A DNA stretch of 64,000 nt. It comes from Oscillibacter valericigenes (GTDB lineage: Bacteria; Bacillota; Clostridia; Oscillospirales; Oscillospiraceae). Below the pieces are notes generated by a model, which saw only the letters and a list, made by a program, of their open reading frames with translations, was not told where the DNA came from and did no database searches. The translations under genes were made by a program, and so were the position numbers. Each line of letters starts with the position of its first letter. Position 1 is the stretch's first letter. Positions 1 to 64,000 of this stretch are shown in pieces. The stretch is from positions 1-64,000 of the forward strand of contig NZ_JAFBIS010000012.1 of assembly GCF_021531435.1 (NCBI RefSeq), in the 5' to 3' direction.

Positions 1-60
1 TTGCATGTGTTAAGCACGCCGCCAGCGTTCGTCCTGAGCCAGGATCAAACTCTCTATAAA
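1..60 (-). rRNA. 16S ribosomal RNA, 5' end only
   Basis: The reverse complement carries the universal 16S 5' segment, including AGAGTTTGATCCTGGCTCAG followed by the GGACGAACGCTGGCGGCG block typical of Clostridia. The gene runs off the left edge, so only about 57-60 bases of the mature RNA are present. It is transcribed leftwards from the tandem promoters at 270-298 and 368-396. The exact mature 5' end cannot be fixed from sequence alone. Confidence 0.97.
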
Positions 61-269
61 ATGGTATCTAAACAGCTTTCGCTGTTCAAACCTTCATAGA
101 GCTATTTGTCATAGCTTCATTTTTATAGTTACATCATCCGGTAATTGACTTAACCCGGACTTTGCAACTTTTGGTTACAGTTCCTAAGAACCGTCTCCGT
201 CTGGTGCTTTCTTTTCGTTACGTTGTTTAATTTACAAGGTACACGCCACTTTCCGGCGGAACATTTGAT

Positions 270-298
270 ACTGTACCACACATTTTTCGGTTTGTCAA
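270..298 (-). promoter_or_regulatory. rrn promoter, proximal
   Basis: On the minus strand a perfect -35 TTGACA (293-298) lies 17 bp from -10 TACAGT (270-275), preceded by TG one base upstream (extended -10). Start of transcription would be near 263, about 200 nt before the 16S gene. The rest of 60-527 is AT-rich rrn leader and upstream DNA without a convincing gene. Confidence 0.75.
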
Positions 299-367
299 CA
301 CCTTTTTTCAAGCGTTTTTCTTGAATTCGTGTTTTCAAACCGTTGTCTCATGTCGGACAGCTTTGTT

Positions 368-396
368 AGAATACCAAAGCCCGTCTGAAAAGTCAA
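368..396 (-). promoter_or_regulatory. rrn promoter, distal
   Basis: Minus-strand TTGACT (391-396), 17 bp, TATTCT (368-373), about 98 bp upstream of the proximal promoter. Tandem promoters are the usual arrangement of rRNA operons in Firmicutes. Confidence 0.6.
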
Positions 397-526
397 CCCT
401 GTTTTCCCTTGTTTGTGCATTTTTTCGACAAGCTTTTTTATTTTTTCTTTTTTACGCTGTTTAACACATTTGCACACTAATATATCTAATATAAGCCATA
501 AGTTGTTCTTATTAAAGTTTTATTTT

Positions 527-1120
527 TTACACAGCCTTTTCGTCATTTTTACTGGATGACCCGCTTTCAAGGTTCTGCAGCATCAGACTGGCGCTGCCCT
601 CCATGGCGGTGAGCAGTTTTTCCAGCCGCTCTTCCCCGCCCTCTTTTTCCTGGCGATTGATCCATTCTGTAATGATACCAACCGCCATCAGCGTATGCAT
701 GTCAGCAACAAAATCCATATTCTCCTGCCGGGGCTGCCGCTCCAGACCCTCCGCCTCTTTTTGGACGGCTTGCAAGATATAAGGCCTCAGCGTACGCTTC
801 AGGAAGTTGGATACGGCCTCATGGCTGATGGAATGATAGGCGTTCCAGACCAGTGCTTGATTTTCCCGCAGATACTCCAAAACGGCCCCCGGTCCTGCCC
901 GCCAATCTTTCTGATCCAGCCCGGAGCGGATCAGCTTCTCCGCCGCATCCTGGAAATTCCACTCCAGCAGGTCGTAGATATCCCGGAAGTAATAGTAAAA
1001 AGTCTGCCGGTTCACCCCGCAGTCCTCCACGATGTCCTTTACCGTGATCTTGTCCAGTTTCCGGACGGACAGCAGCTTTTTCAGGGACTGTGCCAGTGCA
1101 TATTTCATGGAATTCGGCAT
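527..1120 (-). CDS. TetR/AcrR family transcriptional regulator
   Basis: A 197-residue DNA-binding repressor. The N-terminal helix-turn-helix is clear at about residues 24-48 (ITVKDIVEDCGVNRQTFYYYF), followed by an all-helical C-terminal domain like that of the DhaS-type TetR subgroup. The ATG is preceded by a strong GGAGGGGAGG site. No efflux pump or enzyme lies next to it (dpaB is upstream on the same strand, an rRNA operon downstream), so its target cannot be read from context. A 15-bp dyad in its own promoter region (1156-1170) suggests autoregulation. The C-terminus is Lys/Asp/Ser-rich. Confidence 0.85.
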   Translation of the reverse strand: MPNSMKYALAQSLKKLLSVRKLDKITVKDIVEDCGVNRQTFYYYFRDIYDLLEWNFQDAAEKLIRSGLDQKDWRAGPGAVLEYLRENQALVWNAYHSISHEAVSNFLKRTLRPYILQAVQKEAEGLERQPRQENMDFVADMHTLMAVGIITEWINRQEKEGGEERLEKLLTAMEGSASLMLQNLESGSSSKNDEKAV

Positions 1121-1155
1121 AGTGTCCTCCCCTCCTGAAATCTTTTATATATAAT

Positions 1156-1170
1156 GTGGTATCATATCAC
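1156..1170. promoter_or_regulatory. candidate TetR auto-operator over its promoter
   Basis: GTGGTAT-C-ATATCAC is a 15-bp dyad with 6 of 7 matching positions per arm. It contains the minus-strand TATGAT (1161-1166), a plausible -10 with TTGTGT 18 bp upstream. Position and symmetry fit a repressor site; assignment to the adjacent TetR protein is inference. Confidence 0.35.
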
Positions 1171-1221
1171 GGTTTTTTCAAAAACACAAAGGAAAAGGAC
1201 GGGGGACCCGTCCTTTTCATC

Positions 1222-1797
1222 TCACCGCAGCAAAACCGGCTGGAGCTGCACGCCCCGCAGGGCGGCATCCACTGTTTCAGAGATTTTCGAGAAATCCGCC
1301 ACCAAAGAGCACGGCTTCTGGACAGCGTTATCCTGTCCAAAGGGCACAAAATAGTAGTTTTTCCGCACCAGCAGTTCCCCGATGTTCTTTGCCCCCGCCG
1401 ACAGACCGTCATTGCTGGCCAGTGCGATGACCACCGGCCCGCCATTGCGCAGATGGGCTTTTGCCGCCATGGTCACGGCCGTATCTGTGATGCCCGCCGC
1501 CAGCTTTGCCACCGTATTTCCGGTGGCAGGCGCAATGACCAGGACATCCAACAGCTTCTTGGGTCCGATGGGCTCCACAGACGGAATATCATACAGCACC
1601 TCGTTCCCTGTCAGCTCCTCCAGCTTTTCCAGCAGGTCATCGGCGCTGCCGAAACGGGTATCCGTAAAAGCGGCTTCTTCCGAGGCAATTGGGATCACCG
1701 TCTCGTATTCCTTTACCAATTCTCCCAGCGCCTCCAATACTTTTGCATGGGTGCAGAAGGACCCGCACACCGCAAACCCAACCCGTTCTTTTCTCAC
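1222..1797 (-). CDS. dpaB: dipicolinate synthase subunit B
   Basis: A 191-residue flavoprotein-like subunit (SpoVFB family) that with DpaA converts dihydroxy-tetrahydrodipicolinate to dipicolinic acid in the sporulating mother cell. The N-terminal RVGFAVCGSFCTHAKV stretch and the central VIAPATGNTVAKLAAGITD block are typical of the family, and the length is usual. Its start overlaps the dpaA stop by 4 nt, so the two are translationally coupled. In Bacillus the pair is SigmaK-controlled; I did not identify a SigmaK promoter here. Presence implies genuine spore-forming capacity. Confidence 0.93.
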   Translation of the reverse strand: MRKERVGFAVCGSFCTHAKVLEALGELVKEYETVIPIASEEAAFTDTRFGSADDLLEKLEELTGNEVLYDIPSVEPIGPKKLLDVLVIAPATGNTVAKLAAGITDTAVTMAAKAHLRNGGPVVIALASNDGLSAGAKNIGELLVRKNYYFVPFGQDNAVQKPCSLVADFSKISETVDAALRGVQLQPVLLR

Positions 1798-2648
1798 GCA
1801 GGGTCACCTCGTTCTTCCATTAAAATGTAATAGACCGCATCCCGGATGACCGCCGCCGCGGTGCAGGGCACCAGGCGTCCCGGCAGGGACCTGGCCCAGA
1901 CATTGGGCAGCCCCAGGCGCTCCGCCGCAGCCAGGTCAATGCCTTGGACAGACGCCAGATCCACGCACAAACACTTCGGCGGGAGCTGCCTCAGCAGCGG
2001 CTCCTCCAGGATCAGTGAGGGGATGGTGTTGAAAATGACTTCAAAGCCGGACAACTTCCCATCCAGCCCGTAAGTATCCAGCGCCTGCCAGCCGTAGGCC
2101 CGTATCCAGGCCATATCCGCCGGACGCCGGGCTGTGGCCGTGACTTTCGCCCCCAGGCCGTGGAGCCGGTCGCACAGCAGCTTTCCGATACGCCCGAACC
2201 CCAGGACCAGGCAGTCCATTCCCATCAGCGTCCGGTCCAGGCCCTCCATCGCCACCTGGACGGCGGCCTCCGCCGTGGCGGCCGCATTGGCCACCGTCAG
2301 TTCTTCCCGCAGGAAGTAGTCCTCCAGGATCAGGCCGCAATCCTCCGCCTCCCGGCGCTGCTGAGGCTTCACCTGCCCCGCCAGGATGCGCTGTCCCGGC
2401 CGCAGGCGGCGGAACAGGTCCATGGTAGGCACCGGCCCCTCCTCGCAGTTCAGGACTCCGGCCCCCTTGCACAGCGGCAGCGGCAAAATCACGATCTCCG
2501 CGGCCGCAGCCCGGTCCAGGCCCGTTTCGCCGCCTGGTTTCCAGCGGTCCAGGCCGTATGTACGGACTGTGTGTCCGTCCGCCGCCAGCAGGCGGGCCAG
2601 TTCCGCCTGCCGCCGGTCTCCTCCGATCAATCCAAAGGTCTTCTTCAT
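1794..2648 (-). CDS. dpaA: dipicolinate synthase subunit A
   Basis: A 284-residue dehydrogenase-like subunit (SpoVFA family) of dipicolinate synthase. It shows an N-terminal segment FGLIGGDRRQAELARLL and a second Rossmann nucleotide-binding fold at about 146-165 with the GFGRIG motif, as in the family. It precedes dpaB with a 4-nt overlap, forming a two-gene operon. Clostridium cluster I species lack dpaAB and use EtfA instead, so the operon helps place this organism outside that group. Confidence 0.93.
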   Translation of the reverse strand: MKKTFGLIGGDRRQAELARLLAADGHTVRTYGLDRWKPGGETGLDRAAAAEIVILPLPLCKGAGVLNCEEGPVPTMDLFRRLRPGQRILAGQVKPQQRREAEDCGLILEDYFLREELTVANAAATAEAAVQVAMEGLDRTLMGMDCLVLGFGRIGKLLCDRLHGLGAKVTATARRPADMAWIRAYGWQALDTYGLDGKLSGFEVIFNTIPSLILEEPLLRQLPPKCLCVDLASVQGIDLAAAERLGLPNVWARSLPGRLVPCTAAAVIRDAVYYILMEERGDPA

Positions 2649-2698
2649 CCGACTCGCCCCCCTCGTTGTATGGTATGGCGGAAAGGGCCGAAGGGTGA

Positions 2699-2727
2699 TT
2701 GTCTTTTGCTCCCGGCCATGGTAGAAT
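2699..2727 (+). promoter_or_regulatory. promoter for yjjG-HD operon
   Basis: TTGTCT (2699-2704), 17 bp, TAGAAT (2722-2727), 29 nt before the ATG at 2756. Confidence 0.5.
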
Positions 2728-2755
2728 AAAACATCATTGATAAAGAGGATCGTTT

Positions 2756-3439
2756 ATGAAGTACCCATACCTGCTCTTTGACGCGGACGACACCCTGTTT
2801 GATTTTCCAAAGGCGTCTTCCCGGGCCTTTTCCATCATGTGCCGGAAGAACGATGTCCCCGACTCTCCGGAAAGCTATCAGCTCTATCACGAGGTCAACC
2901 AGGTCCTGTGGGAAGCCTTTAACCGGGGTGAGGTCACCAAGGATTTTCTGACTTTGGAGCGGTACGTCCGGTTTCTGAAATCTTTGGGATTGGACCGGGA
3001 CGCTGACCGGTGCAATCGGGATTATCTGGATGCCCTGGGTGAGACCGTCTTTCCCCTGCCCCACGCCGAGGAGGTGTGCCGGGAGCTGGTCCGCCGGGGC
3101 CACAGGCTCTACATCGCCACCAACGCGGTAGCCTCCGTCCAGCGCAGCCGCCTGAGAGCCTGCCCCTTCGGAGACGTATTTGCCGACGCTTTTATCTCCG
3201 AGGAGGCGGGCGCCGCCAAGCCCCACAAGGCATATTACGATTACATCCGCCGCCGGGTGCCGGAGATCACACCGGAAAACTGCCTGGTCATCGGAGACTC
3301 TCTGGCCACAGACATCCGGGGAGCCAACAACGCGGGGCTCCCCTGCTGCTGGTTCAATCCCACCGGCGAAGCCGAACCGGAAGGTCTGCGGATTGATTTC
3401 GTCATTTCGGACCTGCGGCAGTTGCTGGATATTGTATAA
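2756..3439 (+). CDS. YjjG/YfnB family noncanonical pyrimidine nucleotidase (HAD)
   Basis: A 227-residue HAD-IA hydrolase. The DADDTLFDF motif at residues 9-17 gives the catalytic D9/D11 pair and is characteristic of the YjjG/YfnB subgroup, which removes phosphate from pyrimidine nucleotides and clears noncanonical ones. The distal motif IGDSLATDIRGANNAG supplies the Mg-binding acidic residues. A conserved Lys sits in AAKPHKAYYDYI. It is followed 20 nt later by an HD-domain phosphohydrolase, probably in one transcript ending at 3964-4001. Confidence 0.88.
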   Translation: MKYPYLLFDADDTLFDFPKASSRAFSIMCRKNDVPDSPESYQLYHEVNQVLWEAFNRGEVTKDFLTLERYVRFLKSLGLDRDADRCNRDYLDALGETVFPLPHAEEVCRELVRRGHRLYIATNAVASVQRSRLRACPFGDVFADAFISEEAGAAKPHKAYYDYIRRRVPEITPENCLVIGDSLATDIRGANNAGLPCCWFNPTGEAEPEGLRIDFVISDLRQLLDIV

Positions 3440-3459
3440 AATACAGAGGAGCATCCCAC

Positions 3460-3963
3460 ATGGAACATTCTATTAAACAAGTGACCGCCGCCATGATCGC
3501 CTATGACGCGGGCGACCCCATGCGCATCCAGCACTTTTTGAAAGTCCACGCCTTTGCCCGTCTCATCGGTGTGGAAGAGGGTCTGGACGAACACACCCAG
3601 TCCGTGCTGGAGGCCGCCGCTCTGGTCCACGACATCGGCATCCATCCCGCCGAAGCCAAATACGGCTCCAGCGCCGGCAAATATCAGGAGGAGCTGGGCC
3701 CCGCCGAGGCGGAAAAACTGCTGACCGGCCTGGGATGGCCGGAGGCAGACATCCGGCGGATCTCTTTCCTGGTGGGCCATCACCACACCTATACCGCTAT
3801 CGACGGGCCCGACTATCAGATCCTGGTGGAGGCGGATTTCCTGGTGAACCTATACGAGGACGGCCTCCCACCGGAAGCCCAGCGCCACGCCTATGAAACC
3901 ATTTTTCAGACAGAGAGCGGAAAAAAACTCTGCCGGGAGCTGTATCCGGCGGTCTGCGAATAA
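3460..3963 (+). CDS. HD-domain phosphohydrolase
   Basis: A 167-residue HD superfamily protein. The signature LVHDIG places H57-D58 in the metal site, and upstream H25/H30 and downstream GHHHTY supply further possible ligands. It resembles the small stand-alone HD proteins that hydrolyse nucleotides or other phosphate esters, but its substrate cannot be stated. It shares a transcript with the preceding nucleotidase, which suggests a role in nucleotide clean-up (inference). Confidence 0.8.
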   Translation: MEHSIKQVTAAMIAYDAGDPMRIQHFLKVHAFARLIGVEEGLDEHTQSVLEAAALVHDIGIHPAEAKYGSSAGKYQEELGPAEAEKLLTGLGWPEADIRRISFLVGHHHTYTAIDGPDYQILVEADFLVNLYEDGLPPEAQRHAYETIFQTESGKKLCRELYPAVCE

Positions 3964-4001
3964 AAAAGCCACGCCGGTGCTTTCCGGCGTGGCTTTTCTT
4001 T
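3964..4001. terminator. bidirectional intrinsic terminator
   Basis: Ten-bp perfect stem GCCACGCCGG (3968-3977) / CCGGCGTGGC (3984-3993) with a 6-nt loop, flanked by an A-run and a T-run. It serves the HD gene on plus and cca on minus. Confidence 0.9.
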
Positions 4002-4009
4002 GAAATCAG

Positions 4010-5347
4010 CTACGATTCTGCAAAAAGCGGCAGCAGCTCCGCCGCCGTTTTCAGCAAGGCTTCCCGTTCATTCGGCACATCTCCATCCACGACCCGGTCC
4101 AGCAGGGCGTTCAGCATCCGCCCCAACGCCGGGCCGGAGAGCCCGATTTTTGTCAAGTCTTTCCCATTGACAGCAAGTTGTTTTAAGGAAAAACAGGCGT
4201 CTTCCGCCAGCAGTTTGTCCAAAATAGCCTCTCCCTTATCCAATTCCCGCTGGCGGCTGAAATAGGTCGGGGACTGCGCCAGGTTGTCCGCCCGTTTTAA
4301 GGCGATGAGCCGCCGCAGGTCCCGTTCCCCCAGCTTTCCCAGCGCCCGGCGGACGGCCTTGTCCGTCCGGGGAATGTTCCGGTCATGCCACGCCACCAGC
4401 CGAACCACCGTCTCCCGGAATGACCGGGAGCACTTCAATCGCCGGAGCATCCCGTCAGCCAGTTCCTCGCTGGCGGCGGCGTGGCCGTAGAAATGGCCCA
4501 CGCCGTTTTCGTCCACTGTAAACGTGGCAGGCTTCCCGATGTCGTGGAGCAGCGCCGCGCACCGCACTTCCGGCTCCGGCGGCACCGCCGCCACGGCGTG
4601 AATGGTGTGCTCCCAAACATCGTAGCAGTGGTGGTGGTTCCGCTGGTCCAGCCCTACCATGGGCAGCACCTCCGGCCAGAACACGCCGATGACATCCGGG
4701 TATGCCCGCATCACAGCCAGCGCGTTTTTCCCGCACAGCAGCTTGAAAAGCTCTGCCTGGATGCGCTCGGCGGCAATGTCCCCCAGCAGTTCCTTATTTT
4801 TGTGGATACCCGCCGCCGTCTTCTCCTCAATGGAAAAGCCCAGCACCGCCGAGAACCGCAGCGCCCGCAGGATGCGGAGGGCGTCCTCGTCAAAGCGTTT
4901 ATCCGGCTCTCCCACGCACCGCAGGATGCCCGCCCTCAGGTCGGACTGTCCGCCGAAGGGGTCCCGGATAGTCCCATCCAGCCCCAGCGCCATGGCGTTG
5001 ACGGTGAAGTCCCGGCGCTTCAGGTCCTCCTCCAGGGAGCGGGTAAAGGTGACAGTATCCGGCCGCCGGTGGTCGTGGTACGCGCCGTCGCAGCGGAAAG
5101 TGGTCACTTCCACGCCGCCCCGGTCCGTCCGCACCGTCACGGTACCGTGGCGCAGGCCCGTGGGCAGCGCCCGCTGCCCAAACAGCGCCATGGTCTCCTC
5201 CGGCAGGGCGCTGGTGGTCACATCCCAATCCTCCGGCGTCCGTCCCAGCAGCGTATCCCGGACACAGCCGCCCACACACCAGGCCTCATGGCCTGCCGCC
5301 GTCAAAATCTCCAGCACTTCCTGTACGCTTTTCGGAATATTTGCCAC
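4010..5347 (-). CDS. cca: CCA tRNA nucleotidyltransferase
   Basis: A 445-residue class II nucleotidyltransferase that builds or repairs the 3' CCA of tRNAs. Visible features are WCVGGCVRDTLLGR (24-36), the catalytic EDWDV (D40, D42), RRDFTVNAMAL, and a C-terminal HD domain (LLHDIGKPATF). I chose the GTG at 5345-5347, preceded by AAAGGGGG: the open frame continues far upstream, but that extension is antisense to murC and has no family similarity. Divergent from murC. Confidence 0.92.
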   Translation of the reverse strand: MANIPKSVQEVLEILTAAGHEAWCVGGCVRDTLLGRTPEDWDVTTSALPEETMALFGQRALPTGLRHGTVTVRTDRGGVEVTTFRCDGAYHDHRRPDTVTFTRSLEEDLKRRDFTVNAMALGLDGTIRDPFGGQSDLRAGILRCVGEPDKRFDEDALRILRALRFSAVLGFSIEEKTAAGIHKNKELLGDIAAERIQAELFKLLCGKNALAVMRAYPDVIGVFWPEVLPMVGLDQRNHHHCYDVWEHTIHAVAAVPPEPEVRCAALLHDIGKPATFTVDENGVGHFYGHAAASEELADGMLRRLKCSRSFRETVVRLVAWHDRNIPRTDKAVRRALGKLGERDLRRLIALKRADNLAQSPTYFSRQRELDKGEAILDKLLAEDACFSLKQLAVNGKDLTKIGLSGPALGRMLNALLDRVVDGDVPNEREALLKTAAELLPLFAES

Positions 5348-5366
5348 CTTTTCGCCCCCTTTCCCA

Positions 5367-5395
5367 TTGCATTTCACATATTCGTGTAATATAAT
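5367..5395 (+). promoter_or_regulatory. promoter for murC
   Basis: TTGCAT (5367-5372), 17 bp, consensus -10 TATAAT (5390-5395), about 80 nt before the murC start. Confidence 0.5.
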
Positions 5396-5473
5396 AAAGT
5401 GCTTTTGAAGATTATGCAACGCTTTTTTCCCATCTATACGGCAAAAAGCGTTTTGAAAGGAAGAACGTTCTCC

Positions 5474-6856
5474 ATGATGAACAATCCCCATCCCATCCGT
5501 GATTACCTGGTGCCCGGCAAGCGGGTCCACCTGGTCGGCATCGGCGGCGTGTCCATGTGCCCCCTGGCGGAAGTTCTCCGGGGCATGGGCCTGACGGTCC
5601 AGGGCTCCGACATGACGGAAAGCGATACCGTCAGGCACCTCCGCTCCCTGGGCATCCAGGTCGCCATCGGCCACAACGCCGAAAACCTGGGCGACTGTGA
5701 CTTCGTGATCCGCACCGCCGCCGTCCACGACAGCAACCCGGAGATCGCCGGGGCCGTGGCCCGGGGCATCCCCGTCTATGAGCGCGCCCAGGCCTGGGGT
5801 GCCATCATGCAGCACTATCCCAATGCCCTGTGCGTCTCCGGCACCCATGGCAAGACCACGACTACCTCCATGTGCACCCATATCTTCATGGCTGCCCAGG
5901 CGGACCCCACGGTCATGATCGGCGGCACCCTGCCCCTGCTCCACTCCGGCTACCGGGTGGGCCATGGCGACACCATCATTCTAGAGTCCTGCGAATACTG
6001 CAACAGCTTTCTGTGCTTCTACCCCACCGTGGCGGTGATCCTGAATGTGGAAGAAGACCACCTGGATTTCTTCAAGGACCTGAACGACATTGAACACTCC
6101 TTCCACAAGTTTGCGGAGTTGGTCCCGAATGCGGGTTTTGTCATCGCCAACGCCGACAACCAGGGCGCCATGGACTCCGTGGCCGGACTGGAGCACCCCG
6201 TGTTCACCTTCGGTCTGGAGCATCCCGCCGACTGCACCGCCGCCGATCTCCACGATGTGGACGGCGCCCCCTCTTTTGACGTGGTGATCCACGGCGAAAC
6301 CTATGCCCATGTGACCCTCCACGTCTACGGCCACCACAATGTTCTCAACGCCCTGGCCGCCGCCTCCGCCGCCTATGTGCTGGGCATCCCCGGCAAGGCC
6401 GTGGAAGAGGGTCTGGCAGCCTTCACCGGCGCGGGCCGCCGCTTTGAGCGAAAGGGCACCTGCAACGGCGCCGACATCTACGACGACTACGCCCATCACC
6501 CCGACGAGCTCCACGCCTTGCTGACCACCGCCCGGACCCTGGGCTATCAGCGCATCATTGTGGCCTTCCAGCCCCATACCTACTCCCGCACCGCCAAGCT
6601 GTTCGACCGCTTTGTGGAGGAACTGAAGCTGGCGGATGTGGCTGTTCTGGCTGAAATTTACGCCGCCCGGGAGCAGAATACCCTGGGCATCTCCTCCGCC
6701 GACCTGTGCCGCAACATCCCCGGCTCCGTTTATTGTTCCACGCTGGAGAAAACGGCGGAGGAGCTGCGGAAGCTGGCCCGCCCCGGCGACCTCATTTTGA
6801 CCGTCGGCGCCGGCGACATCTACCGCGCCGGAGAAAAAATTCTGGATAAGGACTAA
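5474..6856 (+). CDS. murC: UDP-N-acetylmuramate--L-alanine ligase
   Basis: A 460-residue cytoplasmic ligase adding L-Ala to UDP-MurNAc in peptidoglycan synthesis. N-terminal UDP-binding Rossmann motif VGIGGVSM (21-28), ATP loop GTHGKTTTT (123-131), the ESCEYCNSFL segment, and the C-terminal domain with DDYAHHPDEL are all diagnostic. The start is the ATG-ATG pair at 5474 downstream of GAAAGGAAG; an in-frame upstream ATG would add 25 non-conserved residues. It is followed after 5 nt by the deacylase gene. Confidence 0.96.
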   Translation: MMNNPHPIRDYLVPGKRVHLVGIGGVSMCPLAEVLRGMGLTVQGSDMTESDTVRHLRSLGIQVAIGHNAENLGDCDFVIRTAAVHDSNPEIAGAVARGIPVYERAQAWGAIMQHYPNALCVSGTHGKTTTTSMCTHIFMAAQADPTVMIGGTLPLLHSGYRVGHGDTIILESCEYCNSFLCFYPTVAVILNVEEDHLDFFKDLNDIEHSFHKFAELVPNAGFVIANADNQGAMDSVAGLEHPVFTFGLEHPADCTAADLHDVDGAPSFDVVIHGETYAHVTLHVYGHHNVLNALAAASAAYVLGIPGKAVEEGLAAFTGAGRRFERKGTCNGADIYDDYAHHPDELHALLTTARTLGYQRIIVAFQPHTYSRTAKLFDRFVEELKLADVAVLAEIYAAREQNTLGISSADLCRNIPGSVYCSTLEKTAEELRKLARPGDLILTVGAGDIYRAGEKILDKD

Positions 6857-6861
6857 AAACT

Positions 6862-7401
6862 ATGGAAATCTCTCCCCTGTACCACAACGCCCGTCCCGAG
6901 GGCGAGCTGCTCCCCCAGGAGGCCGCCGCCTTTGACATTCTGGAGACTCTGGGCATCGGCTATGACCGGGTATCCAGCGACCCCGCCGACACCATGGAAA
7001 AATGCGCCGCCGTCAGCGAAGTGCTGGGCGTGCCCATCTGCAAGAACCTGTTTCTCTGCAACCGCCAGAAAACGGACTTCTATCTGCTGTGCATGGGGCC
7101 TGACAAGCCCTTCCACACCAAGGACCTGAGCCACCAGATCGGCTCCGCCCGGCTGTCCTTCGCCCCGGAGGAATCCCTGTGGGAGCTGCTCCACTGCACC
7201 CCCGGCTCTGCTACCATTCTGGGATTGATGAACGACACGGATCACCGCGTCCGGCTGCTGATGGAGCGGGAGGTCTATGAGGCGGAATACCTGAGCTGCC
7301 ACCCCTGCATCTGCACCAGCAGCCTCAAGCTGAAAACGGCTGATATTCTCCGCAAGTTCCTGCCCCATACCGGGCACGAAGTCACCGTGGTCGACCTGTA
7401 A
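6862..7401 (+). CDS. ProX/PrdX-type aminoacyl-tRNA deacylase
   Basis: A 179-residue YbaK-fold protein annotated in relatives as prolyl-tRNA synthetase associated domain protein. These act as free-standing editing domains that hydrolyse mischarged Ala-tRNAPro or similar. Supporting segments are the conserved Lys in ICKNLFLCNRQKTDFYLL, the GSARLSFA segment, the TPGSATILGL block, and CHPCICTSSLKLK near the C-terminus. Length matches the family. It lies 5 nt after murC and ends at a strong terminator; a functional link to murC is not evident. Confidence 0.85.
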   Translation: MEISPLYHNARPEGELLPQEAAAFDILETLGIGYDRVSSDPADTMEKCAAVSEVLGVPICKNLFLCNRQKTDFYLLCMGPDKPFHTKDLSHQIGSARLSFAPEESLWELLHCTPGSATILGLMNDTDHRVRLLMEREVYEAEYLSCHPCICTSSLKLKTADILRKFLPHTGHEVTVVDL

Positions 7402-7403
7402 GC

Positions 7404-7443
7404 AAAAATTCCCCATTTGCTCGGCAAATGGGGAATTTTTTAT
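7404..7443 (+). terminator. intrinsic terminator after murC operon
   Basis: A 17-bp perfect stem (7404-7420 with 7424-7440), loop TCG, ending in a T-run; its A-rich left arm lets it also serve selD, which ends at 7448 on the minus strand. Confidence 0.93.
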
Positions 7444-7447
7444 TATT

Positions 7448-8488
7448 TTACCGCAGGAATATCCGCTTTCCGCCCCGGTACTCCCGAACAGTGCCCACCC
7501 GCTGGGCGCTGGGCACACAGTTTTGCAGTTCCGCATACAGCGCATCCGCGTCCGCCGGGTCCACCGCCATCAGTAGCCCGCCGGCGGTTTGGGGGTCGTA
7601 CAGCAGGTCTTGTTTACATAACTCTATTGTCCCGGCATCCACGCTCTCCTCCGCAAAGGCCCGGTTGCGGTACATGCCCTCCGGCAGAATACCCATCCGG
7701 GCCAGCTCCACCGCCTCGGGGATCAGGTCAATGGACGCCACATCCAGTTCCACTTCCGCCTCGCTGCCCTGGGCCATCTCCAGGGTATGGCCCAGCAGTC
7801 CGAAGCCCGTCACATCGGTACAGGCGTGGACACGGTACTTCACCATGGCATCCCGGGCGGACTTATTCAAGGTCGTCATCAGCTTATGGGCCAGGGCCAT
7901 ACTCTCCGCCGACGCCATGTCCGCTTTGGCGGCGGTAGTCAGCACGCCGATGCCGATAGGCTTTGTGAACAGCAGTACATCCCCCGGCTTCGCCCCGGAA
8001 TTGGTCAGCACCTTATCCGGATGGACAAAGCCTGTCACGGCCAGGCCATACTTCGGTTCTTCGTCCAGAATGCTGTGGCCTCCCGTGATGAGGGCCCCGG
8101 CCTCGTAGACCTTGTCGTAACCGCCCCGCAGCAGGTCGTGGACCGCCTCCTTCGGCATATCCGCCGGGATCGCCATGATATTCAGGCACAGCTTCGGCTC
8201 GCCGCCCATGGCGTACACGTCGGAAAGGGCGTTGGTGGCGGCGATCTGTCCGAAGAGATACGGGTCGTCCGCGATGGGCGGGAAGAAATCCACCGTCTGC
8301 ACCAGGGCCAGATCATCGGAGACCTTATAGACACTGGCGTCGTCGCTCTTATCAAAGCCCACCAGCAGATCAGGGTCACTGTGGACCTTGATGCCATCCA
8401 GCAGCTGGGCCAAAACGCCCGCGCCCACCTTGGCGCCGCACCCGGCGCACTTCGCCAGCTTCGTCAGCTTCACTTCATTTTCAGCCAT
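7448..8488 (-). CDS. selD: selenide, water dikinase
   Basis: A 346-residue enzyme making selenophosphate from selenide and ATP. C17 and K20 in KCAGCGAKVG align with catalytic Cys17 and Lys20 of the E. coli enzyme (recalled), so this is the Cys rather than Sec form; an additional Cys occupies position 14. DFFPPI, GGHSI and DPQTAGGLL motifs are present. The ATG at 8486-8488 follows GAGGAG and overlaps the VanX gene end by 8 nt. No selA/selB/selC is nearby; neighbours yqeB/yqeC point to selenium-dependent molybdenum hydroxylases as a user of the selenophosphate. Confidence 0.95.
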   Translation of the reverse strand: MAENEVKLTKLAKCAGCGAKVGAGVLAQLLDGIKVHSDPDLLVGFDKSDDASVYKVSDDLALVQTVDFFPPIADDPYLFGQIAATNALSDVYAMGGEPKLCLNIMAIPADMPKEAVHDLLRGGYDKVYEAGALITGGHSILDEEPKYGLAVTGFVHPDKVLTNSGAKPGDVLLFTKPIGIGVLTTAAKADMASAESMALAHKLMTTLNKSARDAMVKYRVHACTDVTGFGLLGHTLEMAQGSEAEVELDVASIDLIPEAVELARMGILPEGMYRNRAFAEESVDAGTIELCKQDLLYDPQTAGGLLMAVDPADADALYAELQNCVPSAQRVGTVREYRGGKRIFLR

Positions 8489-9230
8489 TGTCGTTCTCCT
8501 CGCTCTCCAAATGTTCCTGCGGCGTAAAGTGTTCCTCCACATCGTAGCTGTCTGTATCGGAAAAATGCCACCACTCGCCGGAATAGGGCTTGAAGCCCGC
8601 CTCTATCATGGCATTTTCCAGAAGGATCGCATGAACCGCCGCTTCCTCGTCCACATCGCTGTAATCCCGGTCCGCTTTGGCGGAAAAATCGTCAAATCCC
8701 GTAGGCATGACCACACTTCCGCCATCCAGCATTACCAGGGTCAAGTCCACGGTATTCCCCCTGCTGTGAGAGGAAAACCCCTTGTTGGGATCCGCCACAT
8801 ACCGGCTGTCCGGGCAGATGTCCCACAGTGTAAACTGGGCAGACACCGGGCGGAACGCGTCCCAGATCACCAATCCGTATCCCTGCTCTGACAATGCCTC
8901 CTGCACAGCGGCCAGCTTCTTCACCGTGCCGTACCGCAGATAGGCGTCGTTGAATTTGTAAATCACTTCTCCGGTGAAGTTATCCGCTGTGGCATACCGC
9001 AAATCTACCAGAATATCAGGGATGCAGTCCGCCACACGTACAAAATCCTCTGCTGTCGGCTCCGGCTCAGATTCCGCAGGTGCGGCAGCAGGTTCCTGTC
9101 CCGCCGGAGCTTCCGGATCTTTTATCTGCTCCTGCTCCGCAGGCAACTCCGGCGGCTGCTTCTGTTGAATGCCGCAGCCTGACGCCGCAAAACACGCCAG
9201 CATGCAGAGCATCAGCGCCAGCCGCTTCAT
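8481..9230 (-). CDS. VanX-type D-Ala-D-Ala dipeptidase, lipoprotein
   Basis: A 249-residue M15D peptidase secreted as a lipoprotein: lipobox FAASGC with C19, then a Pro/Glu-rich linker (25-60). The zinc site is complete: H155 and D162 in SHSRGNTVD, catalytic E219 and H222 in GEWWHF. R127 in WDAFRP matches the conserved DxRP-like element. The family cleaves D-Ala-D-Ala dipeptide. It sits between yqeB and selD with 4-nt and 8-nt overlaps, so it is translated as part of the selenium/molybdenum operon, which is unexpected. No vanH/vanA is present, so a resistance role is not supported. Confidence 0.9.
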   Translation of the reverse strand: MKRLALMLCMLACFAASGCGIQQKQPPELPAEQEQIKDPEAPAGQEPAAAPAESEPEPTAEDFVRVADCIPDILVDLRYATADNFTGEVIYKFNDAYLRYGTVKKLAAVQEALSEQGYGLVIWDAFRPVSAQFTLWDICPDSRYVADPNKGFSSHSRGNTVDLTLVMLDGGSVVMPTGFDDFSAKADRDYSDVDEEAAVHAILLENAMIEAGFKPYSGEWWHFSDTDSYDVEEHFTPQEHLESEENDNG

Positions 9231-10018
9231 TTCAGCGCCCCGGTCAGGGCCAGAACAGCCTCCAGCACACCGCCGCCCACTGCCAAAGCCTTGTCGCTGG
9301 CACAGTAGCAGTGCTTAATTTCGCACCGGGGGTCGATGTCCCCGGCCTTCATGCCCTTAAACACCGGCGTTCCGTCCGCCAGGATGCCCCGCAGTACGCC
9401 GTCCAGCGTGCAGACCATGGGCTGGCCGTCTACCGTGGCGGCCACATCCCCCATTTTCACCTGCGCTCCGATGTCCAAAAGCTGATGGAACACGCCGTCC
9501 GCGGGAGCCCGCAGTACCCGCTCCCCGGCAAAGCCTCCGATGAGGCCGGGGATGCCGGTATTGGGGATGGCGCTGCCCTCATGTATGACCCGCCCCAGGT
9601 AATGGCCCCGCATAGTCTCCACCACGGCATGGCAGTCCACGCCCGCGGTGAATCCGGGCCCTACGCCGACGACCACAGGCGCGTCGGTGATTTTCGTCCC
9701 CAGGTTCTTTTTGGCCAGAATAGCATCCACCACCGCGTCCGGCTTCAGCACCGGGATACAGGCCCCCTCCGGGTCCGCCAGCGCCGGGATGCACCCGGTT
9801 TTCAAAATGTCCAGCGCCGCCTCCGGCGACGCCGCCCGCTTGGCGGTCACATCCTCCACGGTGGTCTCCCCGTGGACGATAGCCTGGGAAAAACAGACTG
9901 TCCGCCGGATGGCGGTGGGCCGTTCGATATCGGTCATGGCGACCCGGATATGGGCCCGCCAAAGCCGCAGGGCAATGCCAGTGGCAATGTCCCCGGCTCC
10001 CCGAATCACTACGAGCAT
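9227..10018 (-). CDS. yqeB: selenium-dependent molybdenum cofactor protein YqeB
   Basis: A 263-residue protein of the EF2563/YqeB family, found with SelD and selenium-dependent molybdenum hydroxylases. It begins with a Rossmann-like VIRGAGDIATGIALRLW segment, continues with VVVGVGPGFTAG and HYLGRVI, and ends with KHCYCASDKALAVGGGVLEA. Start and stop overlap yqeC (10 nt) and the VanX gene (4 nt). The precise reaction is unknown; it is thought to act in maturing the Se-containing molybdenum centre. Confidence 0.9.
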   Translation of the reverse strand: MLVVIRGAGDIATGIALRLWRAHIRVAMTDIERPTAIRRTVCFSQAIVHGETTVEDVTAKRAASPEAALDILKTGCIPALADPEGACIPVLKPDAVVDAILAKKNLGTKITDAPVVVGVGPGFTAGVDCHAVVETMRGHYLGRVIHEGSAIPNTGIPGLIGGFAGERVLRAPADGVFHQLLDIGAQVKMGDVAATVDGQPMVCTLDGVLRGILADGTPVFKGMKAGDIDPRCEIKHCYCASDKALAVGGGVLEAVLALTGALK

Positions 10019-10671
10019 ACGAAATACTCCCTTCTGTGGAGGCTCCCGGCCAGCACCGGGCAGTCCAGCAGAGCCGCCAGCGCCTTTGATGCCGCCAGAG
10101 CCGGAGAAGCCTCTACCTGGTTTACATAAATTCTATGATGCAGGCCCTCCGCCCGCAGCACCGCCGCCTCCGTCTCCGGTGCGGCTGTGTCCTCCACGGA
10201 CACCCCAGCCAGACGGGCGTACAGTTCAGGCCGGTGGGCCGCCTCCGAAACGGGCCGTCCGAACCCGGAGGCCCCCACTACGCAGATGACCTGACCGGCC
10301 TCCGCCGGGATCACCGGCTCATGGGCGGCGTGGGCTTTCAAGGGCCGCTGGGCGGAACCGTCGGCCTCCACCAACACATAATCAAACCGTGACGCCAGTT
10401 CCGCCATGGGGACAGGCGGCGCCGTCAGCTTTTCGGTGCCGGGTACAGGTGTCCCGGCACACAGCAGGCGGTGCTCCCGGCTGTCCAATGCTTCCGCGGT
10501 CGTAGCGCAAGGCAGTGCGGGAAAGGGAAAAATCTTGGTGGTGGTACAGAGCAGCACACGGTTCTCCTCTGCCAGTTCCTCCCCCAGCGTCCGCAGGAGA
10601 GTGGTCTTGCCGCCGCCGCCGATGATGGCGGTGACGCCGGGATGAATGCCCAGCAGCTTCGCCAGTTCCAC
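10009..10671 (-). CDS. yqeC: selenium cofactor biosynthesis protein YqeC
   Basis: A 220-residue P-loop protein. GGGGKTT at 18-24 is the nucleotide-binding loop, followed by CTTTKIFP, LVEADGSAQRPLKAH and VGASGFGRP, all hallmarks of YqeC. It occurs with yqeB in organisms using selenium-dependent xanthine or purine hydroxylases. First gene of the minus-strand operon yqeC-yqeB-vanX-selD, driven by the promoter at 10703-10732. Confidence 0.9.
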   Translation of the reverse strand: MELAKLLGIHPGVTAIIGGGGKTTLLRTLGEELAEENRVLLCTTTKIFPFPALPCATTAEALDSREHRLLCAGTPVPGTEKLTAPPVPMAELASRFDYVLVEADGSAQRPLKAHAAHEPVIPAEAGQVICVVGASGFGRPVSEAAHRPELYARLAGVSVEDTAAPETEAAVLRAEGLHHRIYVNQVEASPALAASKALAALLDCPVLAGSLHRREYFVCS

Positions 10672-10702
10672 AGCAACCCCTCCCTCTCGTTCTTCTTTTC
10701 AT

Positions 10703-10732
10703 AGAATAGCACTTTCCCACATACACCGTCAA
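10703..10732 (-). promoter_or_regulatory. promoter for yqeC operon
   Basis: Minus-strand TTGACG (10727-10732), 18 bp, TATTCT (10703-10708). The moaA/modA dyad is absent here, so this operon may be regulated differently from the molybdenum genes. Confidence 0.55.
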
Positions 10733-10772
10733 GGGTGCAACCGCTGGTTGCCGGGGTTCCAAGCCGGGTTGG

Positions 10773-10801
10773 TTGACTTTTCAGCCTCCTTGGTCTATAC
10801 T
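10773..10801 (+). promoter_or_regulatory. promoter for XRE regulator gene
   Basis: TTGACT (10773-10778), exactly 17 bp, TATACT (10796-10801), with the ATG 23 nt downstream. Confidence 0.75.
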
Positions 10802-10823
10802 GGTATCAAAAAGGAGGGTACCT

Positions 10824-11618
10824 ATGAGCCTCGGAGCCACCATCAGCCGCCTGCGGGCGGAGAAAAAGCTGTCCCAGGGGGAATTGGCCGACGCCCTGGG
10901 CGTGTCCCGCCAGTCCGTCAGCAAGTGGGAGACCGATGCCAGTATCCCGGAGCTGGACAAGCTGGTAAAGCTGAGCCAGTTGTTCGGCGTCACGCTGGAC
11001 GAATTGGTGACAGGAGAAACGCTCCCGGAGCCGGTGCCATCCCCTGTACCGCTGCCCCGGCAGATGCACGGGCAAAAAATCGCAGCTATCATCCTGCTGT
11101 GCATGGCGTTTTTGGTCTGGCTGGTCCTGGCGGCGCTGGGCGGCCCGCTGGAAGGGCTGATCTTAGCCATCCCGTTTCTGGTCTGCGCTGTCATCTGCTT
11201 CACCGTGAAAAGGCGAACAGGACTTTGGTGCGCCTGGACATTATACGGCATCGCGGATATTTTCCTCTATTTCTCCACCAGTCTTCGCTGGCGCTTTCTG
11301 TTCCACCCCGCCGTCTACGAATATTACTCCGGGCTGCACTTTATTCTGGCCTTTGTTCAAATCGGCGTGATGGCCGCTCTGGTCATCGGAACAATGGTCT
11401 CCTTCCGTGAATCTGTGAAAATCCTCTCCCAAAAGCGGCTGGCGGCGGGCTGGATGCTGTGGGCAGTACTGCAATTCATCCCTCTGCCCACGCCTTCCCA
11501 CGGAATACCGGCCAACCTGTATCTCTTCCTCTCCGCCCTGCTGGACTTCGCCGGACTTGCCCTGTTCGCCGCTTTGCTGACCGCCACGATCCGTGCCCTC
11601 CGAAAGCCGAAAAGCTGA
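10824..11618 (+). CDS. XRE-family helix-turn-helix protein with membrane domain
   Basis: A 264-residue fusion of an N-terminal Cro/CI-type helix-turn-helix (about 5-60; GELADALGVSRQSVSKWE) and a C-terminal part with about five or six hydrophobic segments from residue 90 on (for example IIAIILLCMAFLVWLVLAAL-like helices). Such proteins are common in Clostridia and are presumed membrane-tethered regulators; targets are unknown. ATG 10824 follows AAGGAGG at ideal spacing. It ends about 35 bp before the moaA promoter, but a role in molybdenum control is not supported beyond proximity. Confidence 0.8.
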   Translation: MSLGATISRLRAEKKLSQGELADALGVSRQSVSKWETDASIPELDKLVKLSQLFGVTLDELVTGETLPEPVPSPVPLPRQMHGQKIAAIILLCMAFLVWLVLAALGGPLEGLILAIPFLVCAVICFTVKRRTGLWCAWTLYGIADIFLYFSTSLRWRFLFHPAVYEYYSGLHFILAFVQIGVMAALVIGTMVSFRESVKILSQKRLAAGWMLWAVLQFIPLPTPSHGIPANLYLFLSALLDFAGLALFAALLTATIRALRKPKS

Positions 11619-11653
11619 CCCGAAGGGGCGCCCGGCAGGGCGCCTCTTTTTTC

Positions 11654-11681
11654 TTGACTTTTTTCGGAAAACTGGTACAAT
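11654..11681 (+). promoter_or_regulatory. promoter for moaA operon
   Basis: TTGACT (11654-11659), 16 bp, TACAAT (11676-11681) with TGG before it (extended -10). Transcription would begin near 11688, at the edge of the dyad at 11690-11713. Confidence 0.7.
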
Positions 11682-11689
11682 GTGGCTAG

Positions 11690-11713
11690 CGTTAATCTCA
11701 AATGAGTATCACG
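11690..11713. promoter_or_regulatory. candidate molybdenum-regulon operator, copy 1 (moaA)
   Basis: A 24-bp dyad CGT-N4-CTCA-N2-TGAG-N4-ACG lies immediately downstream of the predicted moaA start site. The surrounding 26 bp are identical to the modA copy (14661-14686) at 23 positions. Placement at about +1 to +26 would suit repression. Size and CGTT...ACG ends recall the ModE operator of E. coli mod; that comparison is from memory. Confidence 0.55.
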
Positions 11714-11729
11714 AAAAAGGGGGATCTGT

Positions 11730-12674
11730 ATGCTGGACGGTTGCGGACGGACCATCGACTACCTGCGGCTGTCGGTGACAGACCTGTGCAACTACCGCTG
11801 CCGCTACTGTATGCCCGCTGAGGGCGTATGCAAACGCCCCCACGCCGACATTCTCTCCGTGGAGGAGCTGGTGGAAATCGGACAGGCGGCAGTTGCCTGT
11901 GGTGTAAAGAAGATTCGCTTAACAGGCGGAGAGCCTCTGGTCCGCCGGGGCATTCTGAGCATCTGCCGCGGACTTCGGGCCATTCCGGGCCTGGAGGAGC
12001 TGTGCCTCACCACCAACGGAAGCCTGCTTCCGGAGCTGGCAAAGCCCCTGCGGGAAGCCGGTGTGGACCGGCTGAACATCAGCCTGGACACGCTCCAGCC
12101 TGAGCGCTTCGCCAATATGACCCGATCAGGCACTCTTTCCGACGTTTTGGATGGCATCCACGCCGCTGAAGCAGTTGGATTCACCGATTTAAAGCTGGAC
12201 ACGGTCCTGATCGGCGGTTTCAATGACGATGAGGTCGGGGGCTTTTTGCAGCTGACGATGGAACATCCCTGGGAAGTCCGTTTTATTGAACTGATGCCCA
12301 TGGGACCCTGCGCCGAATGGGAAACGTCCTGTTTTCTCTCTGTGGATACTATTCTGAAAAGGTATTCTACTTTACAGGTAATCGAACCAAATGGTGTGGC
12401 CCGGAGATACCATCTGCCGGGCGCCAAGGGCACTGTTGGCCTGATTTCGCCCCTCAGCCACGATTTCTGCGGCCAGTGCCGCCGCATCCGGGTGACGGCG
12501 GACGGCAAGCTGAAAGGCTGCCTCCACAGCCGTGAGGAGCTTCCCCTTCGGGGTCTCCACGGCAAGGACCTGGAGGACGCCATCCGCCGGGGAATTCTGC
12601 AAAAGCCCCAGCGCCACCATTTGGCGGAGGGCCCCAGCGACACCCCCCGCACCATGAACCAAATCGGAGGCTGA
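11730..12674 (+). CDS. moaA: GTP 3',8-cyclase
   Basis: A 314-residue radical SAM enzyme that converts GTP to 3',8-cyclo-GTP, the first step of molybdopterin synthesis. The N-terminal cluster ligands are C20, C24 and C27 (CNYRCRYC), the SAM motif is TGGEP (65-69), and the C-terminal second cluster uses C247, C250 and C264. The C-terminal GG tail needed for catalysis is present (MNQIGG). The ATG follows AAAAGGGGGATCTGT. It heads moaA-moaC-MOSC-molybdopterin-binding protein. Confidence 0.96.
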   Translation: MLDGCGRTIDYLRLSVTDLCNYRCRYCMPAEGVCKRPHADILSVEELVEIGQAAVACGVKKIRLTGGEPLVRRGILSICRGLRAIPGLEELCLTTNGSLLPELAKPLREAGVDRLNISLDTLQPERFANMTRSGTLSDVLDGIHAAEAVGFTDLKLDTVLIGGFNDDEVGGFLQLTMEHPWEVRFIELMPMGPCAEWETSCFLSVDTILKRYSTLQVIEPNGVARRYHLPGAKGTVGLISPLSHDFCGQCRRIRVTADGKLKGCLHSREELPLRGLHGKDLEDAIRRGILQKPQRHHLAEGPSDTPRTMNQIGG

Positions 12675-12677
12675 ACC

Positions 12678-13157
12678 ATGTCTGAACTGACGCACTTTAA
12701 TGAACAGGGCCGGGCAAAAATGGTAGACGTGACGGAAAAGGCCGTCACCCGCCGGATAGCCGTGGCCGCCGGAGAAGTCCACATGGCACCGGATACCATG
12801 GCCCATATCAAAAACGGCACCATGAAAAAGGGCGACGTGCTGGCAGTGGCACAGGTAGCGGGCATCCAGGCCGCCAAGCACAACTGGGAGCTGATCCCCA
12901 TGTGCCACCCCCTGCCCCTGACCGGCATCGACATCACGTTTCACCTGTCCGATAACCCCTGCATGGTGGAAATTCAGGCCGCCGTCTCCTGCACCGGCGT
13001 CACCGGGGTGGAAATGGAGGCCCTCACAGCCGTTTCCGTGGCGGCGCTGACCATCTATGACATGTGCAAGGCCGTCCAGAAAGACATGCACATCACCAAC
13101 ATCCGCCTGCTGCGAAAGAGCGGCGGCAAGAGCGGCGACTATATCGCGGAGGAATGA
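12678..13157 (+). CDS. moaC: cyclic pyranopterin monophosphate synthase
   Basis: A 159-residue enzyme acting directly after MoaA to form cyclic pyranopterin monophosphate. Conserved [43 protein letters not shown] are all visible, with the catalytic Lys/His/Asp residues in those segments. It starts 3 nt after the moaA stop. moaD, moaE and mobA are not in the window. Confidence 0.96.
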
Positions 13158-13159
13158 AC

Positions 13160-13603
13160 ATGGCAAAGGTCGTATCCGTCAATATCAGCGAGCGGAAAGG
13201 CACGCTGAAAAAGCCCGTTTCCCAAATCGAGTTAAAACTCCGCCACGGCATTGTGGGCGACGCCCACGCCGGGGACTGGCACCGCCAGATTTCCCTGCTG
13301 GCGGAGGAAAGCGTGGACACCATGCGGGCCCTCTCCCCTATCTCTCTGGACGCGGGTGTGTTCGCGGAAAATATCAACACCGTGGGCATTGACTTGAAGC
13401 ATCTGCCGATTGGTACTCATCTCCGCATCGGTGAGACTGAGGTGGAAGTGACCCAGATCGGCAAGGAGTGCCACAACGACTGTGCCATCAAAAAGGCCGT
13501 CGGCAAGTGCGTCATGCCCACCGAGGGCATTTTCGCCGTGGTGGTGAAAGAAGGCACCGTCCGGCCCGGAGACGAGATCGAAATTCTGGAGGCAGCAAAA
13601 TGA
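13160..13603 (+). CDS. small MOSC-domain protein
   Basis: A 147-residue single-domain MOSC protein. IVGDAHAGDWHRQISLLA and the conserved Cys in QIGKECHND fit MOSC domains, which handle sulfur or deliver it to molybdenum cofactor. In Clostridia, stand-alone MOSC proteins are usually encoded with moaC and mogA. The start at 13160 follows GGAGGAATGAAC; its stop overlaps the next start as ATGA. An upstream in-frame ATG would add residues read from within moaC and is not favoured. Confidence 0.88.
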   Translation: MAKVVSVNISERKGTLKKPVSQIELKLRHGIVGDAHAGDWHRQISLLAEESVDTMRALSPISLDAGVFAENINTVGIDLKHLPIGTHLRIGETEVEVTQIGKECHNDCAIKKAVGKCVMPTEGIFAVVVKEGTVRPGDEIEILEAAK

Positions 13604-14619
13604 AGCTCATCAAAACCGAAGACGCCGTGGGCCATGTGCTGTGCCACGACATGACCCAGATCATCAAGGACGTATACAAAGGTGCCCGGTTCCGCAAGGG
13701 CCATGTGGTGACGGAGGAGGACATTCCCGTCCTGCTGTCCATGGGCAAGGCGCACCTCTATGTCTGGGAAATGACCCCCGGCATGGTCCACGAAAACGAC
13801 GCGGCGGAGCGGCTGGCCGCCCTCTGCGGCAAAACCAACATGGAGTGGAGCGAAACCAAGGAGGGCAAGATCGAGTTGACCGCCGCCTGCGACGGCCTGT
13901 TCCGGGTCAACAGTGAGAAGCTGGTGGCGGTCAACTCCGCCGAGGATGTGATGATCGCCACCCGCAAGGGCAATACCGCCGTCAGAAAAGGCGACAAGCT
14001 GGCAGGCACCCGTGTCATTCCCCTGATCATCCCGGAGGAAAAGCTGCAAGCCGCCGAAGACGCCGCCGGAGACGCTCCCCTGCTGGAAGTCCTCCCCTAC
14101 GTCAAAAAAACCGCCGCCATCATCGCTACCGGCGGCGAGGTGAAAAAAGGTCTCATTCAGGACACCTTCACCCCTGTGGTGAAAGATAAGCTGGCGGCCT
14201 ACGGTATCGAAACGCTGTCCGTCGCCTATTCCGGCGACGGCGTGGAAAACGTGGCAAACGCCATTGCGGAGGCCCGCAAGACCGGCGCGGATATTATCCT
14301 GTGCACCGGCGGCATGAGCGTGGACCCTGACGACAACACCCCCGGTGGGATCAAACAGAGCGGCGCCCGTATCGTCACCTACGGCGCTCCCGTGCTGCCC
14401 GGCGCCATGTTCCTGCTGGGCTATTATGAGGACGGCACTACGATCTGCGGCCTGCCCGGCTGCGTCATGTATGCCGACGCCACCATCTTTGATCTGGCTC
14501 TGCCCCGCATCGCCGCGGGCGTGGAAATGACACGGGCCGACTTCGCCGCCATGGGAGAGGGCGGACTGTGCCTGGGCTGCAAGCCCTGCCACTGGCCTGT
14601 CTGCCCCTTTGGAAAATAA
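13600..14619 (+). CDS. molybdopterin-binding protein (MoeA-like), Cys-rich tail
   Basis: A 339-residue protein with a MoCF/MoeA-type molybdopterin-binding domain in its second half (KKTAAIIATGGEVKKG, SGDGVENVANAI, CTGGMSVDPDDNTPGGI) and an N-terminal part with VGHVLCHDMTQI. The C-terminus ends in C-x2-C-x2-C-x4-C (CLGCKPCHWPVC), a likely metal or Fe-S site. Such proteins are encoded with Mo-hydroxylase maturation genes. It is shorter than MoeA and may act in inserting or modifying the cofactor; the exact role is inference. Confidence 0.85.
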   Translation: MKLIKTEDAVGHVLCHDMTQIIKDVYKGARFRKGHVVTEEDIPVLLSMGKAHLYVWEMTPGMVHENDAAERLAALCGKTNMEWSETKEGKIELTAACDGLFRVNSEKLVAVNSAEDVMIATRKGNTAVRKGDKLAGTRVIPLIIPEEKLQAAEDAAGDAPLLEVLPYVKKTAAIIATGGEVKKGLIQDTFTPVVKDKLAAYGIETLSVAYSGDGVENVANAIAEARKTGADIILCTGGMSVDPDDNTPGGIKQSGARIVTYGAPVLPGAMFLLGYYEDGTTICGLPGCVMYADATIFDLALPRIAAGVEMTRADFAAMGEGGLCLGCKPCHWPVCPFGK

Positions 14620-14628
14620 AATGCGTAA

Positions 14629-14648
14629 GGGCGCGTCCTGACGCGCCC
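14629..14648 (+). terminator. hairpin between moa and mod genes, weak terminator
   Basis: Perfect 9-bp GC stem GGGCGCGTC/GACGCGCCC with a 2-nt nominal loop just after the molybdopterin-binding gene. No clean T-run follows, so it may only attenuate read-through. Confidence 0.45.
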
Positions 14649-14662
14649 CTGCGTTTGCAAAG

Positions 14663-14686
14663 CGTTTACCTCAAGTGAGTATCACG
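14663..14686. promoter_or_regulatory. candidate molybdenum-regulon operator, copy 2 (modA)
   Basis: Second copy of the dyad CGT-N4-CTCA-N2-TGAG-N4-ACG. It is centred about 60 bp upstream of the predicted modA start (promoter 14698-14726). It also lies between a weaker TTTACC (14665) and TATCTT (14688) pair with 17-bp spacing, in which case it would cover that promoter. Confidence 0.55.
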
Positions 14687-14697
14687 TTATCTTATCC

Positions 14698-14726
14698 TTG
14701 CGGAGTATGGATAAATATTGTATGAT
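14698..14726 (+). promoter_or_regulatory. promoter for modA operon
   Basis: TTGCGG (14698-14703), 17 bp, TATGAT (14721-14726); ATG 20 nt later. An imperfectly spaced inverted repeat TTATCC...GGATAA (14692-14714) overlaps the -35 region. Confidence 0.5.
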
Positions 14727-14745
14727 TCAGAAAGGAAATATCAAC

Positions 14746-15618
14746 ATGAAGAAGTACCTGTCTCTCCTGCTGGCCCTGTGCCTGGCCCTGTCCCTGAACG
14801 CTTGCGGCGGCTCCAAGGAGGAGCCTGCCAAAGCCGAAGAACCCGCCAAAACGGAGGAACCTGCGGAGCCCGCCGCCGAGCCGGTGGAGATCACGGTGTT
14901 TGCCGCTGCCTCCATGCAGGAATCCCTGAACGCTGCCATTGAGCAGTACAAGGCCGTAGCCCCCGAAGTCACCGTAGTCACTACCTATGATTCCTCCGGC
15001 ACTCTGCTGACCCAGATCAAGGAAGGCGCCTCCTGCGACCTGTTCATCTCCGCCGCCCCCAAGCAGATCAACGCCCTGGACGGCTCTTTAAAGGACAACG
15101 CCGAGAAGAACCCCGACGGCCTGGATTACATCGTGGAGGGCTCCCGGCTGAACCTTCTGGAAAACAAGGTCACGCTGGCGGTTCCCGAGGGCAATCCCGC
15201 CGGTATCGAGAGCTTTGACCAGCTGGCCGACCTGCTGGCAAACGATGACGTGTCCCTGGCCATCGGCAACAGCGGCGTGCCTGTTGGCCAGTACACCCAG
15301 AAAATCTTTACTTACTACGGCATTGATGAGGCGGCCATCGCTGGCAAGCTGACCTACGGCTCCAACGTGAAGGAAGTCACCACCCAGGTCAGCGAGGGCG
15401 CCGTGGACTGCGGCATCATCTACGGCACCGACGCGTTCTCCGCCGGTCTGACCGTGGTGGACAGCGCCACCGCCGAGATGTGCGGCCAGGTCATCTATCC
15501 CGCCGCCGTGCTGAATGTGGGCGAGCAGCCCGAGGCGGCCCAGGCGTTCCTGGACTATCTGACCATTCCCGACGCTCTGGCCTGTTTCGAGGCTGTGGGC
15601 TTCTCTCCCATGGTGTAA
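14746..15618 (+). CDS. modA: molybdate ABC transporter substrate-binding lipoprotein
   Basis: A 290-residue extracellular lipoprotein: hydrophobic signal followed by LNAC with C20, a Glu/Ala/Pro/Lys repeat linker (25-47), then the ModA domain beginning EITVFAAASMQESLN. YDSSGTLLTQI, FISAAPKQI and IGNSGVPVGQYTQKI are oxyanion-site segments of the family. The ATG at 14746 follows AAAGGAAAT; an in-frame ATG 48 nt upstream lies before or at the -10 and is excluded. Tungstate binding cannot be ruled out. Confidence 0.94.
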   Translation: MKKYLSLLLALCLALSLNACGGSKEEPAKAEEPAKTEEPAEPAAEPVEITVFAAASMQESLNAAIEQYKAVAPEVTVVTTYDSSGTLLTQIKEGASCDLFISAAPKQINALDGSLKDNAEKNPDGLDYIVEGSRLNLLENKVTLAVPEGNPAGIESFDQLADLLANDDVSLAIGNSGVPVGQYTQKIFTYYGIDEAAIAGKLTYGSNVKEVTTQVSEGAVDCGIIYGTDAFSAGLTVVDSATAEMCGQVIYPAAVLNVGEQPEAAQAFLDYLTIPDALACFEAVGFSPMV

Positions 15619-15634
15619 ATTCTGCATATGACGC

Positions 15635-15664
15635 GGAGGTACGCCGCTGATACGGCGTACCTCC
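15635..15664 (+). promoter_or_regulatory. intercistronic hairpin between modA and modB
   Basis: Perfect 12-bp stem GGAGGTACGCCG (15635-15646) / CGGCGTACCTCC (15653-15664), loop CTGATA, with no T-run. Such hairpins between binding-protein and permease genes typically stabilise the upstream mRNA or reduce downstream expression. Confidence 0.6.
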
Positions 15665-15691
15665 ATTTCCCCTGTTAGGAGGTGTTCTCCC

Positions 15692-16372
15692 TTGGACTGG
15701 TATCCCCTCTATAACTCGCTGCGCATCGCGGCCATTTCCACTGTTGCTGTCTTCTTCCTGGGTATCTTTGCCGCCTATTACATCGCAAAGCTGCCCCGGC
15801 TGGTGAAGGGTGTGCTGGATGTGGTGCTGACGCTGCCGCTGGTGCTGCCGCCTACCGTGGTAGGCTGGCTTCTGCTGTGCCTGCTGGGGCCTAAGCGTCC
15901 TCTCGGCGCCTGGGTGCTGGAAACCTTCGGCGTCAAGCTGGTGATGACCTGGTGGTCGGCCATTTTCGCTACCGTGGTGGTGGCTTTCCCGCTGATGTAC
16001 CGCACGGCCCGGGGCGCCTTTGAGAGCTTCGACCATGATCTGGCAGACGCGGGCCGGACCCTGGGCCGGTCCAACACCTGGGTGTTCTGGCGGGTACAGA
16101 TGCCGGTGTGCAAGCAGGGCATCCTGGCGGGGACCGTCCTGGCCTTCGCCCGGGCTTTGGGCGAGTACGGCGCCACCTCCATGATCGCGGGCTACACCCC
16201 GGGCCGCACAGCCACCATCTCCACCACAGTCTACCAGCTCTGGCGGACCAATGATGACATCGGCGCGCTGAAATGGGTGCTGGTGAACATCGCTATCTCG
16301 GCGGTGTTCCTGCTGGCGGTAAATCTGCTGGAGACCCGCCAGCGGCAGACCGGGAAAGGAGGCGGACGGTGA
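15692..16372 (+). CDS. modB: molybdate ABC transporter permease
   Basis: A 226-residue inner-membrane permease with about five or six transmembrane helices and the cytoplasmic EAA-type loop DADAGRTLGRSNTWVFWRV-like segment at about 115-135 that contacts ModC. It uses a TTG start (15692) with AGGAGG 9 nt upstream. Its stop overlaps the modC start as TGATG. Length is normal for ModB. Confidence 0.93.
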   Translation: MDWYPLYNSLRIAAISTVAVFFLGIFAAYYIAKLPRLVKGVLDVVLTLPLVLPPTVVGWLLLCLLGPKRPLGAWVLETFGVKLVMTWWSAIFATVVVAFPLMYRTARGAFESFDHDLADAGRTLGRSNTWVFWRVQMPVCKQGILAGTVLAFARALGEYGATSMIAGYTPGRTATISTTVYQLWRTNDDIGALKWVLVNIAISAVFLLAVNLLETRQRQTGKGGGR

Positions 16373-17415
16373 TGGCCCTTTCCGTGGACATCCGCAAAAA
16401 AATGGGGGACTTCCAGCTGGAAGTCCGGTTTGAGGCGGAAAATGAGTGTCTGGCCCTGCTGGGGGCCTCCGGCTGTGGAAAATCCGTCACGCTGCGGTGC
16501 ATCGCCGGTATCCTGACGCCGGACGAGGGCAAGATCGTGCTGGATGGCGTTACCTTGTTTGACAGCGCCGCCAAAATCGATCTGCCACCTCAAAAGCGAA
16601 ACGTGGGCTACCTGTTCCAGCAGTACGCCCTGTTCCCCAACATGACGGTGCGGCAGAACATCGCCGCGGCGGTGCGGTGCAAGCTGCGGCGGAAGGCCGT
16701 CACGGAGGAAAAGCTCCGCCAGTTCCGGCTGGAGGAGGTGGCGGACAAGCGCCCCGGCCAGATTTCCGGCGGCCAGCAGCAGCGGACGGCCCTGGCCCGC
16801 ATTTTAGCGTCAGAGCCAAAGGTCATCCTGCTGGACGAGCCGTTTTCGGCCCTGGACAGCTACTTGAAATACCAGTTGGAGGTAGAGCTGGCGGAGACGC
16901 TGGAACAATTCCCCGGCACCATCCTGTGGGTCTCCCACGACCGGAACGAGGTGTTCCGCAACTGCCGCCGGGTTTGCGTGCTGGACCAGGGAAAATCCCA
17001 GGGGACCTTTACCCTGCGTGAGCTTTTCCATGAACCTGTGACGGAGGCCGCCGCAAGGCTTTCCGGCTGCAAGAACTACGCCGACGCGGTGCCGCAGGGC
17101 ACGTCCGTGTCCTTGCCGGAGTGGGGCCTGACGCTGGAGTGCGGCAAGGAGGTAAGCGCGGACATCAGCCGCATCGGTATCCGCGCCCACCACGTCACCA
17201 TGGCGGCGGCAAATGCCCCCGGCGCATTCCCCTGCAACGTGCTGCGAGTCATTCAGGACGTGTTCGTCACCATCGTCCTGCTGCGGCCGGAGGGTGCCGC
17301 TCCGGACGCGCCGCCTCTGCGGATGGAGCTGGACCGGGATGTCTGGCATGCCGCGGAGGACAAGAAGCATGTCTGGGTGTCCATCCAACCGAGAGACATT
17401 TTACTGTTGAAATGA
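16372..17415 (+). CDS. modC: molybdate ABC transporter ATP-binding protein
   Basis: A 347-residue ABC ATPase. Walker A GASGCGKS (about 34-41), Q-loop YLFQQYALFPNM, signature ISGGQQQR, Walker B VILLDEPFSALD and the switch His in VSHDRNEV are all present. The C-terminal TOBE-like region (about 235-347) would bind oxyanion for regulation. ATG 16372 follows AAGGAGGCGG and overlaps the modB stop; an upstream in-frame ATG lies inside modB and is rejected. Confidence 0.94.
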   Translation: MALSVDIRKKMGDFQLEVRFEAENECLALLGASGCGKSVTLRCIAGILTPDEGKIVLDGVTLFDSAAKIDLPPQKRNVGYLFQQYALFPNMTVRQNIAAAVRCKLRRKAVTEEKLRQFRLEEVADKRPGQISGGQQQRTALARILASEPKVILLDEPFSALDSYLKYQLEVELAETLEQFPGTILWVSHDRNEVFRNCRRVCVLDQGKSQGTFTLRELFHEPVTEAAARLSGCKNYADAVPQGTSVSLPEWGLTLECGKEVSADISRIGIRAHHVTMAAANAPGAFPCNVLRVIQDVFVTIVLLRPEGAAPDAPPLRMELDRDVWHAAEDKKHVWVSIQPRDILLLK

Positions 17416-17425
17416 GGAAAATACG

Positions 17426-17923
17426 ATGTATCATGCCGCTGTTTTGACCGTCAGCGACCGCAGCTTCCGGGGCGAACGCCCTGACGCGGGCGGCCCGCTG
17501 GTGGCGGAAATGCTGAAAAACGCGGGATATGAGGTGGTCACCACCGCCATCGTCCCGGACGAACAGGATCAAATCGAAGAGAAGCTGCGGCAAATTGCCG
17601 ACAGCGGAGAAGTCCAGCTGCTTGTCACCACCGGCGGCACCGGCTTCGCTCCCCGGGACGTGACCCCGGAGGCCACACTGTCAGTGTGTGAGCGTCTGAC
17701 GCCCGGCATCCCGGAAGCCATGCGCTATGCCTCCATGCAGGTGACAAACCGGGCCATGCTGTCCCGGGCCCAGGCGGGCATCCGGAAGGGGACCCTCATC
17801 ATCAACCTCCCCGGCTCCCCCAAGGCGGCAAAGGAAAATCTGGAGGCGGTGCTCCCCGCCCTCTCCCACGGCCTGGAGATGCTATCCGGCCGCCCCGCCG
17901 ACTGCGCAAAACTGAGCGATTAA
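17426..17923 (+). CDS. mogA: MogA/MoaB-type molybdopterin adenylyltransferase
   Basis: A 165-residue protein that adenylates molybdopterin before molybdenum insertion. It shows AAVLTVSDRSFRGERPDAGGP, the TTGGTGFAPRDVTPEAT loop and NLPGSPKAAKENLEAVLPAL, all typical of MogA/MoaB. It begins 10 nt after modC, which places cofactor adenylation and molybdate uptake in one operon ending at 17929-17957. Confidence 0.94.
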   Translation: MYHAAVLTVSDRSFRGERPDAGGPLVAEMLKNAGYEVVTTAIVPDEQDQIEEKLRQIADSGEVQLLVTTGGTGFAPRDVTPEATLSVCERLTPGIPEAMRYASMQVTNRAMLSRAQAGIRKGTLIINLPGSPKAAKENLEAVLPALSHGLEMLSGRPADCAKLSD

Positions 17924-17928
17924 AAAAC

Positions 17929-17957
17929 GACCGCCGGAAGCAATGCTTCCGGCGGTC
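17929..17957. terminator. bidirectional terminator mogA / PBP1A
   Basis: Perfect 13-bp stem 17929-17941 / 17945-17957 with loop AAT. The minus-strand side has the stronger T-run (A-run 17922-17927), the plus side TTGTTAT. Confidence 0.88.
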
Positions 17958-17971
17958 TTGTTATAGGTTTT

Positions 17972-20653
17972 TTACGCAGAAGGCGCCGTGTTCCACAGGT
18001 CGTTCCACCAGTCACCACCGGCGTCCCCTAAGCCGCCGCTGGGGTCAGTGGGGTCCGGCTGTTCCGGTTCACTGGGCTCCGCCGGTTCCGCGGGCGGCGT
18101 CACAGGCTCCACGCCCTCACCGGGCGCATTGGGATCCGGCGGGATATAGTTGGGATCCTCCGGGTCCCAGCCCATGTTGGGGTCCTCGGGATCTGTGACG
18201 GTCATTCCGTTGTGGACGGGACAGCCGCCCGGCGTACCCTCGGGATTTTCCTCCGTAGGCGCCGTGGGCTCCAAAGCCTTTTCCATATTGGCCACCAGAT
18301 AGGGGTCGTCATCAGCTGTGATCTCCGGGCCGTAATCCTCCCGGACATGGTCCAGAACGCCCACCTGGGTCACAGATTCCGGCGGGCAGCTCTCGGTGGC
18401 CAGGCACTTGCCTTCCGTGCAGTAATCCCGGAACACATGGATGTTGCACGCCTCCGTAGGCGCCGTCCCGGCGGCCACTGTCACGGTCATAATGCGGCTA
18501 GTGCCCCGGACATCCGCCCGGCAAGCATCCGTCGGCCGCAGACCGCTGTCCAGACAGATTTCCACCGTCTCAAGTCCGCTGGAGGGCTTTTCGAAGTCCT
18601 TATTGGGAAGGTTCTCATGGACCTGCTGCATCACCTTTTTCCACATGGTGATGGCGGGGTTGCCGCTGTAACTGATCTTCTCCGGCTGCTCATAGCCCGT
18701 CCAGACCGCCGCCGCGTAATAGGGCGTATAGCCCACGAAGTAGCGGTCATAGTTGTCGCTGGTGGTGCCGGTCTTACCGGCGATGGTCATGCCGTTGAAC
18801 CGGGCGGAAGTGCCGGTACCGCCGGTGACCACGTTTTTCAGCATCTGATTCATCAGATAGGCCGTGGTATCCTTCATGGCGACATGACTCTCGCCCTCAT
18901 TCTCCAGCACGACGGTCTCCGTCCCATCGTTTTCGATCTTAGTCACCCGCAGGTAGGTACGGGGCTCATTGTAGATGCCCTGATTGGCAAAGCTGGCATA
19001 AGCCGCCGCCATCTCCACGGTGTTCAGGCCATATGTCAGGCCGCCCATGCCCAGGGGACTGAGGCCCATATCGTCCGGCACAAGGCTCAGATTCAGCTTC
19101 TCCGTGGCGAACGCATAGGACTCCAGGATGCCTACCGCCTGGAGGGTCTGCACAGCAATGGTGTTGATGGACCGCTTCAAACCCTCGGTCACGGTGGTCA
19201 GGCCGGTATACCTGGAGGGAGAGTTCTTCGGCCAGGGGTTGTCATTCAAAAGCTGCACCGGATAGTTGTCAAACACCGTGCCCGGCGTGACGGCGCCGGA
19301 GTCGATGGCCGGGGCGTAGCAGGTCAGGGGCTTGATGGAGGAACCGGGCTGCCGCTTGCTGTTGGTGGCAAAGCTCCAATCCAGGTTGCCGGTTTTCTCG
19401 CCGATCTTACCCACAGTCGCCACGATATTGCCATTGGTGACGTCTATGATGGTGATACCGGACTGGATCTGCTGGCCGCTGCGGGAGGTCACATCCAGGT
19501 TGCTGCGGTCCTCATAGACGGACTCCGCGATGGCCTGGATCTCCGGGTCCAGCGTCGTGTAAATGTGATAGCCGCTGTTGTAAATCTTCAGACGGGCTTC
19601 CTTGACGGAAATGCCCAGCTGCTCGGCCAGGTCGTTAGACACGTCCAGAATGACCTGGTCCACGAACCAGTCGTTGATCTTGACGCCGCCCACGGCCTTT
19701 TCCACCAGCTCTTCGGCGGTTGCGCCGTCGTCCCGGAACTGGAGGATCTCCGCTTTTGCGGCCTCGGCCTCCTCCTCGGTGATGAAGGGCGTGGCGCCGT
19801 CCTCGACCTTGCCGTCCCTCCCCACCTCGGACATCTTGGTCAGGATATTTTCCTGCCGCTTCTTGTTCAGCTCCCGGGGCGTGATCTTCGTGCCGTCCTC
19901 CCGGGTATAGGTGATGTCGTACATCGGCCCGTACAGGGAGGGGTTATTGGTGATGGCGATGAGGCTGGCGCACTCCGCCAGGCTCAACTCGGACACATCC
20001 TTGCCGAAATAGTATTCCGCCGCCGTTTTGACGCCGTAGCACCCCTTGCCCAGGTAGATCGTGTTGAGGTACATCGTCAGGATCTCTTCCTTGGTGTTGT
20101 TCTCCTCAAATTTCAGCGCCCGGAAGATCTCCCGGATCTTGCGGTTGACGGTGCCGGCGTCGTCGCCGGTCATATTCTTCAGCACCTGCTGGGTGATGGT
20201 GGAACCGCCGAAGGTATCCTGGGAATGGGTGAAAAAGTTCAGCGTCGCGCCCAGGGTCCGCTTCCAGTCCACGCCGTTATGCTGGTAAAACCGCTCGTCC
20301 TCGATGGCCACAGCAGCGTTCAGCAGGTTTTCCGGCAGTTCGCTGTACTCCGCCAGAACGCGGTTCTCCTCGCCGTACACCGTCTGCCATTCCTTCCACT
20401 CGCCGGTCTCCTGATCCTGATAGTAGATGAAAGAGCTCAGCGCCATGGTATAGTCCTCGGCATTGACCTCCAGGGATGGCGCCAGCGCGGTGTTCACATA
20501 CTTCATAAAAATGCCGAATAGCAGCGCTCCCGTGCAGACGCCGATCAGCAGCAGCGTGCCCAGCACGCCGAAAATTTTCCCGGCCACGCTGCCGCGCTTT
20601 TTTGCTTTCGGCTGACGGCTCCGGTTCTGCTCCGGCCTTCTCCTCTGTTCCAA
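17972..20653 (-). CDS. class A penicillin-binding protein (PBP1A)
   Basis: An 893-residue bifunctional peptidoglycan synthase. One membrane anchor lies near residues 26-50. The GT51 glycosyltransferase domain has AIEDERFYQHNGVDWKRT and GGSTITQQ; the transpeptidase has GSSIKPLT (active Ser), SIN and GKTGTTSDNYDRYFVGYTP. The tail from about 800 is Pro/Glu/Asp-rich and ends in WWNDLWN. Several Cys lie in the region after the transpeptidase. TTG 20653 follows GGAGGT and is preferred to an ATG 48 nt upstream without a good ribosome site. Confidence 0.93.
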   Translation of the reverse strand: MEQRRRPEQNRSRQPKAKKRGSVAGKIFGVLGTLLLIGVCTGALLFGIFMKYVNTALAPSLEVNAEDYTMALSSFIYYQDQETGEWKEWQTVYGEENRVLAEYSELPENLLNAAVAIEDERFYQHNGVDWKRTLGATLNFFTHSQDTFGGSTITQQVLKNMTGDDAGTVNRKIREIFRALKFEENNTKEEILTMYLNTIYLGKGCYGVKTAAEYYFGKDVSELSLAECASLIAITNNPSLYGPMYDITYTREDGTKITPRELNKKRQENILTKMSEVGRDGKVEDGATPFITEEEAEAAKAEILQFRDDGATAEELVEKAVGGVKINDWFVDQVILDVSNDLAEQLGISVKEARLKIYNSGYHIYTTLDPEIQAIAESVYEDRSNLDVTSRSGQQIQSGITIIDVTNGNIVATVGKIGEKTGNLDWSFATNSKRQPGSSIKPLTCYAPAIDSGAVTPGTVFDNYPVQLLNDNPWPKNSPSRYTGLTTVTEGLKRSINTIAVQTLQAVGILESYAFATEKLNLSLVPDDMGLSPLGMGGLTYGLNTVEMAAAYASFANQGIYNEPRTYLRVTKIENDGTETVVLENEGESHVAMKDTTAYLMNQMLKNVVTGGTGTSARFNGMTIAGKTGTTSDNYDRYFVGYTPYYAAAVWTGYEQPEKISYSGNPAITMWKKVMQQVHENLPNKDFEKPSSGLETVEICLDSGLRPTDACRADVRGTSRIMTVTVAAGTAPTEACNIHVFRDYCTEGKCLATESCPPESVTQVGVLDHVREDYGPEITADDDPYLVANMEKALEPTAPTEENPEGTPGGCPVHNGMTVTDPEDPNMGWDPEDPNYIPPDPNAPGEGVEPVTPPAEPAEPSEPEQPDPTDPSGGLGDAGGDWWNDLWNTAPSA

Positions 20654-20889
20654 TGGGGTACCTCCTTCTGTCAGGCTGCAAAATGCTCCCGCTTTACGCA
20701 CATTTTATCGCTCCGGGAGCAAAAGTCCGTATTGCTCCATAATATGTATTATTGTATCATCTCCTGTCAACATTGAAAATGTCGCTTTTTCCCGAAAAAA
20801 AGTTCCCGTTTTGTATGATTTTTTTCTCGCAGGGCAAAATATACCCCATCAAAGGGACAGTCTTTCCATCTTTTTCACTGCTTCTTCCC

Positions 20890-20918
20890 TTGCAATCGGC
20901 GGAAACATCGGTTAAAAT
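20890..20918 (+). promoter_or_regulatory. promoter for DUF1292 gene
   Basis: TTGCAA (20890-20895), 17 bp, TAAAAT (20913-20918). The rest of 20654-20889 is AT-rich upstream DNA; I see no further gene there. Confidence 0.65.
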
Positions 20919-20948
20919 AGCATTACCCAACAGGAAGGAGGAAGCCCG

Positions 20949-21230
20949 ATGAGCGAAGATTTCGGCCCCACCTTTATCACGGTCACCGATGACGAAGGCA
21001 AAGAGATCGTTCTGGAATTTGTGGATGCCCTGGAGCACAACGGCCAGTTGTATCAGGCATTTTTCCCCGCTGAGACCGAAGGCGAGGAGGACGATCCCGA
21101 CAACGGACTGGTGATCCTGAAAGTCATCCATGAAGACGGCGAGGACCTCCTCTCCACTCTGGACTCGGATGAGGAGCTGGACGAAGTGTACGACCTGTTC
21201 ATGGAGTCCCTGTTCAGCGACGAGGAGTAA
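20949..21230 (+). CDS. DUF1292 family acidic protein
   Basis: A 93-residue, strongly acidic protein of the DUF1292 (YrzB-like) family, recognisable by TVTDDEGKEIVLEFVD, GQLYQAFFP and the acidic LEHN...EEDDPDNGLVILKV pattern. In many Firmicutes it is encoded with ruvX and ireB; here ruvX is 9 kb away. Function unknown. RBS AGGAAGGAGG is strong. Confidence 0.85.
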   Translation: MSEDFGPTFITVTDDEGKEIVLEFVDALEHNGQLYQAFFPAETEGEEDDPDNGLVILKVIHEDGEDLLSTLDSDEELDEVYDLFMESLFSDEE

Positions 21231-21244
21231 GTTCCCACAAGTAA

Positions 21245-21450
21245 ATCAACGCCCTGCGGGGTGCGTGATAGATCTTTTTTTAACCCACATTTCGTTATAC
21301 GGGATGCCGGATCAGCCTGTGGTTCGCAGGCCTCCCGGCCGCATTCCGCGGCTGGAAGTTGGAAGCGGTAAAGCAAGCTGGAGGCGACCCACCTGTCCGT
21401 AAAGGTGCAGGTTATAACGAGGTCTACACGGCCGCCGCGGGGCACGTTTT
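21245..21450 (+). ncRNA. structured RNA, 6S-like candidate
   Basis: A noncoding stretch that folds into one long interrupted rod. The closing stem pairs GCCCTGCGG (21251-21259) with CCGCGGGGC (21435-21443); it continues with GTG/CAC and TAGATC (21269-21274)/GGTCTA (21421-21426). A U-rich unpaired zone follows (21275-21292), then CGTTATA (21293-21299)/TATAACG (21413-21419). Above it are hairpins GCCTG/CAGGC (21315-21331) and an 8-bp CCGGCCGC/GCGGCTGG (21335-21355). G-U pairs occur only when read as plus strand, and GTTTTT follows. Rod, central bubble and about 200 nt length suit 6S RNA; identity is not proven. Confidence 0.5.
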
Positions 21451-21524
21451 TCTTCCGGGGCTGCATGCCCTGTCTTTTTTTGCATTTCAGGTGCATTTCA
21501 GGAACATCTTCTATGATTTTGTAC

Positions 21525-21553
21525 TTGCACAAAGCACCTTTATTCGGTATAAT
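21525..21553 (+). promoter_or_regulatory. promoter for PPIase gene
   Basis: TTGCAC (21525-21530), 17 bp, consensus TATAAT (21548-21553); start codon 58 nt downstream. Confidence 0.65.
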
Positions 21554-21610
21554 ACCAGAGTGCGTTGATTGCAGCATAAGCATTTGAAATTTTGAGAGGA
21601 CTGAATACAA

Positions 21611-23176
21611 ATGAGCTCATCCAGAGAAAAGCAGCTCCGTCAGGAGAAGATCGGTCAGCCCGATCCCAAGACCGCCCGTGAGGCGCAGCAGCGCAAGCAG
21701 GAAAAGCGCAGCAATATTCTGTACGGCACCATTGCCGTTGTTTTCGTGATCGTGGCCCTGGCCTCCCTGATCTGGCGGAGCAACATCATTGAGCGTTCCG
21801 CCACCGCCGCCACCATCGACGGGGAAAAGTACACCGCGGCCGAGGTCAACTTCTTCTATCAGAACGCCTACCGCAATTTCTACAACTACAATTACTACTA
21901 CATGGCCTACGGCCTCATCAGCCTGAATACCAACGCTGACCTGAAGGATCAGGTCCTGACTGACAGCGACGCCTCCATGCTGGGAGTCGAAGCCGGACAG
22001 ACCTGGCACGATTACTTTGTGGACCAGGCGCTGGATCAGATGGCCGCTGTCCAGGCCGCTTTAAAGCAGGCGGATGAGGAGGGCTTCACCTATCCCGCCG
22101 GCGTGCAGGCCCAGTACGAGGACAACATGGACTCTTTGAAGGCCTCTGCCGCCGCCAGCAACGTGTCTGTGGACCAGTATCTGGCCGGCACCTTCGGCTC
22201 CACAATGACCGAAAAGGTATACGGTGAGCAGATGTACCGGGCCCTGAAGTATGACGCTTACACCAGCGCCTATGACGACAGCCTGACCTATGACAACGCT
22301 GCGCTGACGGCCGCTTATAGCGCCGACCCCAACAGCTACGACAAGGTGGCTTATGAGTCCGTCACCATCCTGGGCTCCGCCGCCGGCACCACCGACGCTG
22401 ACGGCAACACTGTGGACCCCACCGATGAGGAGAAAGACGCCGCCAAGCAGTCCGCCAAGGACGCCGCTGACGAGATGCTGGCCGCCTACCGGAATGGTAA
22501 AAAGCTGGAGCCCCTTGCCGACGCCAATGAGAAGGCCACCTACAACAACAACGACGGCACCATCTATTCTTCCGGCGATGTGCTGTCCGAGTGGCTGTTT
22601 GACGATGCCCGCAAAGCCGGCGACAGCGCTGTTCTGGAGAGCGGCACCACCTACTATGTGGTCGTGTTCCATGAGCGCTTCCGGGACGAGTATCCCACCA
22701 TCGACGTCCGTCACATCCTGATCCAGCCCGCCGCCGGTGAGCTGTCCGAGGGTGACGAGGGCTATGAGGATGAGCAGGCCCAGCTGAACGCCGACGCCAA
22801 GGCCAAGGCCGAGGACATCCTGGCCCAGTGGCAGGCTGGCGAGGCCACCGAGGACTCCTTCGCTGCTCTGGCCATGGAGAACTCCTCCGACGGCTCCAAG
22901 TACGACGGCGGCCTCTATACCCAGGTCTATCAGGGCCAGATGGTCACCGCCTTCAACGACTGGTGCTTTGACGCCTCCCGTCAGCCCGGCGACACAGCTG
23001 TCGTGGAAACCACCTACGGTTACCATGTCATGTACTTCGTGGGCGAGGACCTGCCCCGCTGGCAGGCTCAGGTGTCTGACACGCTGAAGAATGAGGACTA
23101 CGCCGAGTGGGTCACCGCCCTGACCGCCGATGTTTCGATTGAAAAGAACGACTCCGGCATGAAGTACGTCGGCTGA
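21611..23176 (+). CDS. membrane-anchored parvulin-type peptidylprolyl isomerase
   Basis: A 521-residue extracytoplasmic folding factor of the SurA/PrsA type. A basic N-terminus is followed by one membrane segment (about 37-57, not a lipobox), then a SurA-N-like helical region and a parvulin domain beginning DVRHILIQP (about 370) and ending TTYGYHVMYFVG. It presumably helps fold secreted proteins on the outer face. Parvulin core residues are present; the N-terminal half contains many Tyr/Asn. Confidence 0.86.
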   Translation: MSSSREKQLRQEKIGQPDPKTAREAQQRKQEKRSNILYGTIAVVFVIVALASLIWRSNIIERSATAATIDGEKYTAAEVNFFYQNAYRNFYNYNYYYMAYGLISLNTNADLKDQVLTDSDASMLGVEAGQTWHDYFVDQALDQMAAVQAALKQADEEGFTYPAGVQAQYEDNMDSLKASAAASNVSVDQYLAGTFGSTMTEKVYGEQMYRALKYDAYTSAYDDSLTYDNAALTAAYSADPNSYDKVAYESVTILGSAAGTTDADGNTVDPTDEEKDAAKQSAKDAADEMLAAYRNGKKLEPLADANEKATYNNNDGTIYSSGDVLSEWLFDDARKAGDSAVLESGTTYYVVVFHERFRDEYPTIDVRHILIQPAAGELSEGDEGYEDEQAQLNADAKAKAEDILAQWQAGEATEDSFAALAMENSSDGSKYDGGLYTQVYQGQMVTAFNDWCFDASRQPGDTAVVETTYGYHVMYFVGEDLPRWQAQVSDTLKNEDYAEWVTALTADVSIEKNDSGMKYVG

Positions 23177-23190
23177 TCTGAACAGTACCC

Positions 23191-23229
23191 AAAAGGGCCG
23201 GCTTTGATCGATCAAAGCCGGCCCTTTTT
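23191..23229 (+). terminator. intrinsic terminator after PPIase gene
   Basis: A perfect 19+19 palindrome centred at 23209/23210 ending in a T-run; the RNA would form a very stable hairpin with a minimal loop. Confidence 0.9.
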
Positions 23230-23240
23230 CGGAGGTTTTT

Positions 23241-23975
23241 ATGGACGAGCGTTTTCTCCGCAATGAGATGCTCTGGGGATGGGAAGCCCAGCAGCGTCTT
23301 GCAAAAAGTCATGTGATCCTGTTCGGCCTGGGCGGTGTGGGCAGCTACACCGCCGAATGTCTGGCCCGCTCCGGCGTGGGAGAGCTGACACTGGTGGACA
23401 GCGATACCGTCTCCGTCACCAATATCAACCGCCAGCTGGAGGCGTTGACCTCCACGGTGGGCCAGCCCAAGGCGGAAGCCGTGGCCGCCCGGATCCGGGA
23501 CATCAACCCGGCCGCCGTCCTGCACCCCATGCAGGCCACCTACGACGCCGCCCACCGGGACCTGTTTTTCCCCGAGGGCTGCCGCTACGACTATATTGTA
23601 GACGCTATTGACTTGGTCAGCTGCAAGCTGGACCTGGCAGAAACCGCCCGGCGGCTGGGCATCCCCCTCATCATGGCCCTGGGCACCGGCAACAAGCTGG
23701 ACCCCACCCAGCTCCGGCTGGCGGACATCTCCGAGACCTATGGCTGTCCCCTGGCGCGGGTCATGCGGAAGGAACTGCGGAACCGAGGCATTCAGCACCA
23801 AGCCGTCGTTTTCAGCCCGGAGGAGCCCGCCCCCACGATCCAGATGGAAGCGCCCCCGCCGGGACGTCGCAGCGTCCCGGCCAGTAATCCCTGGGTCCCC
23901 GCCACCGCCGGACTGCTGCTGGGCAGTGCCGTCGTGCGGGAGCTCATCAAGAAAGAGAGAGAACCAATATGCTGA
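23241..23975 (+). CDS. tcdA: tRNA threonylcarbamoyladenosine dehydratase
   Basis: A 244-residue E1-like ATPase (ThiF/HesA fold) that cyclises t6A to ct6A in tRNAs. GLGGVGS at 29-35 binds nucleotide; VDSDTVSVTNINRQ and YDYIVDAIDLVSCKLDL are typical of TcdA/CsdL. No adjacent MoaD or ThiS gene exists, which favours TcdA over MoeB despite the molybdenum genes in the window. Its stop overlaps the DUF554 start by 7 nt. Confidence 0.92.
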   Translation: MDERFLRNEMLWGWEAQQRLAKSHVILFGLGGVGSYTAECLARSGVGELTLVDSDTVSVTNINRQLEALTSTVGQPKAEAVAARIRDINPAAVLHPMQATYDAAHRDLFFPEGCRYDYIVDAIDLVSCKLDLAETARRLGIPLIMALGTGNKLDPTQLRLADISETYGCPLARVMRKELRNRGIQHQAVVFSPEEPAPTIQMEAPPPGRRSVPASNPWVPATAGLLLGSAVVRELIKKEREPIC

Positions 23976-24706
23976 CAGGTACCATTGTCAATGCCCTGGC
24001 TGTTCTGGCCGGCTCCGTGGCCGGTCTGTTTTTGACCTGGCTGGCCAGGCATTTTTCCCGCTATCTCCCCGCGAACAGCGCCGCGCTGGGAGAAGGGCTC
24101 CAAACCATCATCATGCAGGGCGTGGCCCTGTGCGTGCTGTTCCTGGGCATCAGCGGCAGTCTGAAGGGCCAGAACAGCCTCATCACCATTCTGTCCATGG
24201 TCATCGGCGCCATCATCGGCGAGCTGCTGGACCTGGACAAACGGATGCATCACCTGGGCGACTGGGTCCAGAAAAAAACAGAGCGGCTGGTAAAGCATGA
24301 CGACGGTGCCCCCTCCATTGCCGACGGCTTCGTCACCGCCAGCCTGCTGTTCTGCGTGGGCGCCATGGCCATCGTGGGCGCTTTGCAGGACGGCCTTACC
24401 GGAGACCACTCCACCCTCTTTGCCAAGTCTCTGCTGGACGGTATCAGCTCCGTGGTCTTTTCCGCGTCTCTTGGCATCGGCGTGGCCTTCTCCGCCGTGG
24501 CGGTGTTCCTGTACCAGGGCGTCATCGCCCTGGCGGCCTCTTTCCTCTCCCCTCTCCTGGGAGACGCGGTCATCGCGGAAATGACCTGCGTGGGCTCTCT
24601 GCTGATCGTGGGCCTGGGATTGAACATGCTGGACCTGACAAAGATCAAGGTCATGAACCTGGTCCCGGCCATCTTCCTGCCGATCCTGCTCTGTATGTTT
24701 ATGTAA
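23969..24706 (+). CDS. DUF554 family membrane protein
   Basis: A 245-residue polytopic membrane protein with six to seven hydrophobic helices. GTIVNALAVLAGSVAGL, the IGELLDLDKRMHHLGDWVQ loop and ADGFVTASLLFCVGAMAIVGALQDG are signature segments of DUF554 (YdfK-like). Function unknown. Overlaps tcdA by 7 nt and ends at a bidirectional terminator. Confidence 0.88.
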   Translation: MLTGTIVNALAVLAGSVAGLFLTWLARHFSRYLPANSAALGEGLQTIIMQGVALCVLFLGISGSLKGQNSLITILSMVIGAIIGELLDLDKRMHHLGDWVQKKTERLVKHDDGAPSIADGFVTASLLFCVGAMAIVGALQDGLTGDHSTLFAKSLLDGISSVVFSASLGIGVAFSAVAVFLYQGVIALAASFLSPLLGDAVIAEMTCVGSLLIVGLGLNMLDLTKIKVMNLVPAIFLPILLCMFM

Positions 24707-24713
24707 ACCAAGC

Positions 24714-24745
24714 AAAAAAGAGGACCTTTCGGTCCTCTTTTTGTT
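24714..24745. terminator. bidirectional terminator DUF554 / cls
   Basis: Stem AAAGAGGACC (24717-24726) / GGTCCTCTTT (24731-24740), loop TTTC, A-run on the left and T-run on the right. Confidence 0.92.
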
Positions 24746-24748
24746 TGC

Positions 24749-26323
24749 TCACATCAGCGGCGCGATCGCCTTGAGACAAACGCCCATCAGCTTTCGGCTC
24801 AGTTTTTCCTCCCGCATCGTTTGAGGGGTAACCCGGCGGCACTTCTGCAAAGTCTCCTGAAAATCCGTCTCGATCTGCGGAATACAGGGCACCTTGCACA
24901 GGTATGCGGCACACTCAAAATGGTGGTAAAGGCTGCGGTAATCCAGATTGATAGTGCCCACCACCGCCTCCCGGTCGTCACTGACAAATACCTTGGCGTG
25001 GATGAAGCCCGGCGTGTACTCGTAAATTTTCACGCCGGAATCCAGGAGTGAGGCATAGTGTGTCATCGCCAGGGCATAGGGCGCGGACTTGTCCGGAATA
25101 CCCGGCAAAATCAGCGTCACATCCACGCCCCGCTCCGCCGCGAATTTCAAAGCAGTCTCCATCTCTCCGTCCAAAATCAGATACGGGGACATGATGTGGA
25201 CGTACTTCCGGGCACGGTTGAGGATGTCCATGTACACCCGCTCCCCCACCTTGTCCTGGTCCAGCGGGCAATCCCCGTAGGGGATCACATACCCCGCGGC
25301 ATCCTGCGGCGCATGGGTCGGATACGCCAGGAAGCAGTCAAACTCCGGTTGCTTTTCATCAATGCTCCACATCTGTAAAAACATCAAGGTAAAGCTCCGA
25401 ACGGCCTCCCCTTTCAGCATGACGGCAGTATCCTTCCAGTGGCCGTATTTTTCAATGTGATTGATGTACTCATCCGCCAGATTCACGCCGCCGGTGAAGG
25501 CCGTGTGTCCGTCGATCACCAAAATCTTCCGGTGGTCCCGGTAGTTATAGTGGGTGGAGAGGAACGGCGTCACCGGGGAAAACGCCTTGCACTGGATGCC
25601 CAACGCTTTCAGGCGCTTCGGGTAATCATGGGGCAGTGTGGAAAACTCGCAGGTGCCGTCGTACATCACCCGGACATCGACGCCCTCCCTGGCCTTCCGG
25701 GCCAGGATCTCCAGAACCTTGCCCCACATCAGCCCTTCGTCCACGATGAAATATTCCAGGAATATAAAGTGCTCCGCCTGCTCCAGCTGACGCAGCATCT
25801 CAGCCCATTTCTCCTCACCCAGCGGAAAATAGGTCACGGCGGTCCGGTCGTATACCGGGTAGCACCCGGTACGGTGAATATACTGGGCCAGTGCCGCCGC
25901 GCCGGGTTCCTCCTCTGAAAGCCTTTCCACAGTCTCTTCCGACTGCGGGATGCTCTCCCGCGTCTGCGTGAGCAATTGGTTCAATCGCTTCTTCAAGGCC
26001 CGATGTCCGATGTCACTCTGGGTGAACCAGAACAGCAGCGCACCAAATACCGGCAGCAGCATCACCACGACCAGCCATGTGATCTTTGCCGACGGGTCCA
26101 TCCGGCTGTTCAGAAGATAGATCACCATGGCGGCCATGAAGATCACCGTTCCGCCCATAATATGCGGCAGGAAATTTCCGAACCAGATAAAAACACAGAT
26201 CAGCAAAAAAATGTGGACCGCCAGCAGCAGCAAAATCAATCCCATCCGGCTGAAAACAGCATGAAAGAATCCCTTTTGCCCCTTTTTCAACAGCGACAGT
26301 CCAATATTTTGTTCATTTTCCAT
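24749..26323 (-). CDS. cls: cardiolipin synthase
   Basis: A 524-residue membrane phospholipase-D-type enzyme that joins phosphatidylglycerols to cardiolipin. Two to three N-terminal membrane helices (about 26-95), a PLDNc region (FGALLFWFTQSDIG), then two HKD motifs: HYNYRDHRKILVIDG and FIHAKVFVSDD. DYRSLYHHFECAAY is the conserved C-terminal segment. It occupies the place downstream of rplL where rpoBC is usual, but has its own promoter at 26473-26500. Confidence 0.95.
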   Translation of the reverse strand: MENEQNIGLSLLKKGQKGFFHAVFSRMGLILLLLAVHIFLLICVFIWFGNFLPHIMGGTVIFMAAMVIYLLNSRMDPSAKITWLVVVMLLPVFGALLFWFTQSDIGHRALKKRLNQLLTQTRESIPQSEETVERLSEEEPGAAALAQYIHRTGCYPVYDRTAVTYFPLGEEKWAEMLRQLEQAEHFIFLEYFIVDEGLMWGKVLEILARKAREGVDVRVMYDGTCEFSTLPHDYPKRLKALGIQCKAFSPVTPFLSTHYNYRDHRKILVIDGHTAFTGGVNLADEYINHIEKYGHWKDTAVMLKGEAVRSFTLMFLQMWSIDEKQPEFDCFLAYPTHAPQDAAGYVIPYGDCPLDQDKVGERVYMDILNRARKYVHIMSPYLILDGEMETALKFAAERGVDVTLILPGIPDKSAPYALAMTHYASLLDSGVKIYEYTPGFIHAKVFVSDDREAVVGTINLDYRSLYHHFECAAYLCKVPCIPQIETDFQETLQKCRRVTPQTMREEKLSRKLMGVCLKAIAPLM

Positions 26324-26405
26324 GTGCAGAGCCCTCTTTCATCCGGTAAACACTCTCCAACGCTTTTGGGGGAAAGAGCAAGCGTGTTAGATGGAGGTCA
26401 GGCAT
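26313..26405 (-). other. possible upstream ORF in the cls leader (30 codons)
   Basis: Starting at CAT 26403-26405 on minus, 30 codons run to a TGA whose bases lie inside the first codons of cls, in another frame. The ribosome site is poor (CAGGCAGAT). The overlap would couple it to cls translation. The rest of the ~140-nt leader (26324-26466) holds a small CAGGC...GCCTG hairpin and nothing else recognisable. Confidence 0.2.
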
Positions 26406-26472
26406 ATCTGCCTGTATTTTTAAGCCAGCGCCCGCCCATTTCCTTCTCCCATTCACAGTAAAATTACCTCAT

Positions 26473-26500
26473 ATTATAGCGCATTTTCGTCAAAATACAA
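26473..26500 (-). promoter_or_regulatory. promoter for cls
   Basis: Minus-strand TTGTAT (26495-26500), 16 bp, TATAAT (26473-26478), giving a leader of about 140 nt. Confidence 0.6.
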
Positions 26501-26536
26501 TGATTTCTCCAGTTCTCCGAAGCCCTTCGCCAAAGG

Positions 26537-26567
26537 AAAGGACCCGCGGCAATGCCACGGGTCCTTT
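26537..26567 (-). terminator. terminator after rplL
   Basis: Fourteen-bp stem with loop AAT. The only non-Watson-Crick position becomes G-U on minus-strand RNA, which fixes the orientation. The T-tract is short. Confidence 0.75.
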
Positions 26568-26593
26568 GATCGTCATATGCGGATGAAGTAAAA

Positions 26594-26962
26594 TTACTTC
26601 AGCTCGACCTTGGCGCCAGCCTCTTCCAGCTGCTTCTTCAGAGCCTCGGCGTCGTCCTTGGAAGCGCCCTCCTTCAGAGTGGAAGGAGCACCCTCGACGG
26701 TAGCCTTGGCCTCGGCCAGGCCCTGGCCGGTGATCTCACGGACAGCCTTGATGACCTTGATCTTGGCAGCGGCGTCAAAGCCGGTCAGGACCACGTCAAA
26801 CTCGGTCTTCTCCTCAGCAGCGGGAGCAGCAGCGGCAGCGGGAGCAGCCATAGCGGCGGCGGAAACGCCAAACTCTTCCTCCAGAGCGTGAACCAGCTCA
26901 GACAGCTCCAGAACGGTCAGACCCTTGATCTCTTCGATCATAGCGGTAACTTTCTCAGACAT
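26594..26962 (-). CDS. rplL: 50S ribosomal protein L7/L12
   Basis: A 122-residue stalk protein. The N-terminal dimerisation helix ([20 protein letters not shown]), an Ala-rich hinge and the C-terminal [27 protein letters not shown] factor-binding domain are textbook L7/L12. Last gene of the rplJ-rplL operon; the usual rpoB is not downstream. Confidence 0.98.
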
Positions 26963-27007
26963 TGTATTAGCCTCCTAAAAGTAAATTTTTAAAATTATTT
27001 GTGCCGA

Positions 27008-27535
27008 TTATTCGGCGGCGGGAGCGGACTCCTCGGCGGGAGCGCCGTTCTTCTCGGCGATCTGCTTCAGGACGACAGCCAGGCCGGTGATGGGAGCCAG
27101 CATAGTGCCCAGGACCTGCGCCTGCAGGACGGGCAGAGCGGGGATAGAAGCCAGAGACTGGATGGTGGCCAGATCCACGGGCTTACCGTCCATGAAACCG
27201 CCCTTGATCTCAAACTTGCCGTCCAGCTTCTTAGCGTAGTTGGCCATGACACGGGCGGGAGCCACGGGATCATCGCACAGAGCCAGAGAAGTGGTGCCGT
27301 TCAGCAGATCGTCCAGGTCGCTCAGGCCGGTGTTGTTGAAAGCGAAGCGCAGCAGGGTGTTCTTGACAACAGCGTAATCCACGTTGCTCTCGCGGCACTC
27401 CTTACGCAGCGCGGTATCCTCCTCCACGGTGATACCCTTGTAGTCCACGATCACACCGGCGGTGGCCTTCTGGATCTTTTCAGTCAGCTGGGCCACGATA
27501 GCCTGCTTCTCGGAAAGGACCTTTGCGTTAGGCAT
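27008..27535 (-). CDS. rplJ: 50S ribosomal protein L10
   Basis: A 175-residue L10 that carries L7/L12 dimers on the stalk: VDYKGITVEEDTALRKECRE, KNTLLRFAF and IKGGFMDGKPVD are family segments. The start at 27535 is preceded by GGAGGTGAAAACAAGT; an in-frame ATG 84 nt upstream lies in the regulatory leader and is rejected. Expression is expected to be autoregulated through the L10 leader. Confidence 0.97.
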   Translation of the reverse strand: MPNAKVLSEKQAIVAQLTEKIQKATAGVIVDYKGITVEEDTALRKECRESNVDYAVVKNTLLRFAFNNTGLSDLDDLLNGTTSLALCDDPVAPARVMANYAKKLDGKFEIKGGFMDGKPVDLATIQSLASIPALPVLQAQVLGTMLAPITGLAVVLKQIAEKNGAPAEESAPAAE

Positions 27536-27552
27536 ACTTGTTTTCACCTCCA

Positions 27553-27682
27553 TGAAATTGTAGGTGCGTTCAAAAAGGAACCGTCCTTGTGCCCGCAAAG
27601 ACACAAGGACGGATAGCAAATCAACTTTGCCGCCCTCGGCAGGATTTACGAGGTTGCCCTCACCTGCTGTCTTTGGAACGCA
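27553..27682 (-). ncRNA. L10 leader (rplJL autoregulatory RNA)
   Basis: The 5' UTR between the promoter and rplJ has the expected L10-leader elements: an AGCAGGTG segment pairing with CCTGCCGAGG, then a terminator-like hairpin. In Firmicutes, L10(L12)4 binds this leader and stops its own synthesis. Identity rests on position, length and these motifs. Confidence 0.8.
27572..27612 (-). terminator. attenuator hairpin in L10 leader
   Basis: CCGTCCTTGTG (27581-27591) pairs with CACAAGGACGG (27602-27612); on minus it is followed by TTCCTTTTTG. It lies just before rplJ and is therefore an attenuator, not an operon end. Confidence 0.75.
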
Positions 27683-27688
27683 TCTGGT

Positions 27689-27717
27689 ATTATATTAAAG
27701 GATTGACACAATGTCAA
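27689..27717 (-). promoter_or_regulatory. promoter for rplJL
   Basis: Perfect consensus on minus: TTGACA (27712-27717), 17 bp, TATAAT (27689-27694). It gives rplJL a transcript independent of rplKA. Confidence 0.85.
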
Positions 27718-27764
27718 TACTTTAATATCAATTTTCCCCCAATTCCCGCAAAGGAAGGGGGCTA

Positions 27765-27937
27765 GGGGGAACCGTTGGTTCCCCCAGTTCTTCCGCCGGA
27801 GGCGGAAGAAGCAAATCAAATCATTTTCGGCAGGACATGCGCCTGCCGAAAATTCCTTGACCCAGCCGCCGGGGGCGGCGTTCACCAGTCCGCAGACTGG
27901 TGGTGGGGGTTCTAAAGGGGGAGCCTGCTCCCCCTTT
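27765..27937. repeat. array of six consecutive hairpins between rplA and rplJ
   Basis: Six near-perfect stem-loops follow one another in 173 bp: 27765-27785 (9 bp), 27788-27810 (10 bp), 27823-27853 (12 bp), 27865-27879 (6 bp), 27883-27902 (8 bp), 27914-27937 (11 bp). No coding frame is convincing. The one next to the rplA stop may be its terminator although it lacks a T-run. The arms differ in sequence, so this is not a simple repeat family. Confidence 0.8.
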
Positions 27938-27944
27938 AAGCTCC

Positions 27945-28637
27945 TCAGATGAGCTTCGCAGTGTTCATCTTCACGCCGGGGCCCATGGTGGAAGCAGCCA
28001 CGCAGCTGCGGATATACTGGCCCTTGGCGGTGGCGGGCTTGGCCTTCACGATGGCGCCCATCAGAGCGTTGTAGTTCTCGGTCAGCTTCTCGGGGCCGAA
28101 GGAGACTTTACCGATGGGGCAGTGGATGATGTTGGTCTTGTCCAGACGGTACTCGATCTTACCGGCCTTGACTTCCTTCACGGCCTTGGCAACATCGGGG
28201 GTCACGGTACCGGCCTTGGGAGAGGGCATCAAACCCTTGGGGCCCAGGACCTTACCGAGGCGGCCGACGACGCCCATCATGTCGGGGCTGGCGACGACCA
28301 CGTCGAACTCGAACCAGTTTTCCTTCTGGATCTTCTCAACCAGATCCATATCGCCCACATAGTCGGCGCCGGCCTCACGGGCAGCGTCGGCCTTGTCGCC
28401 CTTGGCGAACACCAGCACGCGGACGGTCTTGCCGGTGCCGTGGGGCAGAACGATGGCGCCGCGGACCTGCTGGTCGGCGTGACGGGAGTCAACGCCCAGC
28501 TTTACATGCAGCTCGACGGTCTCGTCGAACTTGGCGCTGGCGGTCTTGCAGATGAGAGCCATGCCATCAGCAGCCTCGTACAGAGTGTTCTTGTCGATCT
28601 GCTTGGCACTTTCCTGATATTTCTTGCCTCTAAACAA
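27945..28637 (-). CDS. rplA: 50S ribosomal protein L1
   Basis: A 230-residue L1: [16 protein letters not shown]-terminus, [36 protein letters not shown] and the C-terminal [23 protein letters not shown] at 28635-28637 with AGGAGG 8 nt upstream is the only start that gives the conserved N-terminus; the upstream ATG would add 16 unrelated residues. Confidence 0.97.
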
Positions 28638-28730
28638 TGTTACTTCCTCCTCATAGTGGTTCTTCGGACTCTGAGTTCCTCCCACTGTATGGAGCGGCCT
28701 TGTCAGCCGCTCGGCTGATTGTTATGAATG

Positions 28731-29156
28731 TCAGTCGCCGACGACAACGCCCATGGAGCGGGCGGTACCGGCAATCATGCTCATGGCGGCTTCCAGGCTG
28801 GCGGCATTCAGGTCCTTCATCTTGATCTCAGCGATCTTCTGGATGGAAGCCTTGGAAATGGTGGCCACCTTGGTCTTGTTGGGGACGCCGGAACCGGACT
28901 CGATGTTGCACTCCTTCTTGATCAGGACAGCCGCGGGGGGAGTCTTGGTGATGAAGGAGAAGGAACGGTCGGCATACACGGTAATGACGACGGGGATGAT
29001 CATGCCCATGTCGTTCTTCGTGCGCTCGTTGAACTCCTTGGTGAAAGCGGCGATATTGACGCCGTGCTGGCCCAGAGCGGGGCCAACGGGGGGAGCGGGA
29101 GTTGCCTTGCCTGCGGGGATCTGCAGTTTCACATAACCAGTAATTTTCTGTGCCAC
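28731..29156 (-). CDS. rplK: 50S ribosomal protein L11
   Basis: A 141-residue L11 ([28 protein letters not shown]-terminal [29 protein letters not shown] split over the end). It binds 23S rRNA at the GTPase centre. Between its stop and rplA there is a GAGCGGC/GCCGCTC hairpin (28692-28712). Confidence 0.98.
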
Positions 29157-29259
29157 GGAGTAGCACCTCCTAAATTATAAATGTGGTAGCGGACTTCCAG
29201 GAGTCCGTCCTTGGCGGGGCTTTTCAGCCCCTCCCACCTGCATCCAACGGATGCTTTTT

Positions 29260-29784
29260 TCAGTTCTGGACCTCGACTTGGTCCAATTCCAGGTCCACCG
29301 GGGTCTCGCGGCCGAACATGGAGACCATGACGCTGACGCGGTTCTTCTCGGGTTCGATCTCCTCGACGATGCCGGTGAAGCTGGCCAGAGGGCCGTCCAC
29401 GATCTTCACGTGGTCGCCCACATTGTACCTGACCACGATCTCGTGCTTTTCCATGCCCATAGCAAGCACCTCTTCCTCCGTCAGGGGGATGGGCTTGTTG
29501 GCGGAGCCAACAAAGCCGGTGACGCCGCGGACATTCCGCACCAGATGCCAGGTATCATCCGTCATGACCATCTTGATGAGCACGTAGCCGGGGAACACCT
29601 TCCGCTCCACCTCTTTCGTGGCGCCGGAGTCCGTGACCTCGGTGACCGTCTCCATGGGGATCTCCATCCGCAGGATCATATCCTCCATGTTGCGGCTGGC
29701 AACGAACTTCTCAATGCTGGTCTTAACGGCGTTTTCGTAGCCGGAATAGGTATGGATCACATACCACTTCGCGCTGTCTGACAT
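29260..29784 (-). CDS. nusG: transcription termination/antitermination protein NusG
   Basis: A 174-residue NusG with the N-terminal NGN domain ([43 protein letters not shown]) and a C-terminal KOW domain ([22 protein letters not shown]). It starts 12 nt after secE. The nusG-rplK gap contains three hairpins: 29190-29207, 29216-29231, 29240-29254. Confidence 0.97.
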
Positions 29785-29796
29785 ATCTTCTACTCC

Positions 29797-30018
29797 TTAC
29801 GCGCCGAACACGTTCAGGATCATCTGCACGGCGGAGACCGCCACAAAGTCGAAGATCCAGATGAAAGCGCCGATCACGACGGAGCACAGGAGCACGGTGC
29901 CGGTGTTCTTCGCCACAGTCTCCTTGTTGGGCCAGACGACCTTCTTCAATTCGCTTTTCATCTCGCGGAACCAAAGGCCGCGATCCTTTTTCTTCTTCGC
30001 TTCTTCTGCCATTGTCAT
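29797..30018 (-). CDS. secE: preprotein translocase subunit SecE
   Basis: A 73-residue single-span membrane protein. The amphipathic FREMKSELKKVVWPNKET segment before the one transmembrane helix (about 45-65) is the SecE signature. Canonical position between rpmG and nusG. Confidence 0.95.
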   Translation of the reverse strand: MTMAEEAKKKKDRGLWFREMKSELKKVVWPNKETVAKNTGTVLLCSVVIGAFIWIFDFVAVSAVQMILNVFGA

Positions 30019-30037
30019 ACGTCCTTTCTGATAATCC

Positions 30038-30187
30038 TTACTTGGTCTCGGTGTGGACGGTGTGCTTCTTGCAGAAGGGGCAATACTTGTTCAGTTCAAG
30101 CTTGTCCGGGGTGTTCTTCTTGTTCTTCATCGTATTGTAGTTTCTCTGCTTGCACTCGTTGCATCTCAAAGTGACTTTAACGCGCAT
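30038..30187 (-). CDS. rpmG: 50S ribosomal protein L33
   Basis: A 49-residue protein found by reading the minus strand: [13 protein letters not shown] start and CPFCKKHT near the end, giving the four-Cys zinc ribbon (C9, C12, C36, C39) of the Zn-binding L33 form. Start follows AGGAGGTGCCGTTAG. First gene of rpmG-secE-nusG-rplK-rplA. Confidence 0.95.
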
Positions 30188-30332
30188 CTAACGGCACCTC
30201 CTTATTATTGGTATCATTCCCGGCAAGGCCGGAGATACCGACTGCCTCCCTGCATAGTTCGGTACTGAGCTGCCGCGGCTGAAAAGCGAAAAACGCGCAC
30301 GACAACAAAGCCCTTTTTCACAGGTAAGAGTG

Positions 30333-30361
30333 ATTGTACCACATGTCAAACATCCGGTCAA
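30333..30361 (-). promoter_or_regulatory. promoter for rpmG-secE-nusG-rplKA
   Basis: Minus-strand TTGACC (30356-30361), 17 bp, TACAAT (30333-30338). The leader to rpmG is about 140 nt and includes a CCGGC/GCCGG hairpin at about 30220-30233; no tRNA is present. Confidence 0.65.
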
Positions 30362-30410
30362 CTGTTTTTCTGAAAAATTTCCAGGAATTTTCGCCGTTTC
30401 CGCCGTCCGC

Positions 30411-30439
30411 TTGCGCGGCGCTTCCGGGTGTGGTATCAT
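30411..30439 (+). promoter_or_regulatory. promoter for ruvX operon
   Basis: TTGCGC (30411-30416), 17 bp, TATCAT (30434-30439) preceded by TGG; divergent from the ribosomal promoter. Confidence 0.45.
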
Positions 30440-30468
30440 GGGCAAAAAAGCGGAAGAGAGGACGCCCT

Positions 30469-30885
30469 ATGCGCATCATGGCCATCGACTACGGCGACGC
30501 CCACACCGGCATCGCCATCTCCGACCCCACCGGCTTTCTGGCCGGCTTCACCACCGTCATCAACGCCTACCGCCCGGAGGCCGTGGCAGAGCAAATTTCC
30601 GCCCTGGCGAAGGAGCACGGCGTGGAGGAATTGGTGCTGGGCCACCCTATCAACATGGACGGCACCCGGGGCCCCCGCTCGGAAAAGGCCCAGGCCATGA
30701 AGACGCTGCTGGAGGAAACCACTTCCCTGCCCGTGGTCCTCTGGGACGAGCGGCGCACCACCATCGACGCCCACCAGATCCTGATGAACAGCGGCAAAAA
30801 CGCAAAAAAACGGAAAAAAGTGGTGGACGCGGTGGCGGCCACGCTGATTTTGGAAGGCTACCTCACCTATAAAAAAACGCACTGA
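30469..30885 (+). CDS. ruvX: Holliday junction resolvase-like RuvX/YqgF
   Basis: A 138-residue RNase H-fold nuclease; relatives process Holliday junctions or the 5' end of pre-16S rRNA. MAIDYGDAHTGIAISDP, LVLGHPINMDGT, LWDERRTT and VDAVAATLILEGYL are the family motifs with catalytic D7, E112-region and D-rich end. Start 30469 follows GAGAGGACGCCCT; a longer frame upstream covers its promoter. Confidence 0.93.
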   Translation: MRIMAIDYGDAHTGIAISDPTGFLAGFTTVINAYRPEAVAEQISALAKEHGVEELVLGHPINMDGTRGPRSEKAQAMKTLLEETTSLPVVLWDERRTTIDAHQILMNSGKNAKKRKKVVDAVAATLILEGYLTYKKTH

Positions 30886-30895
30886 AAGGCACATC

Positions 30896-31495
30896 ATGGA
30901 AGCATCACAAAAAGCAGACACGCACCGGAAGGGCCGGGTCCCCGGCCTGTTCTGGCAGTTTTTCAAATTTGGCTGCTACACCTTCGGCGGCGGCTGGTCC
31001 ATCGTGGCCCAGATGCAGAAGGAATATGTGCAGAAGCGGGGCTGGCTGACGGAGGAGGACCTGCTGGACATCACCAGCGTCGGCCGCAGCCTGCCGGGCC
31101 TGATGATCGGCAATGTATCCTATTTGTTCGGCTATCACGTGGCGGGCTTCCCCGGCGCCATTGCCTGTGTGACGGGCATGTGCATCCCGCCTCTGCTGAT
31201 CCTGACGGCGGTCACCTGGTTCTATACCCAGGTACGGGACAACCCCTATGTCAGCCGGGCCATGGTGGGCGTCCGGGCCACCGTGGTCCCCATTATCACC
31301 TCCGCAGCACTGGGCCTGCGGAAAGCCGCCCTGACGGACCGCTTCGGCTATGTGATCCTGCTGTTGGGCTTTGTGCTGTATCTGTTTTTCGGCATGAACT
31401 GTATCACGATCGTCCTGCTGGGCGGTCTGCTGGGCTTCCTGCTCAGCCTCTGGCGGGAACACCGGAAAGGAGGTTCCGACCATGGTACTCCTTGA
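30896..31495 (+). CDS. chromate transporter, N-terminal-type half (ChrA)
   Basis: A 199-residue half-size CHR protein with about six membrane segments. FWQFFKFGCYTFGGGWSIVAQMQKEYV and GRSLPGLMIGNVSYLFGYHVAGFPGA match the CHR domain. Short-chain CHR proteins work as pairs, and its partner overlaps by 14 nt. Substrate (chromate or another anion) is not determined by sequence. Confidence 0.88.
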   Translation: MEASQKADTHRKGRVPGLFWQFFKFGCYTFGGGWSIVAQMQKEYVQKRGWLTEEDLLDITSVGRSLPGLMIGNVSYLFGYHVAGFPGAIACVTGMCIPPLLILTAVTWFYTQVRDNPYVSRAMVGVRATVVPIITSAALGLRKAALTDRFGYVILLLGFVLYLFFGMNCITIVLLGGLLGFLLSLWREHRKGGSDHGTP

Positions 31496-32015
31496 ACTGT
31501 TCTGGTCCTTCTGCAAGATCGGCTTTACCAGCTTCGGCGGTCTCAGCATGGTGCCCCTCATTAACCATGAGATGCTCTCCCACGGCTGGATGACCCTCTC
31601 CGAGGTAAGTGACATCGTGGCCATTGCGGAGATGACCCCCGGTCCCCTGGGCCTGAACTGCGCTACCTTCGCCGGCACCCGGGTGGCCGGCTTTCTGGGG
31701 GCGATCTCCGCCAGTCTGGGCGTCCTGTCCCCCACCTTTCTGATCTGTGCTGTCGCCGCCGCAGCCTTTGAGAAGTTCCGGGATTCCTCCTTTATGCAGA
31801 AGGTCATGTCCGGCGTCCGGCCCATCTGCCTGGGGCTGATCCTGGCCGTTCTGTGCTCCCTCTCCATGACCAACTACGCCGCAGCCTCGGGCGGAGTCAG
31901 CCTGCCCGCCCTGTTCATCGGCGCCGCCGCCCTGGTAGCCCTGCTGAAATTTAAAGTCAGCATCCCCGTCGTCATCGCATTCTCCGCCCTGCTGGGCCTG
32001 GTTCTGATTCGATGA
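31482..32015 (+). CDS. chromate transporter, second half (ChrA)
   Basis: A 177-residue CHR half with FWSFCKIGFTSFGGLSMVPLINHEML and AEMTPGPLGLNCATFAGTRVAGFLGA. The 14-nt overlap with the first half indicates coupled translation. Both halves start with their own CHR motif, so this is the natural two-gene form and not a frameshifted full-length chrA. Confidence 0.88.
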   Translation: MVLLELFWSFCKIGFTSFGGLSMVPLINHEMLSHGWMTLSEVSDIVAIAEMTPGPLGLNCATFAGTRVAGFLGAISASLGVLSPTFLICAVAAAAFEKFRDSSFMQKVMSGVRPICLGLILAVLCSLSMTNYAAASGGVSLPALFIGAAALVALLKFKVSIPVVIAFSALLGLVLIR

Positions 32016-32022
32016 GACATGT

Positions 32023-32060
32023 AAAAAAGGACCGCTCTCCGGCTGGAGAACGGTCCTTTT
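32023..32060. terminator. bidirectional terminator after chrA pair
   Basis: AAAAAAGGACCG ... CGGTCCTTTTTT stem with an inner CTCC/GGAG extension; serves both converging genes. Confidence 0.92.
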
Positions 32061-32061
32061 T

Positions 32062-33477
32062 TCAGGTTTCGTCCCGGATGATCTCCTCCGGCGGCGTATC
32101 CAGCTGCCAGGGATCGCTGAGCAGGTTATGGAGGTACCGCAGGCAGGAGGCGAAGTAGAAGCCGTCCACAATGCGCTCGTCGGTGACGAAGTTACAGTCG
32201 ATATACTTCCGCAGCACCACGCTGCCGTCCCGCTTCGTCTCAAACACCCGGCGTTTTTTGCCGAAGGAAACGAACACCGGCACGTTGCCGAAGTCGTACA
32301 GGTGGTGGTAGATGGGCGGGATGCCCAGGGAGGCCATGGAGGTGATGTACAGGGAGCCATGGAAAGGCGACAGCTTGGTCAGGAACCGGGGCAGCAGGCC
32401 GAAGTAATCCATGCCCTGAAGCAGAAACACGAAGAACTTCAGCAGCAGGCCGGGAATCAGGTTAAAGGCCCCCGCCAGCTTGTCGAAGCCCGTGTCCAGC
32501 GGCGCGTCCTTCACCTCCCGCACCTTATCGTTAAACCGCCCATACACAATGTCCGCTGTGTCGGCAGGGTCGAAGGTCACCTTGATGACGGTATCCGGCG
32601 AATCCGTGGACATCTCCTTTTTGATGGTCATGTTGATCTCAATTTCCCGGTCCCGGGTGAAAATGTGCTGTCCCGCGATGAAGCGGTTCAGCCCCGGATA
32701 CCGGGCACAGGTGCGGACGTAAGCCGCCAGCAGGACATGGAGCACGCCGAAATTCTTCAGTCCCGCCTTCCGCTTTTCCACGATGTACCGCTCCATCTCC
32801 GTGACCTCGATGTGATCCTCGATGAAGTTCTGGGAGGTGTTGCGGGTCTTCATAATATACGGCGACACCGCAAAGATGGGAGACAGGCTCCGCAGGCGGC
32901 GTCCGTCGTTGCGGTCGCCGAACCGCTTCACGTAAGCCCCCTCCTCCACCGGGCGCTTCTTCATGGCCAGAGACAGGCACAGCAGCGCCGCCATACAGCA
33001 CAGCACGCTGAGCTCCGGCAGCCAATCGTGGAGCGGCCAGCCCACTTTCTGGGTGTCCTCCACAAAAATGTGGTACAGCATGGGCAGCCCGAACAGGGGC
33101 CACAGCAGCTTCTGAGTAGGCACCCGGCCTGTCACCGTGGCAGTGTACAAAGCCGCCACCAGGGCGTACAAACAAAGGCACAGCACTGTGTGGAGCCGGG
33201 ACGGAAAGCCCAACGCTTTCACGGCGAAAAACACGCACCCCAGCCACACGGGGATGGCGGAACGGTAGAGCCGGTCACGGCTGTCCCGCAGGAGGATGAC
33301 GATAAAGCTGACATTCGCCGCCAGAGGCAGCACCACCTGGAGCCAGAACACGGCGGAGGACAGCGCCTCTCCCGCCGCCCAGACGATACGCAGTACCGCC
33401 GAAGCCGCCATGAATATCATGGACAAAGCCGCCAAAACTCCCAGCTTCGGCAGCCAATACACACATTTTTTCTTCAT
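32062..33477 (-). CDS. membrane protein with E2/CAT-fold acyltransferase-like domain, active-site His replaced
   Basis: A 471-residue protein. The first ~175 residues hold about five or six membrane helices; the rest (about 230-455) resembles the catalytic domain of 2-oxo-acid dehydrogenase E2 or chloramphenicol acetyltransferase (INMTIKKEMSTDSPDTVIKV, GSLYITSMASLGI, VFVSFGKKRRVF). The E2 signature DHRxxDG reads DERIVDG here: E434 stands where the catalytic His should be, while D438 and G439 remain. So classic acetyl transfer by His is unlikely. ATG 33477 follows GAGGGGACTT. Upstream is a phosphoribosyltransferase gene separated by a terminator. Function unknown. Confidence 0.75.
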   Translation of the reverse strand: MKKKCVYWLPKLGVLAALSMIFMAASAVLRIVWAAGEALSSAVFWLQVVLPLAANVSFIVILLRDSRDRLYRSAIPVWLGCVFFAVKALGFPSRLHTVLCLCLYALVAALYTATVTGRVPTQKLLWPLFGLPMLYHIFVEDTQKVGWPLHDWLPELSVLCCMAALLCLSLAMKKRPVEEGAYVKRFGDRNDGRRLRSLSPIFAVSPYIMKTRNTSQNFIEDHIEVTEMERYIVEKRKAGLKNFGVLHVLLAAYVRTCARYPGLNRFIAGQHIFTRDREIEINMTIKKEMSTDSPDTVIKVTFDPADTADIVYGRFNDKVREVKDAPLDTGFDKLAGAFNLIPGLLLKFFVFLLQGMDYFGLLPRFLTKLSPFHGSLYITSMASLGIPPIYHHLYDFGNVPVFVSFGKKRRVFETKRDGSVVLRKYIDCNFVTDERIVDGFYFASCLRYLHNLLSDPWQLDTPPEEIIRDET

Positions 33478-33502
33478 AAGTCCCCTCACAACACACAAAT
33501 CC

Positions 33503-33538
33503 AAAAACGGCGCGCTGTCAGCCGACCGCGCGCCGTTT
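33503..33538 (-). terminator. terminator after phosphoribosyltransferase gene
   Basis: Eleven-bp stem AAACGGCGCGC (33505-33515) / GCGCGCCGTTT (33528-33538); minus-strand T-run follows. Confidence 0.85.
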
Positions 33539-33546
33539 CGATGTAC

Positions 33547-34110
33547 TTATCCCTTGACCGTTCCGTCGGCGTTGAACACCGGCAGGGGCGCCAGGAACTT
33601 AATGTCGTCCCGCTGCTGCGCGGCGCCCTCCGCCAGGACTGCGATCTTGCCCGCCACGATGCCGCTGGCCGCGGCCACCAAGGCCTCCATGGCCAGCAGG
33701 GAGCCGCCGGTGGAGATCACATCGTCCATGATGAGGATGCGCTTGCCCCGGATGAGGTCCGCGTCATCCCGGCCCAGGTACAGCTTCTGTACGCCGGCGG
33801 TGGTGATGGACTGGTCATCCACATGGATAGGATCGGGCATGTAGACCTTGGGGCCCTTCCGGGCAATGAAATACTTCTCCGCGCCGGACTGACGGGCCAT
33901 CTCATGGATCAGGGGAATGCTCTTGGCCTCGGCGGTGAAGAGATAGTCATAGCTGTCGGCGGGGACCAGCTTCAAAAGCTCCCGGGCGCAGGCCACGGTC
34001 AGCTCCGCGTCGCCGAAGCAGATGAACGCGCCGATGTACAGGTCGTCGGTGACCTTGCAGATGGGCAGTTCCCGCTTCAGGCCGGCGATTTCCATGGAAT
34101 AGGTATGCAT
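33547..34110 (-). CDS. phosphoribosyltransferase family protein (Apt-like)
   Basis: A 187-residue type I phosphoribosyltransferase. The PRPP loop is ILIMDDVISTGGS (about 130-142), and LFTAEAKSIPLIHEMARQSG and KYFIARKGPKVYM fit the adenine/xanthine PRTase group. It probably salvages a purine base, but the base cannot be told. Start 34110 follows GGGAGG. A consensus-like promoter lies 54 nt upstream; no purine riboswitch fold is seen in the short leader. Confidence 0.85.
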   Translation of the reverse strand: MHTYSMEIAGLKRELPICKVTDDLYIGAFICFGDAELTVACARELLKLVPADSYDYLFTAEAKSIPLIHEMARQSGAEKYFIARKGPKVYMPDPIHVDDQSITTAGVQKLYLGRDDADLIRGKRILIMDDVISTGGSLLAMEALVAAASGIVAGKIAVLAEGAAQQRDDIKFLAPLPVFNADGTVKG

Positions 34111-34163
34111 ACGATGTGCCTCCCTCAAAAATATCCGCTTATGGGCAAAACTTTTCCGAAAAT

Positions 34164-34191
34164 ATTATACAATTTTCCAGGAAAAAGTCAA
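34164..34191 (-). promoter_or_regulatory. promoter for phosphoribosyltransferase gene
   Basis: Minus-strand TTGACT (34186-34191), 16 bp, TATAAT (34164-34169). Confidence 0.75.
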
Positions 34192-34211
34192 TTGCCTGCC
34201 TTTTGAATTTT

Positions 34212-34261
34212 CACGTATCCACGTATCTTTGTGTTGAAAAGAAGGAAAAATACGGTACAAT
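34212..34261 (+). promoter_or_regulatory. promoter for GGDEF gene with tandem CACGTATC
   Basis: TTGAAA (34234-34239), 16 bp, TACAAT (34256-34261). Directly upstream, CACGTATC is repeated back to back (34212-34227), a possible activator or repressor site. The leader to the ATG is about 80 nt. Confidence 0.6.
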
Positions 34262-34349
34262 AACATTATATAAGGTATATGAGGATCGTAAAGAATCAAA
34301 TACCTTGGTTCGCCGCTTCAAAATTGTCCGCAAAGGTGTGTCACATAAA

Positions 34350-35438
34350 ATGTTCAATCTGTACACAGCCATCGTCCTGACCGCGCTTTTCCTTTTGCTC
34401 ATCACAGCCACCGATATTCTGACAAACCGCCTCATCACAAAAGAAATGAAGAAATGGGCTGTTCTGGCCTGTCTGCTGATCGCCGGTTCGCTGCTGGGCG
34501 AGTGTGTCGGCGTGCTGACAAACGGCGCGGCTCCGTCTCTCATCGTCCTGCATCAGATCGGCAAGCTGGTGGAGTTCTGCTGCGCCCCGGCGATCGGTGT
34601 GGCGGTGGCGATGGCTTACGGCGTGCTGAAGTGGCCCAAAATCGCCATCGCCGCCGCTGTCGCCCATGCCGTCTTCGAATGCATCTCGCTGCGTTTTCAC
34701 TGGGTCTTCCGGATCGACAGCCAAAACATCTACCACAGGGAAAGCCTGTATTTCATTTACATCGCGGCGTTCATCCTATCGATCATCCTCTGTTTTTCCA
34801 GCGTGATCCGCAGCGGCAAGGAGTACCAGACCGGCATCGACGGTGTGCTGGTATTGACCCTGCTGATGCTCTTCATCGGCGTCGGGATCCAATTTATATA
34901 CGCGGATATCCGGATCGATTTTTTGTGCATTGCCATTGGCAATATGCTGCTGTACAGCCGCTGCTGCAAGATCGTGCTCCAGCTGGACGCGGTCACCTGC
35001 CTGCTGAACCGCAGGTGCTACGACACGGCTCTCGGCAACATCGGCTCCCGGGCTGTGATCCTGTTTTTCGACATCAACCGCTTCAAACTGGTCAATGACA
35101 CCTATGGCCATTCCGTCGGCGACCTGTGCCTGAAAGAAATCGGGAAACAGTTACGGGCCGTATACGGAAAATACGGCTCCTGTTACCGTGTCGGCGGCGA
35201 TGAATTCTGCGTGATCCTGGACAGCCATTTTGAGCAGCTGGAGGAACTGAACGGGCAATTTCTGGCCGCCGTGGAAGCCCTGCGGAAGGAAGACCCCCGC
35301 ATTCCGGATATTGCCTATGGGTATGCCTATTATAACGCTGATACCTGCCATATCCAGAAAGCCATTGAGGACGCGGACGACATGATGTACAGAAACAAAC
35401 ATGCCGATTCCCGCGCCGCAAAATCTTCGGTATCCTAG
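34350..35438 (+). CDS. membrane diguanylate cyclase (GGDEF)
   Basis: A 362-residue protein with about seven N-terminal membrane helices (to about residue 205) and a GGDEF domain (about 210-355) that makes c-di-GMP. The active loop RVGGDEF is intact (GGDEF at 282-286) and FFDINRFKLVNDTYGHSVGD supplies the substrate and Mg site. The RxxD inhibitory site five residues upstream of GGDEF is absent, so product inhibition is unlikely. No EAL protein is nearby. Start 34350 is the first ATG of the hydrophobic region; upstream frame covers the promoter. Confidence 0.88.
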   Translation: MFNLYTAIVLTALFLLLITATDILTNRLITKEMKKWAVLACLLIAGSLLGECVGVLTNGAAPSLIVLHQIGKLVEFCCAPAIGVAVAMAYGVLKWPKIAIAAAVAHAVFECISLRFHWVFRIDSQNIYHRESLYFIYIAAFILSIILCFSSVIRSGKEYQTGIDGVLVLTLLMLFIGVGIQFIYADIRIDFLCIAIGNMLLYSRCCKIVLQLDAVTCLLNRRCYDTALGNIGSRAVILFFDINRFKLVNDTYGHSVGDLCLKEIGKQLRAVYGKYGSCYRVGGDEFCVILDSHFEQLEELNGQFLAAVEALRKEDPRIPDIAYGYAYYNADTCHIQKAIEDADDMMYRNKHADSRAAKSSVS

Positions 35439-35482
35439 TACCGTTTTCCTGTTCCCCGTCGATTTGCACAAAATAGGTTGAC

Positions 35483-35506
35483 CTTTTTCTGTGCCATCAG
35501 AAAAAG
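35483..35506. repeat. inverted repeat upstream of gdhA
   Basis: CTTTTTCTG / CAGAAAAAG, 9-bp perfect arms with a 6-nt spacer, about 50 bp before the gdhA -35. AT-rich, without a terminator-like GC stem; either a regulator site or a weak terminator for the GGDEF gene. Confidence 0.5.
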
Positions 35507-35534
35507 TATTTGCCAGCATTCGAAAAAATTTGCC

Positions 35535-35563
35535 TTGTTTCCTTCGTGCAGAAATGCTAAACT
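35535..35563 (+). promoter_or_regulatory. promoter for gdhA
   Basis: TTGTTT (35535-35540), 17 bp, TAAACT (35558-35563). An AGCATT...AATGCT inverted pair (35516-35521, 35553-35558) spans the promoter. Confidence 0.4.
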
Positions 35564-35628
35564 GAAATTAGAAAACCCAGCAGGATTTTAACACATTAAA
35601 CAATTTCAGATTACAAGGAGGAAGCCTG

Positions 35629-36978
35629 ATGAACGCGTATCTGGCCAGTGTGATCGAGAATGTGAAAACCAAGCACGCCAATGAGCCTGAATTCGTCCAG
35701 ACTGTGGAGGAGGTCCTGACCTCTCTGGAGCCCGTCATCGACCAGCACCCCGAATATGAAAAAGTTGACCTGCTGAACCGGATGGTGGAGCCGGAGCGGA
35801 TGTTCACCTTCCGCGTCTGCTGGATGGCCGACGACGGCACCTGGCACACCAACACCGGCTGGCGCTGCCAGTTCAACGGCGCCATCGGCCCCTACAAGGG
35901 CGGCCTGCGGTTCCAGCCCAACGTCTATCCCGGCATCATCAAGTTCCTGGGCTTTGAGCAGACCTTCAAGAACTCCCTCACCGGCCTGCCTATCGGCGGC
36001 GGCAAGGGCGGCTCTGACTTCGATCCCGCCGGCAAGTCCGATTCCGAGATCATGCGTTTCTGCCAGAGCTTCATGCAGGCTCTGTACCGCTACATCGGCC
36101 CCGATGTGGACGTGCCCGCCGGCGACATGGGCGTGGGCGCCCGGGAGATCGGCTACCTGTACGGCGAGTACCGCCGTCTGAAGGGCGCGTTTGAAAACGG
36201 TGTCCTCACCGGCAAGGGCTTCTCTTATGGCGGCTCCCTGATCCGCCCCGAGGCTACCGGCTACGGCGCGGTGTATTATCTGGAGAATGTCCTGAAGCAT
36301 GAGGGCGAGGACATCGCGGGCAAGACCATCGCCTGCGCGGGCTTCGGCAACGTGACCTGGGGCATCTGCAAGAAGGCGGCCCAGCTGGGCGCCAAGGTCG
36401 TCACCCTGTCCGGCCCCGACGGATACATCTATGACCCCGACGGCGTGACCACCAAGGAGAAGATCGACTATCTGGTGGAGATGCGCTCTTCCGGCCGCAA
36501 CAAGGTGAAGGACTATGCCGACAAGTTCGGCGTGGAGTTCCATCCCGGCGAGAAGCCCTGGGGCGTGAAGGTGGACATCTGTATGCCCTCCGCCATGCAG
36601 AACGACGTACATATGGAGCAGGCCAAGCAGATCGCCGCCAACGGTGTGAAGTATTACATCGAGGTGGCCAACATGCCCACCACCAACGACGCCCTGAAGT
36701 TCCTGATGGAGCAGCCCGGCGTGATCGTGGCGCCCTCCAAGGCGGTCAACGCCGGCGGCGTGGCGACCTCCGCCCTGGAGATGGCCCAGAACAGCGAGCG
36801 CCTGGTGTGGACCGAGGAAGAGGTCGACAAACAGCTCCACCAGATCATGAACACCATCTACCAGATGAGCGTGGACGCCGCCGAGAAGTACGGCCTGGGC
36901 TACAACCTGGTGGCCGGTGCCAATATCGCGGGCTTCCAGCGGGTGGCCGACGCCATGATGGCGCAAGGCATTTTCTAA
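35629..36978 (+). CDS. gdhA: glutamate dehydrogenase
   Basis: A 449-residue hexameric-type enzyme for ammonium assimilation or glutamate oxidation. QFNGAIGPYKGGLRF, GLPIGGGKGGSDFDP (active-site Lys), DVDVPAGDMGVGAREIGYLYG and the nucleotide fold AGFGNVTWG are all present, and AGPSKAVNAGGV-like VAPSKAVNAGGVATSALEM near the end. Length and PYKGG/PAGD context fit the NADP-type bacterial enzyme; cofactor use is inference. RBS AAGGAGG. Monocistronic with terminator 36994-37030. Confidence 0.97.
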   Translation: MNAYLASVIENVKTKHANEPEFVQTVEEVLTSLEPVIDQHPEYEKVDLLNRMVEPERMFTFRVCWMADDGTWHTNTGWRCQFNGAIGPYKGGLRFQPNVYPGIIKFLGFEQTFKNSLTGLPIGGGKGGSDFDPAGKSDSEIMRFCQSFMQALYRYIGPDVDVPAGDMGVGAREIGYLYGEYRRLKGAFENGVLTGKGFSYGGSLIRPEATGYGAVYYLENVLKHEGEDIAGKTIACAGFGNVTWGICKKAAQLGAKVVTLSGPDGYIYDPDGVTTKEKIDYLVEMRSSGRNKVKDYADKFGVEFHPGEKPWGVKVDICMPSAMQNDVHMEQAKQIAANGVKYYIEVANMPTTNDALKFLMEQPGVIVAPSKAVNAGGVATSALEMAQNSERLVWTEEEVDKQLHQIMNTIYQMSVDAAEKYGLGYNLVAGANIAGFQRVADAMMAQGIF

Positions 36979-36993
36979 ACCTGCAAATTATGT

Positions 36994-37030
36994 AAAAAGA
37001 GCCGGGCGGGAATTTTCCCGCCCGGTTCTT
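36994..37030. terminator. bidirectional terminator gdhA / Sfp-type gene
   Basis: Fourteen-bp stem AAGAGCCGGGCGGG / CCCGCCCGGTTCTT with one G-U and loop AATTTT, flanked by A- and T-runs. Confidence 0.9.
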
Positions 37031-37660
37031 TTATTCCTGCGAAAACGTCAAAACCATTTCCTGTATCCACTCGTCTAAAGAGATAAGACGCACCTGGCCC
37101 GGCATCTCCGGGCTCCGGGTGGCCATCCCCGCCGCATAGCCGGGAAACGTATCCAGCGGGTAATAAAACTCTCCGTCCCGCAGAGGCATTTCGGTGCGGA
37201 GCAGAGCCCCCATGTGAGTCCCGTCCAGCTTGGCCCGGGCCTCCCGCCGCACCCAGCAGGGGAAAAAGTCCTGCTCCGCCACGCCCGCCGCCAGCCGCTC
37301 CAGAGACGCGGGCGACATGGGCCGGATGCGCTCAATGTCCACGCCGATAGGCTGGTCACTCAGACCCACCAGCACCGCGCCGGAGGTGTGGCTGAGGTTG
37401 AAATGGACGCCAAGTGCATCCGGAAAGCAGGGCTTTCCCTGGGAAGAAAGGGCAATATCCGGAAGCTCTTCCCAGCCGCAAGCCTCCCGGAGGGCCAGCC
37501 GCAGCAGCAGATACGCGCACAGCGGCTCCCGCCGCCGGGCCGGGTCCTTTACCCGCAGCAGCCGCTCCCGGCGTCCGGGCGGCAGCAGGTTTGTCAGGCC
37601 CTCCGTCTCCTCCCCGGTCAGGGGCCGCTCCAGCCGCGCCGCCCACAGTCCGATGGGCAT
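37031..37660 (-). CDS. 4'-phosphopantetheinyl transferase superfamily protein (Sfp-like)
   Basis: A 209-residue Sfp-type enzyme that would transfer phosphopantetheine to carrier proteins. FNLSHTSGAVLVGLSDQPIGVDIERI carries the conserved His and the GVDIE metal site; the second motif, usually W-x-x-KEA-x-x-K, reads CWVRREARAKLDG, with Arg for the first Lys. No NRPS or PKS is nearby. ATG 37660 follows GGGAGGGACGG; 23 upstream in-frame residues look non-conserved. Confidence 0.82.
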   Translation of the reverse strand: MPIGLWAARLERPLTGEETEGLTNLLPPGRRERLLRVKDPARRREPLCAYLLLRLALREACGWEELPDIALSSQGKPCFPDALGVHFNLSHTSGAVLVGLSDQPIGVDIERIRPMSPASLERLAAGVAEQDFFPCWVRREARAKLDGTHMGALLRTEMPLRDGEFYYPLDTFPGYAAGMATRSPEMPGQVRLISLDEWIQEMVLTFSQE

Positions 37661-37814
37661 TTTCCGTCCCTCCCTCTCCGTTTTTTCCCCATTGTACCCA
37701 TTCTCCGCCGGCCTGTAAAGCCGGCTCATTGAAAAAATTTTTGACCGCTTTCAAAAAAATTGCGAAAAAAAGAGGAATTTTAAAATGGACGGGGTATATT
37801 TTATTACCGTGGGC

Positions 37815-37843
37815 TTCGTGTCCGCGCGGTCTTTTGGTATGAT
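37815..37843 (+). promoter_or_regulatory. promoter for dnaG-rpoD
   Basis: TTCGTG (37815-37820), 17 bp, TATGAT (37838-37843) with TGG before it (extended -10). The 37740-37800 stretch is very AT-rich and may act as an UP-like element; other weaker -10s lie there. Confidence 0.4.
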
Positions 37844-37886
37844 AACCGCGCATCCCGGCTAAACTGAACGAAAGGAGGGACAGGCC

Positions 37887-39669
37887 GTGGCGTTTCCCCA
37901 GAGTTTTCTGGACGAGCTGACCGCCCGAAGCGATATCGTGGATGTGGTGGGCAGCTATGTGCAGCTGACCCGTAAGGGCGGCAACCTGTTCGGCCTGTGT
38001 CCCTTCCACAGCGAAAAGACCGGCTCCTTCTCCGTCTCCCCGGACAAGCAGATCTACTACTGCTTCGGCTGCAAAAAGGGCGGCGGCGTGGTGAATTTCA
38101 TCATGGACATCGAAAATCTCTCCTTTCCCGACGCGGTACGCTTCCTGGCAAAGCGGGCCGGGATGGAGGTCCCGGAGGAAGAGGGCGACCGGGAGGCGGG
38201 CCGCCGCAGGCAGCGGCTGCTGGACCTGAACCGGGACGCCGCCCGCTTCTACTACCAGCTCCTCCAGCAGCCGGAGGGCCGGGCGGTCCAGGAATATCTG
38301 GACAAGCGGCAGATCAAAAAGTCCACCGCCGTCAAATTCGGCATGGGCGCGTCTCTGGACGCCTGGGACGTGCTGTTGACCGCCATGACGAAAAAGGGCT
38401 ACACCAAAGCCGAGCTGCTGCAGGCGGGTCTGGTGGTCCAGAACAAAAACGGCGGCCTGTACGACAAATTCCGCAACCGCCTCATGCTCCCGGTCATCGA
38501 CACCCGGGGCGACGTGGTGGCCTTCGGGAGCCGGGTGCTGGACAAGTCCGAACCCAAGTATATGAACTCCTCGGAGACTCCGGTGTACTCCAAGCGCCGG
38601 GTGCTGTATGGCCTGAACCTGGCGAAAAAAACAAAGCGGCCCAACATCATCCTCTGCGAGGGCAACCTGGACATCGTAACGCTGCACCAGGCGGGCTTCG
38701 ACAACGCGGTAGCCTCCATGGGGACGGCGCTGACGGTGGAGCAGACCCGGCTCCTCTCCCGGTTCACAAAAGAGCTGGTGCTGTGCTACGACAACGACAA
38801 CGCCGGCAAGATCGCCACGGAGCGGGCGCTGCAGATTTTAAACGGCTCGGAATTTTCCGTGAAAGTCCTCCAGCTCCCCCGCCGCAGGACGGCGGACGGC
38901 GAGCTGGTGAAGCAGGACGCCGACGATTTCATCAAGTTCCAGGGAGCGGACGCCTTTGAGCGGCTGTTGAATGGCAGCGAGAACGGCGTGGAGTTCCGCA
39001 TGGCCCAGGTGACCGGCAAATATGATTTTACCAGCGACGAGTCCCGGGTGGCCTACTGCGAGGAGATCAGCGACCTGCTGGCCTCCCTGCCGGGAGCCGT
39101 GGAGCGGGAGGTCTACACCGTCCGGGCCGCCGAGACCGCCCACATCAGCCCCGACGCCATGAAGCTAGAGGTCCAGCGGGCATTCAAACGCCGGATGGCA
39201 AGGGAAAAGCGGGCGGAATTGCGGAAGGACCTGAATCCCGCCGCCCAGCTCCAGCCGAAGGAACGGTCCCTGCGGTACGAGAACATCCGCTCCGCCCGGG
39301 CGGAGGAGGGGGTCCTGCGGCTGCTGTACCGGGACCCGGAGCTGTTCCCCGACGAACCGCCCCTGCGGGAAGATCAGTTCTCCTCCCCCCTGCTGGGCAG
39401 GGCCTACGCCCGGATGTGGCAGGCGAAGTCCGAGGGACGAACTCTGTCCCCGGCAACGCTGTTCAGCGAGTTGGAGCCGGAGGCGGCAAGCCACCTCTCC
39501 GCCATTCTCCAGCAGCCGGAATCCACGCAGAACGCGTCCCAGGCGCTGGCGGACTACATACGCATCATTCAAACGGAAGCAGACAAACGCGCCGGCGGGG
39601 CGGACATCGACCCGCTTCTGGCCGCGACAGAAAAATACAAGGACAAAAAGGGTACTGGAGGAAAGCAGC

Positions 39670-39677
<8 letters not shown>
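37887..39677 (+). CDS. dnaG: DNA primase
   Basis: A 596-residue primase. The N-terminal zinc finger is [25 protein letters not shown], followed by the RNA polymerase core with [25 protein letters not shown] and the Toprim acidic residues in [18 protein letters not shown], and a C-terminal DnaB-interacting helical domain. GTG 37887 follows AAAGGAGGG. Its stop overlaps the rpoD start by 8 nt: the classic macromolecular synthesis arrangement. Confidence 0.97.
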
Positions 39678-41116
<1,439 letters not shown>

Positions 41117-41118
<2 letters not shown>

Positions 41119-41152
41119 AAGAAGGCCGGACGCAAGCGTCCGGCCTTCTTTT
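41117..41152. terminator. bidirectional terminator rpoD / arsR
   Basis: AAAAGAAGGCCGGACGC / GCGTCCGGCCTTCTTTT with minimal loop; T-run both ways. Confidence 0.92.
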
Positions 41153-41171
41153 AGTTTCCGCGCACAGCGCG

Positions 41172-41531
41172 TCATTCCTCAATATGTTCCTGTCCCTGGG
41201 CGATAATGGTCCGCACATGGTCGTCCGCCAGGGAATAAAATACGGACTTCCCCTCCCGGCGGCTCTTGACCAGCTTATTCTGTTTCAGAATTTTCAGCTG
41301 ATGGGAAATGGCCGACTGGGTCATGTTCAGCACCGAGGCGAGGTCGCAGACACAGACCTCCGCCTCGAACAGCACAAACAAAATGCGGATGCGGGTGGAA
41401 TCTCCGAAAATCTTAAACAGCTCCGCCAGATCATACAATTCCGTTTCATCCGGCATCGTCTCATTCACGATCTTCAATAGGTCCTCATGGACTTCTTCCG
41501 TCTCACAGCAGAACTCTTCCTGTTCCGTCAT
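41172..41531 (-). CDS. ArsR/SmtB-family metalloregulator (CadC-like)
   Basis: A 119-residue winged-helix repressor. EVCVCDLASVLNMTQSAISHQLKILK is the metal-sensing CxC plus recognition helix, and the N-terminal FCCETEEVHEDL adds further thiol ligands as in CadC. The C-terminal FYSLADDHVRTIIAQGQEHIEE could hold the alpha-5 zinc site. Last gene of the HMA-ATPase-ArsR operon, which it probably represses through the dyad at 43707-43732, being released by Zn, Cd or Pb. Confidence 0.92.
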   Translation of the reverse strand: MTEQEEFCCETEEVHEDLLKIVNETMPDETELYDLAELFKIFGDSTRIRILFVLFEAEVCVCDLASVLNMTQSAISHQLKILKQNKLVKSRREGKSVFYSLADDHVRTIIAQGQEHIEE

Positions 41532-41543
41532 GGCGTCTCCTCC

Positions 41544-43412
41544 TCAGAGTTTTTTCACGATCAGCGCCCGGATGGCATTCAGAACGGCCAGCACCATGAC
41601 GCCCACATCCGCGAAAATGGCGACCCACATGTTGGCGACGCCCAGCGCACCTAAAGCCAGGCAGACCAGCTTGATGCCAATGGCAAAATAAATGTTCTCG
41701 TAGACGATGCGCATACACTTCCGGGCGATCCGGATAGCCGTCACGATCTTCATCGGGTCGTCATCCATCAGCACCACGTCCGCTGCCTCAATAGCGGCGT
41801 CGGAGCCCAAGGCGCCCATGGCGATGCCGATATCCGCCCGGGAGAGGACAGGGGCGTCGTTGATGCCGTCACCCACAAAAGCCAGCCGCTCCTTGGGACC
41901 TTTCCGGTCCAGCAGCGCCTCGATCCGGTCCACCTTATCCGCGGGCAGCAGCTCACTGTGGACCTCGTCCACGCCCAATTCCTGAGCCACCTGCCGCGCA
42001 ACGCGCTCCGTATCGCCGGTGAGCATGACCGTCTTGCGGATGCCGGCCTTCCGCAGTTCCCGGATGGCCTGGGCCGACGTGGGCTTTGCCACATCGGAGA
42101 TCAGGACATGTCCGGCATAGCTGCCGCCGATGGCCACATGGACGATGGTACCTACATGATGGCACGGGATCGCCTCCACGTCAAGCCTCCGCATCAGCTT
42201 TTCATTGCCCACCGCCACGCTGACGCCATCCACTTTGGCCGTGACGCCGTTGCCGCTGATCTCCTCCACATCTGTCACCCGGTTCTCGTCCAGAGGCTTT
42301 CCGTAGGCCTCCTTCAAACTGCGGCTGATGGGGTGGGAGGAAAAGCTCTCGGCCAGAGCCGCATATTCCAGCAGCTTCTCCTCTTCCACCTGATTGTGAT
42401 GGACGCCCACCACCTCAAAAACGCCCCGTGTCAGGGTGCCGGTTTTGTCAAACACCACATACCGGGTCTGGGCCAGAGTCTCCAGATAGTTAGAGCCCTT
42501 CACCAGTACACCGGCATGGCTGGCGCCGCCAATGCCCGCGAAAAAGCTCAGGGGGATACTGATGACCAGCGCGCACGGGCAGCTGATGACCAGGAACGTC
42601 AGGGCACGATAGACCCACTGGCCCCACTGGGGCGCGCGCCCCAGCAGCAGCATGACCAGCGGAGGCAATACCGCCAGCGCCAGCGCGCTGTAACAGACAG
42701 CAGGGGTGTAGTAATGGGCAAAACGGGAGATAAACCGCTCGGACTGGGATTTTTTGGAGCTGGAGTTCTCCACCAGGTCCAGGATCTTTGAAACCGTGGA
42801 CTCTCCGAATTCCCGGGTGGTGCGGATCTTCAGCACGCCGTTCATGTTGATGCAGCCGCTGATGATGTCGTCGCCGGGCTTGACATCCCGGGGCAGGCTT
42901 TCGCCGGTGAGGGCGCTGGTGTTCAGCGCCGCTTTTCCCTCCATCACCACGCCGTCAATGGGAACCTTCTCGCCGGGCTGGACCACGATGACCGTGCCAA
43001 CTTCCACCTCATCCGGGTCCACCCGCTCCAGACCGTTTTCACCCTCAATGTTGGCGTAATCGGGCCGGATGTCCATGAGCTGGCTGATATTCCTGCGGCT
43101 CCTGCCCACGGCATAGCTCTGGAACAGCTCGCCGATCTGATAGAACAGCATGACGGCTGTTCCCTCCTTGTAGTCGCCTAAGATCATGGCGCCCACGGTG
43201 GCCACCGCCATCAGGAAATTCTCATCGAACACCTGCCGGTTACAGATCCCTTTCCAGGCTTTCAGCAGAATATCATAGCCGATCACAAGGTAAGGGAGCA
43301 GATACAGGAGCAGCTGCACAGGTCCCTCCGGCACCGGCAGCACGGTCAGAAGCACCAGCAGCGCCACTGCCGCCAGGATGCGCACCAGCATCTTTTTCTG
43401 TTTCTTATTCAT
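41544..43412 (-). CDS. P1B-type heavy-metal efflux ATPase (Zn/Cd/Pb)
   Basis: A 622-residue ATPase of the ZntA/CadA type lacking an N-terminal HMA domain. Motifs: TGES in SALTGESLPRD, the metal-site SCPCALVISIPLSFFAG, phosphorylation DKTGTLTRG, HP in SSHPIS, GDGINDAP. Helix 7-8 residues GIKLVCL and ADVGVM (K and D) fit the P1B-2 Zn/Cd/Pb group rather than Cu. It starts 48 nt after the separate HMA gene and ends 12 nt before arsR. Confidence 0.95.
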   Translation of the reverse strand: MNKKQKKMLVRILAAVALLVLLTVLPVPEGPVQLLLYLLPYLVIGYDILLKAWKGICNRQVFDENFLMAVATVGAMILGDYKEGTAVMLFYQIGELFQSYAVGRSRRNISQLMDIRPDYANIEGENGLERVDPDEVEVGTVIVVQPGEKVPIDGVVMEGKAALNTSALTGESLPRDVKPGDDIISGCINMNGVLKIRTTREFGESTVSKILDLVENSSSKKSQSERFISRFAHYYTPAVCYSALALAVLPPLVMLLLGRAPQWGQWVYRALTFLVISCPCALVISIPLSFFAGIGGASHAGVLVKGSNYLETLAQTRYVVFDKTGTLTRGVFEVVGVHHNQVEEEKLLEYAALAESFSSHPISRSLKEAYGKPLDENRVTDVEEISGNGVTAKVDGVSVAVGNEKLMRRLDVEAIPCHHVGTIVHVAIGGSYAGHVLISDVAKPTSAQAIRELRKAGIRKTVMLTGDTERVARQVAQELGVDEVHSELLPADKVDRIEALLDRKGPKERLAFVGDGINDAPVLSRADIGIAMGALGSDAAIEAADVVLMDDDPMKIVTAIRIARKCMRIVYENIYFAIGIKLVCLALGALGVANMWVAIFADVGVMVLAVLNAIRALIVKKL

Positions 43413-43460
43413 AGGGTCCTCCTCCGATTCCCAACAGAGCGCGGCCTCCCGCCGGCGCGC

Positions 43461-43679
43461 TTACAGGAAGATCTCGCAGTCGTCCTCGACCTTCTTGCAG
43501 TTCTTCAAAACTTCCTGCATCACAGCCTTGGGGTCCTGGCCGTCCTCGAATTCAACGATCATTTTCAGCGCCATAAAGTTCACGGTGGCGTCCGCGACGC
43601 CGGCGGTCTTCTTGGCGGCCTCCTCCATTTTGTTGGCGCAGTTGGCGCAGTCCACATCGATCTTATAAGTCTTTTTCAT
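43461..43679 (-). CDS. HMA-domain metal-binding protein
   Basis: A 72-residue ferredoxin-fold heavy-metal-associated domain with the CANC motif (KIDVDCANCANKMEEAAKKTAGV). The DCANCA context is that of Zn/Cd-type HMA domains. It supplies in trans the domain missing from the ATPase and may hand metal to it. It also has C-terminal Cys residues (KNCKKVEDDCEIFL). First gene of the operon. Confidence 0.92.
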   Translation of the reverse strand: MKKTYKIDVDCANCANKMEEAAKKTAGVADATVNFMALKMIVEFEDGQDPKAVMQEVLKNCKKVEDDCEIFL

Positions 43680-43706
43680 GTTTGGTAGCCCCTTTCTAAT
43701 TGCTTA

Positions 43707-43732
43707 AACAAATGAGCACTTGTTCATTTGTT
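43707..43732. promoter_or_regulatory. ArsR-type operator
   Basis: Perfect 9-bp inverted repeat AACAAATGA (43707-43715) / TCATTTGTT (43724-43732). The core read on minus, ATGAACA-AG-TGCTCAT, fits the imperfect 7-2-7 dyad of ArsR/SmtB operators. It covers +1 onward of the operon promoter, a typical repression position. Confidence 0.8.
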
Positions 43733-43738
43733 GATTTG

Positions 43739-43767
43739 AGTGTAATCCTTTCGTCCGGGAATGTCAA
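43739..43767 (-). promoter_or_regulatory. promoter for HMA-ATPase-arsR operon
   Basis: Minus-strand TTGACA (43762-43767), 17 bp, TACACT (43739-43744); start of transcription would fall at about 43732, inside the operator edge. Confidence 0.8.
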
Positions 43768-43837
43768 GCACTTTCCTTATAAAATGATTTTGGCGACAAA
43801 TGTGTATGGCTGTGCCCGCTTTGACGCAAACTTTTCA

Positions 43838-43866
43838 TTGATTCCCCATCAACCATATTGTATAAT
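43838..43866 (+). promoter_or_regulatory. promoter for Rrf2 gene
   Basis: TTGATT (43838-43843), 17 bp, TATAAT (43861-43866); ATG 31 nt later. Confidence 0.75.
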
Positions 43867-43896
43867 AGGTTTCACAAAGGAAGAGGAGGCTTTTCC

Positions 43897-44328
43897 ATGC
43901 TGATTTCAACAAAGGGACGCTATGCGCTGCGGGTCATGGTGGATCTGGCGGAGCATCAGTCTGAGGGCTTTATCCCTCTGAAAGTGATCGCGGAGCGGCA
44001 GGAAATCTCTGAAAAATATTTAGAGAGCATCATCAAGCTCCTGGTGAAGGCCAAGCTTTTGAACGGCGTGCGGGGGAAAGGCGGCGGCTACCGCCTGACG
44101 AAATCCCCCGACCAATACACGGTAGGCAGCATCCTGCGTCTGACAGAGGAATCCCTGGCCCCGGTGGCCTGTCTGGAGGAAGGCGCCGCCTCCTGCCCGC
44201 GAATGGCGCAGTGCCGTACCCTTCCGCTGTGGCAGGGACTGAATCAGGTCATTAACGACTACCTGGACAACGTCACGATTGTGGACCTGGTGCAATCCGG
44301 CACCAGTGGCAATGACTATGTGATCTGA
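43897..44328 (+). CDS. Rrf2 family transcriptional regulator (IscR-like)
   Basis: A 143-residue winged-helix regulator: MLISTKGRYALRVMVDLAEH, IAERQEISEKYLESIIKLLVKAKLL and GKGGGYRLTKSP are diagnostic. Three Cys in CLEEGAASCPRMAQC (C-x7-C-x5-C) suggest an Fe-S cluster as in IscR, with slightly different spacing. The iscS/iscU genes it would normally control are not adjacent; it is monocistronic. RBS AGAGGAGG. Confidence 0.9.
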   Translation: MLISTKGRYALRVMVDLAEHQSEGFIPLKVIAERQEISEKYLESIIKLLVKAKLLNGVRGKGGGYRLTKSPDQYTVGSILRLTEESLAPVACLEEGAASCPRMAQCRTLPLWQGLNQVINDYLDNVTIVDLVQSGTSGNDYVI

Positions 44329-44337
44329 CCGATCCCC

Positions 44338-44379
44338 AAAAAGCAGCCCGCCAACGCTCCTGTTGGCGGGCTGCTTTTT
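44338..44379. terminator. bidirectional terminator after Rrf2 gene
   Basis: Eighteen-bp perfect stem AAAAAGCAGCCCGCCAAC / GTTGGCGGGCTGCTTTTT with a 6-nt loop. Confidence 0.93.
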
Positions 44380-44394
44380 CACGGTACATGCTCC

Positions 44395-44766
44395 TTATTC
44401 CCGGACTCCCTGGATCTCCAGCAATTCCACCACCGCCTGTCCTCTGGCGGTGAGCGCCATGCTCCCCTGGCAGGGATACTGTCCGTAGGCCCCATAATCA
44501 AAATTCGTCAGGGGCAGGTCATAGTCCAGCCGGATCAGCCGCTTGATCTCCAGCCCCGTAATGGCGGCGCTGTACTCCTCCGCATGCTCCGTCCCCTCTT
44601 CCAGGTAAACCGGCGTCTCCGAATCCCAGCGCCGGGCCACAGGGAGAAACGGGAACTGAGCAAACCGGCGCAGCAAGCCGATCTCCTGCCGCGTCAGCTC
44701 CAGCTCCCCGCAGCCGCCGCAGCTTCCGCCGCAGCAGGCGCCGCATCCATCATGTCCGCATCCCAT
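44395..44766 (-). CDS. uncharacterised small protein with Cys-rich N-terminus
   Basis: A 123-residue protein I do not recognise. The first 20 residues are almost only Gly and Cys (MGCGHDGCGACCGGSCGGCG: C3, C8, C11, C12, C16, C19) and could bind a metal ion or Fe-S cluster. The rest (TRQEIGLLRRFAQFPFLPV ... LTARGQAVVELLEIQG) has the pattern of a winged-helix domain. It converges on the Rrf2 gene and lies downstream of recQ on the same strand. Codon use looks like its neighbours. Confidence 0.65.
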   Translation of the reverse strand: MGCGHDGCGACCGGSCGGCGELELTRQEIGLLRRFAQFPFLPVARRWDSETPVYLEEGTEHAEEYSAAITGLEIKRLIRLDYDLPLTNFDYGAYGQYPCQGSMALTARGQAVVELLEIQGVRE

Positions 44767-44898
44767 ATCCTGTCATTCTCTCCTTTTGTCATGATTCCGC
44801 CCCCTGACGGGACTAGCTTTCCACCGAAGCCGCATCATATCCGGCAGACACGCCGCTTTTCTCTCAGCAAAACACGGGAAAAGCAAAATGCTCCACAC

Positions 44899-46701
44899 CT
44901 ATATACCGCCGATCTCCTCCAGAACCTGTTTTCCGTACTTTCTCGCTTTCGCGTCGCCGATGCCGCTGACGGACTTCAGCTCCTCCAAGGTGCGGGGCCG
45001 GACCACCGCCAGCTCCCGCAGCGTCTTGTCCGAAAATACGGCGTAGGCGGGGATGCCCTGCCGCCGGGCCAGCCGTGCCCGCAATGCCCGCAGCCGCCCG
45101 AACAGCTCCGCCTGGGCGCCGTCCAGCTCCTCCGGGACGGGACGGCGGGCGGCGGGCCGCTCCTCCTTCACCGCCCGCATATACAGGCCGCCCAGCACGG
45201 CGTCCTCCGCCCGCTCCCCCAGCAGCACCACCGGGTAGGGGCCGGGGCTGAGGGCCAGGACGCCCTCGTCGATCAAAAACCGGATGCGGTCCCGCACCTC
45301 CTTCTGGCTCATGTCCCGCAGGAGGCCGTAGGTGGCCTCTTCGTCCATGTGGTACTTCCGTACCTTGTCCGATTCCGCGCCGCAGAGTGTCTCCGCGATG
45401 ACGGACACGCCGAAGTGCTGGCCCGTCTCCATGACGCAGCGGAGGATGGCACGGGCCTCCCGACCGATGTCCACCTCCTCAAAGTTGTGGAGGCAGTTCC
45501 AGCAGGTGTCGCAGGTGTCCGGGGCCGTCTCGCCGAAATACTGCAAAATGTACTGCCGCAGGCAGCGGCGGGTCCGGCAGTAGCCCACCATCTTCCGCAG
45601 CCGCAGCATGTCCCGCTCCCGCAGGCGCTCCGCCGTTTCAGCGTCCAGCTCCTCCCGGCTCTCGCCGTGCTCGATGAGAAACTGGGCCGTCCGCACATCC
45701 CGGCCGCTGTACAGCAGGATACAGCTGGAGGGCAGGCCGTCCCGTCCGGCACGGCCCGCCTCCTGGTAGTAGCTCTCAATGTCCTTGGGCATATTATAAT
45801 GGATGACGTAGCGGACATCCGACTTGTCGATGCCCATGCCGAAGGCATTGGTGGCCACCATCACCCGGGCCCGGTCATAGAGGAAATCCTCCTGATTCCG
45901 CTGCCGTTCCTCCGGCTCCAGCCCGGCGTGGTAGCGGGTGGCGGAGACTCTCGCCTCCTGCAAAAGGCCGCAGACCTCCTCCACGGTCTTCCGGGTGGAA
46001 CAGTAGACGATGCCGCACTTGTCCGGGCGGCTTCGGACCAGCTCCAGCAGGGCTGACCGCTTGTCGGCAGGCTCCTGGACCTCGAAATACAGGTTCTTCC
46101 GGTCAAAGCCCGTGGTCACCCGCAATGGGTCCCGCAGGCCCAATAGTTTTTCGATGTCCTCCCGGACCTCCGGCGTGGCGGTGGCGGTAAAGGCCCCCAG
46201 AGGCGGGCGGCGGCCCAGCTTCTCCAGAAACGCCGGGATATGCAGATAGGAAGGACGGAAGTCCTGGCCCCACTGGGAGATGCAGTGGGCTTCGTCCACC
46301 GCCACCAGAGAGATGTCCGCGTGACAGGCGAAGTCCAGGAATCCCTCCGTCTCCAGCCGCTCCGGGGCCACGTAGATGATTTTGTACCGTCCTTCTTTTG
46401 CCCGGCTCAGGGCCAGCAGGTACTGCCTGAAGGTCAGGCTGCTGTTCAGAAATGCCGCCGGAACGCCCATCTGCACAAGCTGCGTCACCTGGTCACGCAT
46501 CAGGGACACCAGCGGTGAAATGACCAGGGTAATACCCGGCAGCAACAGGGCGGGGACCTGGTAGCAAACCGATTTTCCCGCCCCCGTGGGCATGATGGCC
46601 AGGGCGTCCCGCCCGGATAACAGCGTATCGATCACCGGCTCCTGTCCGCCCCGGAAGGCGTCGTAACCGAAATAAGTTTTCAGTGCTTCTTCTTTTGTCA
46701 T
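44899..46701 (-). CDS. recQ: ATP-dependent DNA helicase RecQ
   Basis: A 600-residue RecQ. Motif 0/I (FRGGQEPVIDTLLSGRDALAIMPTGAGKSVCYQ), DEAHCISQWGQDFRPSY, ATNAFGMGIDKSDVRYVIHYNMP, the RQC zinc site Cys (YCRTRRCLRQYIL, CDTCWNC) and a C-terminal HRDC domain (about 525-600) are all visible. Start 46701 follows AAGGAGACGGGACCC; 11 upstream codons are dispensable. Ends about 130 bp before the Cys-rich gene; the gap 44767-44898 shows nothing recognisable. Confidence 0.96.
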   Translation of the reverse strand: MTKEEALKTYFGYDAFRGGQEPVIDTLLSGRDALAIMPTGAGKSVCYQVPALLLPGITLVISPLVSLMRDQVTQLVQMGVPAAFLNSSLTFRQYLLALSRAKEGRYKIIYVAPERLETEGFLDFACHADISLVAVDEAHCISQWGQDFRPSYLHIPAFLEKLGRRPPLGAFTATATPEVREDIEKLLGLRDPLRVTTGFDRKNLYFEVQEPADKRSALLELVRSRPDKCGIVYCSTRKTVEEVCGLLQEARVSATRYHAGLEPEERQRNQEDFLYDRARVMVATNAFGMGIDKSDVRYVIHYNMPKDIESYYQEAGRAGRDGLPSSCILLYSGRDVRTAQFLIEHGESREELDAETAERLRERDMLRLRKMVGYCRTRRCLRQYILQYFGETAPDTCDTCWNCLHNFEEVDIGREARAILRCVMETGQHFGVSVIAETLCGAESDKVRKYHMDEEATYGLLRDMSQKEVRDRIRFLIDEGVLALSPGPYPVVLLGERAEDAVLGGLYMRAVKEERPAARRPVPEELDGAQAELFGRLRALRARLARRQGIPAYAVFSDKTLRELAVVRPRTLEELKSVSGIGDAKARKYGKQVLEEIGGI

Positions 46702-46762
46702 GGGTCCCGTCTCCTTTTTCACCGGACCCATCATACCACATTCGGCGGAAAAAGGGAACGGC

Positions 46763-47830
46763 TCAGCCCAGATAACTCAGCAGCCGTCCCGCCTCCAGAG
46801 CCGCCAGTGCCCGGACGCCGTCGAAGTCCACATAGGGGTTATAGACCGCCTCCAGGGCGTCGTGGCTGGCCTTGGCATCTTTCAGCGCAGCGACGCCTTC
46901 CTCACGGAGCAGCGCCGTCATGCGGGTCTGGAACCGCAGCCGGGCCTTACCTGACGGCTCCGCCATGGCGTCCAGCCGGATACGGCGGTGGGGCTTTTTC
47001 CCGTAGTCCATGCCGGGCCGGGAGGTGACAAAGGCCAGCCCCAGGCCGGGGATGAGCAGGTGCTCCGCCTGGTCGGGGGCCTCCGGGGACATGCAGAGGA
47101 TGGTGTCCCACCCCTGCTCCACGGCAGCCTCATGGAGCCGGGCCAGGTACGGCGCCGCCAGCTCCCAGCTGTCCGCGAACTCGTAGACCTTGGGGCACAG
47201 GGCGTCCACGCTGTCAAAGCACCAGAGATAGCCCTTGTGGGTAATGCTGCCCAGGAAGCGGCGGGTGGTTTTGCCCCGCCGTCCCCGCCTGCCCCGCAGC
47301 TCCCGGGCGATAATGCCCTCCACCCGGCGCTCCGCCCGGCCGGCGTCAAAGGTCTGGGCCACTGCCGTCAGGGTGTCCAGTTCCACCTGACGGGCAGCTT
47401 TCAGGCTGCGGTAGGCCCGGACGTAGGCGGCCTGATAATCGTGGGTGTGGGCCTTTACCTCTTCCGCGGCGGCTTTGGCGGCGGTGAGGTCGTAGAACCG
47501 ACCCAGGTCCACGTAGCGGTCCACCGCCGCAGGGTACTTCGGTTCCAGGACATGGGGACTGGTGCCGTCCGCGATGGCGCAGTGCAGCTCCGGCAGCACC
47601 ACGCCGTCCAGGGAGTCCGGGTCCCCGGAGCACCAGAGGTATTCCACCGCCGCGCCCGCCTGCTCCATGGTCTGCCCGATCATCCGCATGAAGGTGTTTT
47701 TCCCTACACCGGGACCGCCTTTCAAAACCATGAAGTCATATGTATCCTCCAGGTCCACCAGCTGGCCGAACAAATTCTGAAAACCGTCGCCGCTGTTGGC
47801 CCCTACAAAGAAATTCGTTACCTGAGCCAT
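46763..47830 (-). CDS. P-loop ATPase, PRK06851-like, atypical Walker A
   Basis: A 355-residue protein matching, from memory, the uncharacterised PRK06851 ATPase family by FMVLKGGPGVGKNTFMRMIG, YLWCSGDPDSLDGVVLPELH and ADGTSPHVLEPKYPAAVDRYVDLG. The Walker A ends GKN instead of the usual GKS/GKT, an unusual change at the Mg-coordinating residue. The second half contains a Walker-like LAFVTSRPGMDYG segment. Start 47830 follows GGGGAGC. Function unknown; relatives are often near sporulation genes. Confidence 0.75.
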   Translation of the reverse strand: MAQVTNFFVGANSGDGFQNLFGQLVDLEDTYDFMVLKGGPGVGKNTFMRMIGQTMEQAGAAVEYLWCSGDPDSLDGVVLPELHCAIADGTSPHVLEPKYPAAVDRYVDLGRFYDLTAAKAAAEEVKAHTHDYQAAYVRAYRSLKAARQVELDTLTAVAQTFDAGRAERRVEGIIARELRGRRGRRGKTTRRFLGSITHKGYLWCFDSVDALCPKVYEFADSWELAAPYLARLHEAAVEQGWDTILCMSPEAPDQAEHLLIPGLGLAFVTSRPGMDYGKKPHRRIRLDAMAEPSGKARLRFQTRMTALLREEGVAALKDAKASHDALEAVYNPYVDFDGVRALAALEAGRLLSYLG

Positions 47831-47895
47831 ATGCTCCCCTCCAGTTCCAAATTCATTCCAGCTTATGCCCCGCGGCCCGGACCTGACAGCCAAAC

Positions 47896-47923
47896 CTCCT
47901 GTCCTTTTCAAAAAGGACAGGAG
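47896..47923. repeat. 28-bp palindrome in divergent intergenic region
   Basis: Arms CTCCTGTCCTTTT and AAAAGGACAGGAG are perfect 13-bp inverted repeats with CA between. It lies upstream of both diverging genes (ATPase start 47830, DacA start 48007), so it does not sit at an operon end. Either a regulator site or a stable 5' UTR hairpin of the minus-strand gene. Confidence 0.7.
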
Positions 47924-48006
47924 AAAATTTTCCCAACCTCAGAATTGATGGTGAAATCTTCCGGCATTTGTGCTATGATGAAAAAAATACCTGCAAGGAG
48001 CCATTC

Positions 48007-49080
48007 ATGGACGAACGATATACACCGGTCCTCTCCGACGAGGAACGGGCAGCCCTCCGTGCCCAGCGGGCGAAGCGGCGCAGAGCCGCTCAGCAGGCCC
48101 GCCGCCGCAGGCAACTCCGGCAGCTGCTGCCCGTGGGCGCCCTTCTTTTAATTCTGACCTGCCTTTTGGCCGGCTGGGCCTCTCACCGTGCGAAAGAAGA
48201 ACCGGAACCAGAAGCAGAAGTTCCCGCTGCCCTTGTTTTTGAAGAAACCGCCCCACCTGAGCCGGAACCGCTTTGGACTCCGGCGGCATCAGCGGATACC
48301 GTCTTACTGGACGACGCCCTTCCCAGCGCTTACGCCGTGGTCATCGACCGCTCCAGCGGCAGCATCCTGGCGGAGAAAGATTCCGAGGCTGTCATCAGCC
48401 CCGCCTCCATGACGAAGATTATGACGCTGCTGGTGGCCGTGGAAAACCTGAAAAGTCTGGACGACACCGTCCCTATTACCATCGACATCACGGATTACTG
48501 CTTCGTCAACGACTGCAGCGTAGTGGGCTATGAGCTGAACGAATCAGCCACAGTCCGGGAGCTGCTGTATGGCACCATCCTCCCCTCCGGCGCCGACGCA
48601 GCCCTGGCCCTGGCCATTTATATCGCCGGGTCCCACGAGGCCTTTGTAGAGCTGATGAACGAAAAGGCAGAGGAGCTGGGCATTGCGGAGACCACCCATT
48701 TTACAAACTGCGTGGGGCTGTACGACGAAGCCCACCACTGCACTGTTCGGGACATGGCGGTCATTCTGAACGCCGCCATGGAAAATGAGCTGTGCCGGGA
48801 GGTGCTGGACGCCCGCACTTACGAAACAGCCCCCACGCCGGAGCATCCGGAGGGGCAGATCCTCTCCAACTGGTTCCTCCGGCGCATTGAGGACAAGGAC
48901 ACCGGCGATGTGGAGGTCATCGGCGCCAAGACCGGCTACGTGATGCAGTCCGGCAACTGCGCCGCCAGCTGCGGCCGGGACAGCGATGGGAATGAGTATA
49001 TCTGTGTCACCGGCAACGCATACAGCTCCTGGCGGGCCATTTACGACCATGTGGAGCTTTATAAGACTTACTGCAATTGA
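48007..49080 (+). CDS. D-alanyl-D-alanine carboxypeptidase (DacA-like, S11)
   Basis: A 357-residue membrane-anchored peptidase: short basic cytoplasmic tail, one membrane helix (about 39-58), acidic linker, then an S11 domain. Active-site SxxK is SMTK (ISPASMTKIM), the third motif is AKTGYV; the second motif reads SGA (LPSGADAALALA) where SxN is usual, as in some clostridial members. It trims peptidoglycan stem peptides. An extended -10 (TGCTATGAT, about 47972-47980) lies before the ATG, RBS AAGGAG. Confidence 0.9.
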   Translation: MDERYTPVLSDEERAALRAQRAKRRRAAQQARRRRQLRQLLPVGALLLILTCLLAGWASHRAKEEPEPEAEVPAALVFEETAPPEPEPLWTPAASADTVLLDDALPSAYAVVIDRSSGSILAEKDSEAVISPASMTKIMTLLVAVENLKSLDDTVPITIDITDYCFVNDCSVVGYELNESATVRELLYGTILPSGADAALALAIYIAGSHEAFVELMNEKAEELGIAETTHFTNCVGLYDEAHHCTVRDMAVILNAAMENELCREVLDARTYETAPTPEHPEGQILSNWFLRRIEDKDTGDVEVIGAKTGYVMQSGNCAASCGRDSDGNEYICVTGNAYSSWRAIYDHVELYKTYCN

Positions 49081-49081
49081 G

Positions 49082-49112
49082 AAGGAGACATCCCGGATGG
49101 GATGTCTCCTTT
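49082..49112 (+). terminator. terminator-like hairpin after DacA gene
   Basis: Thirteen-bp perfect stem AAGGAGACATCCC / GGGATGTCTCCTT with loop GGAT, starting right after the stop codon; short T-run. Confidence 0.75.
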
Positions 49113-49133
49113 GCCGCATAGATATGGACCTGG

Positions 49134-49949
49134 TTACAGGAATGTCTCGTTCTCCCTGGGCTCCGCAAAGTTCTGTTCCAGCATCTTCACATGGGACAGG
49201 AAGGCCTCATCGTCGAAATACTTGGCCCCCTTGGTGCATTTTCGGACACACCGCTGGCACTTGATGCAGGTACCGGGCACGCTGGACACATCCTTCGGGT
49301 CGATGGCCCCCATGGGGCACAGCCTGGCGCAGGCGCCGCAGTTCGTGCATTTGGAGAGATCGGTCTTAGGCTTGGCCTTCAGGAATTTGACAGGCTGGCC
49401 GTCAACGCCTTTTGGCACGTAATAAGGAGCCGCCGCGTCGCCGGGGGCCTTGACCGGGCCGGAAGTATCTGTTAAGTTTTTTAGCTTTACAGTTATTCGC
49501 TTGGCAAATTCCTTCATCTCAAAAAGGTCGCTCCAGCCGGGACGACCGTAAGCCAGCTCATCGGTGAAGGCATGCTGCCCCACAAAGGCCCCGGCAGCCA
49601 CGGTATGGAAGCCGTCACCCTCCAGAACCGCACACAATTCCGCCAGGGAATTGTCATAATTTCGGTTGCCGAAGGTCACGACCGCAACCGCAAGGGCGCC
49701 ATTTCCATGGAAGCGGCTCTGGAAGTCCGGCAGCAGCTTATTGGGCATTTTTCCGGCATAGGTTGGCGTGCCGATGACCACCAGGTCATTTTCTGTAAAG
49801 GAATATTCCTTTTCACGCTCAGAGGGTTTTGTGAAGCTCACCCGCTCCAGCGGCAGGCCCAGCTTCGCCGCCAGTTCTTCGGCGATGGTACGCACCGTCT
49901 TGTCCGTATTGCCGGTAGCGCTGTAAGAAACTGCCCATATCTTTTCCAT
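49134..49949 (-). CDS. EFR1-family flavodoxin-ferredoxin protein
   Basis: A 271-residue fusion of an N-terminal flavodoxin-like domain (SYSATGNTDKTVRTIAEELA FMN loop at 8-14; GTPTYAGKMPNKLL) and a C-terminal 2[4Fe-4S] ferredoxin (CTNCGACARLCPMGAI and CIKCQRCVRKCTKGAK). It likely shuttles electrons; partner enzymes are not evident from neighbours. Start 49949 follows AAAGGAGG. Confidence 0.9.
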   Translation of the reverse strand: MEKIWAVSYSATGNTDKTVRTIAEELAAKLGLPLERVSFTKPSEREKEYSFTENDLVVIGTPTYAGKMPNKLLPDFQSRFHGNGALAVAVVTFGNRNYDNSLAELCAVLEGDGFHTVAAGAFVGQHAFTDELAYGRPGWSDLFEMKEFAKRITVKLKNLTDTSGPVKAPGDAAAPYYVPKGVDGQPVKFLKAKPKTDLSKCTNCGACARLCPMGAIDPKDVSSVPGTCIKCQRCVRKCTKGAKYFDDEAFLSHVKMLEQNFAEPRENETFL

Positions 49950-49966
49950 TGTACAATCCTCCTTTT

Positions 49967-49997
49967 GAAAAAGGCACCCCGTCGCGGGGTGCCTTTT
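49967..49997 (-). terminator. terminator between the small Cys protein gene and EFR1 gene
   Basis: Thirteen-bp perfect stem AAAAGGCACCCCG / CGGGGTGCCTTTT, loop TCG; A-run on the left gives a minus-strand T-run. Confidence 0.85.
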
Positions 49998-49999
49998 CA

Positions 50000-50212
50000 T
50001 TACAGTGAAAAATCAGATTCGTTCAGTTTGCCGGTATTCAGCGCGGCGGGACGGGGCGGTACCCGCTTCAAGGGGTCATACTTAAACGCCCGGCAATGAT
50101 GTTCCATAGGAACGACCCCGCGCTTGACACAGGCCACTTCCCGCTCGTTGATCTGCTGGCCCCGCTGACAGTAAGCACAGCGCGGGTCAATATCCTTGCG
50201 AAACAGTTTCAC
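50000..50212 (-). CDS. small conserved four-Cys protein
   Basis: A 70-residue protein with CAYC (C12, C15), C28 and C40 followed by RAFKYDPLKRVPPRPA. I recall close relatives throughout Clostridia as an unnamed small protein, probably a zinc ribbon. GTG start at 50210-50212 with GGAGGGGGAG. It lies 18 nt downstream of clpE on the same strand and ends at a terminator, so it is probably co-transcribed with clpE. Confidence 0.75.
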   Translation of the reverse strand: MKLFRKDIDPRCAYCQRGQQINEREVACVKRGVVPMEHHCRAFKYDPLKRVPPRPAALNTGKLNESDFSL

Positions 50213-50230
50213 GTCTCCCCCTCCGCTTCT

Positions 50231-52543
50231 TTAAAGGGTATACAGCTTGACGTCCTCGTCCTCCGCCGTGGCTTTCACCTGGGTGATGGGATGCTCGTAG
50301 CTGTCGATGATCTTCGTCGCCATGGGGTCCTCCAGCTCTTTCTGGATGGTTCGCCGCAGATTCCGGGCACCGTAGGTCCGGGAGAAGGATTTCTTCGTCA
50401 GGAAGGCCACCAGTGCGTCATCATAGGTAAAGGTGATACCCTTCTCCTTCAGGGAATCCGCCAGCTCGCCCAGCATGATGCGGGCGATGGACTGGAAGTG
50501 CTCCTCGGTCAGACGGTTGAAGGTGATGACGGCGTCCACACGGTTGATAAACTCCGGCCGCAGGAACTGCTGGAGGGCTTTCATGGCCCGGTCGGAATCC
50601 TGCTCCTGCTGGGTGCGGCCAAAGCCCACGCTGCCCTCCTTAGTGGCGCTGCCGGCGTTGGAGGTCATCACGATGATGGTGTTCTCGAAGTTCACTTTGC
50701 GGCCATGGGCGTCGGTGATCTCGCCGTCGTCCAGAATCTGCAGCAGCACGTTCAGCACATCGGGATGGGCCTTTTCGATCTCGTCGAACAGAATGACGGC
50801 GTAGGGCTTGCGGCGAATTTTCTCCGTCAGCTGCCCCGCTTCGTCATAGCCCACATAGCCCGGCGGGGAGCCGACGATGCGGGAGACGGAGTGCTTCTCC
50901 ATAAATTCCGACATATCCAGCCGGATGAGGGCGTCGGGGGTGTTGAACAGGTCTGTTGCAAGCTGTTTCACCAGCTCCGTCTTGCCGACGCCGGTGGGAC
51001 CCACGAAAATGAAGCTGACGGGCTTGTGCTTGGGGGAAATGCCCACCCGGTTCCGGCGGACGGCGGCGGACACGGCCTCCACAGCCTCGTCCTGGCCGAT
51101 GATGTGGCTCTTGAGGCGGGTCTCCAGCTGGCTGAGGCGCTGGAACTCCTGCTCCCTGATCTTGGCGGCGGGGATCTTGGTCCAGAGCTCGATGACGTGG
51201 GCCAGGTTCTCCATGGAAAGCTGGGGGTCGCCCTTTGCCAGCAGGCCGTCCAGCTCCGTGTGGAGCTGGAGCTCCCGGCTCTTCAGCTCCGCCATGCGGG
51301 CGTAGTCGCCCTCGGCCTTCTCCTCTTTCTCCTCCAGCATGGTCCGCTCTTTCTCGTAGTCGTCCAGCTCCCGCTGGACCTGCATCCGCCGGGAGATGTC
51401 CGGGTCTTTCAGGTTCAGGTCGGAACAGGCCTCATCAATGAGGTCGATGGCCTTGTCCGGCAGGAAGCGGTCTGTGATATACCGCTCGGAGAGCACCACT
51501 GCCTGACGGAGGATGCCGTCGGAGATCTGCACACCGTGGTACTGCTCATACCGGGGCGCCAGGCCCTTCAAAATCTGGATGGAGTCCTCAATGGAGGGTT
51601 CGTTGACGGTGACAGGCTGGAAGCGCCGCTCCAGGGCGGTGTCCTTTTCGATGGACTTGCGGTATTCGTTGAAGGTGGTGGCGCCGATGACCTGAATTTC
51701 CCCACGGGACAGGGCGGGCTTCAGGATATTGGCGGCGTTCATGCTGCCCTCGGCGTCGCCGGCGCCCACGATATTGTGGACCTCGTCGATCATCAGAATG
51801 ATGTTGCCCAGGCGCTTCACCTCGTCGATGAGGCCCTTCATCCGGCTCTCAAACTGGCCCCGGAACTGGGTGCCGGCCACCAGGGCCGTCAGATCCAGCA
51901 GGTAGACCTCTTTCTCCCGCAGCTTGAAGGGCACGTCGCCCCTGGCGATGCGCTGAGCCAGTCCCTCCGCGATGGCGGTCTTGCCCACACCCGGCTCACC
52001 GATGAGACAGGGGTTGTTTTTCTGGCGGCGGTTCAAAATCTGAATGACCCGCTCGATCTCCTGCTCCCGACCGATGACCGGGTCCAGCTTGCCCTCCTGG
52101 GCCTTCTGGGTCAGGGAGATGCAGTAATTCTCCAGATATTTCCGCTTGCCGTTTTTCGGCTCCTTCTTCTCCCGGCCACGGCCGGCGGCTCCGCCCTCGT
52201 CGGCGCTCTCGCTCTTAGGCGCGTCGCTGCCGGAGAACAAGCGGTTCAGGAAGGGGAAGGTGGCGGTCTTGCCCTCTTCCTCCTCGCCGTCATCTTCGTC
52301 CCCGCCGGGCAGGTCCTCAATATTTTCCACGCCGTTCATGGCCTGCATCATCTCGTTGTTGAGGGTCTCCAGATCCTCGTCGGAGATACCCATGCGCTTC
52401 ATCATGTCGTCCACCTGGGGCAATCCCAAGTCCTTGGCGCATTTCAGGCACAGGCCCTCATTGATGGTCCTGTCACCGTCCAGCTTCGAGATGAACACCA
52501 CGGCAACGTTTTTCTTGCATCTTGAACAAAGTGTTGGCTGCAT
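50231..52543 (-). CDS. clpE: ATP-dependent Clp protease ATPase ClpE-like
   Basis: A 770-residue AAA+ unfoldase. The N-terminal zinc finger (C6, C9, C32, C35) marks it as ClpE-type rather than ClpC. An acidic linker (about 70-130) is followed by D1 with Walker A GEPGVGKT (182-189), a coiled-coil middle region (about 400-450) and D2 with GPTGVGKTE and SPPGYVGYDEAG. It would feed substrates to ClpP. No CtsR gene or clear CtsR box is adjacent. Start 52543 follows GGAGG. ClpC cannot be fully excluded as the family name. Confidence 0.9.
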   Translation of the reverse strand: MQPTLCSRCKKNVAVVFISKLDGDRTINEGLCLKCAKDLGLPQVDDMMKRMGISDEDLETLNNEMMQAMNGVENIEDLPGGDEDDGEEEEGKTATFPFLNRLFSGSDAPKSESADEGGAAGRGREKKEPKNGKRKYLENYCISLTQKAQEGKLDPVIGREQEIERVIQILNRRQKNNPCLIGEPGVGKTAIAEGLAQRIARGDVPFKLREKEVYLLDLTALVAGTQFRGQFESRMKGLIDEVKRLGNIILMIDEVHNIVGAGDAEGSMNAANILKPALSRGEIQVIGATTFNEYRKSIEKDTALERRFQPVTVNEPSIEDSIQILKGLAPRYEQYHGVQISDGILRQAVVLSERYITDRFLPDKAIDLIDEACSDLNLKDPDISRRMQVQRELDDYEKERTMLEEKEEKAEGDYARMAELKSRELQLHTELDGLLAKGDPQLSMENLAHVIELWTKIPAAKIREQEFQRLSQLETRLKSHIIGQDEAVEAVSAAVRRNRVGISPKHKPVSFIFVGPTGVGKTELVKQLATDLFNTPDALIRLDMSEFMEKHSVSRIVGSPPGYVGYDEAGQLTEKIRRKPYAVILFDEIEKAHPDVLNVLLQILDDGEITDAHGRKVNFENTIIVMTSNAGSATKEGSVGFGRTQQEQDSDRAMKALQQFLRPEFINRVDAVITFNRLTEEHFQSIARIMLGELADSLKEKGITFTYDDALVAFLTKKSFSRTYGARNLRRTIQKELEDPMATKIIDSYEHPITQVKATAEDEDVKLYTL

Positions 52544-52581
52544 TTTAACCTCCATGCGCCCGGAGGCGCGTATAAAAAATG

Positions 52582-53277
52582 TCACTGTAAAAACGACAGT
52601 ACGCTCAGCGGCGTATTGGCCGTGAATATCCGCAGGATGTGCGCCTCGGCCAGCGTCTCCGTTTCAAAGGAAACGCCCAGCCGCCGGGCGGCCCACACGA
52701 TCAGAAACAGCAGCAGCGCACCCTCGATCAGCCCCAGCAGGCCGCCGCCCAGAGCATTCAGCCCCCGCAGGCCCGGCAGCTTCACCAGCAGGCCCATGGC
52801 CTTGAACAGCACATGGAGCAGCGCCAGCAGCGCCAGAAAAGAGAGGATGTACAGCACGCCGTAGATCACGGACTGGGCGATGCTCTCCACCACGGCGGTG
52901 ATCAGCGACGCCCCGGTCTCCCGCACCGTCTCCTCGGCCTTTTCCGCCAGGGGCTTCCGCACATCGGTGTCCAATCCCAGCAAGTCCAGCAGGTCCTCCA
53001 GCTGGAAGTCCACATCGTCCTCCGGCATCGTCACTTCCCGCTTCTGCTCCGCCAGGGCGGTATCCACCTTCTGCTCGATCCGCTTTTCGATCAGCGGCGC
53101 GGCCAGCTTAGCCGCAGGAGCGGAAAAGGTGGCGGCGATCATGCCCGCGCCCACCAGGGCCACGATCACGATCACCAGACCCGCCAGCGCCTGCAGAAGT
53201 CCGCGTCTGATGCCGTAGATTGTGAATCCTGCCAGAAAGATCACAACGATCGCGTCTATTATAACAGGTGCCGTCAA
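52582..53277 (-). CDS. CvpA family membrane protein
   Basis: A 231-residue protein with about four membrane helices. VIIDAIVVIFLAGFTIYGIRRGLLQAL at the N-terminus and LNALGGGLLGLIEGALLLFLIVW near the end are the CvpA hallmarks; a ~70-residue acidic loop (about 70-120) is inserted between. The start is TTG at 53275-53277, with GGAGAGAAGGTAGG upstream. Function is linked to envelope or cell-division homeostasis in other species. Confidence 0.87.
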   Translation of the reverse strand: MTAPVIIDAIVVIFLAGFTIYGIRRGLLQALAGLVIVIVALVGAGMIAATFSAPAAKLAAPLIEKRIEQKVDTALAEQKREVTMPEDDVDFQLEDLLDLLGLDTDVRKPLAEKAEETVRETGASLITAVVESIAQSVIYGVLYILSFLALLALLHVLFKAMGLLVKLPGLRGLNALGGGLLGLIEGALLLFLIVWAARRLGVSFETETLAEAHILRIFTANTPLSVLSFLQ

Positions 53278-53326
53278 AAATGCCTACCTTCTCTCCTGTA
53301 AACGTTTTGTGAATTTGCCCATCCGC

Positions 53327-54511
53327 TCAGGGCAGGAACAATTTCGCGGATTCCGAAGACAGCAGCAGCGCTGAACCGTCCGTCCGCATCAGGACGCCCC
53401 GGGCGGATTCCGTGCCCTTCAGGGAGGCGTAAGTCTCCAGCGCCTGATTGTAGATGACCAGCCGGTCCAGATACAGCACCGCCAGATACCTGCCGGCGGC
53501 GGAGATGTCCTGCACTTCCTCGGACACCTCCAGGCTCCCCAGCTCCGTGCCGTCGGCGCCGACGGTCACCAGCCGCCCCACGCTGCCGGACTGGTAGCGG
53601 TTCAGCAGCACCGCCGCGAAACCATCCCCATGAAGGTCGTATTCCCGGAGGTGGGCGCCCTTGTAGCCGAAGCTGCCCTCCAGCTCGCCCTTTATGCCGG
53701 CAAAGGTCAGACTGGTATCGGACACGGCGGCAAACTTGCCGTCCACCCAGCCGATGTCAGCCACCAGGCCGTCGGTGATGTCGTAATTACCGTAGGGCTC
53801 CTCCTCCGTCAAACGGTAGAGCACCACATTGCTGACAAAGGTGCCGTTCTCCTGGCCCAGTGTCACAGCGGCCAGGGCCTCTCCCTTTCCGGCTACCCAG
53901 GCATCCGTGAGAAAGCGCCGGGAGGAGCGGAACCGGAACACCTCCTCCATATCACTGTCATAGACCCGGACGCAGCCCTTATAGCCCTTCATTTTCGCGG
54001 TGACGGCCAGCCACCCCTCCTCATTCAGTGAGGCGGAGATCAGAGGCTCCTCCTCCGTGGCGGTCAGGGAAAACACCTCGCCGTTCTGGTCCACCACATA
54101 CAGCGCCGTACCGCCCACATCGTAGGCCACAGCCTTGCCGCCGCCGCTTTCCAGCGCCGGAGCAGTCATGCTGACCGCCGTGGACCACACCTCGCCGCCG
54201 CTGGCGTTCAAAACCCGCAGCCGGGTGTCGGACAGCACCACCAGCCGGTCGCCCAGCACCGCAAAGCGGTTGCTGGAGGAGGCGTCAAAGTTATAGACCG
54301 CCTCGCTGCCCGCCTTTTCCGCGCCGCCGTAGTTCAGATAGCGGCGCAGCACATCAAAGCCGGTGCCGTCCCGGTAGGCGGCAAACATCACCACGCCCAG
54401 CACGGCCACCAGCGTCAGGAGAAACAGGAGGAATCCCCGCAGCTTCCGCCGGGGTTTTTTCTCCTCTTCTCCGTCGTTGTCATTCCAAATGTCCCTTGTT
54501 GTATCAGCCAT
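53327..54511 (-). CDS. DUF5711 family membrane-anchored beta-propeller-like protein
   Basis: A 394-residue protein: acidic/basic cytoplasmic tail, one membrane helix (about 25-45), then an extracytoplasmic domain rich in short beta repeats (RFAVLGDRLVVLSDTRLRVLNASGGEVW; ALYVVDQNGEVFSL; CVRVYDSDMEEVF), as in DUF5711. Function unknown. Overlaps truA by 8 nt and precedes cvpA by 49 nt. Confidence 0.8.
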   Translation of the reverse strand: MADTTRDIWNDNDGEEEKKPRRKLRGFLLFLLTLVAVLGVVMFAAYRDGTGFDVLRRYLNYGGAEKAGSEAVYNFDASSSNRFAVLGDRLVVLSDTRLRVLNASGGEVWSTAVSMTAPALESGGGKAVAYDVGGTALYVVDQNGEVFSLTATEEEPLISASLNEEGWLAVTAKMKGYKGCVRVYDSDMEEVFRFRSSRRFLTDAWVAGKGEALAAVTLGQENGTFVSNVVLYRLTEEEPYGNYDITDGLVADIGWVDGKFAAVSDTSLTFAGIKGELEGSFGYKGAHLREYDLHGDGFAAVLLNRYQSGSVGRLVTVGADGTELGSLEVSEEVQDISAAGRYLAVLYLDRLVIYNQALETYASLKGTESARGVLMRTDGSALLLSSESAKLFLP

Positions 54512-55262
54512 TGTTCAGTCGCTCGTCCTCATACCAAAGTCTCGTCAGGTACAGTCCGCCGGGGGGCACCGTGGGGCCCGCCAGCCGCCGGTCGCCGCTG
54601 TCCAGAATGGCGGGAATGTCCTCCGGCAGGAACTTGCCCTCCGCCGCGTAAAGGACCGTGCCGGTAATGGCCCGTACCATGTTATACAAAAAACCGTTGG
54701 CGCAGACCTTCAGCTCCAGCAGGTCGCCGTTCCGGGTCACATCGCACCAGTAGATGGTGCGGACAGTGGACTTCGTCTCCGTCCCCACGGAGCGGACGGC
54801 CCGGAAATCGTGAGTGCCCACGAACTGGTGGGCCGCTCGGTTCAGAAATTCCTCGTCCAGCCGCTTCGGGTAAAAATAGGCCCGGTTGACATAAAATGGG
54901 TTCTTAAAACGGGAATTGTAAATGCGGTAAGTGTACTCCTTTTTGATGCAGGAGCCAATGGCGTTGAAATCCTCCGCGACTTCAAACGCCTCTTTGACCG
55001 CAATGTCCTCCGGCGTGTGGGTGTTGACGGCGAAGGGCAGGCGGTCGATGGGAATGCGGCTCTCCGTGCGGAAGTTGGCGATATAGTGCTCCGCGTGGAC
55101 GCCGGCGTCGGTGCGGCCGCAGCCCGTGAGGTGCACCGGGGCCCCGGTGATCTGCTCCAGGGCCTTCTGCAGCGTCTCGCAGACGGTGACGGCGTTTTTC
55201 TGCACCTGCCAGCCGTGGTAGGCGGTGCCATTATACATCAGTTTCAGGGCGATATTGCGCAT
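54504..55262 (-). CDS. truA: tRNA pseudouridine synthase A
   Basis: A 252-residue enzyme making pseudouridine at tRNA positions 38-40. Catalytic Asp lies in GCGRTDAGVHA; YNGTAYHGWQ, KKEYTYRIYN and KVCANGFLYNMVRAI are family motifs. It sits 24 nt downstream of ecfT, the common Firmicutes order. Confidence 0.96.
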   Translation of the reverse strand: MRNIALKLMYNGTAYHGWQVQKNAVTVCETLQKALEQITGAPVHLTGCGRTDAGVHAEHYIANFRTESRIPIDRLPFAVNTHTPEDIAVKEAFEVAEDFNAIGSCIKKEYTYRIYNSRFKNPFYVNRAYFYPKRLDEEFLNRAAHQFVGTHDFRAVRSVGTETKSTVRTIYWCDVTRNGDLLELKVCANGFLYNMVRAITGTVLYAAEGKFLPEDIPAILDSGDRRLAGPTVPPGGLYLTRLWYEDERLNNG

Positions 55263-55286
55263 AGTCCGCCTCCCCCTTCTCCAAAT

Positions 55287-56093
55287 TCAGATGCCGAAAT
55301 ACCGCAGCACCAGAACGGCGGCCAATACCAGCACGCCGATGGTCAGGGCGATATAGTCCCGGCGCTCGTACTTCAAAATGTGCAGCTTGGTACGGCCCTC
55401 GCCGCCGTGGTAGCAGCGGCACTCCATGGCCGTCGCCAGCTCGTCCGCCCGGCGGAAGGCGCTGATGAACAGCGGCACCAGGATGGGGATGAGGGCCTTG
55501 GCCTTCTGGATGATATTGCCGCTTTCAAAGTCCGCGCCCCGGGCCTTCTGAGCGGACATAATTTTATCCGTCTCCTCGATCAGCGTGGGGATGAACCGCA
55601 GGGCAATGGACATCATCATCGCCAGCTCATGGACCGGCACATGGAACCGCTTCAGCCCATTCAGCAGCCGCTCCAGACCGTCGGTCAGGCTGATGGGGCT
55701 GGTGGTGTAGGTCATCAGGAAGGTGCCCATGATGAGCAGCATAATGCGCAGCACCATAAAAATGGCGTTTCGCAAGCCCGCCTCGGAGATGCGGATGATG
55801 CCCCACTGGAACAGATAGGTGTCATCCGTCACGAAAAACAAATTCAAAAGGCCGGTAAAGATGATGATGAACAGCACGGGCTTCAAGCCCCGCACCAGCT
55901 GCTTGATGCCCACCTTGGAGATGCGGACGCACACAGCCAAACACAGGGCCATCAGGGCATAGCCCACGACACCCTTGGCGCAGAACAGCGCCACGATATA
56001 CAAAACCACCAGCAGAATTTTGGTACGGGGGTCCAGCTTGTGGGCCACGGTGGTGCCGGGGAAATACTGGCCCAGGGTGATGTCTTTCAGCAT
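55287..56093 (-). CDS. ecfT: energy-coupling factor transporter transmembrane protein
   Basis: A 268-residue T-component with five or six membrane helices. YFPGTTVAHKLDPRTKI at the start and the coupling-helix motifs AQKARGADFESGN and AFRRADELATAMECRCYHGGEGR are typical. It connects vitamin-specific S components encoded elsewhere to the two ATPases. Overlaps ecfA2 by 7 nt. Confidence 0.95.
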   Translation of the reverse strand: MLKDITLGQYFPGTTVAHKLDPRTKILLVVLYIVALFCAKGVVGYALMALCLAVCVRISKVGIKQLVRGLKPVLFIIIFTGLLNLFFVTDDTYLFQWGIIRISEAGLRNAIFMVLRIMLLIMGTFLMTYTTSPISLTDGLERLLNGLKRFHVPVHELAMMMSIALRFIPTLIEETDKIMSAQKARGADFESGNIIQKAKALIPILVPLFISAFRRADELATAMECRCYHGGEGRTKLHILKYERRDYIALTIGVLVLAAVLVLRYFGI

Positions 56094-56953
56094 ACGGCAC
56101 CGCCCTTCCGCAGCGCCAGGATCTGCTGTTCCAAAGCCTCCACCGTGTACACGGCGGGGTCGATGTCCAGGCCCCGCTCTTTCAGGGCCATGGCAATGCG
56201 GGTCACCTGAGGCACATCCAGTCCGGCGGTGAGCAGCTCGTCCGCCCGGGCGAAGACCTCCGCCGGGGTGCCGCTCATCAGCACGTGGGCGCTTTTCAGC
56301 ACCAGGATACGGTCCACGTTCTGGGCGATCTCGTCCATGCTGTGGCTCACCAGAATGACCGTGGTGTGCCGGTTTCGGTGGAAGTCCCGGATGTTTGCCA
56401 TCAGGTTCTCCCGGCCAGCCGGGTCCAGACCCGCGGTGGGCTCGTCCAGCACCAGCACCTCCGGCTCCATCGCCAGCACGCCCGCCAGGGCCACCCGGCG
56501 CTTCTGGCCGCCGGACAGCTCAAAGGGGGACTTGTCCAGCTGGTCGTCCCGGATACCCACCAGACGGGCGGCATCCCGGACGCAGCGGTCCAGCTCGTCC
56601 CCGGTTTTGCCCTGGTTGGTGGGACCGAAGGCGATGTCCTTGTAGACTGTCTCCTCAAAGAGCTGGTACTCCGGGTACTGGAACACCAGGCCCACCCGGA
56701 AGCGGACGTCCCGAATTTTTTTCGGCTCCGCCCAAATGTCTTTCCCGCCCAGCAGGACCTGCCCCGCCGTGGGCTTCAAAAGCCCATTGAGGTGTTGAAT
56801 GAGGGTGGATTTGCCGGAGCCGGTATGTCCGATGATGCCGAGAAACTCTCCCTCGTATACGTCAAAGCTCATATCCTCCACCGCGCTGCGCTGGAAGGGC
56901 GTCCCCACGCCGTAGGTGTGGGTCAGGTTTTTGATCTGTAAAATGGGTTCCAA
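56087..56953 (-). CDS. ecfA2: energy-coupling factor ATPase EcfA2
   Basis: A 288-residue ABC ATPase: Walker A GHTGSGKST, Q-loop FQYPEYQLFEETVYKDI, signature LSGGQKRRVALAG, Walker B VLVLDEPTAGLDP, H-switch SHSMDEIA. The C-terminal extension is that of EcfA2. Start follows a GGAAGAAACCG stretch. Confidence 0.94.
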   Translation of the reverse strand: MEPILQIKNLTHTYGVGTPFQRSAVEDMSFDVYEGEFLGIIGHTGSGKSTLIQHLNGLLKPTAGQVLLGGKDIWAEPKKIRDVRFRVGLVFQYPEYQLFEETVYKDIAFGPTNQGKTGDELDRCVRDAARLVGIRDDQLDKSPFELSGGQKRRVALAGVLAMEPEVLVLDEPTAGLDPAGRENLMANIRDFHRNRHTTVILVSHSMDEIAQNVDRILVLKSAHVLMSGTPAEVFARADELLTAGLDVPQVTRIAMALKERGLDIDPAVYTVEALEQQILALRKGGAVC

Positions 56954-56972
56954 ATCGGTTTCTTCCTTCCAG

Positions 56973-57821
56973 TCAGTTTTGAGCTGCCGCTGCGATGGCG
57001 TCCGCGCATTCCTCCACGGTCAGCGCGTCCAGGGGCACGTTCCAGCCGTCCTTCTGCAGGCGGTCCAGCAGGTCCACCGTGTCCGGGGTGGTCAGGCCCA
57101 TGGAGCGCAGCTCGTCAATGCGGGTAAATACCTCCCGGGGCGTGCCGTCCATGGTGACCTTGCCGTCGTCCATGACCACCACCCGGTCGGCTTCCTCCGC
57201 CTCGTTCATGTGGTGGGTGATGAGGATGACGGTGATGCCCTTTTCCCGGTTCAGACGGTGGACGGTGGACAGCACCTCCCGCCGACCCACGGGGTCCAGC
57301 ATGGCGGTGGCCTCGTCCAGCACGATGCACTCCGGCTCCATGGCGATGACGCCAGCGATGGCAATGCGCTGCTTCTGGCCGCCGGAGAGCAGATGGGGCG
57401 CATGGGTCACGAATTCGTACATTCCCACAGCTTTCAGGGCGTCATCCACCCGGCGGCGAATTTCTTCCGTGGGCACGCCCAGGTTCTCCGGGGCGAAAGC
57501 CACGTCCTCTTCTACCACGTTGGCGACGATCTGGTTATCCGGGTTCTGGAACACCATACCCACCCGCTGGCGGATGGCCAGCAGCAGCTTTTCGTCCAGG
57601 GTGTCCATGCCCTCCACGTAGACTTTGCCCCCGGCAGGCAGCAGGACGGCGTTGAAGGTCTTGGCCAAGGTGGACTTGCCGGAGCCGTTGTGCCCCAGCA
57701 CCACCACAAAGCTGCCCTTTTCGATCTCCAAATCCACGCCCCGTAGGGCAAACACCGGCTCGCCGCCCTCGTCCGCCGGGTAAGCAAAGCGCAGTTCTTT
57801 TGTTTCAATGATTGCAGACAT
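56973..57821 (-). CDS. ecfA1: energy-coupling factor ATPase EcfA1
   Basis: A 282-residue ABC ATPase: GHNGSGKST, FQNPDNQIVANVVEEDVAF, LSGGQKQRIAIAG, CIVLDEATAMLDPVGR, THHMNEAEEADRV. Glu in DEATAMLD and FQNPDNQ are EcfA1-type. Start at 57821 (MSAIIETKELRF) is preferred; a GTG four codons upstream is possible. First gene of ecfA1-ecfA2-ecfT-truA. Confidence 0.94.
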   Translation of the reverse strand: MSAIIETKELRFAYPADEGGEPVFALRGVDLEIEKGSFVVVLGHNGSGKSTLAKTFNAVLLPAGGKVYVEGMDTLDEKLLLAIRQRVGMVFQNPDNQIVANVVEEDVAFAPENLGVPTEEIRRRVDDALKAVGMYEFVTHAPHLLSGGQKQRIAIAGVIAMEPECIVLDEATAMLDPVGRREVLSTVHRLNREKGITVILITHHMNEAEEADRVVVMDDGKVTMDGTPREVFTRIDELRSMGLTTPDTVDLLDRLQKDGWNVPLDALTVEECADAIAAAAQN

Positions 57822-57842
57822 GTCAGGTCTCACTTTCCGTTT

Positions 57843-58706
57843 TCACTCGCTGAACCATCTTCCCGTGGCGCCGCAGGGCAGGGCCAGCCCAGTCTCCGTG
57901 ACGGGCAGGCCCAGCTCGTCCCAGGTGCACTTGCCGCCGTATTTGCTGGCCACCAGGATGTTCAGCAGATACCCCAGCACAGACGGGGCAAGGCCCGTGG
58001 TGTAGGAGTTGATCAGCACAAACAGAGGCTTGTCCGACAGCACCCCGGCGCACAGCTTCACGAAGGGATACAGGTTTTCCTCCAGCTTCCAAACCTCACC
58101 GCCGGGGCCGCGCCCGTAGGAGGGTGGGTCCATGATGATAGCGTCGTAGGTCTTGCCCCGGCGAATTTCCCGCTCCACGAATTTAGCGCAGTCATCAATG
58201 ATCCAGCGGATGGGGGCGTCCTCCAGACCGGAGAGTTTGGCGTTCTCCCGTGCCCAGGCCACCATGCCCTTTGCCGCGTCCACATGGCACACGCTGGCGC
58301 CCGCCTTGGCGCAGGCCACCGTGGCGCCGCCGGTATAGGCGAACAGGTTCAGCACCCGGATGGGCCGCCCGGCGTTCCGGATCTTCTCCATGACGAAGTC
58401 CCAGTTCACCGCCTGCTCCGGGAAGAGGCCCGTGTGCTTGAAATTCATGGGCTTCACCTGGAACGTCAGCTCACCGTAGTGGACCTTCCAGCTCTCCGGC
58501 AGGGCCTTCTTCTCCCAGTGTCCGCCGCCGGTCTGACTCCGCAGGTACCGGGCGTTGGCCCGCTTCCAGGCGGGGTTCTGATGGGGCGTCTCCCAGATGG
58601 CCTGGGGGTCCGGGCGCACCAGGAACTGCTTGTCCCAGCGCTCCAGCTTCTCTCCCCCGCCGCAGTCCAGAAGTTCATAGTCCTGCCACTTGTCCGCGAT
58701 CCACAT
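57843..58706 (-). CDS. class I SAM-dependent methyltransferase (RlmI-like)
   Basis: A 287-residue enzyme. VLNLFAYTGGATVACAKAG is the SAM-binding motif I, DAIIMDPPSYGRG the DPPSY catalytic motif, and QVKPMNFKHTGLFPEQAVNW the characteristic upstream segment. Probably methylates rRNA. ATG 58706 follows GGAGGAAGCGCT; a longer open frame continues upstream through the promoter and terminator and is not real. Confidence 0.88.
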   Translation of the reverse strand: MWIADKWQDYELLDCGGGEKLERWDKQFLVRPDPQAIWETPHQNPAWKRANARYLRSQTGGGHWEKKALPESWKVHYGELTFQVKPMNFKHTGLFPEQAVNWDFVMEKIRNAGRPIRVLNLFAYTGGATVACAKAGASVCHVDAAKGMVAWARENAKLSGLEDAPIRWIIDDCAKFVEREIRRGKTYDAIIMDPPSYGRGPGGEVWKLEENLYPFVKLCAGVLSDKPLFVLINSYTTGLAPSVLGYLLNILVASKYGGKCTWDELGLPVTETGLALPCGATGRWFSE

Positions 58707-58739
58707 AGCGCTTCCTCCGTGTACATAGTAAATCATGTT

Positions 58740-58769
58740 ATTATACCGCCAAAGCAAGCCATTCGTCAA
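58740..58769 (-). promoter_or_regulatory. promoter for methyltransferase gene
   Basis: Minus-strand TTGACG (58764-58769), 18 bp, TATAAT (58740-58745). Confidence 0.7.
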
Positions 58770-58794
58770 TGCATTTGCGGCTTGAAGCTGCCTG

Positions 58795-58827
58795 AAAAAA
58801 CAGAAGCGGCCCGCGAGGGGCCGCTTC
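58795..58827 (-). terminator. terminator of the activase/dehydratase operon
   Basis: Ten-bp stem GAAGCGGCCC (58803-58812) / GGGCCGCTTC (58818-58827), loop GCGAG, minus-strand run of six T. It ends the operon 58834-63645. Confidence 0.9.
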
Positions 58828-58833
58828 CGATGA

Positions 58834-59412
58834 TCACATACTTTTGAAAAGTCCACGGGCAAATTCCCGGGTGCGGGCTTCCTTGTCCACGTCCATAAAC
58901 ACGGTGTCGTAGCCCAGGTGCCGCTCGGCGTGGCTGCCCAGATACCGCAGGCCGGAGTGTTTGCAGTAGCGGCGGACGCCCTCCTCAAAGAGGTCGCAGC
59001 CTTTCTCCGGGCGGTAGCCGCAGGTCATCAACAGCGCCACCGCCTTCCCCGCCCACAGGGAGGGGCCCCTTTCAGCGCCGTAGAACTTGTTCATACCGTA
59101 TACCAGCCGATCCAGCAGGGCCTTCATGGGCGGCGTGCAGTACCAGGAGTAGATAGGCGTGGCCAGTACGATCATGTCGCTGCCCAGCACCTTGTCAAAA
59201 ATCTCCTGTACGTCATCCTGCTGGGCACAGCCGAACACTGTCCAATCCTTCTGGCAGGTCCGGCAGGCCACGCAGGGGCGGATGTCCTTGTCATACAGCC
59301 AAACGGTCTCCACCTCCGCCCCGGCGCTTTCCAGTTCCGCACAGAACGGCTGCAGCAGGGCGGCGGTATTCCCCTGCTTCCGGGGACTGCCCATCAGCAC
59401 CAGGACCTTCAT
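58834..59412 (-). CDS. flavodoxin-fold NAD(P)H-dependent oxidoreductase
   Basis: A 192-residue FMN reductase-type protein: LMGSPRKQGNTAALL (FMN phosphate loop), CVACRTCQ (C47-x2-C50 pair near the flavin), TPIYSWYCTPPMKALLDRL. It overlaps the preceding dehydratase-like gene by 4 nt (ATGA), so the two are coupled. It may deliver electrons to that enzyme or its activase; this is inference from operon structure. Confidence 0.88.
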   Translation of the reverse strand: MKVLVLMGSPRKQGNTAALLQPFCAELESAGAEVETVWLYDKDIRPCVACRTCQKDWTVFGCAQQDDVQEIFDKVLGSDMIVLATPIYSWYCTPPMKALLDRLVYGMNKFYGAERGPSLWAGKAVALLMTCGYRPEKGCDLFEEGVRRYCKHSGLRYLGSHAERHLGYDTVFMDVDKEARTREFARGLFKSM

Positions 59413-60713
59413 GCCAGCACCGGCTCCTGCTCCCCGGTATGGGGCGCCGTACCATTCTCCGCCTCTTTCTCAGCAAGCCGCTCCCGGGCCACCGCCAGCA
59501 TCAGCTTGATGCGGTTCTCCTGGTTGACGCGGGTGGCGCTGGGGTCATAGTCAATGGGGGTGATGTTGGCCTGAGGATACATCTCCCGGAGCTTGTTGAT
59601 CATGCCCTTGCCGCAGATATGGTTGGGCAGGCAGCCGAAGGGCTGGGCGCAGATGATGTTCTCATAGCCGGAGCGGATCAGCTCCGCCATCTCAGCGGTG
59701 AGGAGCCAGCCCTCGCCCATCTTGTCGCCCTTGCTGATCAGGCCCTCGGTGAGCTTTGTCAGCTCGTTGAAGGGCAGGGGCGCGTGATAGCCGTTGTCTT
59801 TCAATGCGCTGATAATGACCTTCTCCATCTGGGCGATATAGCCCAAAATCACATCGGAGACGTGCTTTTCCAGGAAAGAACCGCCATACAGCCGGGCGGT
59901 CTCGCTGGGGTTGTAGGCGCAGTACTGCACGAAGCCCATCAGACCCGGCAGGTTCACCTCGCAGTCCTGGGAGGCCAGGAAGTTCTCCAGGTCGTTGTTG
60001 CCCAGGGGAGAGTATTTCACATAAATTTCGCCGACCACGCCCACCTTGACCTTGGGCACCCGACGGACGGGGATGGCGGCGAACTCCGCCGCGATCTTCG
60101 GCATGGCGGTCTTCATCTCCCGCTGGGAGAAGCCCTTGCCCGCATGGACCCAGCCGCAGATGGTGTCCAGCCATTTTTCCTGTAAGGCCGCGGCGTCACC
60201 GGGATGGGTCTCATAGGGGGAGGTCTGGGCCTTCAGCGCCACCAGCAGGTCGCCGTAGTAGATGGCGGCCAGGGCCATGCGGATGAAGGTCAGGTCCATG
60301 GGCAGGCTGTTGCCCTTCTCCAGGCCGGAGAAGTTCAGGCTCAGCACCGGGATGTTGCCGTAGCCCGCCTTTTCCAGTGCCTTGCGCAGCAGGAAGATGT
60401 AGTTGGAGGCCCGGCAGCCGCCGCCGGTCTGGGTGATGATGAGGGCGGTGTGGTCTAGGTCGTATTTGCCGGAGTTCAGGGCGTCCAAAAACTGGCCGAT
60501 GACCAGCAGGGCGGGATAACAGGTGTCGTTATGGACATACTTGAGGCCCAACTCACTGACCTGGCTGCCGCAGTTGCCCAGCAGCTCCACCTTGTAGCCC
60601 TTGTACTCCATGGCCGCCGCCAGAATGCGGAACTGCACGGGGGCCATGTTGGGGATGAGGATGGTGTGGGTCTTCTTCATATCCTCGGTAAAAATGGGGT
60701 ATTGCATCTCCAT
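59409..60713 (-). CDS. 2-hydroxyacyl-CoA dehydratase-like protein (COG3581-type)
   Basis: A 434-residue protein resembling the dehydratase-related C-terminal portion of large activase-related proteins. Cys-bearing segments NDTCYP, GGGCRASNY, CEVNLPGLMGFVQYC and AQPFGCLPNHICGKGM could bind an Fe-S cluster as in HgdB or double-cubane proteins. It begins 4 nt after the activase gene, in a different frame, with AGGAGGCG upstream. In many relatives the two parts are one ~1,400-residue protein (recalled). Substrate unknown. Confidence 0.8.
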   Translation of the reverse strand: MEMQYPIFTEDMKKTHTILIPNMAPVQFRILAAAMEYKGYKVELLGNCGSQVSELGLKYVHNDTCYPALLVIGQFLDALNSGKYDLDHTALIITQTGGGCRASNYIFLLRKALEKAGYGNIPVLSLNFSGLEKGNSLPMDLTFIRMALAAIYYGDLLVALKAQTSPYETHPGDAAALQEKWLDTICGWVHAGKGFSQREMKTAMPKIAAEFAAIPVRRVPKVKVGVVGEIYVKYSPLGNNDLENFLASQDCEVNLPGLMGFVQYCAYNPSETARLYGGSFLEKHVSDVILGYIAQMEKVIISALKDNGYHAPLPFNELTKLTEGLISKGDKMGEGWLLTAEMAELIRSGYENIICAQPFGCLPNHICGKGMINKLREMYPQANITPIDYDPSATRVNQENRIKLMLAVARERLAEKEAENGTAPHTGEQEPVLA

Positions 60714-60717
60714 GCCC

Positions 60718-63645
60718 TCACGCCTCCTCTCGTTTTTCGTCCTGCTCGTCCAGGGCGGCGAACAGGCTCCGCAGGCGGATGCGCACCGCGCCCAGATTGG
60801 TGATCTCGTCGATCTTCAGCTGGGTGTACAGCTTGCCGCCTGCCTGCAAAATTTCCCGGGTCTCGTCGGAGGTGATGGCGTCCACGCCGCAGCCGAAACT
60901 GACCAGCTGCACCAGATCCATGTCGGGCTGGGAGCAGCAGTATTTCGCCGCCGCGTACAGGCGGGAGTGGTACGTCCACTGGTTCAGCACCGTGGTGGGG
61001 AATTTCTCCACCCGGTTCGAAATGGAGTCCTCCGTCACCACCGCCGCGCCGAAGCGGGTGATCAGGGTGTCGATGCCGTGGTTGACCTCCGGGTCCACAT
61101 GGTAAGGCCGGCCCGCCAGCACGATGATGCGGCGGCCCTCCGCCCGGGCCTGGTCGATGATGCGCTCGCCCTCTTTCCGAATCAGGGACATGTGGTGGGC
61201 GTACTCGGCATAGGCCGCGTCAGCGGCCTCCTTCACCTCGCTCTTCGTGATGTCCGGGAAAGAGCGGCGCAGGATGTCGTGAATTTTCTTCGTAAAGTCC
61301 TTGGGCCGGTGAATGCCCACATAGTCGTAAATGAACTTGCTATCCTTGATCTCCGGGCAGTTGCCGGCGATGACCTCCGGGTAATAGGCCACCACGGGGC
61401 AGTTATAGTGGTTCTGGCCCAGGCCCTCGTCGATGTTATAGGTCATGCAGGGGTAGAAGATGGCGTCCAGCCCCAGCTTGGAGAGGAACTGGATGTGGCC
61501 GTGAGCCAGCTTCGCCGGGAAACAGGCGGTGTCGCTGGGGATGGTCCCCTGGCCTTTCAAATACAGGTCCCGGCTGGAAAGGGGACTGTGGTACACCGCG
61601 AAGCCCAGCTTCGTGAAGAAGGTGTACCAGAAGGGCAGCAGCTCCCACATGTTCAGGCACAGGGGAATGCCGATCTTGCCCCGCTTGCCGGGAACGGGCT
61701 TGTAGCCCAGGATCAGCTTCCGCTTATAGGCGTACAGGTTCCGCTCCCCGGTGTCCGCCTTGCCAGTGACGGGCCGGTCACAGCGGTTGCCGCTGATGAA
61801 GGTGCCGCCGTCGGCGAAGGTGTTGATGGTGAGCTGGCAGTTGTTGCCGCAGCGTCCGCAGACCTCGCTGCGGGTCTCCTGATGGAAGTTCGCCAGGGCC
61901 TCCCGGTCCAGCAAGGTGCTGGTCTGGCCGCTGGCGGCCTTGCCCCGGCCGTACAGGGCCGCGCCGTAGGCCCCCATGAGGCCCGCGATGTCGGGGCGGA
62001 TGACCTCCACGCCCATTTCCTTCTCAAAGGCCCGGAGAACGGCCTCGTTGTAGAACGTGCCGCCCTGGACCACAATGTTCCGGCCCAGCTCCTCGGGAGA
62101 GGCGGCCCGGATGACCTTGTAAATGGCGTTTTTCACCACGGAGATAGACAGGCCCGCGGAGATATTTTCAATCGTCGCCCCGTCCTTCTGGGCCTGCTTC
62201 ACGCTGGAGTTCATAAACACGGTGCAGCGGCTGCCCAGGTCCACGGGCCTGTCCGCAAACAGACCCAGCTTGGCAAACTCCTTCACGTCATAGCCCAGTG
62301 CCTGGGCAAAGGTCTGGAGGAAGCTGCCGCAGCCGGAGGAGCAGGCCTCATTCAGGAAGATGTTGCTGATGGCGCCGTCCTCGATCTTGAAGCACTTCAT
62401 GTCCTGGCCGCCGATGTCGATGATGAAATCCACGTTGGGCAGGAAGTGGCGGGCGGCGGTGAAGTGGGCCACGGTCTCCACCACACCGTAGTCGGCGTGG
62501 AAAGCGTTTTTCGCCAGGTCCTCGCCGTAGCCGGTGGTGGTAACGGAGGCCACATGGAGAGCCGGGTGCTCGTCGTAGAGCTTTTGCAGCACTTCACGGA
62601 TGAGGGGTACAGGGTTGCCCAGGTTGGGCCGGTAGTCGGTAAACAGGATACGGGCATCCTGGTCGATGACGGTCATCTTGACGGTGGTGGAGCCGGAGTC
62701 GATGCCGATATGCACCGGGGCGGCGTAGTCCGGGCCGAAGGGCACACGGGGCACCGTCGCCTTGGCGTGGCGGGCCTTGAACGCCTCGTACTCCGCCTCG
62801 CTTGCAAACAGGGGAGGCTGGGAGCGGTAGGTCTCGGAGGCGCCGTGGGCCTGGAGGCGGTCCGACACCTCTTTCAGGTCAAATTCCTGGTCGGAGTAAT
62901 ACGCCGCGCCCAGGGCCACGAACAGCAGGCTGTTCTCCGGGCAGGTGCCCTTGACGCCCAGGGTCTTGTCAAAGCTGTTCCGCAGGCAGCGGGAGAAGGT
63001 CAGCGGCCCGCCCAGGTACAGGATATTGCCCTTGATGGGCCGCCCCTGGGCCAGGCCCGCGATGGTCTGGTTCACCACCGCCTGGTAGATACTGGCGGCG
63101 ATGTCCTCTGCCCGGGCGCCCTGGTTGATGAGGGGCTGGACGTCGCTCTTGGCGAACACGCCGCAGCGGGACGCGATGGTATAGGTCTTTTCTGCTTTCT
63201 GGGCGGCGTCGTCCATCTCGTCGGCGGTCATTTTCAGAAGGGTCGCCATCTGGTCGATGAAGGCGCCGGTGCCGCCGGCGCAGGAGCCGTTCATCCGCAC
63301 CTCGGTGCCGCCGGTCAGAAACAAAATTTTGGCGTCCTCGCCGCCCAGCTCGATGATGACATCCGTGCCCGGCACCAGCCGGTTGGCCGCCACACGGGTA
63401 GCAAACACCTCCTGGACGAAGGGAACGTTCACACTGTCCGCCATGCCCATGCCCGCGGAGCCGGAAATGGCCAGGTCGGCCTTTCCGCCGGGGACATACT
63501 GCTCCGCTACACGGCGCAGCAGCTCCTCGGATTTTTCCAGAATGTGGCTGAAATGCCGCTCGTATGTACTGTAAACGATGTTGTCCGCGCCGTCCAGCAC
63601 CACACATTTGATCGTGGTGGAGCCAACGTCAAGTCCTACTTTCAA
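60718..63645 (-). CDS. tandem acyl-CoA dehydratase activase-related protein (BcrAD/BadFG x2 plus DUF2229)
   Basis: A 975-residue protein with two ASKHA-type activase domains. Domain 1 (about 1-270): KVGLDVGSTTIKCVV, GSCAGGTGAFIDQMA, ASRCGVFAKSD. Domain 2 (about 310-590): HIGIDSGSTTVKMTV, NEACSSGCGSFLQTF, GSRCTVFMNSSVK. Each carries both Cys that in HgdC-type activases bridge a [4Fe-4S] cluster. The rest (about 620-975) is DUF2229/COG3580-like with CGRCGNNCQL, SDTACFPAKL and FYPCMTYN. ATP-driven electron transfer to the partner encoded next is expected. Start is TTG 63643-63645 after AAGGAGG. Confidence 0.88.
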   Translation of the reverse strand: MKVGLDVGSTTIKCVVLDGADNIVYSTYERHFSHILEKSEELLRRVAEQYVPGGKADLAISGSAGMGMADSVNVPFVQEVFATRVAANRLVPGTDVIIELGGEDAKILFLTGGTEVRMNGSCAGGTGAFIDQMATLLKMTADEMDDAAQKAEKTYTIASRCGVFAKSDVQPLINQGARAEDIAASIYQAVVNQTIAGLAQGRPIKGNILYLGGPLTFSRCLRNSFDKTLGVKGTCPENSLLFVALGAAYYSDQEFDLKEVSDRLQAHGASETYRSQPPLFASEAEYEAFKARHAKATVPRVPFGPDYAAPVHIGIDSGSTTVKMTVIDQDARILFTDYRPNLGNPVPLIREVLQKLYDEHPALHVASVTTTGYGEDLAKNAFHADYGVVETVAHFTAARHFLPNVDFIIDIGGQDMKCFKIEDGAISNIFLNEACSSGCGSFLQTFAQALGYDVKEFAKLGLFADRPVDLGSRCTVFMNSSVKQAQKDGATIENISAGLSISVVKNAIYKVIRAASPEELGRNIVVQGGTFYNEAVLRAFEKEMGVEVIRPDIAGLMGAYGAALYGRGKAASGQTSTLLDREALANFHQETRSEVCGRCGNNCQLTINTFADGGTFISGNRCDRPVTGKADTGERNLYAYKRKLILGYKPVPGKRGKIGIPLCLNMWELLPFWYTFFTKLGFAVYHSPLSSRDLYLKGQGTIPSDTACFPAKLAHGHIQFLSKLGLDAIFYPCMTYNIDEGLGQNHYNCPVVAYYPEVIAGNCPEIKDSKFIYDYVGIHRPKDFTKKIHDILRRSFPDITKSEVKEAADAAYAEYAHHMSLIRKEGERIIDQARAEGRRIIVLAGRPYHVDPEVNHGIDTLITRFGAAVVTEDSISNRVEKFPTTVLNQWTYHSRLYAAAKYCCSQPDMDLVQLVSFGCGVDAITSDETREILQAGGKLYTQLKIDEITNLGAVRIRLRSLFAALDEQDEKREEA

Positions 63646-63669
63646 CGCATTTGCCTCCTTGCAGGAAAA

Positions 63670-63699
63670 CGATTGCCTTAGGGAGCCATATAGCAATCG
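63670..63699. repeat. inverted repeat in the activase leader
   Basis: CGATTGC (63670-63676) and GCAATCG (63693-63699) can pair around a 16-nt loop; a third GCAATCG copy overlaps the -35 (63746-63752). Confidence 0.5.
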
Positions 63700-63701
63700 C
63701 A

Positions 63702-63726
63702 TGGTATCATATTCTTTGGTATCATA
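63702..63726. repeat. direct repeat TGGTATCATA x2 over the activase promoter
   Basis: TGGTATCATA occurs at 63702-63711 and 63717-63726, 15 bp apart. The second copy contains the -10. The same 10-mer occurs at 1157-1166 in the TetR promoter. Confidence 0.6.
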
Positions 63727-63749
63727 CTCTTTTCCGACAAAATGTGCAA
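63721..63749 (-). promoter_or_regulatory. promoter for activase/dehydratase operon
   Basis: Minus-strand TTGCAC (63744-63749), 17 bp, TATGAT (63721-63726); leader about 70 nt. Confidence 0.55.
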
Positions 63750-63861
63750 TCGGAAAACCCACCGAAAGCTGTAAAGAATCTGTTAAGAATGTTTATCCTT
63801 TTCTTCCATAAAAGAGTATGCTATACTTGTCCCAGTCTAGAATGGAAACGAGGTTTTTCCC

Positions 63862-64000
63862 ATGGATACCGTTTTGCTGCACACCTGCTGCGCCCCCTGC
63901 TCCCTCTCCTGCATCGACCCCCTTCGCTCCGAGGGCATCGAGCCGGTGGCTTTCTGGTATAATCCCAACATCCACCCCTGGAAGGAGTATCAGGCCAGGC
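63862..64000 (+). CDS. queH: epoxyqueuosine reductase QueH, N-terminal fragment
   Basis: Only the first 46 codons are in the window. LLHTCCAPCSLSCI at residues 5-18 and FWYNPNIHPWKEYQ are the diagnostic start of QueH (former DUF208), which reduces epoxyqueuosine to queuosine in tRNA. The CCxxC cysteines would bind Fe-S or the catalytic metal. ATG 63862 follows CGAGG. Divergent from the activase operon; open at the right edge. Confidence 0.9.
   Translation, partial: MDTVLLHTCCAPCSLSCIDPLRSEGIEPVAFWYNPNIHPWKEYQAR

Follow-up and report, generated by a model that had tools for sequence, protein, structure and literature searches.

We found that the six hairpins lying back to back between rplA and the rplJ promoter of Oscillibacter valericigenes belong together as a single copy of an intergenic repeat, about 200 bp long, that is composite and dispersed and in which hairpins H1 to H6 follow one another in a fixed order. 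Each hairpin is close to a perfect palindrome, and where its sequence varies the two arms vary in step; loss, replacement and nesting all affect whole hairpins. Copies in this genome lie a few nucleotides 3' of a stop codon and in sense orientation, 3' of unrelated housekeeping genes, with the next gene mostly co-directional. Overall, the array is probably best explained as a composite, stop-anchored repeat of the REP/BOX type with a REP-like effect on the gene upstream.

Six perfect hairpins between rplA and the rplJ promoter

The window, that is, the whole 64,000-nt stretch of DNA that we analyzed, carries on its minus strand, in order, nusG, rplK, rplA, the hairpin array, the rplJ promoter, the L10 leader, rplJ and rplL (Table 1). 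An earlier note on this DNA had described six hairpins in 173 bp, at a density far above chance and without a proper T-run, and all three observations held. Positions 27765-27938 contain six non-overlapping perfect stems of 6-12 bp (at least 6 bp was required) with loops of 3-8 nt; in 1000 dinucleotide shuffles the mean was 0.41 stems and the maximum 3, and none reached six. When 173-bp segments of the 64 kb (step 25) were ranked by paired bases, the top eight all fell at the array. The transcribed minus strand of 27730-27950 folds at -122.1 kcal/mol (z -7.42), as low as none of 200 shuffles. A lax scan of the minus strand called just one of the six stems, H4 with its tail GATTTGATTT, terminator-like; no T-run was found 3' of H1, H5 or H6, and the tails of H4 are merely moderately T-rich across copies. 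Intrinsic terminators were therefore rejected. Membership in an Rfam family was likewise rejected, as a scan of 27730-27945 gave no match at gathering score and chance-like matches only at a lax threshold.

The whole element lies between the rplA stop codon and the rplJ promoter. Its 3' limit, which we placed by eye in alignments that included both occupied and emptied sites, is approximate; at some emptied sites in relatives (L171 and L173, remnants judged by eye) H7 alone is left.

Table 1. Features of the rplA-rplJ region and of the nusG-rplK spacer (window coordinates).
Feature	Position	Strand	Stem (bp)	Observation
Whole element copy, from H1 through H7	27734..27939	-		blastn and covariance-model matches elsewhere in the genome
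H1, TAAAGGGGGAGC/GCTCCCCCTTTA	27913..27938	-	11	6 nt 3' of the rplA TGA; perfect stem
H2, CACCAGTC/GACTGGTG	27883..27902	-	8	perfect stem; other copies: invariant or with a GAC extension
H3, GCCGCC/GGCGGC	27865..27879	-	6	perfect stem; different stem GTGCGCCC/GGGCGCAC in other copies
H4, ATTTTCGGCAGG/CCTGCCGAAAAT, then GATTTGATTT	27823..27853	-	12	perfect stem
H5, TTCTTCCGCC/GGCGGAAGAA	27788..27810	-	10	perfect stem; pairing kept with other sequence in other copies
H6, GGGGGAACC/GGTTCCCCC	27765..27785	-	9	perfect stem; counterparts in other copies
H7, imperfect 3'-terminal hairpin, overlaps H6	27734..27771	-		inverted-repeat pair, 79% complementary
rplA (L1), upstream gene	27945..28637	-		start codon uncertain
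rplJ promoter, TTGACA-17-TATAAT, outside the element	27689..27717	-		12/12 match; retained at element-free sites
L10 leader (RF00557), outside the element	27566..27694	-		53.2 bits, gathering 44
Separate conserved nusG-rplK leader, two covarying hairpins inside GTGG...CCAC	29181..29238	-		27/30 loci printed, by eye

The array recurs throughout the genome with its pairing preserved

We searched the genome (2.80 Mb in 93 contigs) by blastn with 27690-27945 as query and obtained 23 places at E <1e-13, the query copy included; printed side by side, these show the same hairpins in the same order. A covariance model of H1-H4, built from 14 copies, matched 28 places at E <= 1.1e-7 (these are the copies counted below); the other 31 of its 59 matches were weaker and were left unused, many of them being opposite-strand echoes of the palindromes. 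The statement of the earlier note that the hairpins are limited to the ribosomal cluster was thus wrong, and a regulator specific to that cluster is rejected because the copies are genome-wide. Of the four roles that it proposed, the insertion of small palindromic elements is the one that fits, in so far as the array is a repeat, which is one composite unit with a fixed hairpin order rather than six separate insertions; graded termination and stabilization of the mRNA 3' end may also play a part. Of the 15 places with the H1 core, one lies outside the matched arrays.

On the 14 copies, 91.5% of pair cells were standard, compared with 86.1% after shuffling and at most 50.9% when partners were slid by 1-3 columns. 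Both-sided changes occupied 27 cells, against a shuffled mean of 10.6 (0 of 500 shuffles as high), and were carried by H1, with compensatory C-G/A-U changes at two pairs, and by H4, with both-sided changes at five. H2 is nearly invariant, and H3 exists as two different stem types, which the 14-copy alignment registers poorly (71.4% paired). Among the 23 of 28 copies that were compared with one another (cores under 135 nt were left out), none were near-identical (maximum 0.948), and copies were generally no closer to their partners at the same site in relatives than to other copies. The rplA copy, for instance, scores 0.95 against the copy 3' of the PNPase-like gene of its own genome, versus at most 0.91 against rplA-site copies in other species.

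Copies follow stop codons in sense orientation

With a codon-usage gene caller, the upstream neighbor lies on the strand of the element in 28 of 28 copies in the genome and the downstream neighbor in 25 of 28. This caller was preferred to a longest-ORF caller, whose orientations were mixed because of long antisense frames in G+C-rich DNA; small genes at two loci, L042 and L052, were added beyond its calls. In 27 of 28 copies, no more than 10 nt separate the upstream stop codon from the start of the H1 stem; in the exception, L042, the distance is 15 nt by the model and 22 nt by the perfect core. The first position of the model falls at -4 to +15 of the stop in 21 of 28; in the remaining seven H1 is directly 3' of the stop as well, and the model start is displaced by extra hairpin modules between H1 and H2. 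In six copies the TAA stop is itself written by the TTAA/ATAA start of the element (distance -4).

The same arrangement was seen in a larger, partly preselected set of 102 distinct elements from this and other genomes (104 matches minus two seen twice from neighboring loci): 89 are sense, 8 opposite and 5 without a call, and for 71 of the 89 sense elements the start falls between -4 and +10 relative to the stop. The element at L042 is labeled opposite under the two-strand rule because a convergent gene lies 53 nt beyond it, yet a sense gene precedes it (codon-usage calls with the correction). Reversed copies do occur in relatives, three of them at groES-groEL, with four more opposite calls among other loci, so sense orientation is not obligatory.

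Genes upstream of copies include those for HU, the PNPase-like protein, groES, tpiA, metG, a secA-like and a proS-like gene and uracil phosphoribosyltransferase, which leaves ribosomal-protein binding, proposed in the earlier note, unsupported as a general role. A Pfam scan of 20 of the 28 upstream proteins returned, among others, HU, the PNPase-like protein, methionyl- and prolyl-tRNA synthetases, a TPP enzyme, a class-V aminotransferase, SecA, BipA, uracil phosphoribosyltransferase, a response regulator and a thiolase, with no common theme among these 20. The groES, tpiA, rplA and FabG-like genes were recognized from sequence, and four loci (L055-L058) were left out of the scan.

Distribution and the same sites in relatives

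Within the genus, at least 63 of 83 genomes have a match at E <= 1e-5, at least 23 have ten or more, and the top count is at least 29; 20 of the 83 have none among the candidates scored. At least 26 of 36 same-genus genomes besides that of O. valericigenes have a match. At the level of the family, matches at E <= 1e-5 come from at least 41 of 200 genomes and at least 29 of 92 genera; copy counts are lower bounds, and these family-level matches are partly weak and may include chance hairpins, the strong ones (E <1e-18) being confined to the genus itself and four others. Across 23 other families of the order, weak matches were seen in one genome (best 2e-7, G042), and the best match anywhere among 80 named rplA loci was 1.8e-4.

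Of 30 rplA-rplJ loci from the genus, the covariance model found the array in 14 (our own and 13 others) and not in the remaining 16 (E <= 1e-6); the spacer of one genus genome (G067) is also that of Oscillibacter sp. PC13. By eye, one site retains H1-H4 only (L183), one H1 only (L195) and one the 3' end only (L171); another (L198), also matched by the model, has H1-H3 and H6 without H4-H5, one is a degenerate spacer (L196) and one holds next to nothing (L192). The earlier note had suggested such an alignment as a check; it shows that whole hairpins come and go as units and that compensatory changes keep the pairing.

The array was also found 3' of tpiA in 14 of 30 loci (our own and 13 others, by the model) and 3' of groES in 9 of 30, namely our own, five sense and three reversed (L229, L242 and L246). 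When the states that we assigned by eye at the tpiA site (15 full, 5 remnant, 10 empty) were placed on a gene tree of tpiA from the 30 loci, they required 6 changes, compared with a mean of 12.5 when shuffled (0 of 200 as low). Occupancy of the tpiA site thus follows the species tree and is largely inherited. At three groES-groEL spacers of relatives (L250 in G017, L255 in G068 and L248 in G023), other, unrelated long palindromic repeats, of the AATTAGGAATTAG... and GAGTTGAGAGT... types, occupy the same stop-proximal site.

Nested modules and mobility

Further hairpin modules are nested in the array, within the loops of H3, H4 and H6 or in the linker between H1 and H2, and the host arms remain intact. 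Two of them, modules B and D, have 13 matches in the genome, some inside other, unrelated palindromic elements, and several copies have GTAG after module D. At three separate loci (L301, L302 and L303) other long palindromes have module D at their tips; at the first of these loci it lies just 5' of a sequence that by eye resembles the 5' end of tmRNA. A long terminator-like hairpin, with an A-rich and a T-rich arm, is inserted between H1 and H2 at two loci (L054 and L053).

The genome has 4 matches to Y1_Tnp, the Y1 transposases of the RAYT superfamily. When copy number was compared with the presence of Y1 matches (E<1e-20) across 83 genomes, the median was 5 with a match (19 genomes) versus 4 without (64 genomes; p 0.43), and 7 genomes with at least ten copies have no Y1 match at this threshold. 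A RAYT-driven REP was rejected, since copy number does not follow Y1 transposase matches across these genomes. Carriage by phages or plasmids was rejected too, because neither 50,697 phage records nor 72,556 plasmid records gave a match at E <= 1e-3. The 29 end pairs that were printed show, by eye, no consistent target-site duplication, which is hard to define because most 'empty' sites keep remnants; several begin at a nested module, not at H1. In some copies the 5' GAGGGGGAGCAGG resembles the 3' complement GGAGGGGGACTAGG, both being G-runs (by eye). With neither near-identical copies nor a target-site duplication seen, mobility is read from dispersal only.

Wobble pairs in the stems

Selection on a fold at the RNA level should make G-U exceed A-C on the transcribed strand. 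In 241 distinct stems of the 89 sense elements, G-U:A-C was 35:39 (32:23 by distinct contexts, 35:23 with loops of up to 12). The L10 leader, which served as a control and was counted by the same method, gave 14:0 (9:0 contexts; Fisher 1.7e-4 for raw counts). Terminator-like stems gave 10:9 and the nusG-rplK leader 0:1 (8 sequences); as neither of these two controls has an excess of G-U, the result holds only as a contrast to the L10 leader. The pairing thus gives no sign of wobble tolerance at the RNA level and the arrays do not look like a conserved riboregulator, although a role of the hairpins in mRNA is compatible with this result.

Other structures in the region

The earlier note had listed further hairpins between nusG and rplK and between rplK and rplA. 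Their inverted-repeat arms are real, and they are something other than the array, to which they are unrelated. The nusG-rplK leader, of the pattern GTGGGAGG-hairpin-CCGCCAA-hairpin-CACCACAT, shows both-sided changes genus-wide; it explains most of these additional hairpins and has no Rfam match over 29181-29238. At rplK-rplA, most of the 16 loci printed have a covarying hairpin (28692-28712 and following) with CATACAGTGGGAGG after it. These structures look like a ribosomal-protein leader; for the nusG-rplK leader, a natural guess is that it is possibly an L1-type autoregulatory site.

The hexamers of the rplJ promoter lie inside an inverted repeat (27689-27728, minus strand) with 17-nt arms that are 94% complementary. 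We compared 23 distinct sequences from the genus in which the spacer is 17 nt: three flanking pairs of this dyad vary on both sides and remain complementary in 22, 18 and 20 of them. Because the dyad lies upstream of the rplJ transcript, this suggests an operator or a process at the DNA level. Elsewhere in the window we noted a 6S RNA (RF00013, 64.4 bits) at 21248-21447 (plus strand) and a 16S rRNA match whose first 60 positions lie at 1-60 (minus strand), cut by the window end.

Discussion

The repeat described here resembles several known systems and coincides with none that we found named. The earlier note had considered that the same arms might recur genome-wide as a known mobile repeat; they do recur, and the literature searches that we made gave no published name for the repeat and no paper describing one like it in this bacterial group. 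Like REPs and BIMEs, it consists of intergenic palindromes, mostly 3' of genes and in some cases stop-proximal. According to excerpts of PMC12306157, E. coli REPs less than 16 nt from a stop codon reduce translation (Liang 2015, cited there), and 446 of 4,072 REPs lie within 15 nt of a stop codon by RepRanger; the hairpin of the repeat shares this spacing. A REP, however, is a single palindrome of 20-40 bp with a GTAG (or CGTC) tag (PMC3733652), whereas the present repeat is a fixed series of six different hairpins spanning about 200 bp, with 27 of 28 copies at the stop. By eye, no such tag was seen at the feet of H1-H6 in the copies printed. BOX elements are composite (boxA-boxB-boxC), modular, structured and dispersed, with a varying number of modules (PMC3049150), and in these respects the repeat is like them. 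It differs from BOX in having, by eye, no tandem boxB-type units, and its modules are different palindromes that nest into loops and linkers; the two sequences, compared by reading only, are unrelated as far as read. ERIC, RUP and Bcr1 are small interspersed repeats. With these and with MITEs the array repeat has in common that it is non-coding, dispersed, base-paired and without a gene of its own, and it differs from MITE-like repeats in its G+C-richness and perhaps in its ends, where by eye neither clear long terminal inverted repeats nor a target-site duplication was seen. Palindromes are also found among the structured RNA candidates of human microbiomes in Fremin-type catalogues, of which PMC8040213 counts 250 palindromic candidates among 3,161.

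We propose that the array would be a non-autonomous REP/BOX-like repeat, once spread by a putative recombinase and now mostly inherited vertically and reshuffled through recombination between copies. Vertical inheritance together with exchange between copies would explain both the inheritance of the tpiA site and the closeness of the rplA and PNPase-like copies. If transcribed, H1 would sit where the terminating ribosome stands, and the hairpins 3' of it would form a structured spacer. By analogy with REPs, the most likely effect would be on ribosome release, with the output of the upstream gene modulated, and the array would shield the 3' end of the mRNA and insulate it from the next gene or promoter.

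Alternatively, the copies could be selfish palindromic debris without function, anchored at stop codons through an insertion preference or the deletion of spacer bases and oriented by the mechanism of insertion. The unrelated upstream genes, the presence and absence of the array between species at each of three sites, the 20 of 83 genus genomes without a match among candidates scored, the nesting of other modules and the lack of a G-U excess all agree with such an origin, which we consider possible, if somewhat unlikely, given that compensatory changes keep the pairing, that all 28 copies in the genome are sense and that the array persists at tpiA at the level of clades. A related reading, which we regard as doubtful, is that the palindromes of stop-anchored arrays are kept perfect at the DNA level while new modules insert into older loops and linkers. 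It draws on the missing G-U excess, the intact host arms around nested modules and the covarying dyad of the rplJ promoter. Template-switch correction or hairpin-targeted recombination are candidates for this upkeep, in an equally speculative picture of a lineage-wide ecosystem of arrays. Were palindromes maintained in this manner, compensatory change would be no signal of RNA function.

A row of hairpins could also act as a transcription attenuator, causing partial termination or pausing between the genes of an operon, and some BIMEs in operons can attenuate transcription (PMC3049150, in excerpt). The sense orientation between co-directional genes and the terminator-like call for H4 would suit this role; we nevertheless judge it improbable, as H1, H5 and H6 have no T-run, the tails of H4 are only moderately T-rich, a full promoter lies 3' of the array at rplA, and reversed copies exist. 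Although the array adjoins the L10 leader, the chance that it is an RNA regulator confined to the ribosomal operon, such as a binding site for a ribosomal protein, is very slight, because it recurs 3' of unrelated genes and the model did not find it at 16 of the 30 same-genus rplA-rplJ loci.

Small palindromic repeats are well known, and their role at stop codons has been tested mainly in E. coli. The present repeat counsels caution: where palindromes are repeated, compensatory change is no proof of a functional RNA. It also offers a natural experiment: sister species carry the same site occupied, partly occupied, reversed or empty, and their comparison could show how hairpins affect translation and the ends of mRNAs.
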